A DNA stretch of 64,000 nucleotides, from NCBI GenBank assembly GCA_913063375.1, contig CAJXXR010000002.1, positions 1 through 64,000 of the forward strand. The letters run 5' to 3'. The notes under the pieces are model-generated. The model saw only the letters and a list, made by a program, of their open reading frames with translations. It searched no databases and was not told the origin of the DNA. The number at the start of each line of letters is the position of its first letter. The first letter of the stretch is position 1. A program made the position numbers and the translations under genes. This DNA is from an uncultured Flavobacteriales bacterium. GTDB taxonomy: Bacteria; Bacteroidota; Bacteroidia; Flavobacteriales; CAJXXR01. Of the stretch, positions 1 to 64,000 are shown in pieces.

Positions 1-1059
1 AACTTTTTCTTCCTTGCTATTGCATTAGGAGCTGTATGTTTTTATGCACTTCAATATGCTACACAATCAGGATGGTCAGCGGCTGTCTTGCGTGTTCCCC
101 AAGCAATGGGACAATACCTTTGGATAGGTGGTGGAGTAATGCTATTTATAATCGTAATGGGTATGACGCACAATCATCACTTATACCACTGGATGGAAGA
201 AGGTATTACAGATCCAAACGCTCCAAATTATGATTCTATTATCGCAGGGAAAAGTGGTTACCTTAATGGTCCATTCTTCCTAATTAGAGCGGTTATCTAT
301 CTTGTTGGATGGATTGGTTTAGCTTATAGCTTCAAAAAATTCTCGATTAAAGAGGATAAAGAAGGAGGTACTAAATGGTACTACAAAGCGTTCAAACGTT
401 CAGCAATATTTTTAGTATTCTTTGCGGTTACTTCTTCAATGATGGCTTGGGACTGGATTATGTCTATCGACCCACACTGGTTTAGTACATTGTTTGGATG
501 GTTTATCTTCTCTGGACTATGGGTTAGCTGTATTACTGTAATCTGTTTCTTCACAATTTACCTCAAGAAAAAAGGAGTCTTGAATATTGTGAATGAAAAC
601 CACATGCATGACTTTGGTAGATTGATGCTTTCATTCTCTAACTTCTGGATGTACTTATGGTTTGCACAATTTATGTTGATCTGGTATGCTAACATCCCTG
701 AGGAGGTAACGTACTACATGATCCGTTTCGAAGAGTATAAGGTGCCATTTATTGGAGCACTAGTTCTTAACTGGGGAATACCTATCATTTTCTTGATGAG
801 TAGAAATTCAAAAAGATCTATGGGTAAATTGACGTTCGCAGGTATATTTATGTTAATCGGACATTTTGTAAATGTTTGTGTACTTGTATTACCTGGAACT
901 GTTGGTGCTCACTGGGATATTGGATTTGTTGAAATTGGAACTTTCTTAGGATTTGCAGGTATATTCATATTTGTTACCTTACGTGCAATTTCTAAATTAC
1001 CAGTAGTTCAAGAGAATCATCCGATGCTAGAGGAGAGTAAGCATCTTCATGTTCAATAA
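1..1059 (+). CDS. actF: Alternative complex III subunit ActF (quinol:cytochrome c oxidoreductase), 5' truncated
   Basis: The reading frame is open from base 1, so the start lies before the window; 352 residues of the C-terminal part are present. The product is an integral membrane protein with about eight hydrophobic helices and the ActF-type stretch HWMEEGITDPN followed by AGKSGYLNGPFF. ActF is an NrfD-like membrane subunit of alternative complex III, which oxidises menaquinol and passes electrons to cytochrome c or directly to an oxidase in the inner membrane. The cytochrome oxidase subunit II gene starts 20 bp downstream on the same strand, the usual Bacteroidota order. ActC is a paralogue with the same fold, but the position just before coxB fits ActF. 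The identification rests on recognised sequence and gene order. Confidence 0.9.
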   Translation, partial: NFFFLAIALGAVCFYALQYATQSGWSAAVLRVPQAMGQYLWIGGGVMLFIIVMGMTHNHHLYHWMEEGITDPNAPNYDSIIAGKSGYLNGPFFLIRAVIYLVGWIGLAYSFKKFSIKEDKEGGTKWYYKAFKRSAIFLVFFAVTSSMMAWDWIMSIDPHWFSTLFGWFIFSGLWVSCITVICFFTIYLKKKGVLNIVNENHMHDFGRLMLSFSNFWMYLWFAQFMLIWYANIPEEVTYYMIRFEEYKVPFIGALVLNWGIPIIFLMSRNSKRSMGKLTFAGIFMLIGHFVNVCVLVLPGTVGAHWDIGFVEIGTFLGFAGIFIFVTLRAISKLPVVQENHPMLEESKHLHVQ

Positions 1060-1079
1060 AAAAGGAAAAAACTACGATA

Positions 1080-2222
1080 ATGAATTTTTTAATCATAGCA
1101 TTAATTGTGTTGGCTGTCGTAACAGTCGCACAGATATTACGTGTATTTGAATTGTCGGGTAAGATCAATAATCAAGATATTAATGATGTTACCGATGAAG
1201 ATAATGATAGACAAGGGAAATACCTTTTGGCATTTTCCTTCGTATTTGTTGGTTCAACGATAGCCATGACAATTGGATGGTGGGATCTTTTACTCCCATA
1301 TGCATCTTCTGTTCATGGTGAAAAGGTAGACAACCTGATGGCGATCTCTATGATCATGATCGGTGTTGTATTCTTAATCACCCAACCAGTATTGTTTTAC
1401 TTCTCTTATAAATATAGAGGAGTAAACGGTAGAAAGGCAACTTTCTATGCGCACAATACTAAATTGGAATTTATCTGGACTGTTGTTCCTGCCTTAGCCC
1501 TTACTGTATTGATCAGTTATGGTCTTTATGTATGGAATGGTATCATGGATCCAGAAGATAAAGACTCTATCCAAGTTGAAGTTTATGCAAAACAATTTGA
1601 TTGGACTGCTCGTTATGCTGGTGCCGATAATAAATTGGGAAGAGCTAATGTACGTATGGTTGGTGGAATAAATTCCTTAGGGGTGATTTCTACTTCTGCA
1701 AAAGATGCTCGTATAGCGGATATTGATGCCGACATCGCAATGATGAAGCAACAAATTGCTGAAAGCTCAAATGCAATCAAAAATGCAAAACGCGAAAAAA
1801 CAATTGCTGGACTTGTAAAGTCTCGTAAAACTGTGATCGCTTTGGAATTACAAACTACTCCGGCTGACTTAAAAAATGCTGAAGATGATATAGTAGTGAA
1901 AGAATTGCATTTACCTGTTGGAAAACAAGTTCAGTTGAACTTCCGTTCTCAGGATATTATCCATTCAGCTTATATGCCACACTTCAGAGTTCAAATGAAC
2001 TGTGTTCCTGGTGCACATACCCAATTTATCTTCATACCTACACAAACTACTGCAGAGATGAAGGAGCAAGAAAACAACCCAGATTTTGAATTCATTTTAT
2101 TATGTAATAAAATTTGTGGAGCTGCTCATTACAACATGCAAATGAAGGTAGTTGTAGAAACAGAAGAAGAGTATAATAAGTGGATAAGTGAGCAACAAAC
2201 GCTTACTGCTAGTCTTAACTAA
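1080..2222 (+). CDS. coxB: Cytochrome c oxidase subunit II
   Basis: 380-residue membrane-anchored subunit that carries the CuA electron-entry site. Hydrophobic segments lie at about 1-20, 50-70, 85-110 and 130-150, followed by the periplasmic cupredoxin domain. CuA ligands are visible: a histidine in DIIHSAYMPHF, then Cys342, Cys346, His350 and Met353 in CNKICGAAHYNM. Lysine sits between the two cysteines where many oxidases have glutamate; I believe this is common in the phylum. About 60 charged, helical residues (roughly 207-268) are inserted inside the CuA domain, rich in Ala, Lys, Glu and Ile and probably a helical hairpin. The gene lies between actF and coxA in one transcription unit, with 23 bp to coxA. 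Confidence 0.96.
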   Translation: MNFLIIALIVLAVVTVAQILRVFELSGKINNQDINDVTDEDNDRQGKYLLAFSFVFVGSTIAMTIGWWDLLLPYASSVHGEKVDNLMAISMIMIGVVFLITQPVLFYFSYKYRGVNGRKATFYAHNTKLEFIWTVVPALALTVLISYGLYVWNGIMDPEDKDSIQVEVYAKQFDWTARYAGADNKLGRANVRMVGGINSLGVISTSAKDARIADIDADIAMMKQQIAESSNAIKNAKREKTIAGLVKSRKTVIALELQTTPADLKNAEDDIVVKELHLPVGKQVQLNFRSQDIIHSAYMPHFRVQMNCVPGAHTQFIFIPTQTTAEMKEQENNPDFEFILLCNKICGAAHYNMQMKVVVETEEEYNKWISEQQTLTASLN

Positions 2223-2245
2223 TCAAATTAACGAAAAGATATATT

Positions 2246-4003
2246 ATGTCAGCAGAACACGGACATCATGAAGAGAACTTCGTAACGAAGTACATCTTTA
2301 GTATGGATCACAAGATGATCGCAAAGCAGTTTCTGGTTACAGCAATTATCATGGCCTTCATTGGTATGGCTATGTCATTGTTCTTTAGACTACAAATTGC
2401 TTGGCCCGAAGAAGGCTTCCCGATTTTGGAAACATTCTTAGGAGATTGGGCACCAGACGGTCAGATGGACCCGAATATTTATCTTGCCTTGGTAACTATC
2501 CATGGTACTATTATGGTATTCTTTGTATTAACAGCTGGATTGAGTGGTACTTTCTCCAACTTGTTAATTCCGCTTCAAATTGGAGCAAGAGATATGGCAT
2601 CAGGATTCCTTAATATGGTTTCTTACTGGTTGTTCTTTATCTCTAGTGTAATAATGCTTATTTCTCTGTTCGTTGAGACAGGGCCTGCTTCAGCTGGTTG
2701 GACAATTTACCCTCCGTTGAGTGCATTGCCACAGGCAATTCCTGGTTCTGGTTTGGGTATGACATTGTGGTTGGTTTCTATGACTATCTTTGTTATCTCT
2801 TCTTCAATTGGATCTTTGAACTATATTGTTACAATCCTTAACCTAAGAACAAAGGGTATGGCTATGAGCCGTCTTCCACTTACTATGTGGGCATTCTTTG
2901 TTACTGCCGTTATCGGGGTATTATCATTCCCAGTATTGGTTGCAGCTGTATTGTTGTTGATCTTCGATAGATCTATGGCTACTAGCTTCTACCTTTCAGA
3001 TATACTAATTGGTGGTGAAGTGTTGAACTTCCAAGGTGGTTCTCCAGTATTGTATGAACACCTTTTCTGGTTCCTAGGTCACCCAGAGGTGTATATTGTT
3101 TTACTTCCAGCATTAGGTTTGACTTCAGAGATTATCTCTACGAATTCAAGAAAACCAATCTTCGGATATAAAGCGATGATCGGTTCTATCTTGGGTATCG
3201 CATTCCTTTCGTTCATTGTATGGGCACACCATATGTTCGTTTCAGGTATGAGTCCTTTCTTAGGAGGTGTATTTACATTTACTACTTTATTGATTGCTAT
3301 TCCATCTGCTGTAAAAGCATTTAACTATATCACTACTCTTTGGAAAGGTAACCTACAGTTTACACCAGCAATGATGTTCTCTATTGGTTTGGTTTCTACT
3401 TTCATTACTGGTGGTCTTACTGGTTTGATTCTTGGTGATAGTGCATTGGATATTAACGTACACGATACTTACTTCGTAGTTGGTCACTTCCATATTGTAA
3501 TGGGACTGTCTGCTGTGTTTGGTATGTTTGCTGGTGTTTACCACTGGTTCCCTAAAATGTACGGTAGAATGATGAACAAGAAGTTGGGTTACCTACACTT
3601 CTGGTTGACAATTCTAGGTGCTTATGGAACTTTCTTCCCTATGCATTATCTAGGTTTGGCTGGTCTTCCAAGAAGATACTATTCAAATACGGCATTCCCA
3701 ATGTTCGATAACCTTACGGATATCAACGAGATTGTTACTATTTGTGCTATCGTTGGTGGTTTGGCTCAGTTTATTTTCTTGTTTAACTATTTCTATAGTA
3801 TATTCAAAGGACCTAAAGCAACTCAAAACCCATGGAAATCTAACACACTTGAATGGACTACACCAGTGGAGCATATTCACGGTAACTGGCCAGGAGCGAT
3901 TCCAGAAGTTTATAGATGGCCATATGACTATTCTAAGCCAGGTGCTGATGATGACTATATTCCTCAGAATGTACCATTGAAAGATGGTGAAGAAGCACAT
4001 TAA
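2246..4003 (+). CDS. coxA: Cytochrome c oxidase subunit I (aa3/caa3 type)
   Basis: 585-residue heme-copper oxidase catalytic subunit with 12 or more membrane helices. Visible landmarks are the heme a histidine in TIHGTIM, the D-channel aspartate in IGARDMA, the GHPEVY motif holding the CuB histidine, the cross-linked tyrosine and the proton-channel glutamate, the CuB pair in WAHHMF, the K-channel lysine in AIPSAVKAF, and the heme ligands in VGHFHIVM. Together these mark an A-type oxidase. The N-terminus is histidine-rich and soluble, as is frequent in Bacteroidota. It is the last gene of the ACIII-oxidase run; subunits III and IV are not adjacent. A strong hairpin with a T-tract starts about 20 bp after the stop. 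Confidence 0.97.
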   Translation: MSAEHGHHEENFVTKYIFSMDHKMIAKQFLVTAIIMAFIGMAMSLFFRLQIAWPEEGFPILETFLGDWAPDGQMDPNIYLALVTIHGTIMVFFVLTAGLSGTFSNLLIPLQIGARDMASGFLNMVSYWLFFISSVIMLISLFVETGPASAGWTIYPPLSALPQAIPGSGLGMTLWLVSMTIFVISSSIGSLNYIVTILNLRTKGMAMSRLPLTMWAFFVTAVIGVLSFPVLVAAVLLLIFDRSMATSFYLSDILIGGEVLNFQGGSPVLYEHLFWFLGHPEVYIVLLPALGLTSEIISTNSRKPIFGYKAMIGSILGIAFLSFIVWAHHMFVSGMSPFLGGVFTFTTLLIAIPSAVKAFNYITTLWKGNLQFTPAMMFSIGLVSTFITGGLTGLILGDSALDINVHDTYFVVGHFHIVMGLSAVFGMFAGVYHWFPKMYGRMMNKKLGYLHFWLTILGAYGTFFPMHYLGLAGLPRRYYSNTAFPMFDNLTDINEIVTICAIVGGLAQFIFLFNYFYSIFKGPKATQNPWKSNTLEWTTPVEHIHGNWPGAIPEVYRWPYDYSKPGADDDYIPQNVPLKDGEEAH

Positions 4004-4023
4004 TTGTGTACTAAAACATATAT

Positions 4024-4058
4024 AAAAAAAGGCTACCTGTATCAGGTAGCCTTTTTTT
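4024..4058. terminator. Bidirectional intrinsic terminator after coxA
   Basis: A 9-bp GC-rich perfect stem (GGCTACCTG / CAGGTAGCC) with a 3-nt loop is flanked by A7 on the left and T7 on the right. It can therefore end transcription of coxA (+) and of the convergent EamA gene (-). Confidence 0.9.
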
Positions 4059-4128
4059 ATTCCTATTAATTGTATTGTCAGAGGTGTTGGCTGTTTGCTA
4101 ATTACTTTTTGAGGTTGATTTAAGCCCC

Positions 4129-5013
4129 TTACAAGGTCTTGGCTTTGGTTAATCGACGTTTGTAGAGTACATTTAAAATAACACCTAAAAGGACGAGTAA
4201 TATACCTGTTAGACTTTTAAAGTCATAGGATTCATCAAAGAAGAAATACCCATAGCTTAGGGCGAAAACAGTTCCAACATACTTCACTGTCATAATATTT
4301 CCTGCCTTGTCACTTTGAATCCCTTTTGTCATATAGAATTGGGCAATTTGTGTGCAGATTCCCATCACTATAATGATCCCTAAATCTGATAAATTCGGAG
4401 TATACCATTGGAAGTTATTCAGCATCTCTGGTTGAGCCCATTCATTGTACAAATGAAATAACCCCGTGGCCGGTAGTGCAACAACTGGGAAGTAAAAGAC
4501 CACGACCATTGGATCTTCTGTTTCTTTTAACTTTCGGACGAAATTATAGGCAAGTCCTGCAAAGCTGGCGGAGATAAGACCTATTCCAGCATAGAGTCCT
4601 TCTACACGATTATCAAATCCCTTCATTACAAATACCCCGATGAATGCTAAAAGGAAAAAGACCCATTGCCACCCATCCGTCTTTTCGCGCATTAAGAAAA
4701 TGGCAAAGAAGGCGGTAAATATGGGCGAGAGATACTGGATAGTTACTGCACTAGCCAAAGGCATATGGGCAATAGTGATAAAGAAAAGGCTTAGCGCAAT
4801 GGTCCCCATGATTCCTCTGAGCAGCAATACTTTCTTATTGTTGCCCCAGGGATTAATCTTCTTCTTAATAAAGTAAGGTATGCAAAGTAAGATGGAGATG
4901 ACACTTCGCCAAAAGACTAATTCCGTTGCTGGTATATAGCCAATAGACTTAACACAAAGGTGCATTAAGGAAAAGGCAAAGGAAGATAAGAGCATAAAAG
5001 TTACGCCATTCAT
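4129..5013 (-). CDS. EamA/DMT-family transporter
   Basis: 294 residues, almost entirely hydrophobic, with about ten predicted helices in two repeated halves (roughly 5-135 and 145-285). This is the layout of two EamA domains in the drug/metabolite transporter superfamily. Supporting features are the early AFSLMHLCVKS and the WRSVISILL segment in the first repeat and a short basic C-terminal tail. Members export or import varied small metabolites and the substrate cannot be inferred here. The gene stands alone on the minus strand, convergent with coxA. A TACATTTG -7 box lies 15-22 bp before the ATG, implying a leader of only about 10 nt. Confidence 0.88.
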   Translation of the reverse strand: MNGVTFMLLSSFAFSLMHLCVKSIGYIPATELVFWRSVISILLCIPYFIKKKINPWGNNKKVLLLRGIMGTIALSLFFITIAHMPLASAVTIQYLSPIFTAFFAIFLMREKTDGWQWVFFLLAFIGVFVMKGFDNRVEGLYAGIGLISASFAGLAYNFVRKLKETEDPMVVVFYFPVVALPATGLFHLYNEWAQPEMLNNFQWYTPNLSDLGIIIVMGICTQIAQFYMTKGIQSDKAGNIMTVKYVGTVFALSYGYFFFDESYDFKSLTGILLVLLGVILNVLYKRRLTKAKTL

Positions 5014-5027
5014 GTGCTATTTTTTTG

Positions 5028-5035
5028 CAAATGTA
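5028..5035 (-). promoter_or_regulatory. -7 box (TACATTTG) of the EamA gene
   Basis: Perfect match to the Bacteroidota -7 consensus TAnnTTTG on the minus strand. The predicted transcript start is about 10 nt upstream of the ATG. No clear -33 TTG is seen at the expected spacing. Confidence 0.5.
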
Positions 5036-5097
5036 GGCTATCTTCCTAAGTCTGTACTTCCTTTTTATTATTAATGAAGGTGATTGAAATCGTCTCC

Positions 5098-8000
5098 TTA
5101 TTTAGTACGATAGATTTGAATGGGCATATTGTTATTCGTAACGAGTATGTAATCTACTGTTCTATTTCCAACTTTAAACCACTCCATATCCTTTACATCA
5201 AGTGGAACGCTAAACCCAGATTCACTAAATGGTATGGCTTGGAAAGTACCGTCTCCCTTCCCTTTAAGTAGTTGTCCATTGGAGGCATCATATCTGGTTG
5301 TTTCAAATTCGGTTTGAAACATATTTCCGGCAACTATTAGGTCCAATATTCCGTCTCCATCAATATCTTTTACTAAACTGGAATTAATGGGAGATATCTG
5401 CGCCTCATTAGGTAAATTCAAGCGTTTAAATGTATTCCCACTAGCCAACAAAACCATCGAATGGAAATTGTTCGCCGAAAACTGAATACCTTCTGCTAAC
5501 TTTTCTATTCCATAGACGTCTTCCAAACTTGCATTAGCAAATTCTCGAAAACTTGGAAACTTTTTGGCGAGTGCTGGAATTTGTTGCGTTGAACATTCCT
5601 TACCGCGCATTGGAACTTCTTTTCCTTGGTAGTAGGAATTTAATACTATATCCAACTTCCCATTGTCATCATAATCGTTGGCGTATATTTTTAAGGGTTT
5701 GGTTTGACTCGGATGAAATTTATTATTCAATCCAATATTGCCCAAAATATAATCCTCTTGACCATCTTGGTTTAGATCTGCTGTTGTAATACTATACCAC
5801 CAGCCTTTTAAATCTTCAGTTGGATAGTTGGTATCTTGACTGAAGTTACCTTTTCCATCATTACTGTAAAATGATACAGGCATCCATTCACCTACCAAAA
5901 TGAGGTCCATGAAATTATCGTTATTGAAATCGGTCCAGACAAAATCTGTTACCATGCCTATCTCACTAAGGCCTTTTGCTTTGGTTAATGTGATATCTAC
6001 AAATGTCCCATTCCTATTTTCCAGTAAATAACTCTTTGGACTTGTAGGGTATTTCCCGGGGCTCGTCCTTCCAGCAACAAAAAGATCTAAATCACCGTCT
6101 TGGTCAAAGTCACACGCTTTTACTTTTGATCCACTGCTTAACATGGTTGGAAGCTTTTTTGATCGTCGTAATTCTCCTAGGCCATTGTTCAGATACAATC
6201 TATCCTGTAAATGGGGGGATGATTCATCGAAATCACTTCCTCCTCCACTCACTATATATAAATCTTGATCTCCATCTCCTTCAGCGTCAAAGAACAAGGC
6301 ATCCATATCTTCACTAGCCTTGTCTTTTTCTAGATTTGGCATATTGGCCTTTGTGAATTTCCCTTTCTTGTTTTGAATAAATAGAGCTCCAGATTGACCT
6401 TTTGCTCCACCAACGAATATATCGTCCAATCCATCAGCATTAATGTCTCCAACAGCAGAAAATGGGCCTAATTTGGACTGAGAGTGGGGTAGTAGAACCT
6501 CAATTGCCATGTCGTAATGATCATTTTCTGTATGAATGAAGTCAATTTCCATTCCCTGTGCGTTCACTTGTGGTAAAAGATAGTTTGGTACTGTTTGTTT
6601 CTTATTTTGGACCACACCTTTTGTTAAGTGAAGGTATTGGTTGGCGTTTATAGCATACTCTTTTTGAATTGTACCATCTGGCCATTCAATTTCTAGTGAA
6701 TCAATTTGACTAATATCACCTAATCCAAAATGTAATTTTTCTGGAACGGCGGATTGATAACCTCGTACAGTAGATACTTCCTGGAATTGTATCTCTCCGT
6801 GTCCATAGTACAATTTCACCTTAGCATGCAAGCTATTCCCAATTAGCCTAATCTGTAGAAAATGATTGTTAGAATTTTGTTGGCTATTGTTTCTATACAA
6901 AAGAAGTTCATCATCAATATTATGAACTACCAAATCCAAATCGCCATCTCCATCCAAATCAGCATAGGAAGCTCCATTTGAGTAGGTTTTCTGATTCATA
7001 CCCGATTCTAAAGCGATATTTGTAAAGGTTAAATCTTTATTGTTTCTGAAAAGGGCATTCTCCAATTTGAGTTCTGGTACTTCTGCAAATTTTGCATTAA
7101 ATTCTTCTTTAGTGATTTGTGACTCCCCTTTCATGAACTTGTTTTGGAACATTTTGAAGTCATTATCTGTGCTATACTTTCTAAAACCGTTGGTTACCAA
7201 AAGGTCTTTATATCCATCATTGTCAAAGTCATTCAATAGGGCGGTCCAACTCCAATCGCTTTTTGCTACGCCAGCCATTTGTGCTATATCAGAAAATACT
7301 TCTCCACCGTTGTTTATTTGCAAGCTATTGAACATGTATTGGTGTTGTCTCTTTAGCTTTTCAATCATAAACTTGTTGTATTGGGTATCCATTGATTTCA
7401 TTAGGATCTTACTCCTTATGTGGTCATCAGGTGTCATGTCTACAACTGCAATATCAAGTGCTCCATCGTTGTTGATATCTGCAATGTCACAACCCATACC
7501 ATTGTAAGAAACATGTTTGGTCTTCCACTTTATTCTATCTCTAAAAGAGCCATCCTTTTGATTTATGTAGAGGAAATCAGGAATGTCAAAATCATTGGTA
7601 ACATAGATGTCAGGCCATCCATCCATGTTTATGTCGCTGATTACAAGTCCAAGTCCAAATCCATAGTTTAAAAGACCGCTGGATTTTGTGATATCACTAA
7701 AGGTTCCGTTGCCATTATTTTGAAAAAGGGAATTACTATATTTTCTAAGTTCTGATTCTTTGGAAAGTAGTTTTTGTAATTCATTGAAGGGGGTGTCAAA
7801 TAGTATGGAGTGATTCATTACAAACAAATCTAGATCTCCATCTTTGTCATAATCGAAGAAAGCAGATTGGGTAGAATGTCGATTATCTTGAATTCCGTAT
7901 TTCTTAGCCGATTCCGTAAAGCTTAGGTCCCCATTATTTAGGTAAAATTGATTCGTTCGCTTGGATGAATTTTTACTTGGTCCTGAATTACAGACATAAA

Positions 8001-8442
8001 TATCCAGTAGACCATCACCATTTACGTCTGCCATACTTACACCCGTAGACCAACTGTCCGAATGAATTCCTGCTTTTTCTGTGATGTCTTCAAAGTATAG
8101 ATCTCCTTTGTTCAGGTATAATCTATTGCTTACTTGATTTCCTGTAACGAATATATCTTCTAGTCCATCATTGTTGATGTCACCAATAGCAATACCACCA
8201 CCGTTGAAGTAGTAGTCATATTCAAGAATTGGTCCTGAGGTGGCTCCATCAATATTGTTTAGTTTATTGTTGAACGTTAATCCACTGTAGGAACTTGGTA
8301 TAGTCGAGAATAATTGATCCGATTTTAGGTCTTTGATGAGTTTTTTATCTGGACCTGATTGGCAAGATTGTAACATTGCGAAAAATGAAAGAGAAATGCT
8401 GAGTAGGCAAACCTTTCCAATACTATTTGGGGACATATTCAT
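5098..8442 (-). CDS. FG-GAP/VCBS repeat lipoprotein with central ASPIC/UnbV domain (CRTAC1-like)
   Basis: 1,114 residues. A lipoprotein signal peptide ends in the lipobox LQSC at about residues 24-27, so the protein is probably lipid-anchored on the envelope. Two blocks of FG-GAP (VCBS) repeats, recognisable by calcium-binding loops such as DINNDGLEDI, DVNGDGLLDI and DLDGDGDLDL, lie at about 60-520 and 640-1100. They should form beta-propellers. Between them, at about 530-610, is an ASPIC/UnbV domain (YGHGEIQFQEV ... IEWPDG). Such proteins are abundant in Bacteroidota and often occur in carbohydrate-use loci, but no SusCD pair is nearby here. The molecular function is not known to me. It is monocistronic. 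Confidence 0.85.
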   Translation of the reverse strand: MNMSPNSIGKVCLLSISLSFFAMLQSCQSGPDKKLIKDLKSDQLFSTIPSSYSGLTFNNKLNNIDGATSGPILEYDYYFNGGGIAIGDINNDGLEDIFVTGNQVSNRLYLNKGDLYFEDITEKAGIHSDSWSTGVSMADVNGDGLLDIYVCNSGPSKNSSKRTNQFYLNNGDLSFTESAKKYGIQDNRHSTQSAFFDYDKDGDLDLFVMNHSILFDTPFNELQKLLSKESELRKYSNSLFQNNGNGTFSDITKSSGLLNYGFGLGLVISDINMDGWPDIYVTNDFDIPDFLYINQKDGSFRDRIKWKTKHVSYNGMGCDIADINNDGALDIAVVDMTPDDHIRSKILMKSMDTQYNKFMIEKLKRQHQYMFNSLQINNGGEVFSDIAQMAGVAKSDWSWTALLNDFDNDGYKDLLVTNGFRKYSTDNDFKMFQNKFMKGESQITKEEFNAKFAEVPELKLENALFRNNKDLTFTNIALESGMNQKTYSNGASYADLDGDGDLDLVVHNIDDELLLYRNNSQQNSNNHFLQIRLIGNSLHAKVKLYYGHGEIQFQEVSTVRGYQSAVPEKLHFGLGDISQIDSLEIEWPDGTIQKEYAINANQYLHLTKGVVQNKKQTVPNYLLPQVNAQGMEIDFIHTENDHYDMAIEVLLPHSQSKLGPFSAVGDINADGLDDIFVGGAKGQSGALFIQNKKGKFTKANMPNLEKDKASEDMDALFFDAEGDGDQDLYIVSGGGSDFDESSPHLQDRLYLNNGLGELRRSKKLPTMLSSGSKVKACDFDQDGDLDLFVAGRTSPGKYPTSPKSYLLENRNGTFVDITLTKAKGLSEIGMVTDFVWTDFNNDNFMDLILVGEWMPVSFYSNDGKGNFSQDTNYPTEDLKGWWYSITTADLNQDGQEDYILGNIGLNNKFHPSQTKPLKIYANDYDDNGKLDIVLNSYYQGKEVPMRGKECSTQQIPALAKKFPSFREFANASLEDVYGIEKLAEGIQFSANNFHSMVLLASGNTFKRLNLPNEAQISPINSSLVKDIDGDGILDLIVAGNMFQTEFETTRYDASNGQLLKGKGDGTFQAIPFSESGFSVPLDVKDMEWFKVGNRTVDYILVTNNNMPIQIYRTK

Positions 8443-8548
8443 TTATTCAAAGGAATTAGAGATGCAGGTGTTCAAGTTAATGAATTCTTGTAAATTTAAG
8501 CTTAAAATGCTGCCCGATGAAACAATTGAAAAAAATAGAAAGCAAAAA

Positions 8549-8574
8549 AAAAGCTTCTCGTTTGAGAAGCTTTT
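8549..8574 (-). terminator. Intrinsic terminator of tRNA-Phe
   Basis: An 11-bp inverted repeat (AAAAGCTTCTC / GAGAAGCTTTT) with a 4-nt loop is followed on the minus strand by a run of about nine T. It begins 5 bp past the tRNA 3' end. Confidence 0.85.
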
Positions 8575-8578
8575 GAAG

Positions 8579-8651
8579 TGGTGCTACCAGGATTCGAACC
8601 GGGGACACAAGGATTTTCAGTCCTTTGCTCTACCAACTGAGCTATAGCACC
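8579..8651 (-). tRNA. tRNA-Phe (GAA)
   Basis: A 73-nt cloverleaf on the minus strand. The acceptor stem GGTGCTA pairs with TAGCACC, the D-loop contains AGCTCAGTTGGTAGAGC, and the anticodon stem AGGA/TCCT encloses the loop CTGAAAA, giving anticodon GAA. The T-arm carries GGTTCGAATCC. The discriminator base is A. The 3' CCA is not encoded (CTT follows), so it must be added enzymatically. A complete promoter precedes it and a terminator follows it, so it is a single-gene unit. Confidence 0.98.
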
Positions 8652-8669
8652 ATTGCCGTATTGCGGTTG

Positions 8670-8699
8670 CAAATATAGAGAGAATTATCGATCTTGCAA
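8670..8699 (-). promoter_or_regulatory. Bacteroidota sigma-A promoter of tRNA-Phe
   Basis: The -7 box TATATTTG (8670-8677) is preceded after 19 bp by TTG (8697-8699), which matches TTTG-N19/20-TAnnTTTG closely. The predicted start is about 15 nt before the mature tRNA 5' end, so the precursor carries a short leader. Confidence 0.75.
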
Positions 8700-8737
8700 G
8701 ACCTTTGCGAGAAAAGTGTAAATAAAATCGAAAAAAA

Positions 8738-9472
8738 ATGAATGCCTGTATTGATATTGGAAACACCTTGATTAAGGTATATATTGTGGATCAGGGACTT
8801 GTGTTGGATAACTTGGTCTTGGGGAAATGGGAAAAAAAATCAATAAATTTTTTCCTGGATACGCACAAAGTCGAAAAAGTGATCATTTGCAACGTTCGGT
8901 TTGAAGAATCCGAAATGGAAAAGATGATTTCGGAAATTAATTTTCCTTGTTTGAATTTGACACATGAGATCCCTTTACCGATAAAATTGAACTACCAAAA
9001 TCCAAAAACGCTAGGTCGAGATAGAATTGCTGTTGTTGCAGGTGCAGCTATTCAATATCCAAATGAGACAAGTTTGGTTGTTGATTTGGGGACTTGCATC
9101 ACATTCGATCTGATTGATGAAGAAAAAGTATACCATGGAGGAGCTATTAGCCCTGGATTATATATGCGGCTTAAAGCTATGAATCATTTTACTGGAAGAT
9201 TACCTTTGGTGGAAATTAACCCCGAAGCTGATATTTTGGGAAATGATACCATCTCTTGTATGCAAACGGGTGCTTTTTGGGGAATAATTCATGAAATTAA
9301 GGGCGCAATAGAAGTGTTTTCCCAGCGTTATAGTCAAGTTAACATAATTTTAACTGGAGGAGATGCATCTAAATTTGAAAAGTATATAAAAAATGGCATC
9401 TTTGCGGACTCAAGTCTTTTACTAAAAGGACTTAACTATATTCTAGACTATAATGAGGAAAAATTTTCTTAA
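8738..9472 (+). CDS. coaX: Type III pantothenate kinase
   Basis: 244 residues. CoaX phosphorylates pantothenate, the first step of coenzyme A synthesis, in the cytoplasm. ASKHA-fold motifs are visible: the N-terminal phosphate loop DIGNT (residues 6-10), TLGRDR with the catalytic-site aspartate, the second phosphate motif DLGTCITFD, and GGAISPG in the substrate region. Length and motif order match the family. It heads an operon of six tightly packed genes; the following outer-membrane gene starts 20 bp before its stop. No type I CoaA is seen in the window. Confidence 0.95.
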   Translation: MNACIDIGNTLIKVYIVDQGLVLDNLVLGKWEKKSINFFLDTHKVEKVIICNVRFEESEMEKMISEINFPCLNLTHEIPLPIKLNYQNPKTLGRDRIAVVAGAAIQYPNETSLVVDLGTCITFDLIDEEKVYHGGAISPGLYMRLKAMNHFTGRLPLVEINPEADILGNDTISCMQTGAFWGIIHEIKGAIEVFSQRYSQVNIILTGGDASKFEKYIKNGIFADSSLLLKGLNYILDYNEEKFS

Positions 9473-10754
9473 ATATTTAACAATTCATGCCATAGCCTTA
9501 TGCAGCTTTGGTGCTTTTGCGCAAGTAAATACTATATCTCCCTATTCAAATTTTGGGATTGGAGAACTTGCCAATACATCTACAAGCTACTTTCAAGGAA
9601 TGGGAGGAATTGGAATAGGTATGTTTAGCGATAAATATATCAATTTATCGAACCCTGCATCTTACGGTAATTTGGAGATTACAAACTTTGAATTTGGAAT
9701 GTCAGGGACATTGGTGAATTTAAATCAAGGAGATTTATCACAAGAGGAAAATTTTGCAAATTTCTCTCACCTCGTTTTAGCAACTCCACTGGGTGAAAAA
9801 TGGTCTGGAGCTTTTGGATTGAAACCTATTTCTCATATAGGGTATCAGGCGGTTAATTCCTTTGAAACGGAAACAGCTCTTGGCGACACTTTAAATTATA
9901 AACTAATCCATGAAGGAGAAGGAGGGTTGAATGAAGCCTTTATTGGAGGAGCTTATCAATTGAATGAGAATTTTTCAATTGGGGTTAACTTCAATTTTAT
10001 CTTTGGCCAGATAAAATCGATAAGTGACGAACAATACGAAGATCAAACTTTTGCTAGTATACGTACAGATCAAACTATCAATGTACAGGATGTATCGTAT
10101 ACTTTAGGGGCTCAGTATAACAAAGGGCTTTCGGATACTAGATTCATTAGTGCAGGTGTTACTTATAAGGGAAAAGCAGAGTTATCTTCTGAGGAAACAA
10201 AATTTGTAAATTCTTATACCTATACAGGGTTGTCAAGTAGTTTTCAAGATACTTTAATTGATAAATCAATTCAGCAAGGGACTTTGGTTTTACCTTCAGA
10301 ATTGGGACTTGGATTTGGAATTAGAGAATTGAATAAATGGAATTTAGGTGCAGATCTGAAATTTGTAAAGTGGTCTGAATATTCACTTTTCGGTAGAGAA
10401 GAGAATAGTCTAAAGGACTTGATGAGTTTTTCTTTGGGAGGATCTTATACACCAAACCATAAGGATATCAGAAAATTTGTTAATAGAATTCAGTACCGAG
10501 CAGGTCTTCGATATTCTAATGGATATATCTCGGCAACAGCAGGTGATAACGCTGGAAGTACGGATATTACGGAATTTGGCATCAATTTTGGATTTGGGTT
10601 ACCAGTTCGCAAGAATGGTAGTACATTAAATTTTGATTTTGAATTGGGACAAAGAGGTACTGAGGATAAATCACTGGTAAAAGAAGACTACTTTAAATTC
10701 CAAGTTTCTTTATCTCTAAGAGATAAGTGGTTTGTGAAAAGAAAAATTGACTAA
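9453..10754 (+). CDS. Outer-membrane beta-barrel protein, FadL-like
   Basis: 433 residues with a signal peptide (about 1-23, ending CSFGAFAQ). The remainder alternates polar and hydrophobic residues and is rich in Gly, Ser, Phe and Tyr, as in an outer-membrane barrel. The N-terminus (SPYSNFGIGE, then GMGGIGIG and NPASYGN) resembles the conserved start of a Bacteroidota barrel family often described as FadL-like or hydrophobic-compound transport proteins. The substrate is unknown. Its start codon lies inside coaX (20-bp overlap), and a TPR protein and LptC follow, so it may act in envelope assembly; that is inference. The C-terminal residues LSLRDKWFVKRKID do not form a classical terminal-Phe signature. 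Confidence 0.72.
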   Translation: MRKNFLKYLTIHAIALCSFGAFAQVNTISPYSNFGIGELANTSTSYFQGMGGIGIGMFSDKYINLSNPASYGNLEITNFEFGMSGTLVNLNQGDLSQEENFANFSHLVLATPLGEKWSGAFGLKPISHIGYQAVNSFETETALGDTLNYKLIHEGEGGLNEAFIGGAYQLNENFSIGVNFNFIFGQIKSISDEQYEDQTFASIRTDQTINVQDVSYTLGAQYNKGLSDTRFISAGVTYKGKAELSSEETKFVNSYTYTGLSSSFQDTLIDKSIQQGTLVLPSELGLGFGIRELNKWNLGADLKFVKWSEYSLFGREENSLKDLMSFSLGGSYTPNHKDIRKFVNRIQYRAGLRYSNGYISATAGDNAGSTDITEFGINFGFGLPVRKNGSTLNFDFELGQRGTEDKSLVKEDYFKFQVSLSLRDKWFVKRKID

Positions 10755-10774
10755 TAACAACAGATATTATAGCC

Positions 10775-12193
10775 ATGAGAAAAATTGCAACATTATTTCT
10801 TGCACTAGGAATGAGTTTCGGAATGTTTGGGCAGGAGACGAATGTAGACTCTTTGAAATACGGGCCAGACAAAGGTAAAACGGAAGAGAATTTATCTCTT
10901 TACAACGAGTATTATAAACAAAAGAACTACAAGGATGCTTACCCAAGTTGGAGTTATATCTTCCACAATGCACCTTTGAGATCAAGAAATTTATACATTC
11001 ATGGGCCAAAAATGGCCTTACAGTTCATGAAAGATGCTAAAGCCGCTAATGATACAGTTAGTCAGGTAGCTTGGATGGATTCACTATTTATCATCTATGA
11101 TCAGCAAGTAAAGCATTATCCAACGAAGGAAGGTGCTAACCTTGGAAAGAAGGGAGTTGCTATTTATAAAAACTTCCCTGATCAATTGGAGGATGCAAAC
11201 AAGCTTTTGAGAGCTTCTTATGAAAAGGATGGAAATGATATTTCTCGTTCAGTAATCAATTATTACTTCAGTACAAGTGTGAAGCTAAAAAATAAGAAAA
11301 TCTATACTATGGATGATCTTTTAGTGATGTACTCTGATTTAAGTGGTGTAATCTCTTTCCAGAAATCTAAATATTCTGGTCAAGAATTTGATTTAACAGC
11401 CAAAAGTGATACTGTCGACTTAAGTAAGAAGGAAAAAAGAACTTTGAAAAATTCAACAAAGATCTTGAAAACCTTGAACGATGTTGAGGCGAATATCGAA
11501 AAGACAATTGGGCCATTGTTGAGCTGTGATAAATTGTCGGAATTATTCACTAAGAATTTCGAAGTAAATAAAGAAGATGTTGCTTGGTTGCAAAGAGCAA
11601 CTAAATTGATGAAGAAAAAGGAATGTACAGACACTGATATTTTCTTTACAATTGCTGAGCAACAATATAAGTTGGATCCAAATGCTGATGCCGCAATCAA
11701 CTTAGCGTATAATGCGCTTAAGAGAAAAGATTATTCTACGGCAAATACGTATATAACTAATGCCTTAGAGCAGGAACCGGATGATTTCAAGAGGTCTGGG
11801 TACCATTACTTGAAAGCGCGTGTTCAAATGGGACAAGGGTCTTATTCAAGTGCAAAGTCATCTGCTATGAAAGCAGCTTCTTTACGTAAAGGTTGGGGTG
11901 ATCCATATATCTTAGTTGGGCAGGTTTATGCTGCCACTTCTAGAAAATGTGGAGAGTTGCAAACCGAATTTTTGAAAAGAGTTGGTTATATTGCTGCTAT
12001 TGAGAAATTCGAATATGCAAAACGTATTGACCCATCATGTTCTGGTAAAGCTAATATTTTAATTGGCCAGTTCTCAAAACATGTTCCTTCTGTTACTGAT
12101 ACATTCAGTGCTGGGTTTAAAGATGGAGAATCATATACAATCAACTGTTGGTACAATGAGGTTGTGAAAATTCGTACGGTGAAATCAAACTAA
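10775..12193 (+). CDS. Periplasmic tetratricopeptide-repeat protein
   Basis: 472 residues with a signal peptide cleaved near residue 20 (SFGMFGQ). The mature protein is helical and lysine-rich. TPR-like pairs are visible at about 40-110 and 295-400, for example AINLAYNALKRKDYSTANTY. The C-terminus (YTINCWYNEVVKIR) is a pattern I associate with a Bacteroidota family found between coaX and lptC. Cysteines at about 250, 284, 390 and 456 could form disulfides. The stop codon touches the lptC start directly (TAAATG), indicating translational coupling. A scaffold role in outer-membrane or LPS assembly is plausible from position only. Confidence 0.75.
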   Translation: MRKIATLFLALGMSFGMFGQETNVDSLKYGPDKGKTEENLSLYNEYYKQKNYKDAYPSWSYIFHNAPLRSRNLYIHGPKMALQFMKDAKAANDTVSQVAWMDSLFIIYDQQVKHYPTKEGANLGKKGVAIYKNFPDQLEDANKLLRASYEKDGNDISRSVINYYFSTSVKLKNKKIYTMDDLLVMYSDLSGVISFQKSKYSGQEFDLTAKSDTVDLSKKEKRTLKNSTKILKTLNDVEANIEKTIGPLLSCDKLSELFTKNFEVNKEDVAWLQRATKLMKKKECTDTDIFFTIAEQQYKLDPNADAAINLAYNALKRKDYSTANTYITNALEQEPDDFKRSGYHYLKARVQMGQGSYSSAKSSAMKAASLRKGWGDPYILVGQVYAATSRKCGELQTEFLKRVGYIAAIEKFEYAKRIDPSCSGKANILIGQFSKHVPSVTDTFSAGFKDGESYTINCWYNEVVKIRTVKSN

Positions 12194-12814
12194 ATGATCA
12201 GTCACAATACATATCAAAAATGCAATGCCGCTCCTAAGGGAGTGGCTTTGTTGTTTTCATACAGTACTAAATTTGTGTTATTGCTCTCTATTCTTTTTAT
12301 GATGAGTTGCGAAAATGACATGAACGAGGTGCGTGAATTAACCAACCCTTCCGTTTTACCAGAATTGGAAATGGATGGGATGGTAATGGAGTATACCGAA
12401 AATGGAAAGGTTAATGTGAAGGTTGAAGCAACCTTAGCGGAGATTTATTCTGGAAAGAAAGAATATTATAACTTTCCCAAAGGGGTTGTCTTAAGCCTAT
12501 ATGGAGAAGTGAAGGAGAATGGGGAAATTGAGACTTCAATAATGAAGGCAGATTCTGCTATTTATTTTAAAGGTGAATACCTAGAGGCATATGGAAATGT
12601 TGAGCTTACAGGCTATGATGGTGTATTGCTTCAAACCAGTTTTTTAAATTGGGATGAAAAGAATAGATGGGTCTCTACTACTGAAAAGGTGTATATTTAT
12701 GAAAATGGTATGAAAAAGACGAGTGATGGTCTTGAAGCGAAAGACGATTTCAGTTATTATAAATTTGTTAACTTAACAGGAACAATATCATTAGATGCTA
12801 AGAAAACTGAGTAA
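12194..12814 (+). CDS. lptC: LPS-export protein LptC (lipoprotein form)
   Basis: 206 residues. LptC is the inner-membrane bitopic component of the Lpt machine that passes lipopolysaccharide from LptBFG to LptA. Here a hydrophobic segment at about 27-38 ends in the lipobox FMMSC, so the protein is probably lipidated, as in other Bacteroidota. The conserved beta-jellyroll follows, with signature elements such as DSAIYFKGEYLEAYGNVELTG and LQTSFLNWD (about 115-160). The unusually long N-terminal lead before the signal segment is accepted because the ATG abuts the upstream stop and no other start precedes the lipobox. It overlaps the next small gene by 20 bp. Confidence 0.85.
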   Translation: MISHNTYQKCNAAPKGVALLFSYSTKFVLLLSILFMMSCENDMNEVRELTNPSVLPELEMDGMVMEYTENGKVNVKVEATLAEIYSGKKEYYNFPKGVVLSLYGEVKENGEIETSIMKADSAIYFKGEYLEAYGNVELTGYDGVLLQTSFLNWDEKNRWVSTTEKVYIYENGMKKTSDGLEAKDDFSYYKFVNLTGTISLDAKKTE

Positions 12815-12995
12815 TGTTATAGAGTATGTATGGGCAATATTTGCGGTTGCATGTATCGTTATGTCCATCGTTAATTACAGTGGGGGAAACAGTGAAGATG
12901 GACTATTCTTTGGCAGTTTTGCCTTAGTGGGTGTCGTTATGTATCTTATTAGAAGAGCATTTAGGAAACGTCTGGAAAGATCTAATCAGAAATAG
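12795..12995 (+). CDS. Small two-helix membrane protein
   Basis: 66 residues with two hydrophobic helices (about 10-28 and 37-55) and a strongly basic C-terminus (RRAFRKRLERSNQK). No family is recognised. It overlaps lptC by 20 bp, and its stop codon is followed immediately by the start of the CNNM/CBS gene, so it is co-translated within the operon. It resembles the small hypothetical membrane proteins that often sit between lptC and a CorC/CNNM gene in Bacteroidota. Function unknown. Confidence 0.7.
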   Translation: MLRKLSNVIEYVWAIFAVACIVMSIVNYSGGNSEDGLFFGSFALVGVVMYLIRRAFRKRLERSNQK

Positions 12996-14258
12996 GTGAG
13001 TATATCTATTGTGATCATATTAGCTAGTTTATTATTCTCGGCTTTTTTCTCGGGAATGGAGATAGCCTTTGTTAGTTCCAACAAATTACACATTGAATTA
13101 GAGCGTAGCAAAGGCTTCTGGTCAGCAAGGTTGCTGTCTAAATTTTTAGACAATCCTTCTAGTTTCATTGCAACAATGTTGGTGGGGAACAACATAGCTT
13201 TGGTAATCTATGGATTGCAGATGGGTGTTTTGTTAGAGCCATTGTTGAATAATCATATAGGCTCTGGTTTTGTAGTCCTATTATTGCAAACCTTGGTTTC
13301 CACACTTATTGTCTTGGTTACTGCAGAGTTTTTACCAAAGGCAATATTCAATCTATATGCTAATAAGCTTTTGAAAGTTTTTAGCTTTCCAGTTTCTATA
13401 CTATACCTTGTGTTATTTCCCATTGTATGGATCTTTACGGGTATATCCAATCAGATTTTGCGTCTATTAGGCCAAAATATGGACGATGAAAAAAAGATAT
13501 TCGCTAGAATAGATTTAGAGAATTACTTGGACCAACATACCTCAGGTATTCCTGCGTCAGAAGAAGTGGAAACAGAAATTCAAATCCTTCAAAATGCATT
13601 AGATTTCTCTAAAGTGAAAGCCCGTGAATGTATGATTCATAGGACGGAAATAGTAGCAATGGACGTTTCTTCTACTATAGATGAATTACATGCTGAATTT
13701 GTAGAGACTGGTTATTCTAAAATATTGATCTACGAAGAGAATATCGATCACGTAATAGGTTTTACGCATAGTTTTGAATTATTCAAGCGTCCTAGGGACA
13801 TTCGTGAAATATTAATTCCTATAGCCACGATTCCAGAATCGATGTTGGCAAATGATATATTGAATTTGTTGACTAAAGAACGGAAAAGTATTGCCGTGGT
13901 AATAGACGAATTTGGAGGTACTTCTGGGCTGATTTGTTTGGAAGATGTTATCGAGGAGATATTTGGGGAGATTGAAGATGAACATGATAGTATTGATTTA
14001 TTAGAACAGAAAGTAGGAGAAAGTGAATACTTGTTCTCTGCTAGATTGGAAATCGACTACTTAAATGAACAGTATAGATTAAAGTTAAAAGAGTCTGATG
14101 AATATGAGACTCTCGGTGGCTTACTACTACATCATTTGGAGGATATTCCTAGTGAAAATAAAAAAATCCGAATTGGAGATCATCGCTTTACGATCGTGAA
14201 AGCCCAGCAAACTAGGTTAGAAGAAATCAAGGTTGCGGTGGACTATTACCTCGAATAG
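12996..14258 (+). CDS. CNNM/CorC-type transporter-like protein with CBS pair (hemolysin family)
   Basis: 420 residues. The order is an N-terminal CNNM (DUF21) membrane domain with four helices (about 1-180, beginning SALFFSGMEIAF-like), a CBS pair (about 205-320, including FGGTSGLICLEDVIEEIFGEIEDE), and a C-terminal CorC_HlyC domain (about 335-415). Relatives are linked to Mg2+/Co2+ efflux; the hemolysin name is historical. The start is GTG at 12996, directly after the TAG of the previous gene, so translation is coupled. The next gene lies about 100 bp downstream and probably has its own promoter. Confidence 0.88.
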   Translation: MSISIVIILASLLFSAFFSGMEIAFVSSNKLHIELERSKGFWSARLLSKFLDNPSSFIATMLVGNNIALVIYGLQMGVLLEPLLNNHIGSGFVVLLLQTLVSTLIVLVTAEFLPKAIFNLYANKLLKVFSFPVSILYLVLFPIVWIFTGISNQILRLLGQNMDDEKKIFARIDLENYLDQHTSGIPASEEVETEIQILQNALDFSKVKARECMIHRTEIVAMDVSSTIDELHAEFVETGYSKILIYEENIDHVIGFTHSFELFKRPRDIREILIPIATIPESMLANDILNLLTKERKSIAVVIDEFGGTSGLICLEDVIEEIFGEIEDEHDSIDLLEQKVGESEYLFSARLEIDYLNEQYRLKLKESDEYETLGGLLLHHLEDIPSENKKIRIGDHRFTIVKAQQTRLEEIKVAVDYYLE

Positions 14259-14359
14259 AAGAAAAATCACATTTAATGTATACAAGCTAAGGCTAAGACT
14301 TTTATCATAGGTTGAAGTTTTGTATATTCGTGGGCTAAATAAAAAAACATACATTAAGA

Positions 14360-16162
14360 ATGGCATCATTAGAAAGCATACGTAAACGTTCTGGACTTTT
14401 GGTAGGAGTTATAGGGCTGGCATTATTCGCCTTCCTTTTAGGTGACCTTATGGGTTCAGGAAGTAAAATTTTCGGTGGTCAACAACGTATCTTGGGTGAG
14501 GTAAATGGTACAGCCATTGATCAGAAGCAATTTGAGGTAGAGTTGAAAAAACTGGCGAATGCTCAGCAAAACGGTAGTGACGATTCACAGCTAAGAAAGC
14601 AACTTTGGAATGATAAAGTTAACACTATTCTTTTAAACGAAGAATATGAGTCTACTGGACTGAGTGTTACTTCTGAAGAGCTTTTGGCGATTACTTCTGG
14701 ATATGGAGGTGCCGAGATGAGTGATATCGCTCGTTCAATTTTTGGTATTCAACCAGGTCAAGAAGTCTCTGTTTCACAATTGAGTCAATCACTTCAGTCG
14801 TTAAGAGAGAGTGATCTAGGTCGTTATAACCTGATCATTGATATGATTAGAAAGCAATACTTGAATACAAAATACAATACTTTGGTTCAAAAGTCTTTCC
14901 AATCTACTACCAATGAAGCTAAGGAGTACTTTGCTCAGCAAGGTAAAACGGCTACTGGTCAGTATATCTATAAAAACTATAGTACAATTCCTAATGAGTC
15001 AATCTCATTGGAGAATGATGATTATCAAGCATACTATTCTGCAAACCTTCAGGATTTCGAAGGTGGAAGTGAGCGTTTGATCAAATATGCAGTCTTCGAG
15101 GTAGCGGCTTCTGCTAAAGACATTGAGTCTTCTAAAGAGAAAATGACGACTTTGTTGGATGAGCAAATTATTGAAAATACAATATACAAGGTTACGGACA
15201 CTATATCTGGATTTAGAAATACAACAGATATGAAAGGGTTCTTACGTGAAAATTCTGATGGAATATACAATCCAGCTTATTTTGCAAAAGGACAATTGTC
15301 TGCTTCTATAGATGATATAATGCATAATTCAGAGATTGGAACAGTAGTAGGTCCTTTCTTAGAAGGGAATACATTCAAGGCTGCTAGATTGATGGATAAG
15401 CGTAATGACTCTGTTCAAGTAGCTATGTTTAATATTGATGTGTTGGTATCTGATCAAACGAGTTCTGAAATTTTCTCAAATGCAGGTAGATTTGCAATGA
15501 ATAATTCTTCAGTTGAAGATTTTGATTCAAAAATTGAAGAAGATCAATCAATTCGTAGCTTCGGAATGAAGTTAAATGAAGAGACAACAAACGTTACTGC
15601 TGTTGGTGAAGCTCGTCAAATTGTACGTTGGGCTTTCAATGAAGAAAGAAAAGCTGGTGATCTTAACCGTTTTGAATTAGGTGATAAATTCGTTGTTGTA
15701 ATGCTTGAAAACAAACTTGATAAAGGAGTTCGCTCTTTAGAGGATGTTAAAGCTGGTATCGAATTGATCGTATTACAAGAAAAGAAAAAGGCGATGCTTT
15801 TGGCGCAGTTTAACAAGGATAAAGCAACTACTTTTAGTGCTACAGCAACAGCTATGGGTATTACTCCCGTAGACTTTAGTGCTGTTCCATTTTCATCATC
15901 ATCATTAACAGGTGTTGGATATGAGCCTAAAGTAATTGGTGCTATGTTTAGCATTGAGTCTGGTGCAATGTCTGAAGCGATTGTTGGAGCAAATGGAGTT
16001 TACTTCTTACAAGTAGATGGATTTGAAGATACACCAGCGACGAATAATTTTGACGCTATTCAGTCTCAATTGCAAAATGCTTTCCAATTTAGAACTGGAG
16101 AGATCATTCCTGCACTTAGAGATGCTGCCGAAATTGATGACAATAGAGTGGACTTCTTCTAA
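14360..16162 (+). CDS. ppiD: PpiD-like periplasmic chaperone lacking the parvulin domain
   Basis: 600 residues. One N-terminal transmembrane anchor (about 12-32) is followed by a SurA_N-like helical domain (about 40-195; GEVNGTAIDQKQFE is typical). The C-terminal half matches the distal region of Bacteroidota PpiD. Family members of about 700 residues carry a rotamase domain that starts with a HILV-type motif after a stretch like GPF..GNTFKAARLMDKR. Here that stretch runs at about residue 350 straight into VQVAMFNIDVL, which normally follows the rotamase domain, and no HILV motif is present. The protein is probably a chaperone without isomerase activity. It is a single gene with a hairpin terminator; a near-match -7 box TATATTCG lies at 14323-14330. 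Confidence 0.85.
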   Translation: MASLESIRKRSGLLVGVIGLALFAFLLGDLMGSGSKIFGGQQRILGEVNGTAIDQKQFEVELKKLANAQQNGSDDSQLRKQLWNDKVNTILLNEEYESTGLSVTSEELLAITSGYGGAEMSDIARSIFGIQPGQEVSVSQLSQSLQSLRESDLGRYNLIIDMIRKQYLNTKYNTLVQKSFQSTTNEAKEYFAQQGKTATGQYIYKNYSTIPNESISLENDDYQAYYSANLQDFEGGSERLIKYAVFEVAASAKDIESSKEKMTTLLDEQIIENTIYKVTDTISGFRNTTDMKGFLRENSDGIYNPAYFAKGQLSASIDDIMHNSEIGTVVGPFLEGNTFKAARLMDKRNDSVQVAMFNIDVLVSDQTSSEIFSNAGRFAMNNSSVEDFDSKIEEDQSIRSFGMKLNEETTNVTAVGEARQIVRWAFNEERKAGDLNRFELGDKFVVVMLENKLDKGVRSLEDVKAGIELIVLQEKKKAMLLAQFNKDKATTFSATATAMGITPVDFSAVPFSSSSLTGVGYEPKVIGAMFSIESGAMSEAIVGANGVYFLQVDGFEDTPATNNFDAIQSQLQNAFQFRTGEIIPALRDAAEIDDNRVDFF

Positions 16163-16203
16163 TATAGAATCCGAAAAAATAAGATTCATTTGAATCTAGG
16201 TTT

Positions 16204-16242
16204 AAAGAGCGTTGGTATTTATTTACTAACGCTCTTTTCTTT
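16204..16242 (+). terminator. Intrinsic terminator after ppiD
   Basis: A 10-bp stem (AAAGAGCGTT / AACGCTCTTT) with a 14-nt loop is followed by TTCTTTT. It lies about 40 bp after the ppiD stop. Confidence 0.75.
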
Positions 16243-16304
16243 TGTACCTAATAATAGTATTGAAAGGCTTAAATTGTCTACTTGAAAAGTAAAATGTATT
16301 CGAG

Positions 16305-16880
16305 ATGAAAAATAAAATATATCTAGTTCTTATCGTTGCGATGGCATTCGTTAGTTCTTGTAAAGAGTTGGCAGGAATATCTGGGCTAATCACAAATTGT
16401 GAATTTAGTTTAGCGAGTATAGATAGTTATAAAGTAGCAGGGTTTAATCCCGCAGGTAAAGATAACATTACAGATTTTAGTTTTTTAGATGCCGCTAAAT
16501 TGACTACAGCCTTATTTGAAAAGGATCTACCAATCAGTATGGTTGTGAATGTCAAAGTGGATAATAAGGGGGCTGATGTGTTCTTGAATAAATTGGATTG
16601 GATTGCCTTATTAGATGAAAAGGAAATCTTGGAGGGTCGCGTGTCCGAGGCCATTAATATTCCTTCAAAAGGGAGTAGTCTTGTGCCTTTACGGGTGAAA
16701 TTGAATTTGTTTGAGGTATTGAAAGGAGAATCTGGGAAAGTAGTATTGGAAACGGCCTTAAGTTTGATAAATGGGGAGATGCCGTCCACGGATTCAAAAT
16801 TGAGCTTTAAAATAAAACCAACCTACAATATTGCAGGTTCTGAATGGCAATATCCAGACTATATAGTCATTAATCCTTAA
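16305..16880 (+). CDS. Lipoprotein with LEA14/WHy-like fold
   Basis: 191 residues. A lipoprotein signal ends at lipobox VSSC (about 16-19). The mature part contains VNVKVDNKGADVFLNKLDWIALLD and IPSKGSSLVPLRVKLN (about 82-135), a pattern of LEA_2/WHy-domain proteins: a beta-sandwich with a conserved N-P or N-K turn. Such lipoproteins are common in Bacteroidota and mostly uncharacterised; some are stress related. It is monocistronic, between the ppiD terminator and a bidirectional terminator shared with lysS. The family call is from pattern only. Confidence 0.6.
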   Translation: MKNKIYLVLIVAMAFVSSCKELAGISGLITNCEFSLASIDSYKVAGFNPAGKDNITDFSFLDAAKLTTALFEKDLPISMVVNVKVDNKGADVFLNKLDWIALLDEKEILEGRVSEAINIPSKGSSLVPLRVKLNLFEVLKGESGKVVLETALSLINGEMPSTDSKLSFKIKPTYNIAGSEWQYPDYIVINP

Positions 16881-16896
16881 TGATGAGATTTGATTA

Positions 16897-16932
16897 AATA
16901 AGAAAGGCACCTAATTAGGTGCCTTTCTTATT
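16897..16932. terminator. Bidirectional terminator between the LEA-like gene and lysS
   Basis: An uninterrupted palindrome of 36 bp centred on AATT, with core AGGCACCTAATTAGGTGCCT. It ends in A-rich and T-rich flanks on both sides, so it can stop transcription from either convergent gene. Confidence 0.9.
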
Positions 16933-16942
16933 TTGGTAGTAT

Positions 16943-18631
16943 TTATGCTTCTACAATAACAGAATCTTCCGTTTTAGTGACTTTTACCAGTCCCATTTTA
17001 GAAAGTCCTTTCATTCCTTTGTCCCAAGCTTTATTGCTTAGTCCAGTAGCAGCTTTTAGTTCATTCAAAGGCATTGTTTTTTCCTTTTTAATAAGGTCGA
17101 AAATTGCCTTTTCGTTGTCTTTCAATTCTACAGCTTTCTTCTCTGGTCTCATTTGAGGGAAGAACAATACTTCTTGAATAGAAGGGTTGTCTGTAAGAAA
17201 CATAACCAATCTGTCTATTCCAATACCTAAACCTGCCGTAGGTGGCATTCCGTATTCTAGGGCTCTCAAGAAGTCTTGATCGATATACATCGCTTCGTCA
17301 TCTCCTTGTTCACCTAGCGCAACTTGCTTTTCAAACCTTTCTCTTTGGTCAATTGGATCATTCAACTCAGAATATGAATTGGCAATCTCCTTTCCACAAA
17401 CGATCAATTCAAAACGCTCTGTTAATCCTGGTTCAGAACGGTGTTTTTTGGTCAATGGAGACATCTCCTCAGGATAATCTGTAATGAATGTTGGTTGGAT
17501 ATAGTTTGGTTCACATTTCTCTCCGAAAATTTCGTCGATAAGTTTACCAGTACCCATGGTTTCATCTACATCAATAGCGTTGGCTTTAGCCCACGTTCTA
17601 AGCTCATCTTCTGATTTACCCTTGATATCATATTCTGTAAAGTCAATGATTGCCTGACGCATTGTAACACGTTTGTATGGCGCTTTAAAGTCAATTTCTT
17701 GACCATTGAATACAGTTTTGGTTGTTCCGTTTGTAGCTTCTGCTACATGCTCTAATACGCCCTCAGTGAAGTCCATCATCCAATTGTAGTCTTTGTAGGC
17801 TACATAGATTTCCATGGCTGTAAATTCAGGATTATGTGTTCTATCCATCCCTTCATTACGGAAGTTTCTAGAGAACTCATAAACTCCTTCAAAACCACCA
17901 ACAATTAACCGCTTAAGGTATAATTCATTCGCAATTCTTAAATACAATGGAATGTCCAATGCATTATGATGGGTGATGAAAGGTCTTGCAGCTGCTCCAC
18001 CTGGAATAGCTTGTAATACCGGAGTATCTACCTCCATATAGCCATGATCATCAAAATAATCCCTCATGGATTTCACAATACGTGTTCTCTTTTTGAAGAT
18101 TTCACGTACTTCGGGATTGACAACTAAATCTACATATCGTTGTCTGTATCGCAATTCTGGATCTGTAAATGCATCAAATACATTCCCATCCTTATCCTCT
18201 TTTGGAAGTGGAAGTGGCTTAAGTGATTTACTTAATAAAGTAAATTCTTTTACCCTCACAGTTGTCTCTCCAACTTTTGTTTTGAATAGTTCACCTACTA
18301 TTCCAACAAAATCCCCTAGGTCAAGTAGCTTCTTATATACTTCATTGTACATAATTTTATCTTCACCAGTACAGATTTCATCTCTGTTGAAGTATACTTG
18401 TATACGGCCTTCACTATCTTGAATTTCAGCAAACGAAGCTTTACCTTGAATTCTCCTTGCCATCAATCTTCCGGCAAGGATAACCTTTTTACCTTCCTCA
18501 AAATTTGCCTTTATATCGGCTGAATTCGTATCTATTGGATACAATGCTGCTGGATACGGATCCAGTCCCATTTGACGAAGTTTAGACAGCTTTTCGCGTC
18601 TTTCCAGTTCTTGTTCAGATAATATTCTCAT
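16943..18631 (-). CDS. lysS: Lysyl-tRNA synthetase, class II
   Basis: 562 residues. It charges tRNA-Lys. An N-terminal OB-fold anticodon-binding domain (about 50-150; [19 protein letters not shown]) precedes the class II core. Motif 1 lies near residue 205-220 ([19 protein letters not shown]), motif 2 near 255-270 ([15 protein letters not shown]), and motif 3 near 470-490 ([15 protein letters not shown]). A C-terminal extension of about 70 residues (from about 495) looks like a small winged-helix-like module ([22 protein letters not shown]); I recall similar extensions in Bacteroidota. It is a single gene with a TATATTTG box upstream and a shared palindromic terminator. Confidence 0.97.
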
Positions 18632-18687
18632 CGTTTCTTAAATGTGATGTTTGAGGAATTGTATGTTCAATCCCCCGAAATTCGATG

Positions 18688-18695
18688 CAAATATA
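18688..18695 (-). promoter_or_regulatory. -7 box (TATATTTG) of lysS
   Basis: Perfect TAnnTTTG match on the minus strand, giving a leader of about 50 nt before the lysS ATG. No clear -33 TTG is seen at the expected spacing. Confidence 0.5.
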
Positions 18696-18823
18696 CAAAG
18701 CAAATATCTTTTAATGGCTAAAATTAGCGTTAAGGACTCTTTTTTAACGAAATATCAAACTTTCGTGTGATTTATGAATCATTAAATAGAAATGGGCTTT
18801 GTACTTGATGTGCTGTAATTAGT

Positions 18824-20320
18824 CTATTGGAAAGCCTTGATGGCATCAGCCAATTTGCGATTATCCGCTAGACGAGGTACTTTATTTTGTCCACCTAACT
18901 TCCCGATAGAATCCATATACAAATTGAAATGTCCCTTTTTTAACGGATGAACAACTATAGGTTTCAAAATGTTTCCATCCAATAAATCCTTATAATATGG
19001 GTTCAGTTGTTGCATTTCGAAATCTAAACTTGCCTTGAATAAATCCATTTCTTGAGGAAATTCTTCAAACTCAATCAGCCATTCATGATAAGGCAATCCT
19101 TCTGTTGGATTTACTTCTGGGGCAACGTGGAATTCATTTATTTGCGCTGGGTATTTTTCTACCGTTCTTCTCAGGGCTTCTTCTACTTCGTATGCGATAA
19201 CGTGTTCTCCAAAAGCAGAGGTGAAATGTTTGATTCTTCCTGAAACGACTACTCTATATGGCTCCTTAGAAATAAAGCGAACGGTATCCCCAATATTGTA
19301 TGCCCAAAGACCTGCATTGGTAGAGATGATAAGTGCATAATCTACATTCATCTCAACCTGCTCCAGGCTTAGACGAGTTGGGTTATCATTAAAAATTTCT
19401 CCTGCTGGCACAAATTCATAAAATATTCCTCCATCTACAAGAAGTAGCATTCCCTTTTCATTGGGTCTATCTTGGAAAGCGAAGAATCCTTCTGAGGCTG
19501 GGAAAAGTTCAATAGAATCGACACGTTTACCAATCAGGTCTTCAAATTTTTGTCGATAGGGTTCATAGTTTACCCCTCCATAAACAAAGAGATCAAAATT
19601 TGGGAAGATGTCCATAATCTTTTGCCCACCACTTTCTTCTTTTAGCTTCTCAAAATACATCTGTACCCAAGACGGTATGCCACTTATTAGCCGCATATCT
19701 TGAGGAAGTGTTTCTTCTACAACTGCAGCAACTTTTGTTTCCCAGTCTTCAATACAATTTGTTTCTAGACTTGGGAGTCTGTTTTTTTGTAAATATTTAG
19801 GAACGTAATGAGCTACTATACCAGATAGTCTTCCACTAGGTACTTTGTGGTCATGATTTAGCGTAGGAGAGCCTTGGAGAAAAATCATTTTACCATCTGT
19901 AAAGTTCGATTTTCCACTTACAGCGATATAATTGAGCAATGCATTTCTAGCAGCTTCAATTTGATTTTTGAGTGATTTTTTGGTGAGCGGTATGTATTTG
20001 GCACCAGAAGTTGTTCCAGAAGTCTTGGCAAAATATAAGGGCAATCCTGGCCAAAGGATGTTTTCTTCGCCGGCTACTACTCGGTCGATATAGGGTTTCA
20101 ATTCTTCATAATCTCGAATTGGGACCTTTTTGATAAAGTCTTCATGAGAGGAGATAGTATCAAAGGAATGTTGTTTTCCAAAAACAGTTTTTTTTCCATT
20201 TTTTAATAGAGATTGGAAAACTTTTTCTTGGCTTTTAAAAGGTGAATTACTCCACTTGAGGATGTTCTTACGTATTCTTTTTGCAAAAACTTTACTCAAA
20301 CTAGGCTTGAATCCCTGCAT
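18824..20320 (-). CDS. GH3-family acyl-adenylating enzyme
   Basis: 498 residues matching the GH3 (auxin-responsive promoter) family of the ANL adenylating superfamily. The ATP-binding P-loop TSGTTSGAKYIP is at about 95-106. Further family stretches are ELFPASEGFFAFQD, NIGDTVRF, and the C-terminal DNRKLADAIKAFQ. Plant GH3 enzymes join amino acids to acyl hormones; bacterial members are widespread in Bacteroidota without a settled substrate. It is the second gene of a two-gene unit with the M23 peptidase, 33 bp apart. The role is unknown; linking it to cell-wall or lipid chemistry would be speculation. Confidence 0.88.
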   Translation of the reverse strand: MQGFKPSLSKVFAKRIRKNILKWSNSPFKSQEKVFQSLLKNGKKTVFGKQHSFDTISSHEDFIKKVPIRDYEELKPYIDRVVAGEENILWPGLPLYFAKTSGTTSGAKYIPLTKKSLKNQIEAARNALLNYIAVSGKSNFTDGKMIFLQGSPTLNHDHKVPSGRLSGIVAHYVPKYLQKNRLPSLETNCIEDWETKVAAVVEETLPQDMRLISGIPSWVQMYFEKLKEESGGQKIMDIFPNFDLFVYGGVNYEPYRQKFEDLIGKRVDSIELFPASEGFFAFQDRPNEKGMLLLVDGGIFYEFVPAGEIFNDNPTRLSLEQVEMNVDYALIISTNAGLWAYNIGDTVRFISKEPYRVVVSGRIKHFTSAFGEHVIAYEVEEALRRTVEKYPAQINEFHVAPEVNPTEGLPYHEWLIEFEEFPQEMDLFKASLDFEMQQLNPYYKDLLDGNILKPIVVHPLKKGHFNLYMDSIGKLGGQNKVPRLADNRKLADAIKAFQ

Positions 20321-20353
20321 CGTAGCTTATTTCTAAGTTGTATAATTAATGAT

Positions 20354-21217
20354 TTAAAAAAGGATAGCTTCCTCTGGATCAATAGGGTACCCATTGTACC
20401 AAAGCTCAAAGTGAAGATGAGGTCCATGGCTTAGCTTTCCTGTATTTCCTATGATAGAAATTACTTCTCCATATCGAACATAATCGCCTACTTTTTTGAG
20501 AAGAGCAGAGTTGTGTTTATATATGCTAAGAAGATCATCCTTGTGTTGAATTGCTATGATATAGCCATTGTCACTCGTCCAATCAGCCATGATAACTGTC
20601 CCGTTAAGAACCGCTTTTATAGGCTCATTTGGATTGGCTACTAAGTCAACCCCAAAGTGTTGTTCTTCACGATTAAATTTGTCCGTTATCAATCCTTGAA
20701 TTGGTGTAAAAAAAGCTCTGCTCTTAAGACTTTCCTCTTCATTGGTGACTTCAATAGTATTGAACTTTTCTCGATTTTCAATTTTCTCGATGAAGTCGAT
20801 ATTTTTTTCTGTTTTATTTAAAACTGGAGGCTCTTGTTTTATAAGCGTATCATCGTGTCCCGTTGGAAGAATTGTGTCTCCATTCTCTAAGATTATTGCT
20901 ATATTTCGATAAAAGGACTCATTTTTATCGGAGAGATCCACGATGCTATCCAATTGTTCATTGATAGCAATAAGTTCTTTCTTTATTTTTGAAGAAGGTA
21001 CTCCTGGAATATATTCTCTAAGCGAAGTTCTTGAAATAAGTAAAAAAGAAAGAATAAAAACAATAAAGGAAAAGCCGATAAGGGAGACAAACATTTGCCT
21101 ACTTGTAAATCGTATGATGGATGGCAGGTGCTCATTCTCTTCGGTAGTTCTTACAACCCGAAATTGAGTGGACTCCTGTTGATCAAAATCCTTGTCTTTA
21201 TTTTTTTTTCTTTTCAA
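20354..21217 (-). CDS. Membrane-anchored M23-family peptidase (LytM fold)
   Basis: 287 residues. A basic cytoplasmic segment (about 1-35) is followed by one transmembrane helix (about 40-62), a linker with coiled-coil character (about 75-105), and a C-terminal M23 domain (about 165-285). Zinc ligands are visible in HFGVD (about 187-191) and HLHFE (about 268-272). The enzyme should cut peptidoglycan cross-bridges or act as a LytM activator. The frame has no ATG ahead of the membrane helix; the longest reasonable start is TTG at 21217, which is rare in this phylum, so the start is uncertain. It precedes the GH3 gene and diverges from porW/sprE, an arrangement I associate with Flavobacteriia. 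Confidence 0.85.
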   Translation of the reverse strand: MKRKKNKDKDFDQQESTQFRVVRTTEENEHLPSIIRFTSRQMFVSLIGFSFIVFILSFLLISRTSLREYIPGVPSSKIKKELIAINEQLDSIVDLSDKNESFYRNIAIILENGDTILPTGHDDTLIKQEPPVLNKTEKNIDFIEKIENREKFNTIEVTNEEESLKSRAFFTPIQGLITDKFNREEQHFGVDLVANPNEPIKAVLNGTVIMADWTSDNGYIIAIQHKDDLLSIYKHNSALLKKVGDYVRYGEVISIIGNTGKLSHGPHLHFELWYNGYPIDPEEAILF

Positions 21218-21400
21218 AATGCTAATGCAAAGAGTTTGTTAGGGTTAGACAACCATACATTGCCCTATTACTTGATAGCAATTTAGGGCATAAAATCATT
21301 TTATGATAAGAAATACTAATTTAATCCCATTTTGATATACTAAAACCTGTAAAATCCCGTAAAAAGAGAAGATTAGAAGTGATAAGCCGAAAAAAACAGA

Positions 21401-21408
21401 TAAATTTG
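21401..21408 (+). promoter_or_regulatory. -7 box (TAAATTTG) of porW/sprE
   Basis: Perfect TAnnTTTG match about 93 bp before the chosen ATG, in the 283-bp divergent region shared with the M23 gene. No -33 TTG lies at the best spacing. Confidence 0.45.
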
Positions 21409-21500
21409 TTTTGCTTTATGAGGCAATTGATAATTGTTATATTCCTTTTAATGCACATTCAAATGGAGCAATTGTTCTATTCGACAGATTAAAATTCAGC

Positions 21501-24050
21501 ATGTTGAAAACGAATCGACTATTATATTTTACCCTTTTTATAACCGCAATATTGCTTTCTGCTTGTTCTACTCGAAAGAATAAGAAGATCAATAGGGCAT
21601 ATCATGCCATGACGGCACGATATAATGTTTATTTTAATGGGCAAGAAGCGTTTAATGAAGGGCTTCGAAACTATGAAATAAATTTGCAGGAGGATTTTGA
21701 GAAGATTCTTTCGGTACGGAAGATGGGATCCGAAAGTGATGCTACGAGTTTATTTCCGGATATGGAACTTGTCATTGAAAAATGTACGAAATCCATAAAA
21801 AAACACTCAATGAAGATTAAAGGAAAGGAGCGTAATAGCTGGATTGACAATTCCTTTTTACTATTGGGTAAAGCTCATTTCTTTAAACAGGATTTTGTAA
21901 GTGCGCAAACTGTTTTCAATCATACCACAACTTTAAGAGGTCAGGATAAGGTGATTGACGCAAGAATTTGGTCTGCGGAATGTCAAGTTCAATTGGGGAA
22001 TCACCAAATTGCTGAGGCAAATTTGGAGCATATTATTGAGAATTACCCCTTAGATAATAAGCAGAAGCTTCACTTGCTAGAGGTTCGTGCTGAATTGTAT
22101 AAACGAATAAATGAATTTGAAGCGGCGGCATTGACACTTACGGAAGCTTTAGAGCTTACCAAGAAAAGAGAAAAGCGCGCACGTTATTATTTTATTATAG
22201 GTCAGTTATATCAGAAAGTAGATGAAAATAAGAAATCTAAGGAATACTTTCAATTGGTTGAAAAAACGAGTGCTGATTATGAATTAGTATTCAATTCATT
22301 ATTGTATCAAGCTAGGGCTTATGATTCTGAAAGTGGTGGCTTAGAAGAGATAACTGAAAGGCTTATAGCTATGGCTGATGATCCTAAAAACAAGGATTAT
22401 CAAGATCAAATTTATTATGCCTTAGGTATCATCTATCAAAATGATGACAACCTTCCTGTGGCTCTCGAAAATTTCGAAACTTCCCTGAATAAAAACATTG
22501 ATAATACGAACCAATTAATCCGTTCTCACCTTAGTCTAGGAGATATTAAGTTTGATTTGAAGCAATATCAACCTGCACAAAAGCACTTTGATGAAGTCAT
22601 GAACTTAATCACTGATGAATATCCTTCTTATAGAAGTATTAAGGGGAAATGGAATTCACTGACCGAATTGAGTACCTTATATACTAAGATTGAATGGAAC
22701 GACAGTTTGAAACTTCTGTATGGTTTGACAGAGGCTGAGCAAAGCGCCATTGTAAATGAATGGATTTTAGCTTGGGAAGAGGAGGAGCTGGCAAGGAAAG
22801 AAGATGCTGCAAAAAAGTTGCAACAATTAGAAAATAAAGCCAAATCTAAATTAAGCGAAAGTAAAAAGGATGGAAACAATTGGTATTTTTCTAACCCTGG
22901 CTTAATAACTGCCGGGAAAAAATTGTTCATTGAACGATGGGGGAATAGAGGGAAGGAAGATCATTGGAGAAGGAAAAATAAAGAAAAGGCACTGGTGATT
23001 GAGAGTGATGATATTGAGGAAGAATCGGATTCACTGGTAAATGGAGAGAGTGGAAAACTTGCCCAGGTATTGGCTGAGATACCAAAGACTGAAGAAGAGT
23101 TTGTAAATCTGTTGGAAGAAAATGCAGAGGCCTATTATCAATTGGGGATGATTTATAAGGAGCAATTGATAGACATGAAAAAATCAGAGTCTAGCTTTGT
23201 GATTGTAGTGGATGATTATGAGAATTACTCTAGGATTGAAGCAGTATGGTACCAACTTTTTAGAATATATAGCCTAACAGGTCTTCCCGAGGAGGCTGCT
23301 CAGTTCAAGCAAATGATCTTGGATAAAGATCCTGATTCCCAATATGCCAAGCTTGCAAATAATGAAGCCTTAAGCTCATCCGAAGGGAAGGTAGCTGAGG
23401 ATTCCTATAATGAGGCATTTATTGCTTTTGAGTCTGGTGATTATACTACGGCTATTGCAATGGCTGAGGATTTTACACTTCTACATGAAAAACATTTATT
23501 ATTGCCGCGTTATGCTTTATTGAAAAGTTTTAGTATTGGTGCTAAAGAAGGTAAAGCCCCATATATTTTAGCTTTGAATGAAGTGAAAGCTCAATACCCA
23601 AATAGTTTAGAAGGTGTAAGAGCCATGGAAATTTTATCCGTCTTGGAAGGGAATAAAGATAATTTCGATTTATCAGCGTATGATTCGGATTTGAATACAC
23701 AGTACTTCTTCATAGCTATTGTAGATAGGGGAAAATCTAAAATGTCGAAGGTGACTGGAGAGATGTCCAATTTTAATAAGCAATCCTTTAAAAGTTCCAG
23801 TTTAACCATTAAGGAATTGGTGTATGAGGATGAGCTATCAATTGTAAGTGTAAAACTTTTTGATGGGGCTGTGAAAGCAATGAAATATTTGGAAGTATTT
23901 GAAAAATCGCAGGTTTATAAGCAGACGTTGAAAAATAGTAATGCTCAAATTTTCGTGATTAGTTCAAAAAATTATACTACTTTATATAAGAGAAAAAATA
24001 TAAAGGAATACGAAGCTTTTTATGATAAGTATTTGGCTGGATTAAAATAG
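21501..24050 (+). CDS. porW: Type IX secretion/gliding lipoprotein PorW/SprE
   Basis: 849 residues from the ATG at 21501; upstream extension to a TTG is rejected because the signal peptide starts here. The lipobox LLSAC lies near residue 17-21. The family hallmark RAYHAMTARYNVYFNGQEAF follows directly, then many TPR units (about 100-400 and 520-650). An acidic, low-complexity region lies at about 420-520. PorW/SprE is a periplasmic outer-membrane lipoprotein that links the T9SS core to the PorKN ring and is needed for secretion. It agrees with the T9SS substrate encoded at 39-46 kb. The AtpI-like gene starts 7 bp after its stop, indicating one transcription unit. Confidence 0.9.
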   Translation: MLKTNRLLYFTLFITAILLSACSTRKNKKINRAYHAMTARYNVYFNGQEAFNEGLRNYEINLQEDFEKILSVRKMGSESDATSLFPDMELVIEKCTKSIKKHSMKIKGKERNSWIDNSFLLLGKAHFFKQDFVSAQTVFNHTTTLRGQDKVIDARIWSAECQVQLGNHQIAEANLEHIIENYPLDNKQKLHLLEVRAELYKRINEFEAAALTLTEALELTKKREKRARYYFIIGQLYQKVDENKKSKEYFQLVEKTSADYELVFNSLLYQARAYDSESGGLEEITERLIAMADDPKNKDYQDQIYYALGIIYQNDDNLPVALENFETSLNKNIDNTNQLIRSHLSLGDIKFDLKQYQPAQKHFDEVMNLITDEYPSYRSIKGKWNSLTELSTLYTKIEWNDSLKLLYGLTEAEQSAIVNEWILAWEEEELARKEDAAKKLQQLENKAKSKLSESKKDGNNWYFSNPGLITAGKKLFIERWGNRGKEDHWRRKNKEKALVIESDDIEEESDSLVNGESGKLAQVLAEIPKTEEEFVNLLEENAEAYYQLGMIYKEQLIDMKKSESSFVIVVDDYENYSRIEAVWYQLFRIYSLTGLPEEAAQFKQMILDKDPDSQYAKLANNEALSSSEGKVAEDSYNEAFIAFESGDYTTAIAMAEDFTLLHEKHLLLPRYALLKSFSIGAKEGKAPYILALNEVKAQYPNSLEGVRAMEILSVLEGNKDNFDLSAYDSDLNTQYFFIAIVDRGKSKMSKVTGEMSNFNKQSFKSSSLTIKELVYEDELSIVSVKLFDGAVKAMKYLEVFEKSQVYKQTLKNSNAQIFVISSKNYTTLYKRKNIKEYEAFYDKYLAGLK

Positions 24051-24057
24051 TTGCATA

Positions 24058-24312
24058 ATGTATACTCCAAGTAATAAAGAGAAAAAAGAAGGCCGTACTA
24101 AAATGAATGCTTATGTCCGTTTTTCTGGACTCGCTTTCCAAATGGGAGGTATTATTTTAGCAGGTGTTTGGGGGGGGATGAAGTTGGATGAACATTTCCA
24201 ATATGATCAGCCATGGTTCACTATTGGATTATCTTTATTAGCAGTTTTTGGAGCTTTATATCAGGTTATAAAGCAAGTGATAAGTATAGGGAAAGAAGAT
24301 GAAGACGCATAA
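24058..24312 (+). CDS. AtpZ/AtpI-family protein
   Basis: 84 residues with two transmembrane helices (about 22-42 and 50-70) joined by WGGMKLDEHF, the glycine- and aspartate-containing hairpin typical of AtpZ/AtpI (ATPase_gene1). Relatives assist c-ring assembly of the F0 ATP synthase or transport Mg2+/Ca2+. It is sandwiched between porW/sprE (7 bp) and another small membrane gene (14-bp overlap). In flavobacteria this pair normally leads into atpB-E-F-H-A-G; here those genes do not follow. Confidence 0.8.
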   Translation: MYTPSNKEKKEGRTKMNAYVRFSGLAFQMGGIILAGVWGGMKLDEHFQYDQPWFTIGLSLLAVFGALYQVIKQVISIGKEDEDA

Positions 24313-24691
24313 GTTGAAATGGTTTTTGGGGAGTTATGGTCTATTATTGATTCCCTTTTTAGTGCATGGCATCTTTGCCGGAAAGTATTGGGCTGAGTCC
24401 TTGAAATATTTTTTACAATTTTATTATCTACTTTATTTTATGTGTGGTGTAGTAATCACCATGGTTTATGTGTTAGCCAAAAAACTAAAAGATAAACTGG
24501 GCTATATTTTTATGGGCCTTATGCTTGCAAAAATGGCAATCTCCGCAGCGTATCTATTCCCAATTATTAAGGATGTTGAAGATCCCAAAATGCTGGTTGG
24601 TCATTTTATGATCCTTTATATTAGTTCTTTACTTATTGAACTATTGGTAATTGTGAAATTGCTAAATAAGCAAAGTTTATCTAGTGAATAA
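24299..24691 (+). CDS. Four-helix membrane protein of the AtpI-associated type
   Basis: 130 residues with four hydrophobic helices (about 8-26, 38-60, 68-88 and 98-122). It overlaps the AtpZ-like gene by 14 bp. By position it matches the small membrane protein between atpZ and atpB in flavobacterial ATP synthase loci, possibly a DUF6168-type protein; this is inferred from context rather than motifs. The next gene is convergent, so the ATP synthase genes do not follow. Function unknown. Confidence 0.65.
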   Translation: MKTHKLKWFLGSYGLLLIPFLVHGIFAGKYWAESLKYFLQFYYLLYFMCGVVITMVYVLAKKLKDKLGYIFMGLMLAKMAISAAYLFPIIKDVEDPKMLVGHFMILYISSLLIELLVIVKLLNKQSLSSE

Positions 24692-24713
24692 AAAGGTAAA
24701 CGATTAACACTGA

Positions 24714-25271
24714 CTAGCCTCCAACGAAAGCTTGGTTGATTTCTCTTTTCCAACTTGTAGCTTTTTGTACCATAGCAAAGGTTCCAAAAAAGAAAATGGG
24801 GGCAAGTAGGAAAAAGGTAAACCATCCTTCGCTGTAAGCAGCAAAAAATGGAATTGAACCAATGAATAGTGCTACTGTAACTTGGAATAAATAGGCGATT
24901 GAATACATAAGCTTATAGAGCCAAGTAAAACTAGAGTTTCTAAAAGCCTCTTCTTCTTTACGGAATTTTTCATACCGCATTTTTGCTAATTTGGCTGCCC
25001 TTACTTTGGTAGCCTTTTCTCTTGCTGCTCTGGTGGCTTCCTGTCTAGTGTTGGTCTGTCTGGCTTCCTGCCGCTTTGAATTACTATATGATTTCCCATA
25101 ATTATCCATCAAGTATTTATAAGCTCGATGGACACGTATAAAGCTTTCTTTAGCAGAAGAAGCGGGGTTTACATCTGGGTGGTATTGTTTAGCCTTTTCC
25201 CGGTATGCTCTTTTTATAGTTTCCTTTCCAGCGTTGATTGGAATTCCTAATATTTGGTGGTGATATGACAT
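24714..25271 (-). CDS. J-domain protein with C-terminal membrane helices
   Basis: 185 residues. The N-terminal J domain (about 1-65) contains the HPD triad in YHPDVNP, which stimulates the ATPase of DnaK. A basic helical linker (about 65-115) is rich in Arg, Lys and Ala. Two transmembrane helices follow (about 120-140 and 147-168). There is no G/F region or zinc finger, so this is a class C membrane-tethered co-chaperone. Its substrate is unknown. It is convergent with the AtpI-like pair and 29 bp after the ferredoxin gene, perhaps cotranscribed. Confidence 0.87.
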   Translation of the reverse strand: MSYHHQILGIPINAGKETIKRAYREKAKQYHPDVNPASSAKESFIRVHRAYKYLMDNYGKSYSNSKRQEARQTNTRQEATRAAREKATKVRAAKLAKMRYEKFRKEEEAFRNSSFTWLYKLMYSIAYLFQVTVALFIGSIPFFAAYSEGWFTFFLLAPIFFFGTFAMVQKATSWKREINQAFVGG

Positions 25272-25300
25272 GTGTTGCTGGATTGAAAGTTCTATAATTA

Positions 25301-25528
25301 CTAAATCATTTTAACCTGTATAATATTTACAGGACAGGCCTCCGCTGCTTTGACATTCTCGTCAAAGGCAGCGTCATCCGTTCTTAGGGTATGGAATCCT
25401 TTTTTATTAATGGCTCCAATAAGGGTTACTTTACCGTCTTTTTTTGACATTCTCCATTGATCAAATGCCAATTCAACACAGTAATTACACCCAATACATT
25501 TATGTCTTTGATGAGATATTACAATCAT
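25301..25528 (-). CDS. Single-cluster 4Fe-4S ferredoxin
   Basis: 75 residues. Cys11, Cys14 and Cys17 (CIGCNYC) together with Cys65 (ACPVNII) make one [4Fe-4S] cluster. The second cluster motif of classical ferredoxins is absent and replaced by a loop rich in Lys and Asp. Its ATG overlaps the stop of the upstream U32 gene by 4 bp (ATGA), so the two are translationally coupled. It is probably the electron donor to, or maturation partner of, that enzyme (inference). Confidence 0.9.
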   Translation of the reverse strand: MIVISHQRHKCIGCNYCVELAFDQWRMSKKDGKVTLIGAINKKGFHTLRTDDAAFDENVKAAEACPVNIIQVKMI

Positions 25529-26769
25529 TCTGCATCCACTATTTTGTATAGTTTATCTGAAGAACGAATAATATTCTCTAAAGGAATCGTACAGCTCTGA
25601 CCTCTTTTTGCAATGTCGGATTTTTGGTCGTCCACCATCATTTCAGTTACAACAGATTCAAAAACACCAGTTGTAGGTCCTGTTACCAATATACGGTCCC
25701 CGACTTGTAGTTTCTGTGCTTCGATTTTGAATTCAGCGATTTGAGGTTTTTTATAGTAATGAACACCTCTTCCTAGGAATACTTTCTTTTGTACTGCTTT
25801 TGAACCACTGCTATCTGTCCATTCTCCTAATTTCTGACCGAGTAGATAACCACCCCAGAAATCACGATTGTATACCGTTCTCAGCTGAGTCATCCACTCT
25901 TCAACTCTCTCCTTTGTGTAATTCCCTTCGTAGTAAGCATCTATAGCCTCTCTATAAGCCTTGATAACTGTTGCTACATATTCAGGTGCTTTCCCACGAC
26001 CTTCAACTTTAAGTACTTTTGTACCTGAGTCAATAAGTTGGTCCAAGAAATCTATGGTGCATAAATCTTTTGGAGACATGATATATTCATTGTCTATTTC
26101 CAATTCATGTCCATCTTCTAAATCGATAACTTTATACTTTCTTCTGCAGTTCTGTACACAGGCTCCTCTATTAGCTGAAGAATTAGTTGTGTGAAGACTT
26201 AGATAGCATTTTCCAGATACAGCCATACAAAGTGCACCGTGACCAAAGACCTCTATTTCTATCAGGTCTCCTGAAGGCCCTGTAATCTGATCTTTCTTTA
26301 CGGAATCACAGATATGTCTTATTTGTCTAAGGCTTAGTTCACGGGATAGTACCATAACATCCGCAAAATGGCTGTAGAATTTAATGGTTTCTACATTTGT
26401 GATATTCAATTGAGTAGAAATATGAACTTCAACTCCTCTAGAATGTGCATAGTTGATAGCTGCTTGATCGGCTGCAATGATTGCAGTTATCCCAGATTCT
26501 TGAACAGCGTCTATTACCCGTTTTAATACAGAAAGGTCATGATCGTAAATAATCGTGTTTAAGGTAAGGTACGTTCTTACTCCTTTGTCCGAACATCTTT
26601 GAGCAATTTCTTCAAGATCACCTAGTGTGAAATTCATGGTTGCCCTTGCTCGCATGTTCAATTGGTCAACACCAAAGTACACGGAGTCTGCGCCATTATC
26701 TAAAGCTGCTTGTAATGCCTCCCAACCACCTGCGGGAGCCATTAATTCTATTCTACCACTTTCTGTCAT
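25525..26769 (-). CDS. trhP: U32-family protein, TrhP/YegQ-like (tRNA 5-hydroxyuridine synthesis)
   Basis: 414 residues from the ATG at 26769. The N-terminal U32 barrel starts ELMAPAGGWEALQAALDNGA and includes YLTLNTI, and a C-terminal beta-domain is present. Four conserved cysteines at 181, 188, 204 and 208 (GHGALCMAVSGKC, GACVQNC) match the iron-sulfur ligands of the TrhP group. In E. coli TrhP (YegQ) makes 5-hydroxyuridine at tRNA position 34 using prephenate, so tRNA modification is likelier than proteolysis. Other U32 proteins (RlhA, UbiU/V) share the motif, so the exact substrate is uncertain. A TACTTTTG box ends 4 bp before the ATG, suggesting a nearly leaderless mRNA; this also argues against the upstream in-frame start at 26799. 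Confidence 0.85.
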   Translation of the reverse strand: MTESGRIELMAPAGGWEALQAALDNGADSVYFGVDQLNMRARATMNFTLGDLEEIAQRCSDKGVRTYLTLNTIIYDHDLSVLKRVIDAVQESGITAIIAADQAAINYAHSRGVEVHISTQLNITNVETIKFYSHFADVMVLSRELSLRQIRHICDSVKKDQITGPSGDLIEIEVFGHGALCMAVSGKCYLSLHTTNSSANRGACVQNCRRKYKVIDLEDGHELEIDNEYIMSPKDLCTIDFLDQLIDSGTKVLKVEGRGKAPEYVATVIKAYREAIDAYYEGNYTKERVEEWMTQLRTVYNRDFWGGYLLGQKLGEWTDSSGSKAVQKKVFLGRGVHYYKKPQIAEFKIEAQKLQVGDRILVTGPTTGVFESVVTEMMVDDQKSDIAKRGQSCTIPLENIIRSSDKLYKIVDAE

Positions 26770-26773
26770 GCCG

Positions 26774-26781
26774 CAAAAGTA
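26774..26781 (-). promoter_or_regulatory. -7 box (TACTTTTG) directly before the U32 gene
   Basis: Perfect TAnnTTTG match ending 4 bp before the ATG at 26769. If used, transcription would start at or within a base of the start codon. Confidence 0.45.
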
Positions 26782-26865
26782 CGAAATATAGCAAATCAAT
26801 GAAATCTACTTTCAAAAATACTTTTCCAATAAGATGACTATAGGTGAATTATCGTACTTTTTTAA

Positions 26866-27261
26866 TCAATTTTTATAAATAATGGATAAAAGGACACCTG
26901 AAAAAAGGCATTGAACCATATCTACCAACATCCAACCTTCAATTAATTCAAATTGAACGGGAAGATAGGCGTATTTTCCCAATTGAATTGTAGAGAGTAA
27001 TAATCCGAAATATAAACCAAAACGGAGACCTTCTTCCAAACCTCTATTTTCATAATTTTTCATAAAAATAAAGGATAGGATGAGCGCAAACCCAAATTGG
27101 CTAATCACCATAGGGGTCATTAACATCTCATCTTCTCCTCTCCATAAATTACTAGTATCACTATAGAGTGATTCAAATAGTATACTATGGAAAATATAGT
27201 CAGTGACAAAAATGGTTAGGAATACGACAAGAACCGAAATTATAAATCTTTTAACATTCAT
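26866..27261 (-). CDS. Four-helix membrane protein of unknown function
   Basis: 131 residues with four hydrophobic helices (about 5-27, 52-70, 80-97 and 108-128). A short loop contains LWRGEDEMLMTP, and another has GLEEGLRFGLYFGLL. I recognise the general layout from uncharacterised small membrane proteins but cannot name a family with confidence. It stands alone on the minus strand, about 95 bp beyond the U32 gene start. Confidence 0.6.
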   Translation of the reverse strand: MNVKRFIISVLVVFLTIFVTDYIFHSILFESLYSDTSNLWRGEDEMLMTPMVISQFGFALILSFIFMKNYENRGLEEGLRFGLYFGLLLSTIQLGKYAYLPVQFELIEGWMLVDMVQCLFSGVLLSIIYKN

Positions 27262-27399
27262 TTTTATGTTTTTTATATAAACTAATATCTTTTTGATACC
27301 TAAAAAGGTACAAAAAAAAAGCGGATTTATATTGCTCTTTAATTACGGGTTATTTTTAACTGTGTGACAATCATCAGTTTTTGTACAAAGTGGAATCCT

Positions 27400-27407
27400 T
27401 AAATTTG
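27400..27407 (+). promoter_or_regulatory. -7 box (TAAATTTG) before the small ORF
   Basis: Perfect TAnnTTTG ending 3 bp before the ATG at 27411. A TTTTTG run lies about 16 bp upstream, slightly short of the ideal spacing. Transcription would begin at the start codon. Confidence 0.45.
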
Positions 27408-27410
27408 AAA

Positions 27411-27515
27411 ATGAGATTACCGGAAAACAAGATGCTACGCTTGCTATTGGTTTGTATATTATGCTTGGTTATAGTGATAGGTCTTGTCCTGTTATTTCAG
27501 AATTTACTTAAATAA
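27411..27515 (+). CDS. Very small single-helix membrane protein (34 aa)
   Basis: A 34-codon ORF starts with a charged hexapeptide (MRLPENK) followed by one strongly hydrophobic helix (about 8-29) and ends QNLLK. It lies 11 bp before the DUF2892 gene on the same strand, with a -7 box just upstream of its ATG. The hydrophobic helix and the position suggest a real small membrane protein, but no family is recognised and chance cannot be excluded. Confidence 0.4.
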   Translation: MRLPENKMLRLLLVCILCLVIVIGLVLLFQNLLK

Positions 27516-27526
27516 AATTTTATACG

Positions 27527-27739
27527 ATGAAGAAAAATATGGGAAAGGCGGATAAGCTCATTCGTCTTATTATTGCAGCAGTATTTGCACTACTTTATAT
27601 CAATGGGATAGTTGATGGCACTTTAGGGATTGTCCTACTTGTTTTGGCCAGTGTCTTTACCCTTACAAGTTTGGTTAGTTATTGTCCCTTATATGCGCCA
27701 TTCGGATTGAATACTTGTAAAAGTAAAACAATCAAATAA
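27527..27739 (+). CDS. DUF2892 (YgaP-TM-like) membrane protein
   Basis: 70 residues. The opening KKNMGKADKLIRLIIA, two hydrophobic helices (about 12-28 and 33-52), and the closing SYCPLYAPFGLNTC are the DUF2892 signature. The family is often fused to rhodanese domains and may anchor sulfur-handling enzymes; stand-alone copies are common in Bacteroidota. Two cysteines at the C-terminus are conserved in the family. The call is from motif only; its role here is unknown. Confidence 0.85.
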   Translation: MKKNMGKADKLIRLIIAAVFALLYINGIVDGTLGIVLLVLASVFTLTSLVSYCPLYAPFGLNTCKSKTIK

Positions 27740-27755
27740 AAATTAAATAGCAAAA

Positions 27756-27785
27756 AAAAGAGCCTCGAATGGATGAGGCTCTTTT
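27756..27785 (-). terminator. Terminator of the methionine operon
   Basis: An 11-bp stem (AAAAGAGCCTC / GAGGCTCTTTT) with an 8-nt loop is followed on the minus strand by eight T. It lies 20 bp past the metF stop. In the plus direction it carries only four T, so it is weaker for the DUF2892 gene. Confidence 0.85.
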
Positions 27786-27804
27786 GGGGTTTAAAGCTTG
27801 AAAA

Positions 27805-28758
27805 TTAAAATACCTCTTTGGCAACTTTATAAATGTTGTCAGAATTTCCCATAGAATAAAAATGGAGGCAGGGAGCTCCATAATCAATGAGCTCTTTACA
27901 TTGTTGTACAGACCATTCAACGCCAACTTGTCTAATGTCCTTATTGTTTTTGCAATCACGAACAGCCTTTACCAAGTCTTCAGGTAAATCTATATTGAAC
28001 CTATGTGGCAAAACGGTTAAATGTCTTTCTATCGAAATAGGTTTTAAACCTGGAATGATAGGGACAGTTATTCCAGAAGCCCTACACTTATCTACAAAGT
28101 TGAAATACTTTTTATTATCAAAAAACATCTGAGTGACAATATAGTCTGCTCCTTTATCTATTTTTAGTTTTAGGAATTCCATATCCATATCCAGATTGGG
28201 CGCTTCATAGTGCTTTTCCGGATAGCCAGCTACACCAATACAGAAGTCCGATGGGGTAGGGTTGATAATGTCATTGTCTAAATATTTACCCTGATTCAAT
28301 TGAACCACCTGGTCTATGAGCTCAGAGGCATACCTATGTCCTGATTCTGTAGGGGTAAAATAGGTTTCCGATTTTATAGGGTCACCTCTTAATACCAAAA
28401 CGTTGTCAATACCTAAAAAGTTTAAATCAATTAAGGCGTTTTCCGTTTCCTCTTTGTTAAAACCTCCACAAATTATGTGCGGAACAGCATCTACTTGGTA
28501 GTGATTCATTATGGCAGCACATATACCTACTGTTCCTGGACGTTTCCTAGTTGAGATACGTTCAAGAAGCCCATTGCTATGCTCTTTGTAAACATGTTCC
28601 TCTCTATGGTAGGTGACGTCAACAAATGGTGGTTTAAACTCCATTAACGGATCCATAGCCTTGAAAACAGATTGTATATTTGCTCCCTTTAGAGGGGGAA
28701 GTATTTCAATAGAAAATAGGACATCTTTTGCCTGGGCTAAATGGTCTTTTATTTTCAT
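27805..28758 (-). CDS. metF: Methylenetetrahydrofolate reductase
   Basis: 317 residues. It reduces 5,10-methylene-THF to 5-methyl-THF with FAD, supplying the methyl group to MetH. Landmarks are the early FSIEILPP (about 16-23), the DVTYHREEH segment, VLVLRGDP, GVAGYPEKH, ADYIVTQMFFD, and the final PCLHFYSMG. It is the last gene of the operon, 19 bp after metH and just before the terminator. Length fits the bacterial enzyme. Confidence 0.97.
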   Translation of the reverse strand: MKIKDHLAQAKDVLFSIEILPPLKGANIQSVFKAMDPLMEFKPPFVDVTYHREEHVYKEHSNGLLERISTRKRPGTVGICAAIMNHYQVDAVPHIICGGFNKEETENALIDLNFLGIDNVLVLRGDPIKSETYFTPTESGHRYASELIDQVVQLNQGKYLDNDIINPTPSDFCIGVAGYPEKHYEAPNLDMDMEFLKLKIDKGADYIVTQMFFDNKKYFNFVDKCRASGITVPIIPGLKPISIERHLTVLPHRFNIDLPEDLVKAVRDCKNNKDIRQVGVEWSVQQCKELIDYGAPCLHFYSMGNSDNIYKVAKEVF

Positions 28759-28777
28759 AGTTTATTCTTTTCTTAGG

Positions 28778-31459
28778 TTAATCTGTTGATGATGGCAATA
28801 AAACAGATAATGTCTTTTTGGCTTCTTCAATTGTTATTTCCATGCTCTTGGCATAACTATTTACTTGATCGAAATCTATTTTCCCCAATCCGAAATATCT
28901 AGCCTCAGGGTGAGAGAAATAATATCCTGAAACAGCAGCTCCTGGATGCATTGCTAGACTTTCCGTTAGCTTGATTCCAATGTTTTTTTCGGCATCCAAT
29001 AATTCGAAAATTCGAATTTTTTCTGAATGATCTGGACAGGCTGGATACCCTGGTGCCGGTCGAATTCCTTGATACTTTTCTCGTATCAAATCTTCATTTG
29101 ACAATTGTTCTCCTCCGCTAAATCCCCATTCAATTCTTCTAATTCTTTCATGTAAGTATTCAGCGAAGGCTTCAGCAAGCCTATCAGCCAAGGCTTTTAC
29201 CATGATGGATTTGTAGTCGTCTAACTCTTTTTCATATTGGCTAGCAATTTCATCAGCACCCTCAATACAAACAGCGAAGCATCCCATATAATCTTTAAAA
29301 CCTGTTGATTTTGGTGCTATATAGTCTGACAGCGCAAAGTATTTATTTCCTTTCTTCTTTTCACTTTGCTGCCTTAGGGTGATCAGTTTATTGATTTGAG
29401 TATCCTGCGATTTAGGATCATATATTTCAATGCAATCGTTCTCCAAGCTGTTTGCAGGGAATAATCCAAATACCCCATGAGCATGCAGTCTTTTTTCCTT
29501 GACCAATCCCGTTAACATCTGTCTAGCGTCAGAATATAATCTATGCGCCTCTTCGCCAACCGTTTTATCACTCAAAATTTTCGGGAAACGACCGAAAAGT
29601 TGCCAAGATTGAAAAAATGGAGTCCAGTCAATATAGCGTTCTAAAACCTCTAGGCTGAAATTCTTCAGGATATGTACGCCTAGTTTATTTGGGACATTGA
29701 TATCGTCTTCTTTCCAATCGATTTGGAATTTATTCTTCCTTGCAATTGCAATTGGAATGAATTGCTTACTCTTTTCGTTATTTAAATATCGATCGCGAAT
29801 GAGTGTATGTTGGTCATTTAACTTTTGAACGAATGAAGGGCTATCCTTTTTACTCAGTAATGTAGATAGCGTAGTTACAGCTAATGAAGCATCAGCGACA
29901 TGTACTACTGGGTTTTTGTACTCTGGGAATATCTTTACTGCCGTATGTGCTTTACTTGTTGTAGCTCCGCCAATTAGCAATGGAATATCAAAATTATGTC
30001 TTTCCATTTCCTGAGCCAAAAAGACCATTTCATCCAACGAAGGAGTAATTAATCCACTTAATCCAATAGCATCTGCATTGTGTTCCTTTGCAGCCTTCAA
30101 GATCTTATTTGCTGGAACCATTACGCCAAGGTCAATAACTTCATAATTATTACAGGATAAAACAACCTTCACAATATTTTTACCAATATCATGAACATCA
30201 CCCTTTACAGTGGCTAAAACGAGTGTTCCTGCTTTTCGCTGAACGTCATCATCTCCATCTTCCATGAAGGGTAGGAGAGTTGCCACTCCTTTTTTCATCA
30301 CACGAGCACTTTTCACTACTTGTGGTAGAAACATTTTACCAGCGCCAAAAAGTTTGCCAACGACCTTCATTCCATTCAATAAAGGGCCTTCAATAACATC
30401 TAACGCCTTACCATGTTTTTCCAAGGCTTCGAGTGCATCTTTCTCAATGAAGTCGTCTATTCCTTTAACTAGAGAGTGGGTAATTCTTTCTTCAAGGCTT
30501 TCCTCTCTCCACTTATCTAGTTTCTTAATTTTTTCTTTATTGTCCCCCTTTACTTCTTGGGCATATTCTAAAAGTCGCTCAGTGGCATCTTTTCTTCTAA
30601 AAAGTAGTACATCTTCTACACGAGTCAATAGTTCAGGTTCAATTGAATCATAGATCTCCAATTGAGAAGGGTTGACTATTCCCAATTTCATTCCTGCTTT
30701 GATGGCATGAAATAGAAAGGCAGAATGCATAGCTTCTCGCACTAGATTGTTCCCCCTAAAGGAAAAGGATACATTACTCAAGCCTCCACTAACTTGAGCT
30801 CCAGGTAGATTTTGACTGATCCATTCTGTCGCCTGAAAAAAGTCCAGTGCATTAAGGTTATGCTCATCCATTCCAGTAGCTACTGGGAAAATATTGGGGT
30901 CAAAAATGATATCATTCGCAGGAAAGCCTACCTTTTCAACAAGTACTTCATACGATCGTTTACAAATTTCAATTCTTCGATCTAAGCTATCTGCTTGTCC
31001 GACTTCGTCAAATGCCATGACTACAACAGCAGCACCATATCGTTTTATCTTAGTAGCATACTTTATAAATTCATCTTCTCCTTCCTTAAGGCTAATTGAA
31101 TTTACAATACACTTTCCTTGAACACATTGTAGGCCTGCTTCCAAGATTTCCCATTTGGAAGAATCAATCATGATAGGGACTTTGCAAATTTCTGGCTCAG
31201 AGGAAATTAGGTGTAAGAAATGAACCATTGCTTTTTTCCCATCAATAAGACCATCATCCATATTAATATCGATGATTTTTGCTCCTCCTTCAATTTGTTC
31301 TCGAGCTATTTTAAGGGCTTCCTGATAGTCACCATCCTTAATGAGTCGTCTAAATTTCTTCGATCCAGCGACGTTGGTACGTTCACCGATATTGATGAAG
31401 TTAGACTCATCTGTGATGATTAATGGTTCTAGCCCAGATAGTTGTAAAGTCCTTTTCAT
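28778..31459 (-). CDS. metH: Methionine synthase, C-terminal part (folate, B12 and activation domains)
   Basis: 893 residues. It carries MetH from the pterin-binding domain on (about 1-300; [14 protein letters not shown]). A B12 cap and B12-binding domain follow (about 320-560), with DVHDIGKN holding the cobalt-ligating histidine and [13 protein letters not shown]. The SAM-binding activation domain is at about 570-890, with [12 protein letters not shown]. The homocysteine-binding domain is encoded separately just upstream (37 bp), so the enzyme must assemble from two chains. Transfer of methyl from 5-methyl-THF through cobalamin to homocysteine is expected. I know split MetH genes from other flavobacteria, so this is probably not a recent break. 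Confidence 0.96.
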
Positions 31460-31496
31460 TATATTTTCTTTAAAAGTGTTTATAAAAACACTTTAA

Positions 31497-32495
31497 TTAC
31501 CAGGCCGTAATGTTCCTGGGTTTATATTTTTCTGCTAATTCACTCAACAATTTAATATGTTGAGGTTTGGTCCCGCAACATCCACCTATGATGTTGATCA
31601 AGCCTAATTCAAGAAAAGATTCTACCTCTTCAGAAAATTCATTGGCAGATTGGTCATATTCTCCAAAGGCATTTGGCAAACCTGCATTTGGATAAGCGCA
31701 GATGGCAGAATTACTGATACGTGAAACCTGTTGTAAATAGGGTTCCATTTCAGCAGCACCTAATGCGCAATTCAATCCAAAGCTCAGCAATGGAATATGA
31801 TTCACAGAAATTAAAAATGCTTCAGGAGTCTGTCCACTTAACAATCGTCCACTGGCATCTGTTATAGTTCCAGAGATCATTATTGGAAGCTTAAATCCTA
31901 TTTCTTCAAAAACTTCTTCACAAGCAAATAATGCAGCTTTGGCATTCAGTGTATCGAAGATTGTTTCTATCAAAAGTAAATCTACACCACCTTCAATAAG
32001 ACCTTCTATTTGTTCTTTATAGGCAGTTCTAAGTTGGTCAAAATTAATAGCTCGAAAGGCTGGGCTATTAACATCTGGTGACATAGATGCCGTTCGATTA
32101 GTTGGGCCAATAGACCCTGCTACAAATCTAGGTTTTTTGGGTGTAAGAGCGGTATATTTATCGGCCGCTTCTCTTGCTATACGAGCCGACTTCACGTTGA
32201 GTTCATAGGCTACTTTTTCCAACTCATAATCCGCCATTCCAATGGTAGTACTACTAAAGGTGTTGGTTTCTATAATATCAGCTCCTACCGCAAGATATTC
32301 TTCATGAATAGCTCCAATGATATCTGGTCTGGTTATAGAAAGTAAATCATTATTACCTTTTAGATCCAAATGGAAATCTTTAAATCGATCTCCTCGAAAA
32401 TCAGCTTCTCCTAGTTTATATTTCTGGATCATGGTACCCATAGCTCCGTCTAAAACTAAGATTCTTTCCTTTAGTATTTCATCTATTTTCTTCAC
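31497..32495 (-). CDS. metH: Methionine synthase, N-terminal homocysteine-binding part
   Basis: 332 residues. The Hcy-binding barrel opens with [12 protein letters not shown] (about 13-24). The zinc-ligand cysteines are visible in LNCALGA and GGCCGT (near 307-312). DTFNT-type and [11 protein letters not shown] motifs are present. The chain stops after the barrel, where full-length MetH would continue into the pterin domain. Separate Hcy enzymes such as BHMT or MmuM are unlikely given the immediate metH C-terminal neighbour. The next gene upstream, metZ-like, ends 24 bp before it. Confidence 0.93.
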
Positions 32496-32519
32496 GTCGA
32501 TCTTTTTTGTAATTGGTAA

Positions 32520-33680
32520 TTATGCCAAAGCATTCAAAATATCGTTCAAGATATCTTCTGGATGTTCTAGGCCTACAGAGATACGTATTAATCCAGGACT
32601 AATTCCCACAGCCAATCTTTCTTGTTCAGTTAGTTTTGAATGGGTTGTAGAAGCAGGATGAGAGGCAATGCTTTTGCAATCTCCTAAATTTGTTGTTAAA
32701 GAACAAATAGAGAGTTTATTTAGAAAGTTAGCGCCAGCTTCTAATCCTCCTTTTAATTCAAAGCAGAACAGGGCCCCTCCATACTTCATTTGTTTGATGG
32801 CTAAATCATATTGAGGGTGGGACGGAAGGTGAGGGTAGTTGAGAGATGAAATGCCAGGATGGGATTCTAGTTGCTCCGCGATCCAATGCGCATTTTTAGA
32901 TTTCTCTCTAACTCTCAATTCAAATGTCTCCAAACTATTGGATAATAACCAAGCATGAAAAGGTGATAATGAAGGGCCAGAATGTCTAGCAAAGGCACCT
33001 ATTTCCTTGATTAATTCTTTTTTACCCAATATCACTCCTCCAAGGACACGGCCTTGACCATCAATGAATTTTGTCATTGAATGAACAACCAAGTCCGCGC
33101 CTAGATTTAAGGGCTTTTGAAGGATGGGTGTTGCGAAACAATTGTCTACTACAAAAATTAAATTATGCTTTTTTGCGAAGCTTCCTAGGGCTTCAATGTC
33201 TAGTAACTCTAGTGCCGGATTGGTTGGGCTCTCTATGAATAATACCTTAGTATTTTTATCTAAGCATGCTTCCCAATTTTCTTCCGTTGCATTTACATCA
33301 AAATAACTATGGGAGATTCCCCATTTTGGAAAAATAGTACTAAAAATTTGATGTGTAGAGCCAAATACGGATCTACAAGCTAAGATATGATCACCCTGAG
33401 ATAGCAGTGCTGAAAAGCAAGTGAAAATAGCTGCCATTCCAGAGGCCGTAACCCAGCCGTCTTCGGCATTCTCTAATATACATAGCCTATCTATTAGCTC
33501 GTCTGTATTTGGGTTACTATATCTACTATATACAGTAGCCTCACTACCTTCCTCAAATGCCGCTTGCATGCTTTCTGCATCTGGAAAAGAAAAACTACTA
33601 TTCAGATACAAAGGGCTGCTATGTTCACCATAAGAAGTGTGAGGTACATGGCTTCTTATTAATCGCGTATTATCGTGCAT
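32520..33680 (-). CDS. metZ: PLP-dependent Cys/Met metabolism enzyme, probable O-acylhomoserine sulfhydrylase
   Basis: 386 residues of the Cys/Met PLP family. Signatures are YSRYSNPNTDELI near 50-63, GMAAIFTCFSAL near 80, FIESPTNP near 150, the aspartate that contacts the PLP ring in VVDNCFATP, and the Schiff-base lysine in VVHSMTKFIDGQG (near 202). The length and the neighbouring acylhomoserine synthase suggest direct sulfhydrylation to homocysteine (MetZ/MetY type). Cystathionine gamma-synthase (MetB) cannot be excluded from sequence alone. The start overlaps the OsmC-like gene by 22 bp. Confidence 0.88.
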   Translation of the reverse strand: MHDNTRLIRSHVPHTSYGEHSSPLYLNSSFSFPDAESMQAAFEEGSEATVYSRYSNPNTDELIDRLCILENAEDGWVTASGMAAIFTCFSALLSQGDHILACRSVFGSTHQIFSTIFPKWGISHSYFDVNATEENWEACLDKNTKVLFIESPTNPALELLDIEALGSFAKKHNLIFVVDNCFATPILQKPLNLGADLVVHSMTKFIDGQGRVLGGVILGKKELIKEIGAFARHSGPSLSPFHAWLLSNSLETFELRVREKSKNAHWIAEQLESHPGISSLNYPHLPSHPQYDLAIKQMKYGGALFCFELKGGLEAGANFLNKLSICSLTTNLGDCKSIASHPASTTHSKLTEQERLAVGISPGLIRISVGLEHPEDILNDILNALA

Positions 33681-34099
33681 TCGGTTTGGTTTATGAGTTC
33701 ATAACTATAGCTAACTTCAGCAGTTGGTTGAAGTATATGCGCTACAGAACAATACTTTTCAATACTAAGCGCTAAAGCTCTTTTTATTTTGTTTTCGGGG
33801 ATATCTCCTTGTAAGTCAAAATGAATATGGACCTTTTCAAATACGGAAGGTGTAGCATCGCTTCTTTTTCCGTTTACCCTCACTTTGCAGTCACTTAGAT
33901 CTAACTTCTGTTTCTTTAGGATATGAATTAGGTCAAAGGAACTACAAGATCCTAAGGCTGCTAATACTAGCTCCATAGGTCTGAAGCCTTTTTCTTCACC
34001 ACCAATATTTATGGATGCATCCAGGTCAAGACAATAGGCGTTTGCATTATATGCTTTGAACTGAAAATCTCCCTTCTGTTTTTTTAGATGTATTTCCAT
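33659..34099 (-). CDS. OsmC-family protein within the methionine operon
   Basis: 146 residues with the OsmC fold. The two characteristic cysteines are in LGSCSSFD (about residue 52) and EKYCSVAHIL (about 115), and RPMELVLAALGSC is the family core. OsmC/Ohr proteins reduce organic hydroperoxides with these thiols; others handle persulfides. The ATG overlaps the metX-hom stop by one base and the 3' end overlaps metZ by 22 bp, so it is fully embedded in the SAM-controlled operon. A role protecting or using reactive sulfur or homocysteine is an inference from position. Confidence 0.87.
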   Translation of the reverse strand: MEIHLKKQKGDFQFKAYNANAYCLDLDASINIGGEEKGFRPMELVLAALGSCSSFDLIHILKKQKLDLSDCKVRVNGKRSDATPSVFEKVHIHFDLQGDIPENKIKRALALSIEKYCSVAHILQPTAEVSYSYELINQTECTIIRD

Positions 34100-36342
34100 T
34101 ATACTAGAACTTGTTTGGATTCAATTTGTATACTCTTTTTGATCTCATCCCATTGTTTCAATTGTAATTCACAAGCGAAAAAATTTGAGCGAAAAAAATC
34201 AATATTATCCAATAGCCATTGTTCCTTTATTTGATAGAATGCATAGATGGAATCTCCTGATTTTATACTATCCAAAGCAGTTCCAGGAAGTTTTTTGAAT
34301 GCATCTTCATGCTTAGAGTGCACGTAAAAGTGATGGCTTAATTTAGAGCCCAATCCCGCATTTGAGCTATGTGTATATTTGGAATAACTATATCGGTAAC
34401 CCTTCTTTAGGGCGAGCAAATCAGCCAAGACTGCAGATGCGGTAGGTAGACTTCCAGCTCCTTTTCCGAAATAACTTTGTTTATCTGCAAATGCATTCAA
34501 TAGCTCAATAGCATTATTTTCCCAATCTACATTCCACAGCTGGTCATTGTTGTCTACTAGTTGAGGCAGAACCTTGGCAGAAAGTCTTCCAAAGGTAGTG
34601 TAATTAGCGGTTGCTACCAATTTCACTTTATAGTTCAATTTCTTAAATAGAGTAACATCTTCCAGTGAAATATTGGAAATCCCAAGGTTTAAAATTCGAT
34701 CTGGATGTATGTATTTCCCAAAAGCATGTATTGCTAAAAGACTTAATTTATACTTACTATCAAATCCATCTAAATCTCTCGTAGGGTCTACTTCAGCAAA
34801 TCCTTTTTCTTGCGCCAATTTAATAGCCGATTCAAAAGATTTTTCATGTTCAAAAATATTTGATAAAACGAAATTACTAGATCCATTTAAGATTCCTCGT
34901 AGACCGTTTATCTTTTCGCCTTTATAGTACTGGTCTAAGAGTCTGATAACGGGTATTCCAGCACATACAGCTGCCTCATAGAGCAATTTACCACCAAAAC
35001 GTTTTTCCAGTTGCTGAAATTCTTTCCAGTTTTCTGCTATAACTTTTTTGTTGGCAGAGACTACTTTTTTACCAGAGAGTAAGCTCGTTTTGATACTATC
35101 ATAAGCCACTTTGTCATCGGAGACCAATTCAACGATGGTTTCAATTTCTTTTCGATCTATCCACTGATTGTAATTCTGCAATTTTGCTTCCACAGGAAAC
35201 GCCCTTTTCTTCTTGGGATCTTTGACAGCAATATTCTGAATAGTGTAGCCATGGTTTTTTTCTGAAAGTAGCTTGTAAAACCCTGTTCCTACACATCCTA
35301 ATCCAATGAGTCCAATATTCTCTGTATTAGGAACACTGTTGTTTTGTCGTTTAAATTCACGGATAAAACCTTCAATTTGTTGATACTCTATCAAAATAGC
35401 ATCATGACCATAGTCGGATTGAATGGATTGCAATTGTACATTTGGTATATGCTCAGATAAGAATTGTTGTTCTTTAAATGGGAAAAGGACATCGTTTGCT
35501 ATACCAATGATAAGCGTCTTTGCTTTTATTTGTTTTAATGCCTGAATGCAATTGCCTCGATTCCTTCCTACATTATGAGAGTCCATAGCCAAACTTAGAT
35601 AGTAGTAAGACCAAGGGTCAAATCTACTGACGAATTTTTCACCCTGATAATTTTGATAGGCGATGCATTTATGATTTTCAATTACTTCATCAGAATCTTG
35701 TTGGCTTTCATCGTAAATATCATATGACCTATAGCTTAATAAAGCTATGGCTCGTGCTAATTTTAACCCTTCCTTACCAGCATTTTCATTGGTCGGATTT
35801 TTAAATGAGCTATCTATTTCCAAGGCTTTCCTTTGAGCTTCATTGAATGCAATTCCCCATGGAGAGTGCTTTGCATTGGTAGCTAAAAGAATAAGGTTCT
35901 TGATTTTTGATGGTGATTTAATGGCCCATTCCAGTGCAATTTGCCCACCAAAAGAAGCTCCTATCAAATAGTCTATTTTTTGAATATTTAGCTCTTTTCT
36001 TAGGATCTCAAAACTATTGACAATATCGCGAATCGTAAGTTTAGGAAAGTTACTTGGTCCTTCAGGCCAAGAATTTGGTGCGGTACTACCATAACAGGAG
36101 CCTGGGCTATTCGCGCAGATTACAAAATAGTCTTTGGCGTCAAATACTCCGTCTTTTTTAAAAAATGTTTGCCACCAAGATTGAAAGTCCGAATCGGATG
36201 TTAGGGTGTGATTGACCCATACCACATTGTCTTTCTTTTCATTGAGCGTACCATAGGTATGGTAAGTCAAGTTTAAGTTTTTGATACGGTCTTTTCTTTC
36301 GGTGTAGAATACACCACTGTATTGAAATGTTTTTCTAGACAT
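34099..36342 (-). CDS. Fused homoserine O-acyltransferase and homoserine dehydrogenase
   Basis: 747 residues in one open frame. Residues about 1-335 are MetX-like: an alpha/beta-hydrolase with oxyanion-hole YGSTAPNSWPEGPSNFP, nucleophile Ser130 in GASFGGQ, and a distal YGHDAILIE with the catalytic histidine. Residues about 342-747 are a homoserine dehydrogenase with NAD(P) loop GLIGLGCVGTG, catalytic-site stretch GILNGSSNFVLSNIFEHE, EVDPTRDLDGFDSKYKLSLLA, and FGKGAGSLPTASAVLADL. There is no aspartokinase or ACT domain. The fusion would make homoserine and acylate it at once, committing aspartate semialdehyde to methionine. It is the first gene behind the SAM-I riboswitch. Whether the acyl donor is acetyl- or succinyl-CoA cannot be read from sequence. 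Confidence 0.93.
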   Translation of the reverse strand: MSRKTFQYSGVFYTERKDRIKNLNLTYHTYGTLNEKKDNVVWVNHTLTSDSDFQSWWQTFFKKDGVFDAKDYFVICANSPGSCYGSTAPNSWPEGPSNFPKLTIRDIVNSFEILRKELNIQKIDYLIGASFGGQIALEWAIKSPSKIKNLILLATNAKHSPWGIAFNEAQRKALEIDSSFKNPTNENAGKEGLKLARAIALLSYRSYDIYDESQQDSDEVIENHKCIAYQNYQGEKFVSRFDPWSYYYLSLAMDSHNVGRNRGNCIQALKQIKAKTLIIGIANDVLFPFKEQQFLSEHIPNVQLQSIQSDYGHDAILIEYQQIEGFIREFKRQNNSVPNTENIGLIGLGCVGTGFYKLLSEKNHGYTIQNIAVKDPKKKRAFPVEAKLQNYNQWIDRKEIETIVELVSDDKVAYDSIKTSLLSGKKVVSANKKVIAENWKEFQQLEKRFGGKLLYEAAVCAGIPVIRLLDQYYKGEKINGLRGILNGSSNFVLSNIFEHEKSFESAIKLAQEKGFAEVDPTRDLDGFDSKYKLSLLAIHAFGKYIHPDRILNLGISNISLEDVTLFKKLNYKVKLVATANYTTFGRLSAKVLPQLVDNNDQLWNVDWENNAIELLNAFADKQSYFGKGAGSLPTASAVLADLLALKKGYRYSYSKYTHSSNAGLGSKLSHHFYVHSKHEDAFKKLPGTALDSIKSGDSIYAFYQIKEQWLLDNIDFFRSNFFACELQLKQWDEIKKSIQIESKQVLV

Positions 36343-36367
36343 AATCGAATGATTAATAGAAATTCAG

Positions 36368-36408
36368 GGATTTGATCCAGCGAGAGGCTGAATCTGAATA
36401 ATAAATCC
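36368..36408 (-). ncRNA. Leader hairpin just before metX (structured RNA)
   Basis: On the minus strand GGATTT pairs with AAATCC, and inside it GATTCAGC pairs with GCTGGATC around a CTCTC loop. This gives 14 bp with an 8-nt one-sided bulge. The 3' side lies 25 nt before the metX ATG. No T-tract follows, so it is not an intrinsic terminator. An alternative pairing of ATTCAG with CTGAAT is possible, which would suit a switch. Confidence 0.6.
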
Positions 36409-36416
36409 GGAAAAGT

Positions 36417-36467
36417 GTGGTGTATAAGTAGGCCTGATGGCGATACCTAGAGTTCGGAGTCCACCAC
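36417..36467 (-). ncRNA. Second leader structure between SAM-I aptamer and metX
   Basis: The closing stem GTGGTG / CACCAC (minus strand) encloses TAG/CTA and GCC/GGC pairs around an ATCA loop. The region is GC-richer than the surrounding leader. Function unknown; it may form with the following hairpin the expression platform of the SAM-I riboswitch or a separate element. Confidence 0.45.
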
Positions 36468-36564
36468 TAAATCATTCGTTTTCCACAATAGAGAGTTGCC
36501 TCTGCTATGTTCAGAAATACGGTATTATGCCAGTATGTAAGTACAGTTGTGTTCATCGCTTTCT

Positions 36565-36665
36565 TTTTATAACTCCCCTAAGGGCAGGGTTTGGCACCTG
36601 TACAACAATGCTGTGTGGTTGCCAGAGGGTCATAGAGCCTGTTCTCTCACCTCTTCTTTATAAAA
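36565..36665 (-). promoter_or_regulatory. SAM-I (S-box) riboswitch controlling the methionine operon
   Basis: On the minus strand an 8-bp P1 (TTTTATAA / TTATAAAA) closes the aptamer. Conserved S-box segments follow in order: AGAGGTGAGAGAACAGGCTC, ATGACCCTCTGGCAACC, and AGGTGCCAAACCCTGCC. The kink-turn/P3 GGCAACC and the J3/4 GGTGCCAA are close to consensus. It binds S-adenosylmethionine and lies in the 5' leader of the six-gene operon starting with metX-hom, so high SAM should reduce expression. No terminator hairpin with a T-tract follows before metX, so control may be translational or through the two downstream structures. Confidence 0.93.
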
Positions 36666-36697
36666 CTTACTCCAATGGTAAGTGTAAAATGCTGGGG

Positions 36698-36705
36698 CAA
36701 ATTTA
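36698..36705 (-). promoter_or_regulatory. -7 box (TAAATTTG) of the methionine operon
   Basis: Perfect TAnnTTTG match about 32 bp upstream of the riboswitch P1, so the aptamer would lie close to the transcript 5' end. The nearest upstream TTG has a 25-bp spacer, longer than ideal. Confidence 0.55.
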
Positions 36706-36795
36706 TGACAAATTATTTTATATATCCCAGCAATATTTCAAATAATTACTTTTTAGGTATCCTAAAGGATTGATTATTAAGTTTTTTATTAAAAT

Positions 36796-36832
36796 AAAAA
36801 AGGTTGCAAACACACGTGTCTACAACCTTTTT
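36796..36832. terminator. Hairpin terminator after the phosphohexomutase
   Basis: A 10-bp stem (AAAAAGGTTG / CAACCTTTTT) with a 17-nt loop lies about 20 bp past the pgm stop on the minus strand. A and T runs on both sides make it potentially bidirectional. Confidence 0.75.
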
Positions 36833-36851
36833 AAAGTATAATTGAAGGATA

Positions 36852-38585
36852 TTATATTCCTAAATCTTTTTTGATCGCGGCTATTTTATCTTTCAATGAA
36901 TCTTTTGTCTGTTGGTAATTTTCCACAGAATCAAGTGCGCTATTTACACTAAAATAGAATTTAATTTTTGGTTCAGTTCCAGAAGGTCTTACTGTAATTT
37001 TTGAACCGTCTTCAGTGTAAAATTGCATAAAGTTTGAACTTGGCAATGCTACGATTGAACTAGAGCCATTGATCATGTTTTTATCCTCTAAAGACTTGTA
37101 GTCAATCATTCTAACTACTTTCGACCCGTTGATTGATTTGGGAGGTTTTGATCTAAATCCCTCAACCATTTGTGCAATTTCTTGAGCTCCATGACGGCCT
37201 TTTTTTGTAACAGAAACAAGGTCTTCCAAATAGAATCCATATTTCATATACATTTCTGCAAGAAGATCCTCTACATGTAGGTCTTTGGACTGAGCCCAAA
37301 CCATCATTTCAGCAATCATACAACAAGCAGATACTCCATCTTTATCCCTTACGAGATCTCCAACAAGGTAACCGTAGCTTTCTTCACCACCTGCTAGGTA
37401 CTTCTCTTTTCCTTCTTTTTCTCTAATTACTGCACCAATATGTTTAAAGCCAGTAAGCGTGTTGTAAACTTTTACACCAAAATCATTGGACATAGCGTCT
37501 ATTAATTCAGTAGTAACAACCGTTTTAGCGATGAATTCATTTCCTTTAAGAAGCTCTAACCTTTGAGATCTTTTTAGGATATAATAGATTAATAATGCGC
37601 CTGTTTGATTTCCGTTTAGCAATTTTAAATTTCCATCCTTGCCTCTAATTGCAATTCCTACACGGTCGGCATCAGGATCTGTTCCCATAACTAGGTCACT
37701 ATTCAATTTATCCGCTAATTCCATTGCCATTTTCAAGGCTGCAGGTTCTTCTGGATTTGGAGAGCTAACAGTGCTGAAATTGCCATCTACTATATCCTGT
37801 TCATGGACCGTGTGAATTTCATTAAAACCAAATTTTTCAAGGGCTTTACGTACCATGATAGCTCCTGTTCCATGAAGGCCAGTATAAACTATACTTAAGT
37901 CTTGTGCAGGAATTATGGTAGGAGATAAGCTCAAAGTTTTAATGGCGTTCAAATAGATGTCATCAGCTTCTTCACCTAAATATTCAACCAAGTCATCATT
38001 TCTTTCAAAATTTATGGCTTCATATTCTGTTTTAAGAACTTGATCTATAAGTTGTTTGTCAAAGGGGGCAACTATTTGACAGCCGTCATCTCCATACACC
38101 TTATAACCATTGTATTCTGGTGGATTGTGTGAGGCCGTAATTACGATTCCTGCTGAGCAACCTAAATGTCTTACGGTAAAGGAAAGTTGAGGTGTTGGCC
38201 TCAATTCGTTAAAGATATATGCTTTGATTCCATTAGCGCTTAAGATATCTGCAACGATATTAGAAAGTTCTAAACTGTTATTTCGGCAATCAAAAGCTAT
38301 GGCTACTGAGCCATTTTCATATTTTTGATTTATAAGGTCAGCGAGTGCCTGAGTTGCTCTACCGAATGTATATTTATTTACCCTATTGGTACCAACCCCC
38401 ATGATTCCTCGCATACCACCAGTTCCAAAAGCAAGGTCTGTGTAAAATGATTCAATCAATTCTTCAGAATTGGCAGTTATCATTTCTTGGACTTCTTTTT
38501 GTGTGACACTATCGAATGGTGCTTGAACCCATTTGTTAGCATTAGAATGAACGGTTGCAGTTAACTCAGTTTGGCTGTCCTTCAT
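36852..38585 (-). CDS. Phosphoglucomutase/phosphomannomutase family protein
   Basis: 577 residues of the alpha-D-phosphohexomutase family. The catalytic phosphoserine loop VITASHNPPEYNG is at about 144-156. The metal-binding loop GTDPDADRVG is at about 300, the sugar-specificity loop GGEESYGY at about 393-400, and the phosphate-binding loop RPSGTEPKIKFY is near the C-terminus. The length and loop types match PgcA-like phosphoglucomutases that interconvert glucose 1- and 6-phosphate for glycan synthesis; mannose or glucosamine substrates are possible. The early GTGGMRGIMGVG is typical. It is monocistronic. Confidence 0.93.
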   Translation of the reverse strand: MKDSQTELTATVHSNANKWVQAPFDSVTQKEVQEMITANSEELIESFYTDLAFGTGGMRGIMGVGTNRVNKYTFGRATQALADLINQKYENGSVAIAFDCRNNSLELSNIVADILSANGIKAYIFNELRPTPQLSFTVRHLGCSAGIVITASHNPPEYNGYKVYGDDGCQIVAPFDKQLIDQVLKTEYEAINFERNDDLVEYLGEEADDIYLNAIKTLSLSPTIIPAQDLSIVYTGLHGTGAIMVRKALEKFGFNEIHTVHEQDIVDGNFSTVSSPNPEEPAALKMAMELADKLNSDLVMGTDPDADRVGIAIRGKDGNLKLLNGNQTGALLIYYILKRSQRLELLKGNEFIAKTVVTTELIDAMSNDFGVKVYNTLTGFKHIGAVIREKEGKEKYLAGGEESYGYLVGDLVRDKDGVSACCMIAEMMVWAQSKDLHVEDLLAEMYMKYGFYLEDLVSVTKKGRHGAQEIAQMVEGFRSKPPKSINGSKVVRMIDYKSLEDKNMINGSSSIVALPSSNFMQFYTEDGSKITVRPSGTEPKIKFYFSVNSALDSVENYQQTKDSLKDKIAAIKKDLGI

Positions 38586-39055
38586 ACGGATATTTTTAAG
38601 GGTATTGATCTTGTTGTTTTTGTAATGCTCAATTTAATAAAATTGGAGTACCCACCTAGGCTATATTGTAGAATTTAATTCAATAAATGCTACAGCTATT
38701 TGGAGAGTTATTTTATAAATAGGCAAAGGCAAAGATGCAAAATCTATCTCAAATCATATATATTTCATTACCTTTATTCTATTATTTTATTGATTATAAT
38801 TATTTTATTAGTTGAAGTCCAGCCTAAACTTTTTTAGGCTTATTTAAAGATCTTGATATTCCGATTGATAACAGCAAGCGGTTGAATTATTCATTGCTGC
38901 GCTTATTATTTAATATCCCAAACTAACCTGTTGTGGTCTTGTGGTTGAATACTGTCATTCCCCAGTTCTATAGCTTGAAAATTTAAATAATTGGTTGCTC
39001 AGGATAATCAAGGATTAATGGACTATTTGTCCCAAAGAATTATTGTATTAAAATT
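38586..39055. other. 470-bp divergent intergenic region
   Basis: It lies between the phosphohexomutase (-) and the giant surface protein (+). It is AT-rich and no ORF with coding character is seen. One perfect 8-bp hairpin, AGCCTAAA / TTTAGGCT, is at 38821-38840 without a T-tract. No full TAnnTTTG box was found at a useful distance on either side, so the promoters are not assigned. Confidence 0.6.
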
Positions 39056-42000
39056 ATGGTATTTAGACAATTACTAATTACGGTTATTGTGTTATTGAGT
39101 CTACAATTACAGGCTCAAGACAAGTATGGTCGTTTGCCTTCTGATGATGAGTTAGCTACTTATCCATATTGGATAGAAATGATGCAAGATCCACATGCAA
39201 ATTTTTTCGATACCCAGTATGCATTTGAAGTTTATTGGAAGGATAGAAAAGCTAGAAAGGGAGCAGGTTGGAAGCCTTTTAAAAGGTGGGAGAATTTTAT
39301 GTCTACCCGTGTTTCAGAAATAGGTGTGAAACCTGCCGCTCAGGATATATGGAATGCTATTCAATATGATATGGCCATGCAATCTAGTGCTAGTTCTTCG
39401 GGAGATTGGACTGAACTAGGACCAATTTCCTTACCTGCAAATGGAACAGGACAACCAAATGGTCTTGGACGTGTAAATTGTATAGCCTTTCATCCAACTA
39501 ATGCAGATACAATTTTTATTGGAGCTCCAGCTGGTGGTATTTGGAAAACCTATGATGGAGGAACAACATGGTCTTCCAATTCTGATAATTTGTCCACTTT
39601 AGGGATTTCCTCCATTTTGGTACACCCAAACTCTACTGATACAATGTATGTTGGGACGGGTGATAGAGATGGTGGTGATGCTATTGGATTAGGGGTATTA
39701 CTAAGTGTCGATGGAGGGAATTCATGGGTTAGTTCAAATACTGGTATGGGGAATGCAACGGTAGGGGCTATGCTTATCGATCCTGCTGACAATTCTATTT
39801 TATTAGCTGCAACGAACCTTGGTATTTTTAGAAGTACAAATGGAGGCGCCTCATGGAGTTCTGTTGCTTCTGGAAATTATAAGGATATACGATTTATGCC
39901 CGGAAATTCGGCAGTAGTATATGCTACTAAAAGTGGAGACTTTTATCGGTCTTCAAATAATGGTTTAACGTGGTCTGTAATTGGAAGTGGAGCTGGTCTT
40001 CCTTCTAGTAATCGATTGGTGATTGGCGTTACACCTGCGGATTCTAGTTATGTATACGCTGTATTGACTGCTGGAGATAATACCTTCCAAGGGATGTATC
40101 TTTCAGTAGATTCTGGATTGACATTCACTGAGAAGTCCACGACTCCAAATATTATGGACTATTCAAGTGATGGAAGTGGAACAAGCGGTCAAGCCTGGTA
40201 TGACTTATGTGTAGCGGTATCACCTACAAATGAAAATGAGGTATATGTAGGTGGTGTGAATGTTTTTAAATCAACAGATTCCGGAGCTAGTTGGACAATA
40301 AATGCACATTGGGTGGGTACAGGAGCTCCAGCAGTGCATGCGGATCACCACACCTTAGAATACTCACCAGTAGATGGAACATTGTATAGTGGTAATGACG
40401 GCGGTCTGTATTATCAGGCAGCCAGTACTAGTACATGGACAGATATTTCTAGTGGATTGGCTATTGCTCAATGTTATAAGTTGGGGCAGAGTGCGACCTC
40501 TTTGAATCATGTAATAGTAGGTTATCAAGATAACGGTACTGCTGTATATTCCAATGGCTCATGGTCCACTGAAATAGGCGGTGATGGTATGGAATGTATT
40601 ATAGATTATACCACCACAAACTATATGTATGGTGCATTGTATTATGGTGCGATAAGAAGGTCTTCCAATGGTGGAATTAATTTCAGTTCCATTGCAGGTA
40701 ATGGTGTAAATGGAATCACTGAGTCTGGAGGATGGGTAACACCTTATACTTTACATACAACCAATCCGAATACGATGTTTATTGGTTATAAGGATATCTG
40801 GAGAAGCACAAACGTTAAGGCTAGTTCTTCCTCTTCAGTTAGTTGGACTGAAATTTCGACTAGTTTAGGAGGTACGGGAAATTTCAATGTGGTTGAACAC
40901 AGTGCTCTTGATACCAATGTTTTCTACGCCTCAAAGGGCGCAAGTATTTTCCGATCGGATGATGTAAATGCCGGCACGGTAACATGGCAAACTTTGACTG
41001 CTCCTGGTGGGAGTACTATTAAGGATATCCTCTGTCACCCTACTGATACAAATACGGTTTATATTGCTCAAGGAACTAAGATTTATGAATCAATCGATAA
41101 AGGGGTTACTTGGATAGATATTACAGGGAATATTAATAATTCAACCATTAAAAATTGTTTAGTGTATTCTCCTGTTTCAGGATCTGAAGGATTGTATGTA
41201 GGTTCTGATTATGGTGTGTATTTTAAACCAAATAATTCTTCCAATTGGAATAGCTATTCAAATGGACTACCTGTCTATCCAAAAGTGACAGAGCTGGAAT
41301 TATTTATCAACGACTTAAGTCCAGCACAAAATTCCTTACGTGCAAGTTCTTACGGTAGAGGTCTATGGACTACCAGTATTTATGTTGATCCAAATACTCC
41401 AATTGTTGCTGATTTTTATAGCAGTGATTCTATCTCTTGTTTGGGAACGGTGGTTAACTTAATTGACGGGACTTCAGGGGTGCCTACTAGTTGGAGTTGG
41501 ACGATAACTCCCTCAACCTTCAGTTATGTTGGTGGAACAGATTCTACTTCACAGTTTCCAGAGGTGAATTTCTCATCAGTTGGGAGTTATTCCGTTAGTT
41601 TAATTGTTTCCAATTCCACCTTATCTGATACGGTTACAAAACCTAACTATATTGAAATTACTGGTGGAGAGCAACTGTTTTTGGAATTGCTTACTGATAA
41701 TTTTGCCTCTGAAACTTCTTGGATTTTATCAGATACTAACGGTACCGAAGTTCTGTCAGGAAGTGGATATGAAAACAATAGTTTGAATCTTGTAACTATG
41801 GATTGTCTTGTAGATTCTTGTTACACATTCACTATTTATGATAGTTATGGTGATGGGATTTGTTGCTCCTGGGGCTCTGGAAATTATATAATTACCAATT
41901 CAGCAGGAGATACCATGGCTTCTGGTGGTGTTTTTACGAACTCTCAAGTAAGTTCTATTTGTTTTACTCCTGTTGTCCCAAGTTTAGATTGTGATGCGGC

Positions 42001-45000
42001 TATTGATTTAACATGTGGAGAGATCTATGCTGGAACTACGCTTTTAGCAGATACTTCAATTTCCAATTATTCCTGTTCTTCTGAAGATGAAAGTGGTCCC
42101 GAGGTACTTCATAGGTTTGTACTTACAGATTCAGCTGATATAGAAATAGAATTGAATACGCTTTTAGACTTAAATATATATCTACTTGATAGTTGTCATC
42201 AGGAATCATGTATAGCCTTTGGGGATAGCACGATAAGTTTTGATGATGCCGCACCAGGAGAATATTTTATAGTTGTTGACGGTACAACTGGGGCAGCTGG
42301 GGCATATACCTTACACTATTACCAAGATGTAAACGCTACTATTTCAGTATCGAATAGTCAAATATGTGTAGGTGACTCCGTGCAGCTGAATGCCAGTGGA
42401 GCTAATGATTTTGCTTGGTCACCAGCTATTGGATTGAGTGACACCATAGGGAATGCCGTATATGCATTTCCAACTGTGACAACCACCTATTATTTGACTG
42501 GGAGTTCAAATGGATGTAGTTCAACCGATACTATTACCATTATAATTGAGAACCTTCCTGACTTAACAATATCTACAGACGTGGATAGTCTTTGTCAAGG
42601 AGATACTACACAAATTGATCTAGATGGTGCATTGGTGTATAGTTGGTTTCCTAGTGCTGGCTTAAGTTCGGATACAGGAGCTACGGTTTTGGCTTCTCCA
42701 TCAATTACAACTACTTATTATATTACCGCTACTAGTGGAGTTTGTAGTGTATCTGATAGTATAACCATCTTCGTGAAGAACATTCCAATAGTTGAAATTT
42801 CGAGTACAGATACAATACTCTGTTCAGGTGAAAGTGTTCTTTTGTTGGTCGAAGGTGCTATTGACTATTTATGGAGTCCATCAGTTGGTTTGAATACGAC
42901 AACTGGAGACTCTATATTAGCATCACCCACTTCCACAACCTTGTATACCGTAATAGGAAGCTCCAATGGTTGTTATGATACGGATTCAATTTTGGTAATC
43001 GTTAATACTATCCCGGATATTATTGTGGAAACAAATATGGATAGTCTTTGTACTGGGGATGTGGCTTTACTTACAAGTACTGGAGCAACTACTTATAGTT
43101 GGAGTCCTTCTAATGGATTAAATGCTACTAGCGGTGATTCTGTGCAAGCAAACCCAATCATTACTACCACTTATATAGTTACTGGAGAAATAGATGGCTG
43201 TAGCTCATCGGACAGTGTAACGATTGTTGTAAATGAATTTCCTTCCATCTCCATTTCAACCACCGATAGTGTGGTATGTTTGGGAGATAGCACGACAATT
43301 AGTGCCCTTGGAGCAGATAATTACAATTGGTCCCCATCGGCAGGATTGAACATGGTAAATGGTGCTACTATTGTGGCAAGCCCAATTGTAACCACCACCT
43401 ATTTATTAACCGCCGAAAGCAATGGCTGTATAGGTTATGATTCCATCACGGTAATAGTGAATACCATTCCAGATATTCTTGTTTTAGCAGATACTACAGA
43501 TTTATGTGAAGGTGATTTCACAGCATTGACAGCACTAGGTGCAGATAGCTACTTTTGGAGCCCATCAACTGGATTGAATTTAGTTACTGGAGATTCTGTT
43601 ATTGCCAGTCCTTTGGTCACTACGACATATGTTGTCACAGGTCTTTCAAATGGTTGCGTAGCAATGGATAGTATTACTTTGGTGGTACATCCTGTGCCAT
43701 TAATGGCGATTGAAACAGAGGATACTATTATTTGTCAAGGAGATTCTGTGGAGCTTTCGGTGATTGGAGCAAATAGTTATACCTGGTCGCCCTCAGTTGG
43801 TTTAAATCAAATTACAGGTTCTACAATTATAGCAAATCCCGCTGTAACTACTACCTACATAGTAGAGGGTATAACAAATGGTTGCGTTGTGATAGATTCC
43901 GTTGTTATATCTGTAGTAACAGATCCTTTATTGGTAATGTCTACAGATACAGCTTTTATATGTTTAGGAGACACGGCATTTTTAAGTGCCTCAGGAGCTA
44001 ATGCATTTAACTGGAGCCCATCTACTGGTTTGAATACTTCAAGTGGTGCCGTAGTAATGGCTTCCCCTTCTACATCAATGATGTATAGTGTAGAAGGAGT
44101 GGTTAATAATTGTATTTCATTTGATTCTATTTTTGTAATGGTTAAGACTCCGCCAACAGTTACGGCGAATCTCTTTTCTGATACTATTTGTGTAGGCGAT
44201 GCTATTTCAATAGTTGTTTCAGGTGCTGATAATTATACTTGGACCCCATCAGTTGGGTTAAATGTGGACACAGGAGCAGTTGTAATCGCTAGTCCATCGG
44301 TATCTACCAATTATGTCGTTACAGGATACCTGAACGGTTGCTTTAGCTCTGATACAGTCTTTATTGAAATGATTCAACCACCTGTTTTATCCTTTTCATT
44401 TTCAGATAGTCTTATATGCTATGGTGATTCAGTTTTACTCTCTGCAAGTGGTGCGGATACCTATATTTGGAATCCATCAAGTAGTCTTAACCAAAGTGTT
44501 GGTTCATCGGTAATGGCAATTCCTACTGTATCTACGACTTATTATGTTGAAGGAATTCAAAATGGTTGTTCTGTATTTGATTCGGTGGTAATAGGTGTTG
44601 TTCCGGAGATCGTGGTTGCCATTTCTTTAGATTCGGCATTTAACTGTGCGGGGGATTCTATTTTACTTTCAGTCACAGGTGCGGACAGTTATCATTGGAT
44701 ACCAAATACTGGTTTGAATATTGACACTGGATCTGTGGTATATGCTAGTCCACAGGTGAGCACTAATTATATTGTTGAAGGTCTTGTAAATGGGTGTATA
44801 AGTTATGATACGGTATTCGTTGAAGTGATACTATTAGATAGCCTCTCATTTTTAGTTGATAATTCAATACTTTGTCCTGGAGATAGCACTTCTATTACTG
44901 TGTATGGTGCTGATTCATACCAATGGGAGCCTGCAATTGGTTTGAGTGTGGATCAAGGGGCGATTGTTCAAGCAAGTCCAAATAATTCTACTACTTATTA

Positions 45001-46036
45001 TGTCACTGGTGAAGTGAATGGATGTCAAGTATTGGACAGTATTAGCATCTTAGTAAATCCTGTATCAAATCTTATTTTGGATCAGAGTGATAGTATAATT
45101 TGTTCAGGAGATTCTGTTTCCTTGTATGCTCAAGGAGCAGATAATATCACTTGGTATTTTGAGAGTGACACTTTATATGGCGATACCGTATATGTGGCAC
45201 CGGAAATCACTACAGAATTTCAAGTGCATGGTTATTTGGATGGCTGTAGAATTGTAGATAGTTTATTGGTTTCTGTTGAGGTGATGCCTACGCTTTCCGT
45301 AGGGTTAAATAATACTAGTATTTGTCTTGGGGATACGGGCTTAATTACTGTTTCGGGAGCTAATGGCTATAGCTGGACTTTATTGGATGGAACAAATGTG
45401 GGAACAGGAGACAGTATATATTTGTCACCTGCTATCTCAACGGAATATATTGTGATTGGAACTTCAGAGTATTGTCAGGTAGCTGATACGGTACTTTTGG
45501 AGGTAATTCCCCTTCCTGAGTTTGAAATTCTCACGGATGTGAATGTAATTTACCTTTTAGGTGATAACAATACAGTAGAATTTGAATCTACAGGAGACGG
45601 TAGTCTTTTCAATTCATGGTTTTTTGGAGATGGTGACAGTAGTGATGTAATGAATCCAAGCCATGCTTATTATATAGAAGGTCTTTATACGGTAGTTTTA
45701 GAGGCAATGGACTCCAATAACTGTAGTAGTATGGATAGCGTGCTTATAGAGGTTTTAAATAATATTTCAGTCGAAGAAATAGAAGGTCTGGACTGGTTGG
45801 ATATCTTTCCAAACCCTACAGAAGGAATTATTCATATTATGCTTGATGAAAGCCCGTTGGTAATTGATGAAATTCGAATTTTTGATGCGAGTGGTAGACA
45901 AGTGTTGGTTGAAAAACATTCCATATCAGCGTCTATAGATTTGGATATATCGAACCAACAGGATGGACATTATATCATAGCTTTAAAGGTAGGAGAGTCG
46001 GTATATACTAAGATCATCCAGAAACAAACAAAATAG
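39056..46036 (+). CDS. Giant T9SS-secreted surface protein: Vps10/BNR propeller, PKD and 14 Ig-like repeats
   Basis: 2,326 residues. A signal peptide (about 1-21, ending LQLQAQ) is followed by BNR/Vps10-type propeller repeats (about 130-760) with motifs such as GIWKTYDGGTTW and STNGGASWSS. Next come a PKD domain (about 782-870), a YDSYGDGICCSW domain (about 870-970) and a PPC-like domain (about 975-1090). Fourteen tandem Ig-like units of about 76 residues span about 1096-2156; each has a conserved Cys in CxGD, WSPSxGLN, TTTY and a second Cys in NGC. A second PKD domain (about 2157-2235) and a type A T9SS sorting domain (about 2237-2326; IFPNPTEG, closing with the KIIQ motif) follow. It is probably displayed on the cell surface as an adhesin or glycan-binding protein (inference). 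Confidence 0.9.
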   Translation: MVFRQLLITVIVLLSLQLQAQDKYGRLPSDDELATYPYWIEMMQDPHANFFDTQYAFEVYWKDRKARKGAGWKPFKRWENFMSTRVSEIGVKPAAQDIWNAIQYDMAMQSSASSSGDWTELGPISLPANGTGQPNGLGRVNCIAFHPTNADTIFIGAPAGGIWKTYDGGTTWSSNSDNLSTLGISSILVHPNSTDTMYVGTGDRDGGDAIGLGVLLSVDGGNSWVSSNTGMGNATVGAMLIDPADNSILLAATNLGIFRSTNGGASWSSVASGNYKDIRFMPGNSAVVYATKSGDFYRSSNNGLTWSVIGSGAGLPSSNRLVIGVTPADSSYVYAVLTAGDNTFQGMYLSVDSGLTFTEKSTTPNIMDYSSDGSGTSGQAWYDLCVAVSPTNENEVYVGGVNVFKSTDSGASWTINAHWVGTGAPAVHADHHTLEYSPVDGTLYSGNDGGLYYQAASTSTWTDISSGLAIAQCYKLGQSATSLNHVIVGYQDNGTAVYSNGSWSTEIGGDGMECIIDYTTTNYMYGALYYGAIRRSSNGGINFSSIAGNGVNGITESGGWVTPYTLHTTNPNTMFIGYKDIWRSTNVKASSSSSVSWTEISTSLGGTGNFNVVEHSALDTNVFYASKGASIFRSDDVNAGTVTWQTLTAPGGSTIKDILCHPTDTNTVYIAQGTKIYESIDKGVTWIDITGNINNSTIKNCLVYSPVSGSEGLYVGSDYGVYFKPNNSSNWNSYSNGLPVYPKVTELELFINDLSPAQNSLRASSYGRGLWTTSIYVDPNTPIVADFYSSDSISCLGTVVNLIDGTSGVPTSWSWTITPSTFSYVGGTDSTSQFPEVNFSSVGSYSVSLIVSNSTLSDTVTKPNYIEITGGEQLFLELLTDNFASETSWILSDTNGTEVLSGSGYENNSLNLVTMDCLVDSCYTFTIYDSYGDGICCSWGSGNYIITNSAGDTMASGGVFTNSQVSSICFTPVVPSLDCDAAIDLTCGEIYAGTTLLADTSISNYSCSSEDESGPEVLHRFVLTDSADIEIELNTLLDLNIYLLDSCHQESCIAFGDSTISFDDAAPGEYFIVVDGTTGAAGAYTLHYYQDVNATISVSNSQICVGDSVQLNASGANDFAWSPAIGLSDTIGNAVYAFPTVTTTYYLTGSSNGCSSTDTITIIIENLPDLTISTDVDSLCQGDTTQIDLDGALVYSWFPSAGLSSDTGATVLASPSITTTYYITATSGVCSVSDSITIFVKNIPIVEISSTDTILCSGESVLLLVEGAIDYLWSPSVGLNTTTGDSILASPTSTTLYTVIGSSNGCYDTDSILVIVNTIPDIIVETNMDSLCTGDVALLTSTGATTYSWSPSNGLNATSGDSVQANPIITTTYIVTGEIDGCSSSDSVTIVVNEFPSISISTTDSVVCLGDSTTISALGADNYNWSPSAGLNMVNGATIVASPIVTTTYLLTAESNGCIGYDSITVIVNTIPDILVLADTTDLCEGDFTALTALGADSYFWSPSTGLNLVTGDSVIASPLVTTTYVVTGLSNGCVAMDSITLVVHPVPLMAIETEDTIICQGDSVELSVIGANSYTWSPSVGLNQITGSTIIANPAVTTTYIVEGITNGCVVIDSVVISVVTDPLLVMSTDTAFICLGDTAFLSASGANAFNWSPSTGLNTSSGAVVMASPSTSMMYSVEGVVNNCISFDSIFVMVKTPPTVTANLFSDTICVGDAISIVVSGADNYTWTPSVGLNVDTGAVVIASPSVSTNYVVTGYLNGCFSSDTVFIEMIQPPVLSFSFSDSLICYGDSVLLSASGADTYIWNPSSSLNQSVGSSVMAIPTVSTTYYVEGIQNGCSVFDSVVIGVVPEIVVAISLDSAFNCAGDSILLSVTGADSYHWIPNTGLNIDTGSVVYASPQVSTNYIVEGLVNGCISYDTVFVEVILLDSLSFLVDNSILCPGDSTSITVYGADSYQWEPAIGLSVDQGAIVQASPNNSTTYYVTGEVNGCQVLDSISILVNPVSNLILDQSDSIICSGDSVSLYAQGADNITWYFESDTLYGDTVYVAPEITTEFQVHGYLDGCRIVDSLLVSVEVMPTLSVGLNNTSICLGDTGLITVSGANGYSWTLLDGTNVGTGDSIYLSPAISTEYIVIGTSEYCQVADTVLLEVIPLPEFEILTDVNVIYLLGDNNTVEFESTGDGSLFNSWFFGDGDSSDVMNPSHAYYIEGLYTVVLEAMDSNNCSSMDSVLIEVLNNISVEEIEGLDWLDIFPNPTEGIIHIMLDESPLVIDEIRIFDASGRQVLVEKHSISASIDLDISNQQDGHYIIALKVGESVYTKIIQKQTK
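42341..45523 (+). repeat. Fourteen tandem Ig-like coding repeats (about 228 bp each)
   Basis: The units are diverged at DNA level but aligned in protein: CxGD, then SGA or GAD, W(S/T)PSxGLN, ASPxxTTTY, NGC and DS(I/V). Units 1-12 keep all marks. Units 13 and 14 lose the SPSxGLN segment. Each unit holds a Cys pair likely to form a disulfide. Confidence 0.85.
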
Positions 46037-46063
46037 GCTAGGCTTCCCCCAAATTTATGGCAT

Positions 46064-46103
46064 AAAAAAAGGCTGTTGTGAATGAATCACAACAGCCTTT
46101 TTT
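46064..46103. terminator. Bidirectional terminator between the giant protein and infB
   Basis: An 11-bp stem (GGCTGTTGTGA / TCACAACAGCC) with a 5-nt loop is flanked by A7 and T6. It serves the convergent gene ends of both neighbours. Confidence 0.92.
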
Positions 46104-46122
46104 ATTTTATATGGTTGATAAC

Positions 46123-49100
46123 TTATAGCTTTTGTTGAACCTCAACTTGCTCATAAGCTTCAATGATGTCACCATCTTTGATAGCGTTGTATTTGTCGAT
46201 ATTCAGACCACATTCGTAACCTTTACCAACTTCCTTAACGTCATCTTTGAAACGTTTCAATGATCCTAGTTTACCTTCGTGAACTACAATACCGTCACGG
46301 ATAATTCTAATCTCACTGTTTCTATTGATTTTACCATTCAGTACCATACAACCTGCGATTGTACCAACTTTAGATATTGTGAAAGTTTCACGGATTTCAA
46401 GGTTTGCAACGATTTCCTCTTTGAATTTCGGAGCCAACATTCCTTCCATCGCTTCCTTGATCTCGTTGATCGCGTTGTAGATGATAGAGTACAGTCTGAT
46501 ATCTACAGATTCTACATCAGCTAATCTTCTTGCAGAATTCGAAGGTCTTACTTGGAATCCAATGATGATTGCCTGAGACGTAGATGCCAATAGAACATCT
46601 GAATCAGAGATCTGACCAACTGCTTTATGGATAATGTTTACTTGAATTTGTTCAGTAGACAGTTTCAATAATGAATCAGAAAGTGCTTCAATAGATCCAT
46701 CCACATCCCCTTTCAAGATGATGTTTAATTCTTGGAAATCTCCAAGTGCAAGACGTCTACCAATCTCTTCAAGTGTCAACTGACGTTGAGTTCTGATTGA
46801 TTGTTCACGTTGTAATTGCATACGTTTTGAGGCAATAGATTTTGCTTCTCTTTCGTCTGTCATTACGTGGAAGGTATCACCTGCCTGTGGAGCTCCATTC
46901 AATCCAAGAATACTTAATGGAATTGAAGGACCTGCTGCAGGGACTAAGTTGTCACGTTCATCGTGCATAGCTTTTACCTTACCGTAGTATTGTCCGGCAA
47001 GAATAAAGTCTCCAACTTTTAGTGTACCTGTTTGTACTAGTATGTTTGTGATATAACCTTTCCCTTTATCTAGAGATGCTTCAATTACTGCTCCTGTTGC
47101 TTTTCTTTCTGGATTACCTTTAAGGTCTAGAAGTTCTGCTTCAAGCATTACTTTTTCCATCAATTCATCAACACCAAGTCCAGTCTTTGCAGATACATCA
47201 TGCGATTGGAATTTTCCACCCCAATCTTCAACCAATAAATTCATAGCAGCTAATTGCTCCTTGATTTTTTCTGGGTTTGCAGTTTGTCTATCTACTTTAT
47301 TGATAGCAAATACAATTGGTACATCCGCTGCTTGAGCATGGGCTATCGCCTCTTTGGTTTGTGGCATGATCTCATCATCAGCCGCAATTACAATAATTAC
47401 GATATCTGTAACCTGAGCACCACGAGCACGCATTGCAGTAAAGGCTTCGTGACCAGGAGTATCAATAAATGATATTTTCTTTCCACTAGCAAGCTCTACA
47501 TTGTATGCACCAATGTGCTGAGTAATACCTCCGGCTTCACCAGCAATTACATTGGCTTGTCTGATATAATCCAAAAGAGATGTTTTACCGTGGTCAACAT
47601 GTCCCATAATGGTTACAATTGGAGGTCTAGTAATCAAGTCTTCTTCTCGATCTACTTCTTCTTCAATTGCTTCTTGTACATCAGCACTTACGAATTCTAC
47701 TTCATATCCGAATTCTTCAGAAACAATCTGTAGTGTTTCCGCATCCAATCGTTGATTCATAGTAACCATCATACCAAGCATCATACAAGATGAAATTACA
47801 TCTGTGATACTTACGTTTATCATGGTTGCTAATTCGTTGGCTGTTACGAATTCAGTTACTTTTATTACTTTTTCCGCATGTTGCAATTCAGCTTCAATAG
47901 CCTTTTGCTCTTTACGTTCATCTCTTTTCGATCTTCTGTATTTAGAAGATTTAGATTTTCCTTTACCAGTAAGACGGCTTAATGTTTCACTGATTTGTTT
48001 AGCGATTTCTGCATCGGTTGGATCCTCCTTCTTCTCGGCAGGTTTAGCCGCGCCTTTACGGAAATTCTTTTTTCTAGCACCAGGTCCGCCAGGTCCTCTT
48101 CCAGGTCCACCAGGTCCACGTCCACCAGCATATGGTTTTCTTGGTCCTTTGTTAGCTTCACCAGGTTTTACAATACGCTTACGCTTTTTCTTCGCAGCAG
48201 CATTTTTATCCTTAGGATCGTTGGACTTAGGATTGGTAGAAGAAGCTACTTTTTCTTTCTTCTTCTTTGGCTTTTGGAATTGAGTCAAGTCAATTTTCTG
48301 TCCTGTAAATGTAGGTCCAGAAAGTGTTTTTGCCTTAGCCTTAATTACCTCTTCTGGTTTTTTCACTTCTGCAGCAGGTGCTTCAGGTGCTTTTTCTTCC
48401 TTAGTAGGTTTTTTTGGCTCTTCCTTCCTAGCTGTTAGCTTTTGAGCAATCGCTTTTTTAAGGTTTTCTTCCACTTTTTCAGTTCCACTAGCGTACTTCC
48501 CTCCTTTGGGCTTACCACCAGGTTCATTGATATTTCCTAAAGCAGTAACTCCTTTCAACGCATGAGCTTTTGCCTTAATCACCTCTTTTTTGGCCGTATT
48601 CGATTTAGAGGTGCTTTCTTCAGCTTTCACTTCTGGTTGTTTGGCTTTTGCTTCAGGTTGCTTTGCCTTTGCTTCAGGTTGCTTAGCCTTTGCTTCAGGT
48701 TGCTTAACCTTTGCTTCAGGTTGCTTAGCTTTTGCTTCAGGTTGCTTAGCTTTTGCGGCTGGTTTCTCAACCTTTTTCTTTGGAGTTTCCTCTTTAGATG
48801 CTGCTTCAGCTTGCTTAGCCTTTTTGGAATTTTCAAGATCGATTATTCCAACAGTCTTAATACCTGATAAGTTAGCCTTTGCTTTTATTACATCACTGGA
48901 TTCCTCAGTAGCAGCAGGTTCTTCTTTCTTTTCAGTAAGAATCTCCTTTTGAAGCTTTTTAAATTCCTTATCCAAATCAGCTTTTGTTGAAACAACTTCT
49001 GTTGATTCATTAGCTGGAGCGGCAGGTGCTGCAGTTGCAACAGGGGCTTCATCCGATACAGGATCAGTCTGCTTTTGAGCTTGCTTAAGAGCTTCCTTTT

Positions 49101-49302
49101 CCTCACGTTTCCGTTTGGTAACCTCTTTTGATCTCAATTTTTGCGTTTGATCTTTTTGGAAAGCATCTACCAAGAAGTTATGTTGCTCTTCCGTCAATTT
49201 GGTATTGGGACGAGCATCTACTTCAAATCCTTTGGATGAGAGCTTTTCAGCTAGGCGATCAATGCTTACATTGAGTTCTTTCGCAACCTTACTTAATCTC
49301 AT
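46123..49302 (-). CDS. infB: Translation initiation factor IF-2
   Basis: 1,059 residues. The N-terminus has an IF2_N helix module (about 1-50), then about 350 residues of low-complexity Ala/Lys/Glu/Pro sequence with a KQPEAKA array, and a Gly-Pro-Arg stretch ([16 protein letters not shown]) near 395. The GTPase domain starts at about 560: G1 GHVDHGKT (about 566-573), G3 DTPGHE and G4 NKVD. Domains II-IV follow, ending VEVQQKL. IF-2 places initiator tRNA on the ribosome. The long variable N-terminus is usual in this phylum. It is the third gene of rimP-nusA-infB. Confidence 0.97.
48631..48756 (-). repeat. 21-bp tandem repeat within infB
   Basis: Six near-identical 21-bp units (126 bp) encode a seven-residue unit, AKAKQPE or close variants, in the disordered N-terminal region. 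Differences are mainly silent or Ala/Val. Copy number is likely to vary between strains. Confidence 0.85.
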
Positions 49303-49366
49303 AATTTATACGGCCTTTCGTTCTTTAATTTTCGTTTGTACTCCTATTGAATGACTAGATTATTAA

Positions 49367-50599
49367 CTAATCATACAATTCAGTACTCAATATACCTCTA
49401 ACCTCGACTATTGTTTCTTCCTCAAGATCTGTTCGATTTACCAAATATTCTACTGGTAATTCCAGTACACTTTTGGCAGTGTCACATCCAATTTCTTTAA
49501 GTTGATCAATAATCCAAGCTTCGATTTCGTCGGTAAATTCGCTAAGCAATACATCCTCATCTTCAAGATCTCTATATACATCGATCTCGTAGTTGGTAAG
49601 CATACCAGCCAATCTTATATTATGTCCACCTTTACCAATAGCAAGTGATACTTGATCTGGTTTTAAGTAAACATCCACTTTCTTGTTATCCTCGTCTAAT
49701 TTCATTGAAGTCACTTTAGCAGGACTTAATGAACGTTGGATGAATAATTGAATATTTGATGAATAGTTAATTACATCAATGTTTTCATTTCCGAGTTCAC
49801 GTACAATGCTGTGAATTCTAGAACCTTTCATACCAACACAAGCACCTACAGGATCAATACGATCATCGTAAGATTCTACAGCTACTTTTGCTTTTTCACC
49901 AGGGATTCTGTGAACAGCTTTGATGATAATTAAACCATCTGCAATCTCAGGAATCTCTTGTTCGAATAGTCTACCTAGGAAGCTATTCGCTGTTCTAGAT
50001 AAAATAATACGTGGTTTATTTCCTTTCAGTTGAACATCTGTTACAACTGCTCTTACATTATCACCTTTTCTAAAGTAATCAGATCTAATTTGTTCCTTTT
50101 TAGGTAAAATTAGTTCGTTCATAGAATCATCGTAGATGATAACTTCATTTTTTCTGACATGGTGAACCTCTCCAGTGATAATCTCTCCAATAAGCTCTTT
50201 ATATTGCTTAAATAAGTTATTACTGTCGTGTTCATGGATACGGCTAATAAGATTTTGTCTCATTGCCATGATTGCTCTACGACCGAAGTCTGGGATTTTA
50301 ACCTCTGTAGAAACTTCCTCTCCAATTTCAAAGTCAGGTTCAATCTTTACAGCATCAGATAAAGCGATTTGTGAAACTGGGTCTTCCAGTTCTGCATCCG
50401 CTGTTACAATTCTGTTTTGCCAGATCTCAAGATCTCCTTTCTGAGGGTTTACAATAATATCAAAGTTTTCGTCCGTACCAAATTTTTTGGTAAGCATTGA
50501 ACGGAAAACTTCTTCCAAAATACTCATAAGAGTAACTCGGTCAATATTTTTGAACTCTTTAAACTCCGAAAAAGACTCTATTAATGCTAAACTATCCAT
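49367..50599 (-). CDS. nusA: Transcription termination/antitermination factor NusA
   Basis: 410 residues. The order is an N-terminal RNA-polymerase-binding domain (about 1-125), S1 domain (about 130-200; GEVHHVRKNEVIIYDD), and KH domains (about 205-345). The latter contain DPVGACVGMKGSRI and LAIGKGGHNIRLA. A short acidic C-terminal part follows. There are no AR repeats beyond this, as in many Gram-negatives outside Proteobacteria. It modulates pausing, termination and antitermination. It sits 12 bp after rimP and 64 bp before infB, the classical operon order. Confidence 0.97.
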   Translation of the reverse strand: MDSLALIESFSEFKEFKNIDRVTLMSILEEVFRSMLTKKFGTDENFDIIVNPQKGDLEIWQNRIVTADAELEDPVSQIALSDAVKIEPDFEIGEEVSTEVKIPDFGRRAIMAMRQNLISRIHEHDSNNLFKQYKELIGEIITGEVHHVRKNEVIIYDDSMNELILPKKEQIRSDYFRKGDNVRAVVTDVQLKGNKPRIILSRTANSFLGRLFEQEIPEIADGLIIIKAVHRIPGEKAKVAVESYDDRIDPVGACVGMKGSRIHSIVRELGNENIDVINYSSNIQLFIQRSLSPAKVTSMKLDEDNKKVDVYLKPDQVSLAIGKGGHNIRLAGMLTNYEIDVYRDLEDEDVLLSEFTDEIEAWIIDQLKEIGCDTAKSVLELPVEYLVNRTDLEEETIVEVRGILSTELYD

Positions 50600-50611
50600 G
50601 TCTGAAGATTG

Positions 50612-51088
50612 TTAAAAAGATATTAAAACTTTTGCAGTTGCTATGTCTGAAAAATCGAAGTCTTTCGTCATAGTTACTGTCCTTTTTCCTTTACCTATTT
50701 CTTTAGGTATGCGCTCTTTCCACTCCAATGTGATTTTATCATCATCTACATGAATCATTGTTCCTTCAGTTTTTGTTCCTGATTGGTCAATAACTAAAAG
50801 TTTACGCCCTTTGTTTTTAAGATATTGCCTTTGTAACTTCAAAGGAACCTCAAGTCCAGGTGATCCAACTGTTAGAGAAAATTCAGCATCTTCTCCTTTT
50901 TCCTCATGTATCCAGCTTTCTATCTTTCGACTTAGCATTTTACATTCAGAAATTTTGATTCCAGTATCCGAATCAACATGGATTTCTATTTCATTGCCAG
51001 CATTGATTTCAATATCTATTAGATATAAATCAAACTCCTCTAAAAGGATGTTAACTTGTTGGCTTAGTTCTTGTTTTAGCTCCATCAT
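50612..51088 (-). CDS. rimP: Ribosome maturation factor RimP
   Basis: 158 residues from the ATG at 51088; the next ATG codon at 51085 is equally possible. RimP assists 30S subunit assembly. Its alpha/beta N-terminal domain includes IEINAGNEIEIHVDSDTGI and the conserved LTVGSPGLEVPL (about 75-86), and a small SH3-like barrel follows. A longer frame extends to 51169, but it runs through a terminator-like hairpin and begins upstream of the predicted transcription start, so it is rejected. It is the first gene of rimP-nusA-infB. Confidence 0.93.
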   Translation of the reverse strand: MMELKQELSQQVNILLEEFDLYLIDIEINAGNEIEIHVDSDTGIKISECKMLSRKIESWIHEEKGEDAEFSLTVGSPGLEVPLKLQRQYLKNKGRKLLVIDQSGTKTEGTMIHVDDDKITLEWKERIPKEIGKGKRTVTMTKDFDFSDIATAKVLISF

Positions 51089-51092
51089 GGTA

Positions 51093-51118
51093 CAAAAAGA
51101 GGGGACTTCCGTCCCCTC
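51093..51118 (-). terminator. Leader hairpin plus U-tract before rimP (possible attenuator)
   Basis: On the minus strand GAGGGGAC and GTCCCCTC form a perfect 8-bp GC-rich stem with a GGAA (GNRA) loop, followed at once by TTTTTG. It lies inside the 5' leader, between the promoter and the rimP ATG, where an ordinary terminator would block the whole operon. It ends 5 bp before the ATG. Confidence 0.7.
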
Positions 51119-51146
51119 ATCCTTATTCAAAATCTTAATTCTTTGG

Positions 51147-51177
51147 CAAAAGTACAAAATATTGCTCAATTCCCAAA
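51147..51177 (-). promoter_or_regulatory. Promoter of rimP-nusA-infB
   Basis: The -33 TTTG (51174-51177) and -7 TACTTTTG (51147-51154) are separated by exactly 19 bp, a complete match to the Bacteroidota consensus. The predicted start is near 51143, giving a leader of about 55 nt that contains the attenuator-like hairpin. Confidence 0.8.
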
Positions 51178-51276
51178 TAGCTTTTAAACAGTATATTTAG
51201 AATTGGTAGTTATTTTGCGCTTCATCCATAGAAGTTGAAGGCGTAACTTCCCATAAGTTATAAAATTATTGGACAT

Positions 51277-51303
51277 AAAAAAAGCCAGCTTAAGCCGGCT
51301 TTT
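51277..51303 (-). terminator. Terminator after the HPPD gene
   Basis: On the minus strand AAAAGCCGGC pairs with GCTGGCTTTT (one G-U pair) around a TTAA loop, ending in seven T. It lies about 20 bp after the HPPD stop. Confidence 0.8.
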
Positions 51304-51322
51304 AATTTATTCTTATGGAAGA

Positions 51323-52468
51323 CTAAAGAGTTCCTCTTTTTTCTTGTTCTAATTCAATGGCTTCGAAAAGCGCTTTGAAATTTCCTTTACCAAAAGATAC
51401 AGCTCCTTTTCTTTGAATGATTTCGAAGAATACAGTCGGTCTATCTTGAACCGGTCTTGTAAATATCTGTAATAGATACCCTTCGTCATCACGGTCAATT
51501 AAGATGCCTAGTTCTTTCAGAGGTGCTAGATCTTCATCTATCTCGCCAACTCTATCTAATACTGTCTCATAGTATGAGTCTGGCACATAAAGGAATTCAA
51601 CTCCGTTATCCCTCATATGAGTTACCGTTTCTATAATGTTATTTGTAGAAACTGCGATGTGTTGGCATCCTGCTCCACCATAGAAATCAATATACTCTTC
51701 TATCTGAGACTTTTTAAGCCCGTCTGCTGGTTCGTTAATAGGAAACTTGATTCTACCGTTCCCGTTACTCATTACCTTCGACATTAAGGCTGTATACTCT
51801 GTAGAGATATCCTTGTCGTCGAAAGAAACCAATTGAGCAAACCCCATAACCTTCTTATAAAATTCACACCAAGTGTTCATTTCATTCCAGCCTACATTAC
51901 CAACCATGTGGTCAATAAATTTCAAGCCTGCATCTTTAGGGTTAAAATCGCTTTCCCATTTTTGATAGCCTGGTAAGAAGGTTCCGTTATAGTTTCCTCT
52001 CTCAACAAAGATATGAATGGTTTCTCCGTACGTGTGGATACCAGAGCGTACTACATAACCATTTCCGTCTTCAGTTTTAGTAGGCTCCATGAATGGTTTA
52101 GCACCACGTTTTACTGTTTCTTCAAATGATTTCGTAGCATCATCAACCCATAAAGCGATAACTTTAACGGCATCTCCATGCTCGTCAATATGTCGTCCTA
52201 TGTCTGTACCTTTCTTAAGTGGTGAAGTTAAAACCAATTTGATTTTATCTTGCTTCACTACATATGAAGTGAATTCTTTGTTTCCTGTTTCAAGACCTGA
52301 ATAGGCGTATGATTGGAAACCAAATGCAGTCTTGTAAAAATGAGCTGCTTGTTTTGCGTTGCTAACGTAAATTTCAACGTAATCTGTTCCTTTAAGCGGT
52401 AAGAAATCTTCCGCCTCGTCGAATATCTTTTCTAGACCGTAGTCTATATCTTTTAATTTATCTGACAT
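51323..52468 (-). CDS. hpd: 4-Hydroxyphenylpyruvate dioxygenase
   Basis: 381 residues of the vicinal-oxygen-chelate fold in two halves (about 15-160 and 175-370). The iron ligands are visible: histidine in FIDHMVGNV, histidine in GCQHIAVST, and glutamate in FFEIIQRKG near the C-terminus. The enzyme turns 4-hydroxyphenylpyruvate into homogentisate, the substrate of the neighbouring hmgA product. HmpD (mandelate) relatives are similar but the hmgA neighbour argues for tyrosine breakdown. It lies 178 bp after hmgA and has its own -7 box, so it may be expressed both separately and by read-through. Confidence 0.95.
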   Translation of the reverse strand: MSDKLKDIDYGLEKIFDEAEDFLPLKGTDYVEIYVSNAKQAAHFYKTAFGFQSYAYSGLETGNKEFTSYVVKQDKIKLVLTSPLKKGTDIGRHIDEHGDAVKVIALWVDDATKSFEETVKRGAKPFMEPTKTEDGNGYVVRSGIHTYGETIHIFVERGNYNGTFLPGYQKWESDFNPKDAGLKFIDHMVGNVGWNEMNTWCEFYKKVMGFAQLVSFDDKDISTEYTALMSKVMSNGNGRIKFPINEPADGLKKSQIEEYIDFYGGAGCQHIAVSTNNIIETVTHMRDNGVEFLYVPDSYYETVLDRVGEIDEDLAPLKELGILIDRDDEGYLLQIFTRPVQDRPTVFFEIIQRKGAVSFGKGNFKALFEAIELEQEKRGTL

Positions 52469-52536
52469 AATAGTATGCTTAAAAAGTCAAGTAATTGGTT
52501 ATGATGACACGTAGGGAAAGTCAACTTATAAATATA

Positions 52537-52544
52537 CAAATATA
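52537..52544 (-). promoter_or_regulatory. -7 box (TATATTTG) of hpd
   Basis: Perfect TAnnTTTG match in the 178-bp gap between hmgA and hpd, giving a leader of about 65 nt. No clear -33 TTG. Confidence 0.45.
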
Positions 52545-52646
52545 ATAGATTAACTCCCTACCTTTTGGGTATGAATGAGATTATTTTGGGCCTTCAGCAC
52601 ATTGCCCAATGTAAAAACATTAAATATCCTTTTCGTCTCATATTTT

Positions 52647-53807
52647 CTAATGGTCTAACCAAGATTTGAAATAATCTGGTTCCGACATAGCTACAGCTTG
52701 TTCAGTCAGTTTAAGTGGCTTGAAGGTGTCAACCATAACGGCTAATTCTTCAGTAGATTTTTTACCAATACTTCTTTCTGCGGCACCTGGGTGTGGCCCA
52801 TGAACAACGCCTGCAGGGTGTAAGGTAATATGTCCAACTTCTATATTGTTTCTGCTCATGAAGTCTCCATCAACATAATATAATACCTCATCAGAATCAA
52901 TGTTACTGTGATGATAAGGTGCTGGGATTGCATCCGGGTGGTAGTCATATAGTCTTGGAACAAAAGAACAAATTACAAATGCATTTGTTTCAAATGTTTG
53001 ATGAATAGGAGGTGGTAAATGAACACGTCCAGTGATCGGTTCGAAATTGTGGATAGAAAAAGCGTACGGATAGTTGTATCCATCCCATCCAACAATGTCA
53101 AATGGATGCGATGCATATACCCATTCGTGCAGTACATCTTCCTTTTTTATTTTAATGGTGAAATCTCCAATTTCGTCATGCGTTTTTAGATCAGAAGGTC
53201 TTCTGATGTCACGTTCGCAGAACGGAGAGTCTTCAAGGTGTTGCCCGAAATGGTTTCTATATCTCTTAGGTGTATATACAGGGCTAAAAGATTGTACAAT
53301 AAATAATCTATTGTCCTCTGTGTCGAATTCCATTTGATAAATCATACCTCTTGGTACTACCAAATAATCTCCATACGAGAAGGTTAGATTACCCATCATA
53401 GATTTAAGTGTTCCAGTTCCACGGTGAACGAAAATTACCTCATCGGCATCGGCGTTTTTGTAGAAATAGTCTGTCATAGACTTTTTTGGAGCTGCTAATT
53501 CAATATAGCAATCACTGTTAACCAAAACAGGTGTTCTACTTTCTAGGTAGTCATCGGTTGGCTTCGCTTCAAAACCTCTGAATAGTTGGTTTTGGATGTT
53601 TTTTTCAACAGCAACTTTTGGGCTTATGTCCTTTGAAGCTTTAATTTCTTTTACCTGTGTTGGTCTGTGCAGGTGGTACATCAAGGATGACATTCCTGCA
53701 AATCCTTCACATCCAAATAGCTGCTCATAATGTAGCTCGCCATTCTCTTTTTTAAAAACGACATGTCGTTTTTGAGGAAAATTCCCCAATGAATGATATA
53801 TAGGCAT
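52647..53807 (-). CDS. hmgA: Homogentisate 1,2-dioxygenase
   Basis: 386 residues. It opens the homogentisate ring to maleylacetoacetate. The cupin core carries the iron ligands: histidine and glutamate in PYHHSNIDSDEVLYY (about 285-300) and the histidine in HPAGVVHGPHPG (about 325-336). The early HVVFKKENGELHYEQLFGCEGF and PRGMIYQMEF are typical. Bacteroidota HmgA are shorter than the 440-residue proteobacterial form, which fits. Maleylacetoacetate isomerase and fumarylacetoacetase are not in the window. Two short palindromes lie in the 63-bp gap upstream. Confidence 0.95.
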   Translation of the reverse strand: MPIYHSLGNFPQKRHVVFKKENGELHYEQLFGCEGFAGMSSLMYHLHRPTQVKEIKASKDISPKVAVEKNIQNQLFRGFEAKPTDDYLESRTPVLVNSDCYIELAAPKKSMTDYFYKNADADEVIFVHRGTGTLKSMMGNLTFSYGDYLVVPRGMIYQMEFDTEDNRLFIVQSFSPVYTPKRYRNHFGQHLEDSPFCERDIRRPSDLKTHDEIGDFTIKIKKEDVLHEWVYASHPFDIVGWDGYNYPYAFSIHNFEPITGRVHLPPPIHQTFETNAFVICSFVPRLYDYHPDAIPAPYHHSNIDSDEVLYYVDGDFMSRNNIEVGHITLHPAGVVHGPHPGAAERSIGKKSTEELAVMVDTFKPLKLTEQAVAMSEPDYFKSWLDH

Positions 53808-53821
53808 TGTGCTGAAGTTAA

Positions 53822-53862
53822 GTACCTTTTAGGGTACGGTTAAAATGCATTCTATGAATGCA
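53822..53862 (-). promoter_or_regulatory. Two inverted repeats upstream of hmgA (possible operator)
   Basis: GTACC-N6-GGTAC (53822-53837) and TGCATTC-TAT-GAATGCA (53846-53862) lie within the 63 bp between the TrhO gene end and the hmgA start. No T-tract follows either, so they look more like protein-binding sites or leader hairpins than terminators. Confidence 0.4.
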
Positions 53863-53870
53863 ATGCATGT

Positions 53871-54965
53871 CTAATTTGTCTCATTAGCCTCTTTTTGTTG
53901 CTGAATTTCATTCAACTTTGGTCTTAGGCTCGACCTATATTTTTTATTCGGATCTGCTCCGGTATCTTTTCTAAGTTGTTCTTGTTTTTCCGCTGAAAGT
54001 GAGATTATGTCTACGCATTCTTGACTACAGCAATTCTGTTTTTCTTGCTTACAGTCCTCACATTGTAGGAATAATAAGTTACAATTTTTATTACTACAAT
54101 TAGTATGTGTATCACATGGTTTTCCACACTGATGGCAAGAAGATATTATATCGTCAGATATCTTTTCTCCTCGGCGCTCATCAAATACGAAATTGGAACC
54201 TTTGTATCTGTTTTCAAGGCGCTCCTCTTCTATTTGTTTCGCGTAATCGATGATACCTCCATGTAGCTGATTTACATCTTCGTATCCATGGTGCTTAAGA
54301 AAGGCAGAGGTTTTTTCACAACGAATACCTCCTGTGCAATACAAGAGTATTTTTTTGTCTTCCTGGCCTTTTAAAAGGTTTAAAACCTCTGGAAGTTCCT
54401 CTTTGAAAGTATCCACATCTGGGCAAATAGCACCTTCGAAATGTCCAATTTCACTTTCGTAATGGTTTCGCATATCAACGCAAACACTATTGTCTTCAGC
54501 TAAGTGCTGATTCCATTCTTTCGCGGTTAGATGTTTTCCTACATTGGTAACGTCATAACTATTGTCGTCTTGACCATCTGCTAGGATCTTTTTCCGAATT
54601 TTAATCTGTAATTTCAGAAAAGACATTGCTTGGTCTTCAACAGCAATTTTAAAGGGAACATCTTTAAATTCTTTGTATTGATTTAAGGTGTCTCTAAAAG
54701 CTTCTACAAAAGGTTCCGGACAAGATAATTGAGCGTTAACTCCTTCCTCGGCAATGTAAATTCTACCTTTTATTTTAAGTGCGTTCCATTGTAGGAAAAG
54801 CTCGTCCCTTAGCGTTTCTAGGTCATTCAAATACACATAGCGGTAGAATGATATAGTTGTACGTGGGAATTTCTCATTTTGCAATTCCAATTCAAGTTCC
54901 TCTTTACTTTTTTGGTTAAAAAGTCGCTTGTTGTTTTTTCCTTTCTTCATCATATCTGAAAACAT
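53871..54965 (-). CDS. trhO: tRNA uridine(34) hydroxylase TrhO (rhodanese domain)
   Basis: 364 residues. An N-terminal acylphosphatase-like domain (about 35-125; RIYIAEEGVNAQL) is followed by a rhodanese domain (about 140-245) with the catalytic cysteine in LYCTGGIRCEKTSAFL. A C-terminal cysteine-rich zinc-binding tail contains CHQCGKPCDTHTNC and further Cys pairs. TrhO (YceA) makes 5-hydroxyuridine at tRNA position 34 using oxygen. The Lys/Arg-rich 25-residue start is longer than in E. coli, and a start at Met5 or Met6 is possible. A TATCTTTG box lies about 40 bp upstream. The U32 TrhP-like gene at 25.5 kb is the other known route to this modification. Confidence 0.93.
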   Translation of the reverse strand: MFSDMMKKGKNNKRLFNQKSKEELELELQNEKFPRTTISFYRYVYLNDLETLRDELFLQWNALKIKGRIYIAEEGVNAQLSCPEPFVEAFRDTLNQYKEFKDVPFKIAVEDQAMSFLKLQIKIRKKILADGQDDNSYDVTNVGKHLTAKEWNQHLAEDNSVCVDMRNHYESEIGHFEGAICPDVDTFKEELPEVLNLLKGQEDKKILLYCTGGIRCEKTSAFLKHHGYEDVNQLHGGIIDYAKQIEEERLENRYKGSNFVFDERRGEKISDDIISSCHQCGKPCDTHTNCSNKNCNLLFLQCEDCKQEKQNCCSQECVDIISLSAEKQEQLRKDTGADPNKKYRSSLRPKLNEIQQQKEANETN

Positions 54966-55005
54966 CTTTTGGCTAATTCATAGAACCCGATTGATTTTAA
55001 GATTA

Positions 55006-55013
55006 CAAAGATA
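55006..55013 (-). promoter_or_regulatory. -7 box (TATCTTTG) of trhO
   Basis: Perfect TAnnTTTG match about 41 bp before the trhO ATG, between it and the end of the LuxE-like gene. No clear -33 TTG at the expected spacing. Confidence 0.45.
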
Positions 55014-55077
55014 GAGTAATTTTAATTTAGATATGGAATGAGAAATGTCAGCTTTTTATTGAGAAAAAAGACATCTA

Positions 55078-56070
55078 TTATTTTATTACCATCAAATTAC
55101 AACCTCGAATATCGGAATGGTCGAAGCGCCCCATGATTTCAAAAGAGCCATTTGGGTAAAACGTTCCTAAGTCTTGAGTGGCAATAAAAGCACAAGATTG
55201 GATGTTGGCAAGATCAATAATATTGATGGCTCCGTGCTTTTTGCCGGTTAGCTCTAATGGGTTTTCTGGGTCCCTTGCTAGTACTTTCATCCAAGGAGGA
55301 CAATTGAAAATACCATGACCTATTGAGTAGGCTTGAGACAATAATTCGGTCATTCCGTATTCGGAATTTATTAAGGGTAATTTAGTCTGTTTTTTAAGAA
55401 TTCCGTGAAGTTCATCTCGTATCAATTCTTTTCTACGTCCTTTCATTCCACCAGTTTCTATTATAGTGGTGTTTTTTAATTCTGAAGGGTAGGCCTCAAA
55501 AAAGTCAAGTAAGGCAAAGCTCACGCCAAATAGGATGGTCTTTTTTCCGGATTTTTCAAGTTGGTCAAGTTTTTCCTTGAGTGCTTTATGCTCGTACAGA
55601 TAAAATCCACTATCAGGATGTTGAGAAGTCTTGATTAAGTCCTCAACCATATATATTAATGAACTGCCTGTTCTTTCTAGGTAAGAAGGAAGTAATGCTA
55701 GAATGCAATATTCCGTAGAATTTGGGTAGAATAGTTGGAATGCTTTCCGGAAGCTTTCAATGTAAATATCGGTATCGTATAGTGGATGCTTACTAGTAAT
55801 TGATCCAGTGGTCCCACTGCTACTAAAAACAACTTCTGGTTCTCCTTTTATACAGCTTACGTGGTGTGTTTTGAAAAAGGATATAGGTAGGAATGGGATC
55901 TCAGTATACTGTTTCGGTACTAGGTTCTCTTTACCTATATGCGTTAAATATTCTTTATATACCGCATTGGCCTTCTTTTGGTAGTGAAATACCTCAATTG
56001 CACAAGCGTTGAATTCCTCTTCGGATTCAATATTAAATAGTATGTCGGTAGAAACGGGAGTTGATTCCAT
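55078..56070 (-). CDS. LuxE-like acyl-adenylating enzyme (acyl-protein synthetase family)
   Basis: 330 residues. The N-terminus FNIESEEEFNACAIEVFHYQ and IPFLPISFFKTHHV match the LuxE/PaaK-related acyl-protein synthetase family. The phosphate-binding loop SSSGTTGSITSKH is near 89-101, GMTELLSQAY near 238, and FIATQDLG near the C-terminus. LuxE activates fatty acids as acyl-AMP and transfers them to its own cysteine. No luciferase or reductase genes are nearby, so the acyl acceptor is unknown; Bacteroidota homologues are often linked to surface glycan or lipid genes. The ATG directly follows the T-tract of a hairpin, with no visible promoter between it and the Na/Pi gene. Confidence 0.82.
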   Translation of the reverse strand: MESTPVSTDILFNIESEEEFNACAIEVFHYQKKANAVYKEYLTHIGKENLVPKQYTEIPFLPISFFKTHHVSCIKGEPEVVFSSSGTTGSITSKHPLYDTDIYIESFRKAFQLFYPNSTEYCILALLPSYLERTGSSLIYMVEDLIKTSQHPDSGFYLYEHKALKEKLDQLEKSGKKTILFGVSFALLDFFEAYPSELKNTTIIETGGMKGRRKELIRDELHGILKKQTKLPLINSEYGMTELLSQAYSIGHGIFNCPPWMKVLARDPENPLELTGKKHGAINIIDLANIQSCAFIATQDLGTFYPNGSFEIMGRFDHSDIRGCNLMVIK

Positions 56071-56098
56071 AAAAAAAGCAGCCTTATTCAGGCTGCTA
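56071..56098 (-). terminator. Hairpin with T-tract abutting the LuxE-like start codon
   Basis: On the minus strand AGCAGCC pairs with GGCTGCT around a 7-nt loop, followed by T6-7 and immediately by the ATG. It could end the Na/Pi transcript or act as an attenuator for the next gene. Confidence 0.75.
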
Positions 56099-56141
56099 AT
56101 TTAATTGTTTTGACTTAGAATTCTAAATTTGAATTCCTTCT

Positions 56142-57809
56142 TTATTTTAAACCAACAATTGCTTCAGTTACATTTATGATGTGGTCTCCTACTTTTTCTA
56201 ATGAATGTAGTAGATCATTATAGATAAGTGCAGTGTCAATTTTATAATCTCCAGCTTGAAGATTTTTCAAGTGTGCTGATCTCAGTTCATTTCTCAACTC
56301 GTTGATCTCTTCTTCCGCTTCTTTAGCTTGTTTTAGACTAACATTCGCATATGGTGAGTTCAAGTTGCTTGTCATTATATTCATAGCGACATTTACCTTT
56401 TGGATCATAGATTCGATGTTCTTTCTATTCTCTGGGGTGAAATATGCTTTGGACTCTCTTCTTCTTTCAAGACTTTTTGACATTTGGTAAACGATATCAC
56501 CAATTCTCTCAAGATCTCCAACAATACTCAGTAGGCTCCTTGTTCTAGAAGATGCGGTTTCACTCAATCCTTCTTCAGAAGTTACAGATAAGAAATTTGC
56601 AATCTCAATTTCCATTTTATCTGTGATATCCTCATACTTATGGATGCGCTTCAGTTTTTTGTTGAATTTTTTATCTTCTGTTTCAACTAATAATTCTGGA
56701 AGCATATCGTACAATCGTTGTGTGATTTCACCAAAGTGAGAAACTTCTTTTGTTGCTTCTTCTATTGAAAGTTCGGGAGAAGTGAATACGCCAGTACCGA
56801 TATGTCTCAAGGTAAATATTTCATCATCATCACCTTTTGATTTAACTGATTTGATAGCCATATTTACCAACTGCTTAACAAAGCCAACGCAAAGTAAAAC
56901 ATTGATAAGGTTAAATGCAGTATGGAACATTGCAAGGGCGAATTTATTCGTATCTCCACCTGTGGTGTCGGGTAGGAACATTTCTAGAACATCCAAGAAC
57001 CATGGCATAATAAGAACCATCCAGAGAACCCCTATGATATTAAACATTGAGTGGATTCTTGCAGATCGTTTTGCATGGACATTTGCTACCATGGAAGCTA
57101 ATTCGGCTGTGATGGTTGTTCCGATATTCTCACCAAGAACCATTGCAGCTGCAATGTCTAGTGGAAGTCCCTGTGTAGTTAAGGTAATGGTTAAGGCCAT
57201 TGCTGCACTACTTGATTGAACGATTACCGTTAGTAATGTACCAACCCCAACAAATAACAACCTTGTAAAGAATCCAGGATTCGTAAATTGGTGCAAGAAT
57301 TCTAGCACCTCTGGATTGTTTTTGATATCTGGGACGGCATTTTTTAATTCACCAAGTCCTAAGAATAAAATGGCAAAACCAATGGCAACTTCAGCCCATT
57401 TTCTTCTGCTCTGCTTGTTAGCAAACATGAAAGGAAATGCGATACCAATAATTGGAAGTGCGTAGTGAGCAACTTTTACTTTAAATCCGATAAGTGAAAC
57501 TAACCAACCTGTAATTGTGGTACCAATATTGGCTCCCATCATTACACCTGCTGATTCTACTAGTGAAATTAATCCGGCATTTACAAAACTAACGGTCATA
57601 ACCGTAGTTGCAGATGACGATTGTAAGATGGCTGTAATTAAGAATCCTGTACCTACACCTGTAAATCTGTTGGAGGTCATTTTTCTCAAAACCTGACGCA
57701 TTTTCGAACCAGCTACTTGCTGTAGTGCGTCACTCATTATCTTCATCCCGTAGATGAAAAATCCTAATGCTCCAATTACCGTAAGGAGATCCCAGAATCC
57801 AAATTCCAT
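56142..57809 (-). CDS. Na/phosphate cotransporter (NptA/PNaS family) with PhoU-like tail
   Basis: 555 residues from the ATG at 57809. Two inverted Na/Pi cotransporter repeats carry the QSSSATT (about 60) and QSSSAAM (about 200) motifs, with GANIGTTIT and GENIGTTIT after them. A cytoplasmic PhoU-like helical domain (about 345-555) contains SLLSIVGDLERIGDIVYQ and LHSLEKVGDHI. It imports phosphate with sodium. A longer frame to 57839 is rejected because it begins upstream of the transcript start predicted from the TACTTTTG box at 57837-57844. It diverges from the OprP/O-like porin, and phased repeats lie between them. Confidence 0.92.
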   Translation of the reverse strand: MEFGFWDLLTVIGALGFFIYGMKIMSDALQQVAGSKMRQVLRKMTSNRFTGVGTGFLITAILQSSSATTVMTVSFVNAGLISLVESAGVMMGANIGTTITGWLVSLIGFKVKVAHYALPIIGIAFPFMFANKQSRRKWAEVAIGFAILFLGLGELKNAVPDIKNNPEVLEFLHQFTNPGFFTRLLFVGVGTLLTVIVQSSSAAMALTITLTTQGLPLDIAAAMVLGENIGTTITAELASMVANVHAKRSARIHSMFNIIGVLWMVLIMPWFLDVLEMFLPDTTGGDTNKFALAMFHTAFNLINVLLCVGFVKQLVNMAIKSVKSKGDDDEIFTLRHIGTGVFTSPELSIEEATKEVSHFGEITQRLYDMLPELLVETEDKKFNKKLKRIHKYEDITDKMEIEIANFLSVTSEEGLSETASSRTRSLLSIVGDLERIGDIVYQMSKSLERRRESKAYFTPENRKNIESMIQKVNVAMNIMTSNLNSPYANVSLKQAKEAEEEINELRNELRSAHLKNLQAGDYKIDTALIYNDLLHSLEKVGDHIINVTEAIVGLK

Positions 57810-57836
57810 GATTTTCGTTTTATTGATTTTCTGAGG

Positions 57837-57844
57837 CAAAAGTA
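57837..57844 (-). promoter_or_regulatory. -7 box (TACTTTTG) of the Na/Pi cotransporter
   Basis: Perfect TAnnTTTG match giving a leader of about 24 nt. No TTG occupies the -33 site; a GTTAAG repeat lies there, suggesting an activator-dependent promoter. Confidence 0.6.
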
Positions 57845-57865
57845 ATTCAGGATTTTTCGGTTCTG

Positions 57866-57904
57866 GTTAAGGGGTTATTATGTCTATGTTAACTTAATGT
57901 TAAC
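57866..57904 (-). promoter_or_regulatory. Putative Pho box upstream of the Na/Pi cotransporter
   Basis: GTTAAG at 57866, GTTAAC at 57888 and GTTAAC at 57899 are phased by 22 and 11 bp. On the minus strand the last two read TTAACA-N5-TTAACA, the same spacing and nearly the same word as PhoP/PhoB direct repeats. The proximal copy lies where the -33 element should be. Confidence 0.55.
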
Positions 57905-58019
57905 TCGGTGTGCTCTTAAGGTTTTTTAGGAGATGTGAAATTAAATTCAATACTAGTGTATTGTCAATGAAATTAGGTGTTTATGAAGTTTTCGCCTTGA
58001 AAATGAAAATATACTATGC

Positions 58020-58047
58020 TTTAAGAAAAGGTTAAGAAAGGGTAATG
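58020..58047 (+). promoter_or_regulatory. Putative Pho box upstream of the OprP/O porin
   Basis: TTTAAG (58020), GTTAAG (58031) and GTAATG (58042) are spaced 11 bp apart and end 3 bp before the -33 TTTG of the porin promoter. A further GTTAAG at 58062 lies inside the promoter spacer. Confidence 0.5.
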
Positions 58048-58050
58048 TGC

Positions 58051-58081
58051 TTTGACTGAATGTTAAGACTTTTCATATTTG
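58051..58081 (+). promoter_or_regulatory. Promoter of the OprP/O-like porin
   Basis: The -33 TTTG (58051-58054) and -7 CATATTTG (58074-58081, one mismatch to TAnnTTTG) are separated by 19 bp. The predicted start is near 58085, giving a leader of about 100 nt. Confidence 0.65.
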
Positions 58082-58184
58082 CACAGCGAAAGTTAAAAGA
58101 TCGTAAAGGGAATGTGAAAAACCCCTATTCGTTTTTTAATTTAAAAAGAAGAAGAAAGTATCAAAATTCAGAATTCGAAAAAAA

Positions 58185-59327
58185 ATGTATCAAAATTTGA
58201 AACATAGTATCCCTAAAGTATTGTTCACTTTAGTATTTATTTGTGCATCTGTTGTGACTGCAAAGGCACAGAGTTTAACAAGTGATAAATTTGGAAAGGG
58301 GCTTCGTATGATGGCTGCAGACAGTTCATTTGCTGTGAAGTTTAGTGCAAGAATGCAAAATAGATATGTAGGGACCTATGTAGGTGAAACAGATCCTTCT
58401 TATGTAGAGGAGATGTTTTTGAGAAGAGCTCGTTTTAAATTTGATGGGTATGCATTGACACCAAAATTGGTGTATAAAATTGAATACGATGCCGTAAATG
58501 CAGAGATTCTTGATGCTGTAGTGAAATGGAACTTTACTGGAGATTGGACATTGTGGATGGGGCAGACAAAGCTTCCTGGAAATAGAGAACGTGTTATTTC
58601 GTCTCAGAAATTACAATTTGTAGATCGTTCACTTTTGAATTCCAAATTTACCATAGATCGTGATAAAGGAATTCAACTAAGGACGCATTACAATATGGGG
58701 AACATGTTGGTTAGACATATTGGATCTATTTCTTTGGGTGAAGGGAAGAATTATACAGGGAAAAGTGAAGGAAGAGATTATACCTATAGATTAGAATTAT
58801 TGCCTTTTGGGAAATTTACGAGTAAAGGGGATTATTTCGGAGCAGATTTGAAAAGAGAAGAGGACCCAAAGTTAGCGTTTGGCCTTACGTATGATTATAA
58901 TGATAATGCTGTAAGAGCAAGAGGGCAGAAAGGTGACTTCATGTCTGAGTCGAGAGATTTGGAAACGATTTTTGCTGATATGATGTTTAAGTATCAAGGT
59001 TTTTCATTCATGGCTGAATATGCGAATAGAAAGGTGAATGAAGGTTCTGTATATATTGCTGCGGATGAGGCTTCGTATTACACAGGAGAATCAATAAACG
59101 CAAGTCTTGGTTATCTTTGTGATGATAATTGGGAGCTTGCTGCTAGGTATACGGGGGTTACTCCTGAAAGTGCTACTGGGAATAATGAACTTACAGAGTA
59201 TACATTGGGTGTATCAAAGTATGTCGTTGGTCACAGTTTGAAGGTGCAGTCTGACTTCACATTGAAAGAGGAAGAAGGTAAAGATGATGCATTTATTTTT
59301 AGACTTCAATTAGAAGTGTCACTTTAA
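58185..59327 (+). CDS. OprP/OprO-type phosphate-selective porin
   Basis: 380 residues. A signal peptide (about 1-29, cut after TAKAQ) is followed by a beta-barrel with alternating strands rich in Tyr, Phe and Arg. Early stretches (FSARMQNRYVG, FLRRARFKFDGYAL, YKIEYDAVNAEILDA, WMGQTKLPGNRE) match the OprP/O family. The last residue pair before the stop is Ser-Leu, not Phe. These porins pass phosphate or polyphosphate through the outer membrane. The Na/Pi transporter is divergent, and both have Pho-box-like repeats, supporting a phosphate role. Basic loop residues for anion selection were not mapped. Confidence 0.87.
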   Translation: MYQNLKHSIPKVLFTLVFICASVVTAKAQSLTSDKFGKGLRMMAADSSFAVKFSARMQNRYVGTYVGETDPSYVEEMFLRRARFKFDGYALTPKLVYKIEYDAVNAEILDAVVKWNFTGDWTLWMGQTKLPGNRERVISSQKLQFVDRSLLNSKFTIDRDKGIQLRTHYNMGNMLVRHIGSISLGEGKNYTGKSEGRDYTYRLELLPFGKFTSKGDYFGADLKREEDPKLAFGLTYDYNDNAVRARGQKGDFMSESRDLETIFADMMFKYQGFSFMAEYANRKVNEGSVYIAADEASYYTGESINASLGYLCDDNWELAARYTGVTPESATGNNELTEYTLGVSKYVVGHSLKVQSDFTLKEEEGKDDAFIFRLQLEVSL

Positions 59328-59365
59328 TTTTTTTTTTACCAAAAAGATATTTGCAACTAAGTATG

Positions 59366-59406
59366 GTAAAGTATTTTTCGGCTATTTTTGTCGGGAAATA
59401 CTTTAC
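59366..59406. repeat. Large inverted repeat between porin and aquaporin genes
   Basis: Perfect 11-bp arms GTAAAGTATTT and AAATACTTTAC are separated by 19 bp. It could be a weak terminator for the porin, a leader structure of the aquaporin gene, or a protein-binding site. GC content is low and the following T-run is imperfect. Confidence 0.6.
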
Positions 59407-59445
59407 TCATTTTTGGGCATTGCCTAAATAGTTTAACTCGGTATT

Positions 59446-60225
59446 ATGAAAGCATTTTTTGGAGAGCTGATAGGGACATTTATATTGGTATTTATGGGGA
59501 CAGCTTCTGTAGCGTTGGCTATTAGCGGAGAAGCTTTTTCTGGTTTGTTTCAAATTGCATGCGTTTGGGGCTTGGCAGTTTTTTTGGGTATTGTAGCTTC
59601 TGCAAAATTGTCAGATAGCCACCTAAATCCTGCTGTATCTGTAGCGATGTTGATGGCTAAGAATATTTCAAAAAATGCTTTTGGTAAATATATTTCAGGT
59701 CAATTGGTGGGCGCCTTGATTGCTGGATTGGGCGTGTACTTTTTCTTTGGAGATAGTTTGGCTTTGGTTGAATTGAAGAAAGGAATACTTCGTGGAGCGG
59801 AAGGTTCTCATTATACTGCGGCAGCTTTTGGAGAGTTTTTTCCAAATCCTGGATTTGAAGGGAAGATTGTTGCAGGACATGGAACGGCATTTGCAGCTGA
59901 ATTTTTGGGTACCTTTTTGCTGGTGCTTGGGATATTTGGGATTGTAGAAAAGTTCCCTAGCGATAATCTGTTAGCGCCTATGTTTATTGGTTCGTTGGTA
60001 ACACTGATTATTTGTATCATTGCACCAATAAGTCAAGCAGGATTGAATCCAGCGAGAGATTTGATGCCTAGGCTAGTTGCTTATTTCGTGGGCTGGGGAG
60101 ATGCTGCTTTTCCACCTGCAAAATATATGGCTGTAACGGTATATGTTATAGCTCCTATTTTTGGTGGGATGTGTGCATTTTGGTTAAAGACCTTTTTCAG
60201 TAAATTGATCTCTGATAGCGAGTAA
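59446..60225 (+). CDS. MIP-family channel, aquaglyceroporin type
   Basis: 259 residues with six membrane helices and two half-helix loops. The first is SHLNPAVS (about 58-65) and the second AGLNPARDLMPRL (about 198-210). An Asp after the second NPAR is typical of glycerol-facilitator types such as GlpF, as against pure aquaporins. FFSKLISDSE closes the chain. No glycerol kinase is nearby. Its 3' end overlaps the convergent GGGP synthase gene by 42 bp. Confidence 0.9.
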   Translation: MKAFFGELIGTFILVFMGTASVALAISGEAFSGLFQIACVWGLAVFLGIVASAKLSDSHLNPAVSVAMLMAKNISKNAFGKYISGQLVGALIAGLGVYFFFGDSLALVELKKGILRGAEGSHYTAAAFGEFFPNPGFEGKIVAGHGTAFAAEFLGTFLLVLGIFGIVEKFPSDNLLAPMFIGSLVTLIICIIAPISQAGLNPARDLMPRLVAYFVGWGDAAFPPAKYMAVTVYVIAPIFGGMCAFWLKTFFSKLISDSE

Positions 60226-60918
60226 TTCTCCTACCAGGTCGGGGTTGGTTTCCAGCGCATTTCCAATTACAACAATATTTGCTCCATTCTCATAGGCTTG
60301 TCTTAATTGTTCCGGGGTATTGATTCCGCCACCGATGATTAATGGAATGCTAGTATTTTGGTGAACTGCACGAATCATTTCTGGCTTTATAGGTTGAGAT
60401 GCGCCACTTCCTGCATCCATAAAAATACAGGATAAACCTAGCATTTCTCCTGCCATTGCTGTAGCTACTGCTATAGCGTTTTTCTCTCTTGGAATTGGCA
60501 TTGTATTACTCATATAACCAACGGATGAAGTATGTCCATTTTCTATAAGCATATATCCAGTTGAGATCGTTTTGAGCCCTTTTTCTTTGATAAGTGGTGC
60601 AGATAGAACTTGATGACCGATTAATAGTTCAGGGTTTCTGCCCGAGATAAGGCTCATGAACAGCATGGCGTCAGCTTGCTTGCTAATTTGTAAAGCGCTT
60701 CCAGGGAAGAGTACTACTGGAGTGTTTGTGAGATCTCTTATGAAGGATATGGTTTCGTCTAGTTTATCATTCGTATGAATGCTTCCACCGATGAAAATAT
60801 AATCCGCCTTAGCATTATGAGCGTTTAGGATAGTTCTCCTAAGTTTATCGAGATCCGTTTTCCCCGGGTCTATTAAAACGGCAAATTCTTTATTATTTCT
60901 GTTAAACGTTATATTCAT
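60184..60918 (-). CDS. Geranylgeranylglyceryl/heptaprenylglyceryl phosphate synthase family protein
   Basis: 244 residues forming a TIM barrel of the PcrB/GGGPS family. Visible stretches are AVLIDPGKTDLDKL (early), DYIFIGGSIHTNDKL, FPGSALQIS, FMDAGSGASQPI, and the phosphate-binding GGGINTPEQLRQAYENGANIVVIGN near the end. The enzyme joins a polyprenyl group to glycerol 1-phosphate, an archaeal-type ether-lipid step that is also present in Bacteroidota. The physiological product in this phylum is not established to my knowledge. It is convergent and overlapping with the aquaglyceroporin, and cotranscribed with the phosphopantetheinyl transferase (27 bp). Confidence 0.9.
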   Translation of the reverse strand: MNITFNRNNKEFAVLIDPGKTDLDKLRRTILNAHNAKADYIFIGGSIHTNDKLDETISFIRDLTNTPVVLFPGSALQISKQADAMLFMSLISGRNPELLIGHQVLSAPLIKEKGLKTISTGYMLIENGHTSSVGYMSNTMPIPREKNAIAVATAMAGEMLGLSCIFMDAGSGASQPIKPEMIRAVHQNTSIPLIIGGGINTPEQLRQAYENGANIVVIGNALETNPDLVGELLAIRDQFTEKGL

Positions 60919-60945
60919 TTAAAGCCTGCATTTTCTTGTTATGAG

Positions 60946-61575
60946 CTATTGGATATTATGGCAAAACGATAGGTAAAGCTGATCAATTCTTATAGAATAC
61001 AATGTAAAGATTTCTGACCGATATGTGGCTATCCAGTTTTTGTTTTTTTCAATTTCAAATTGAGAGCCGTCTATTTCTGTGAATATCGTTCCAGGAACGG
61101 CAATTGTTTTATAAATGGCCTCTTTGGCTGTCCATAGGTAGTGTAGGAATTCCATTTTTAGCGCCTCTGGTTTAGGGTTCAATTTCTCAATTTCTAGAGG
61201 ATGCGTGAATTTGCTTTGAATATTTTTGATTTTGTCTTTATGGTATTGGATGTCTATCCCTATTTCTGTAGAGGCGGATAGTGCAATCGCTACATAGTTG
61301 TCCGAATGGCTAATGCTGATCTTTGATTGGTTGCTTAAAGAAGGCTTACCATGTTCGTTGTATACCAGGGAAATGTTCTCCTTCGGATGTAGGACTTTTA
61401 AAAGATACCGAACAGCTAACCATTCTTTTTTTCGCTTTTTTGAAGTAAAGCTGTTGAGTTTGTTGAGCTCTTGGCTATTCAACTTGACTTGACTCAAAAG
61501 TTCGTCCGAGTTTTTTTCGTACTGATATAGATGGAATGAACCATTGTCATTCTTGTAGTTGAGCAGTTCTTGCAT
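60946..61575 (-). CDS. 4'-Phosphopantetheinyl transferase superfamily protein
   Basis: 209 residues. The core motif IGIDIQ (about 104-109) and WTAKEAIYK (about 148-156) supply the Mg2+ and CoA contacts of Sfp/AcpT-type enzymes. The upstream KRKKEWLAVRYLL and GKPSL also fit. It transfers 4'-phosphopantetheine from CoA to a carrier protein. The size sits between AcpS (about 125) and Sfp (about 225). No carrier or polyketide gene is nearby, so it may serve fatty-acid ACP. Confidence 0.88.
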   Translation of the reverse strand: MQELLNYKNDNGSFHLYQYEKNSDELLSQVKLNSQELNKLNSFTSKKRKKEWLAVRYLLKVLHPKENISLVYNEHGKPSLSNQSKISISHSDNYVAIALSASTEIGIDIQYHKDKIKNIQSKFTHPLEIEKLNPKPEALKMEFLHYLWTAKEAIYKTIAVPGTIFTEIDGSQFEIEKNKNWIATYRSEIFTLYSIRIDQLYLSFCHNIQ

Positions 61576-61691
61576 CTTTGAGCTTAGCTAATTGATATAA
61601 AATATTCGTTCATAATCATTTATGCCTAAAGGGAAATGGTGGGTGCTACAATTTAGGGGTTAAAATGTACTTATTTCTACCTTTAATTATG

Positions 61692-61699
61692 TAATTTTG
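61692..61699 (+). promoter_or_regulatory. -7 box (TAATTTTG) of ahcY
   Basis: Perfect TAnnTTTG match giving a leader of about 18 nt before the ATG at 61721. No clear -33 TTG. Confidence 0.5.
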
Positions 61700-61720
61700 C
61701 ACAAAAATAAATGCTTTTTT

Positions 61721-63037
61721 ATGGATACAGCAACAGAAAAAGGTCTTCGTTATAAAGTTAGAGATATTTCTTTAGCAGAATGGGGAAGAATGGAAATAGA
61801 GTTGGCAGAGGCAGAGATGCCAGGTTTGATGGCTATTAGAGAGGAGTATAGAGGGGAGAAACCTTTAGCAGGTTCTAGAATCGCCGGATGTCTTCACATG
61901 ACTATTCAAACTGCTGTTCTTATTGAAACTTTGGTAGATCTAGGAGCGGATGTTCAGTGGTCTTCTTGTAATATATTTTCAACACAAGATCATGCTGCTG
62001 CTGCAATTGCTGCTACAGGAGTTCCTGTTTTTGCCTGGAAAGGTATGAATGAAGAGGAATTTGATTGGTGTATTGAGCAAACATTATTCTTTGGTGAGGA
62101 TAAGAAACCGTTGAATCTAATTTTGGATGATGGTGGTGATCTAACCAATATGGTATTTGATAGATTCCCTGAGTTAACAGAAGGTATTAAAGGACTGTCT
62201 GAAGAAACGACTACAGGTGTTCATAGATTGGTGGAGCGTCAAAAGAACGGGACATTGGTTATGCCTGCTATCAATGTAAACGATTCAGTGACTAAGTCTA
62301 AGTTTGATAATAAATACGGTTGTAGAGAGTCTGCGGTAGATGCAGTACGTAGAGCAACTGATTTAATGTTGGCTGGTAAGGTTGTAGTAGTAGCTGGATA
62401 CGGAGATGTAGGTAAAGGAACTGCTGCTTCTTTTAGTGGTGCTGGAGCTAGAGTAATTGTTACTGAAATTGATCCAATTTGTGCTTTGCAAGCTGCAATG
62501 GATGGTTTTGAAGTTCGTAAGATGGATAACGTTATCGGACGTGCAGATATAGTAATCACAACTACAGGGAATAAAGATATCGTTGCTTCTAGGCACTTTT
62601 TGGCAATGAAAGATAAGTGTGTGGTTTGTAATATCGGTCACTTCGACAATGAAATCCAAATGGGATGGTTGAATGATAATTACGGAGATTCAAAACGTGA
62701 GGTTAAGCCTCAAGTAGATAAATACGTGATTAATGGTAAAGACATTATTGTATTGGCTGAAGGTAGATTGGTAAACCTTGGTTGTGCAACTGGTCACCCA
62801 TCATTTGTTATGTCAAATTCATTTTCTAACCAGACCTTGGCGCAAATTGAATTGTGGAAAAATTCTGGAAATTACAAGAATGAAGTATATACTTTGCCTA
62901 AGTACTTGGATGAGAAAGTTGCAAAACTTCACCTTGCTAAGGTAGGTGCTGAGTTGGAAACATTATCCGAAGATCAAGCAAGTTATATTGGTGTAGAAGT
63001 TGAAGGCCCATATAAGCCTGAGCACTACAGATACTAA
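61721..63037 (+). CDS. ahcY: S-adenosylhomocysteine hydrolase
   Basis: 438 residues from the ATG at 61721. It splits S-adenosylhomocysteine to homocysteine and adenosine, which feeds MetH. Landmarks are [20 protein letters not shown] (about 46-65), [16 protein letters not shown], the NAD-binding [12 protein letters not shown] (about 224-235), [32 protein letters not shown], and the invariant C-terminus YKPEHYRY. A longer frame from a TTG at 61697 is rejected since that codon is part of the -7 box. It is monocistronic with a shared terminator downstream. Confidence 0.98.
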
Positions 63038-63061
63038 GAAATACAATTTCTTTTATATATT

Positions 63062-63096
63062 AAAAAAAGCCCTTCGAACTTCGAAGGGCTTTTTTT
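63062..63096. terminator. Bidirectional terminator between ahcY and the lipoprotein gene
   Basis: A 10-bp stem (AGCCCTTCGA / TCGAAGGGCT) with a 3-nt loop is flanked by A and T runs. Its right edge overlaps the last base pairs of the lipoprotein stop codon. Confidence 0.9.
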
Positions 63097-63523
63097 AGTT
63101 CCATATAGTTAGGCTTGTGCCGTCATAATAACTGGGGTATCTTTTTAATCCATAAGGGGCAGGGCCATCCCAGTTTTCGCCAGTACTAAGTAGGAAGATA
63201 GATCCGCAGCACTCATCTTTGGCAGTGAATCCTCCTTCATTTTCTATCTCAATTTGCTCACATGGGTTGGTGGGGTCGTATGTGCAGGCTCTATCGTATA
63301 CCATGAATTCATTGGTAGACCTCCTATAGATAATTAATCCATTTACGCCACCATTGAGCGTCATGCTCCCACCAACAGCTCCCAAAGCATAGTACGATCC
63401 AGTGCCTGGATAGATTGTTAAGTTTATAGAGACGTTAGGAAATTTATCTGATTCGTCTTTAGAGCAACTACTTATTATTAATATAGTTAGCAGTAGGTTG
63501 AGCTTTAAAAGCACTCTTTTCAT
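63095..63523 (-). CDS. Lipoprotein with Rieske-like domain lacking the cluster ligands
   Basis: 142 residues from the ATG at 63523 (a further ATG at 63562 lies upstream of the signal peptide). The lipobox IISSC is near residue 16-20. The mature part has the layout of a Rieske domain: a beta-sheet with YRRSTNEFMVYDRACTYDP, then GGFTAKDECCGSIFLLSTGENWDGP. True Rieske proteins need C-x-H and C-x-x-H; here the first site is CTY and the second CCGS, so both histidines are missing. Four cysteines remain. I recall similar degenerate Rieske lipoproteins in Bacteroidota. Function unknown. Confidence 0.75.
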   Translation of the reverse strand: MKRVLLKLNLLLTILIISSCSKDESDKFPNVSINLTIYPGTGSYYALGAVGGSMTLNGGVNGLIIYRRSTNEFMVYDRACTYDPTNPCEQIEIENEGGFTAKDECCGSIFLLSTGENWDGPAPYGLKRYPSYYDGTSLTIWN

Positions 63524-63573
63524 AAGGCTTTGATATTGTGATAGTTTAACAGTATAAAACACTGGATTATTGC

Positions 63574-63581
63574 CAAATATA
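63574..63581 (-). promoter_or_regulatory. -7 box (TATATTTG) of the Rieske-like lipoprotein gene
   Basis: Perfect TAnnTTTG match about 50 bp before the chosen ATG. No clear -33 TTG. Confidence 0.45.
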
Positions 63582-63685
63582 TGTAAAAAAAGGTTAAAAT
63601 TTTGTTAAAAAAGGCTTTGCTAGTCGCCTTCCATTGTGTAAATTTACCCGATTGAAATGTAGAAAATAGATCAAAAAACTCGTGT

Positions 63686-64000
63686 ATGTTTAAGAAATTA
63701 CTCTTGCTGATGGCCTTCATAGGCTTGACTACCAGCATGATGGCGCAGACTCTTCGGGGGACTGTAACGGATGATTTGGGAGAACCACTTCCATTTGTTA
63801 ATGTCGTTGTGAAACAGGCTGGGATTACTGTTAGGGGTACTGCTACGGATTTAGATGGTGAATATATTATTACACCATTGGACGCTAGCACCTATGATGT
63901 GGAATTTAGCTATATTGGTTTAGCCACAATTACGATTCAAAAAGTTGTTATCTCCAATGGAGTAATGACAGAGAAGAATGCAACGATGAGTGAATCGTCA
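63686..64000 (+). CDS. Protein with carboxypeptidase-regulatory-like domain, 3' truncated
   Basis: 105 codons run to the window edge. A signal peptide (about 1-19, ending SMMAQ) is followed by a CarboxypepD_reg-like domain (about 20-105; LRGTVTDDLGEPLPFVNV, TATDLDGEYIITPLDASTYDVEF). This is the usual start of a SusC/TonB-dependent receptor or a similar outer-membrane protein. The barrel or plug lies outside the window, so the exact type cannot be decided. Confidence 0.8.
   Translation, partial: MFKKLLLLMAFIGLTTSMMAQTLRGTVTDDLGEPLPFVNVVVKQAGITVRGTATDLDGEYIITPLDASTYDVEFSYIGLATITIQKVVISNGVMTEKNATMSESS

Follow-up and report, generated by a model that had tools for sequence, protein, structure and literature searches.

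In Bacillus subtilis, which belongs to a different phylum and has a different type of promoter, the PhoP box is made of TT(A/C/T)ACA units separated by about 5 bp, a word nearly identical to the repeat unit described below. In E. coli and other bacteria, the Pho box of PhoB consists of 11-bp direct repeats, bound head to tail by this OmpR-family regulator at phosphate genes (PMC4415409). Within the Bacteroidota, Pho regulons have been traced through expression and binding data, and operator architecture was not found described in the literature searched. PhoB of Bacteroides fragilis binds its own pstC promoter, with no motif stated (PMC3547664). In Flavobacterium johnsoniae, phoB and phoR are neighbours of genes for a TonB-dependent receptor and a lipoprotein (Fjoh_0543-0546), the last two being strongly induced by Pi depletion; its OprP (Fjoh_0542) is not induced, and no operator is described there (PMC8115612). 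In Riemerella anatipestifer (Flavobacteriales), DAP-seq of PhoP gave a motif with the core TTTAACA, bound also upstream of its own operon, and the regulon was interpreted mainly as virulence and redox; in the portion consulted, no 11-bp spacing, register or pst, porin or cotransporter targets are stated (PMC9603813).

Like the PhoB Pho box, the array presented here consists of 11-bp direct repeats, which overlie the upstream element of pstS, phoB and transporter promoters. It differs from that of E. coli in its unit, TTAACATT instead of CTGTCAT, and in its register, which is set to the Bacteroidota -7 box TAnnTTTG (19+11n nt) and not to a -10 hexamer, with two to four units per array. Its unit has the same core as the Riemerella PhoP motif, a likeness of the two regulators by motif alone. 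The first-pass annotation knew of no such operator described in this group. This can be kept for the 11-bp architecture and the promoter register, but not for the TTTAACA core, already published for Riemerella. In the literature, mostly non-subscription, we found no account of the 11-bp architecture, of a register to the Bacteroidota promoter, or of such arrays at pst, phoB, porin and cotransporter genes. Pho boxes are in themselves familiar; what is new here is how widely the motif occurs and that it keeps a register to the Bacteroidota promoter.

The divergent gap and the cotransporter promoter

The window, i.e., the whole stretch of 64,000 nt that was analysed, comes from a 2.46-Mb draft genome (34 contigs, 83% complete), within which comparisons consisted of pattern searches and a single 16-kb stretch. 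Its relatives, named ones and symbiont-sized genomes among them, suggest that it belongs to the order Flavobacteriales. A Na/Pi cotransporter gene and a porin gene diverge there from a gap of 372 bp. The cotransporter also matched the Na/Pi symporter model NF037997 (176 bits) and TIGR00704 (219 bits), both above cut-off. The features of this side of the gap are as follows.

56142-57812, minus strand: Na/Pi cotransporter with a C-terminal PhoU domain, 556 aa from the ATG at 57812 (PF02690, 195 bits; PF01895, 50.7 bits)
57837-57844, minus strand: cotransporter -7 box TACTTTTG, a perfect TAnnTTTG (from the sequence; top match of the promoter model, TTTG starting at 57840)
57866-57870, minus strand: TTAAC unit at the -33 position, 30 nt before TTTG (from the sequence and the 19+11n register)
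57877-57881, minus strand: degenerate unit ATAAT, 41 nt before TTTG (predicted from the phase)
57887-57892, minus strand: TTAACA unit, 52 nt before TTTG (from the sequence and the register)
57898-57903, minus strand: TTAACA unit, 63 nt before TTTG (from the sequence and the register)

A TTG at 57839, which overlaps the -7 box, is unlikely as the start of the cotransporter.

On the plus strand, GTTAAG (57866-57871) and two GTTAAC words (57888-57893 and 57899-57904) succeed each other at spacings of 22 and 11 bp. The GTTAAC/GTTAAG-type words of the gap were thus found where the first-pass annotation had put them, and the two GTTAAC words do read TTAACA-N5-TTAACA on the minus strand. In blocks of 11 bp, this strand reads TTAACATTAAG, TTAACATAGAC, ATAATAACCCC, TTAACCAGAAC, CGAAAAATCCT and GAATTACTTTTG, ending in the -7 box TACTTTTG. 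For sigma-A of flavobacteria, the -7 consensus is TAnnTTTG, at -12 to -5 (PMC9723704), and therefore the unit located 30 nt before TTTG covers -38 to -33. With TACTTTTG as the -7 box, the TTAAC starting from base 57870 lies precisely at this distance, so the array takes the place of the cotransporter -33 element, as had been proposed. A -7 box closer to the GTTAAC pair was also considered and dropped, TACTTTTG fitting the register.

We consider, with a probability of roughly 0.85, that this array serves PhoB as an operator, a Pho box of a Bacteroidota type overlapping the -33 position, and that the porin pair is a probable second, weaker site. Under phosphate starvation, PhoR would phosphorylate PhoB, and phosphorylated PhoB would bind the TTAACATT units head to tail with a spacing of 11 bp. 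The unit located 30 nt upstream of TTTG would take the -33 position, PhoB would recruit the sigma-A polymerase to the -7 box TACTTTTG, and the Na/Pi cotransporter would be switched on. Binding of PhoB to the predicted operator, the sense in which it regulates and its response to phosphate are extrapolated from known PhoB biology (PMC4415409).

Recurrence in relatives and register to the -7 box

The phased motif was found to be enriched near other phosphate genes, namely upstream of pstS, phoB and OprP-like porins, which was the test that the first-pass annotation had proposed against itself. Pairs of TTAA at 11 bp numbered 32 (2.7 expected) upstream of 19 pstS genes of Flavobacteriales and 41 (2.3 expected) upstream of 30 phoB loci, our own included, vs. 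4 (1.9 expected, no clear excess) for ahcY, the sole control gene; such shuffle comparisons overstate independence because homologous loci share descent, though the loci span several families. For 12 close porin homologues of the same order, the pairs peaked at 11, 22 and 33 bp (13, 12 and 5 pairs; 0.8 expected at 11 bp), and peaks at these three spacings in relatives are those of the direct repeats of a Pho box; porins below about 40% identity had no array. Among 80 named Bacteroidota porin loci (Flavobacteriales, Pontibacter, Fulvivirga, Roseivirga and Saprospiraceae), an 11-bp pair occurred in 34, vs. 4-9 for neighbouring spacings. The closest cotransporter orthologues (57-69% identity), taken from the unselected list, possessed an 11-bp TTAA pair in four cases out of six, and more distant cotransporter homologues were mostly devoid of an upstream array. 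Like the Pho box, the repeats thus occur at several phosphate genes (pstS, phoB, porin and cotransporter), as judged against the single control.

When porin, cotransporter, phoB and pstS promoters were pooled, the distance between TTAA and the TTTG of the -7 box showed a preference for 19, 30, 41, 52 and 63 nt, i.e., 19+11n, with 54-56 in-phase cases, where shuffles gave 2-4 and the control 2-3; the 7 cotransporter relatives entering these register counts and the spacing counts were chosen partly after their arrays had been seen. The alignment on TTTG of 48 promoters from other genomes, selected only for at least two in-phase TTAA words, revealed TTAACATT units with strongly conserved positions, and the TA of TAnnTTTG emerged from it without any selection for TA.

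These results bear on a general explanation, according to which the 11-bp spacing would reflect the helical phasing of AT-rich promoters, with no specific regulator. TTAA is indeed frequent in AT-rich sequence, a spacing of 11 bp approximates one helical turn, and a slight 11-bp excess (81 vs. about 50) persisted in the rest of the 80 loci, although this rest includes some other phosphate genes. However, the ahcY control, the lock on the -7 box, confined to phosphate promoters, and the conservation of the specific unit TTAACATT largely refute this explanation, which we regard as extremely improbable.

A weight matrix was built from the 48 promoters, sequences of our own genome and of its family-mate being excluded. 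Applied to the 127,860 positions of the window, it ranked the cotransporter promoter first, with 31.3 bits vs. 8.7 for the runner-up. Held-out pstS promoters exceeded 18 bits in 17 of 19 cases (leave-one-out), phoB regions reached 10 bits or more in 19 of 30, the best-scoring ones pointing toward the divergent gene, and no ahcY region (0/30) exceeded 10 bits. As tests, the cross-genome model and the leave-one-out scores of pstS carry more weight than the shuffles. The cotransporter promoter of the family-mate obtained only 2.3 bits. A fixed position over the upstream promoter element, as expected of a Pho box, was found for the cotransporter, and the porin side is in a different register. If the PhoB reading is correct, TTAACATT every 11 bp at 19+11n nt to TAnnTTTG would give a precise and testable means of predicting PhoB-activated promoters in Flavobacteriales and related Bacteroidota, uncultured ones included.

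The bare pair TTAACN6TTAAC occurred at 12 mutually independent sites (13 rows) across the 2.46 Mb, so that about 0.002 would be expected in the 372-bp gap. This is no genome-wide excess (13 vs. 36 for the reversed control), and the evidence therefore lies in the placing and the promoter register, not in the number of matches. Once anchored to the promoter, the pattern matched three times in our genome, at the cotransporter, in the gap between phoB-phoR and a TonB-dependent receptor gene, and in coding DNA at 9340, the latter being a coincidence. The family-mate (G001) gave four matches, in the phoBR/receptor gap, in a stretch resembling the 9340 coding site, and at the following two loci.

L250 (G001:C9) and L251 (G001:C19): matches before a PhoD-like phosphatase gene and a DegP-like protease gene (from the pattern search)

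The reversed control of the anchored pattern was more frequent than the pattern itself, so that here again the placing counts and not the number. Upstream of the sole PhoD homologue found in our own genome, no array was seen.

The porin side of the gap

The other side of the gap comprises the following features.

58021-58026, plus strand: TTAAGA unit, 57 nt before the TTTG at 58078 (from the sequence; 57/46 register also in L169 and L171)
58032-58037, plus strand: TTAAGA unit, 46 nt before the TTTG at 58078 (from the sequence; 46 register also in L168-L171)
58043-58047, plus strand: weak, degenerate third unit TAATG, 35 nt before the TTTG at 58078 (predicted from the phase)
58051-58054, plus strand: TTTG, likely the porin -33 element, or else the -7 TTTG of a promoter in the 19/30 register (from the sequence)
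58074-58081, plus strand: likely porin -7 box CATATTTG (from the sequence; TTTCATATTTG present in L169 and L171 too)
58185-59327, plus strand: OprP/OprO-type porin (Porin_O_P), 380 aa (PF07396, 35.9 bits vs. a cut-off of 20.9)

The OprP/OprO label is the name of the PF07396 family, which by itself leaves the phosphate selectivity of this porin putative. Directly downstream and on the same strand lies an aquaporin/glycerol-channel (MIP) gene (59446-60225).

The plus strand reads here TTAAGAAAAGG, TTAAGAAAGGG and TAATG, then the -33 TTTG and the -7 box CATATTTG. As described in the first-pass annotation, the array stops 3 bp before the -33 element, TAATG ending at 58047 and TTTG starting at 58051. 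An additional GTTAAG at 58062 is out of phase. The units located 46 and 57 nt before TTTG are half a turn off the main register. Alternatively, the TTTG at 58051 could be the porin -7 box in the main register (19/30), without the TA of TAnnTTTG. The promoter model scored low for both readings (-15.7 or -20.2).

Porin promoters of the nearest relatives that share this divergent layout have the 57/46 register in L169 and L171, and that of 46 nt alone in L168 and L170; 46 nt also forms a minor peak across the 80 porins. Since this register is common to the nearest relatives, an array just upstream of an intact porin -33 element has some comparative support. A second register (35/46/57 nt before TTTG), identical to that in the window, was observed in the porin promoters of L168-L171, L173, L177, L181, L197, L239 and L242, which are possibly a class activated from upstream of -33.

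The Pho box might also be limited to the cotransporter side, the porin repeat being due to chance or having another role and the porin being phosphate-independent. We hold this as a tentative possibility: taken alone, the TTAAGA pair is mildly unusual (reached by 19 of 300 shuffles), its promoter scores poorly in the model, and the lack of induction of the F. johnsoniae OprP by Pi depletion (PMC8115612) weakens the porin half of the PhoB-operator reading. Against it stand the register common to the relatives, the minor peak at 46 nt, and the strong in-register arrays carried by close porin homologues in other genomes. On the whole, we lean toward an operator function of the porin-side array, which is weaker and less certain than the cotransporter array and is set in a second register common to close relatives. 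The TTAAGA pair would then probably be a weaker PhoB site acting just upstream of the intact -33 element.

The PhoB-type regulator and phosphate uptake

The search for PF00486 (OmpR/PhoB-type) regulators in our own genome revealed one, containing a receiver and an OmpR-type winged-helix domain (PF00072 and PF00486, over cut-off). Its two best NCBIfam models are those of PhoB (TIGR02154/NF053854), both below the equivalog cut-off (221.8 vs. 296.2 and 216.4 vs. 270 bits), and it is therefore termed PhoB-like by function and context. A PhoR-like kinase gene follows, the phoB-phoR pair lying on another contig than the window. The regulator gene is divergent from a TonB-dependent receptor gene, behind which a lipoprotein-like gene (no Pfam match) is located. 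The same gene types are thus adjacent at L047:6366-12517 as in the phoBR locus of F. johnsoniae, receptor and lipoprotein being matched by type alone. The gap between phoB-phoR and the receptor contains TTAACCCAACC followed by TTAAC, as well as ATAACATCCAG followed by TTAACA, these last two units preceding the TTTG of the receptor's perfect TAACTTTG box by 41 and 30 nt. The receptor promoter scores poorly in the model (-14.5) despite the in-register position of these two units. An array also stands before the lipoprotein-like gene itself.

L047:11175-11270 (G000:C16): in-register array with a TTTCTTTG box before the lipoprotein-like gene (promoter model, 18.3 bits)

In relatives, the orthologue of the regulator adjoins pstS, lies near the cotransporter, or follows the divergent cotransporter/porin pair (L169-L171). 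Such neighbourhoods help to judge whether a different OmpR-family regulator, e.g., an ArcA-like redox regulator, could bind the array, phosphate genes being just part of its targets. In Riemerella, the PhoP motif matched the ArcA motif, and respiration and aerotolerance genes were among the targets (PMC9603813); our regulator is also below the PhoB cut-offs. Nevertheless, it is the one PF00486 regulator found in the genome, its best models are PhoB, and in many relatives its orthologue neighbours pstS, the cotransporter and the porin, exactly the genes at which the arrays sit. We consider binding by such a different regulator improbable.

The breadth of the Riemerella regulon beyond phosphate genes, the scores of the regulator below the PhoB cut-offs, and the poor scores of the porin and family-mate cotransporter promoters nonetheless weaken the PhoB-operator reading. 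The phosphate-starvation operator suggested in the first-pass annotation is supported by arrays at pstS, phoB, porins, the closest cotransporters and the PhoB-type operon of the genome itself, and less firmly on the porin side, which is weaker and in another register.

No PstS, and no PhoU domain except that fused to the cotransporter, was found in our own genome (83% complete), and no PstS in that of the family-mate (99% complete). Where no Pst was detected, the array suggests the Na/Pi cotransporter as a target of PhoB, and this cotransporter may be the main Pi importer. As no PstS or separate PhoU was found and the C-terminus of the cotransporter is a PhoU domain, one may speculate that this protein is both a PhoB-controlled Pi importer and a phosphate reporter to PhoR, in a Pst-free sensing loop; we regard this as doubtful. 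If true, the operator of the window would close the feedback of this loop.

Two other observations were made in the window. A very large repetitive protein of the secreted type (2326 aa) is encoded at 39056-46036, and its C-terminus resembles, by eye only, a type IX secretion sorting domain. Also, TTAACAAAATTTTAAC is present at 63593-63608 (a low 6.2 bits in the promoter model) between two divergent genes, the right one having a TonB-receptor-like start.
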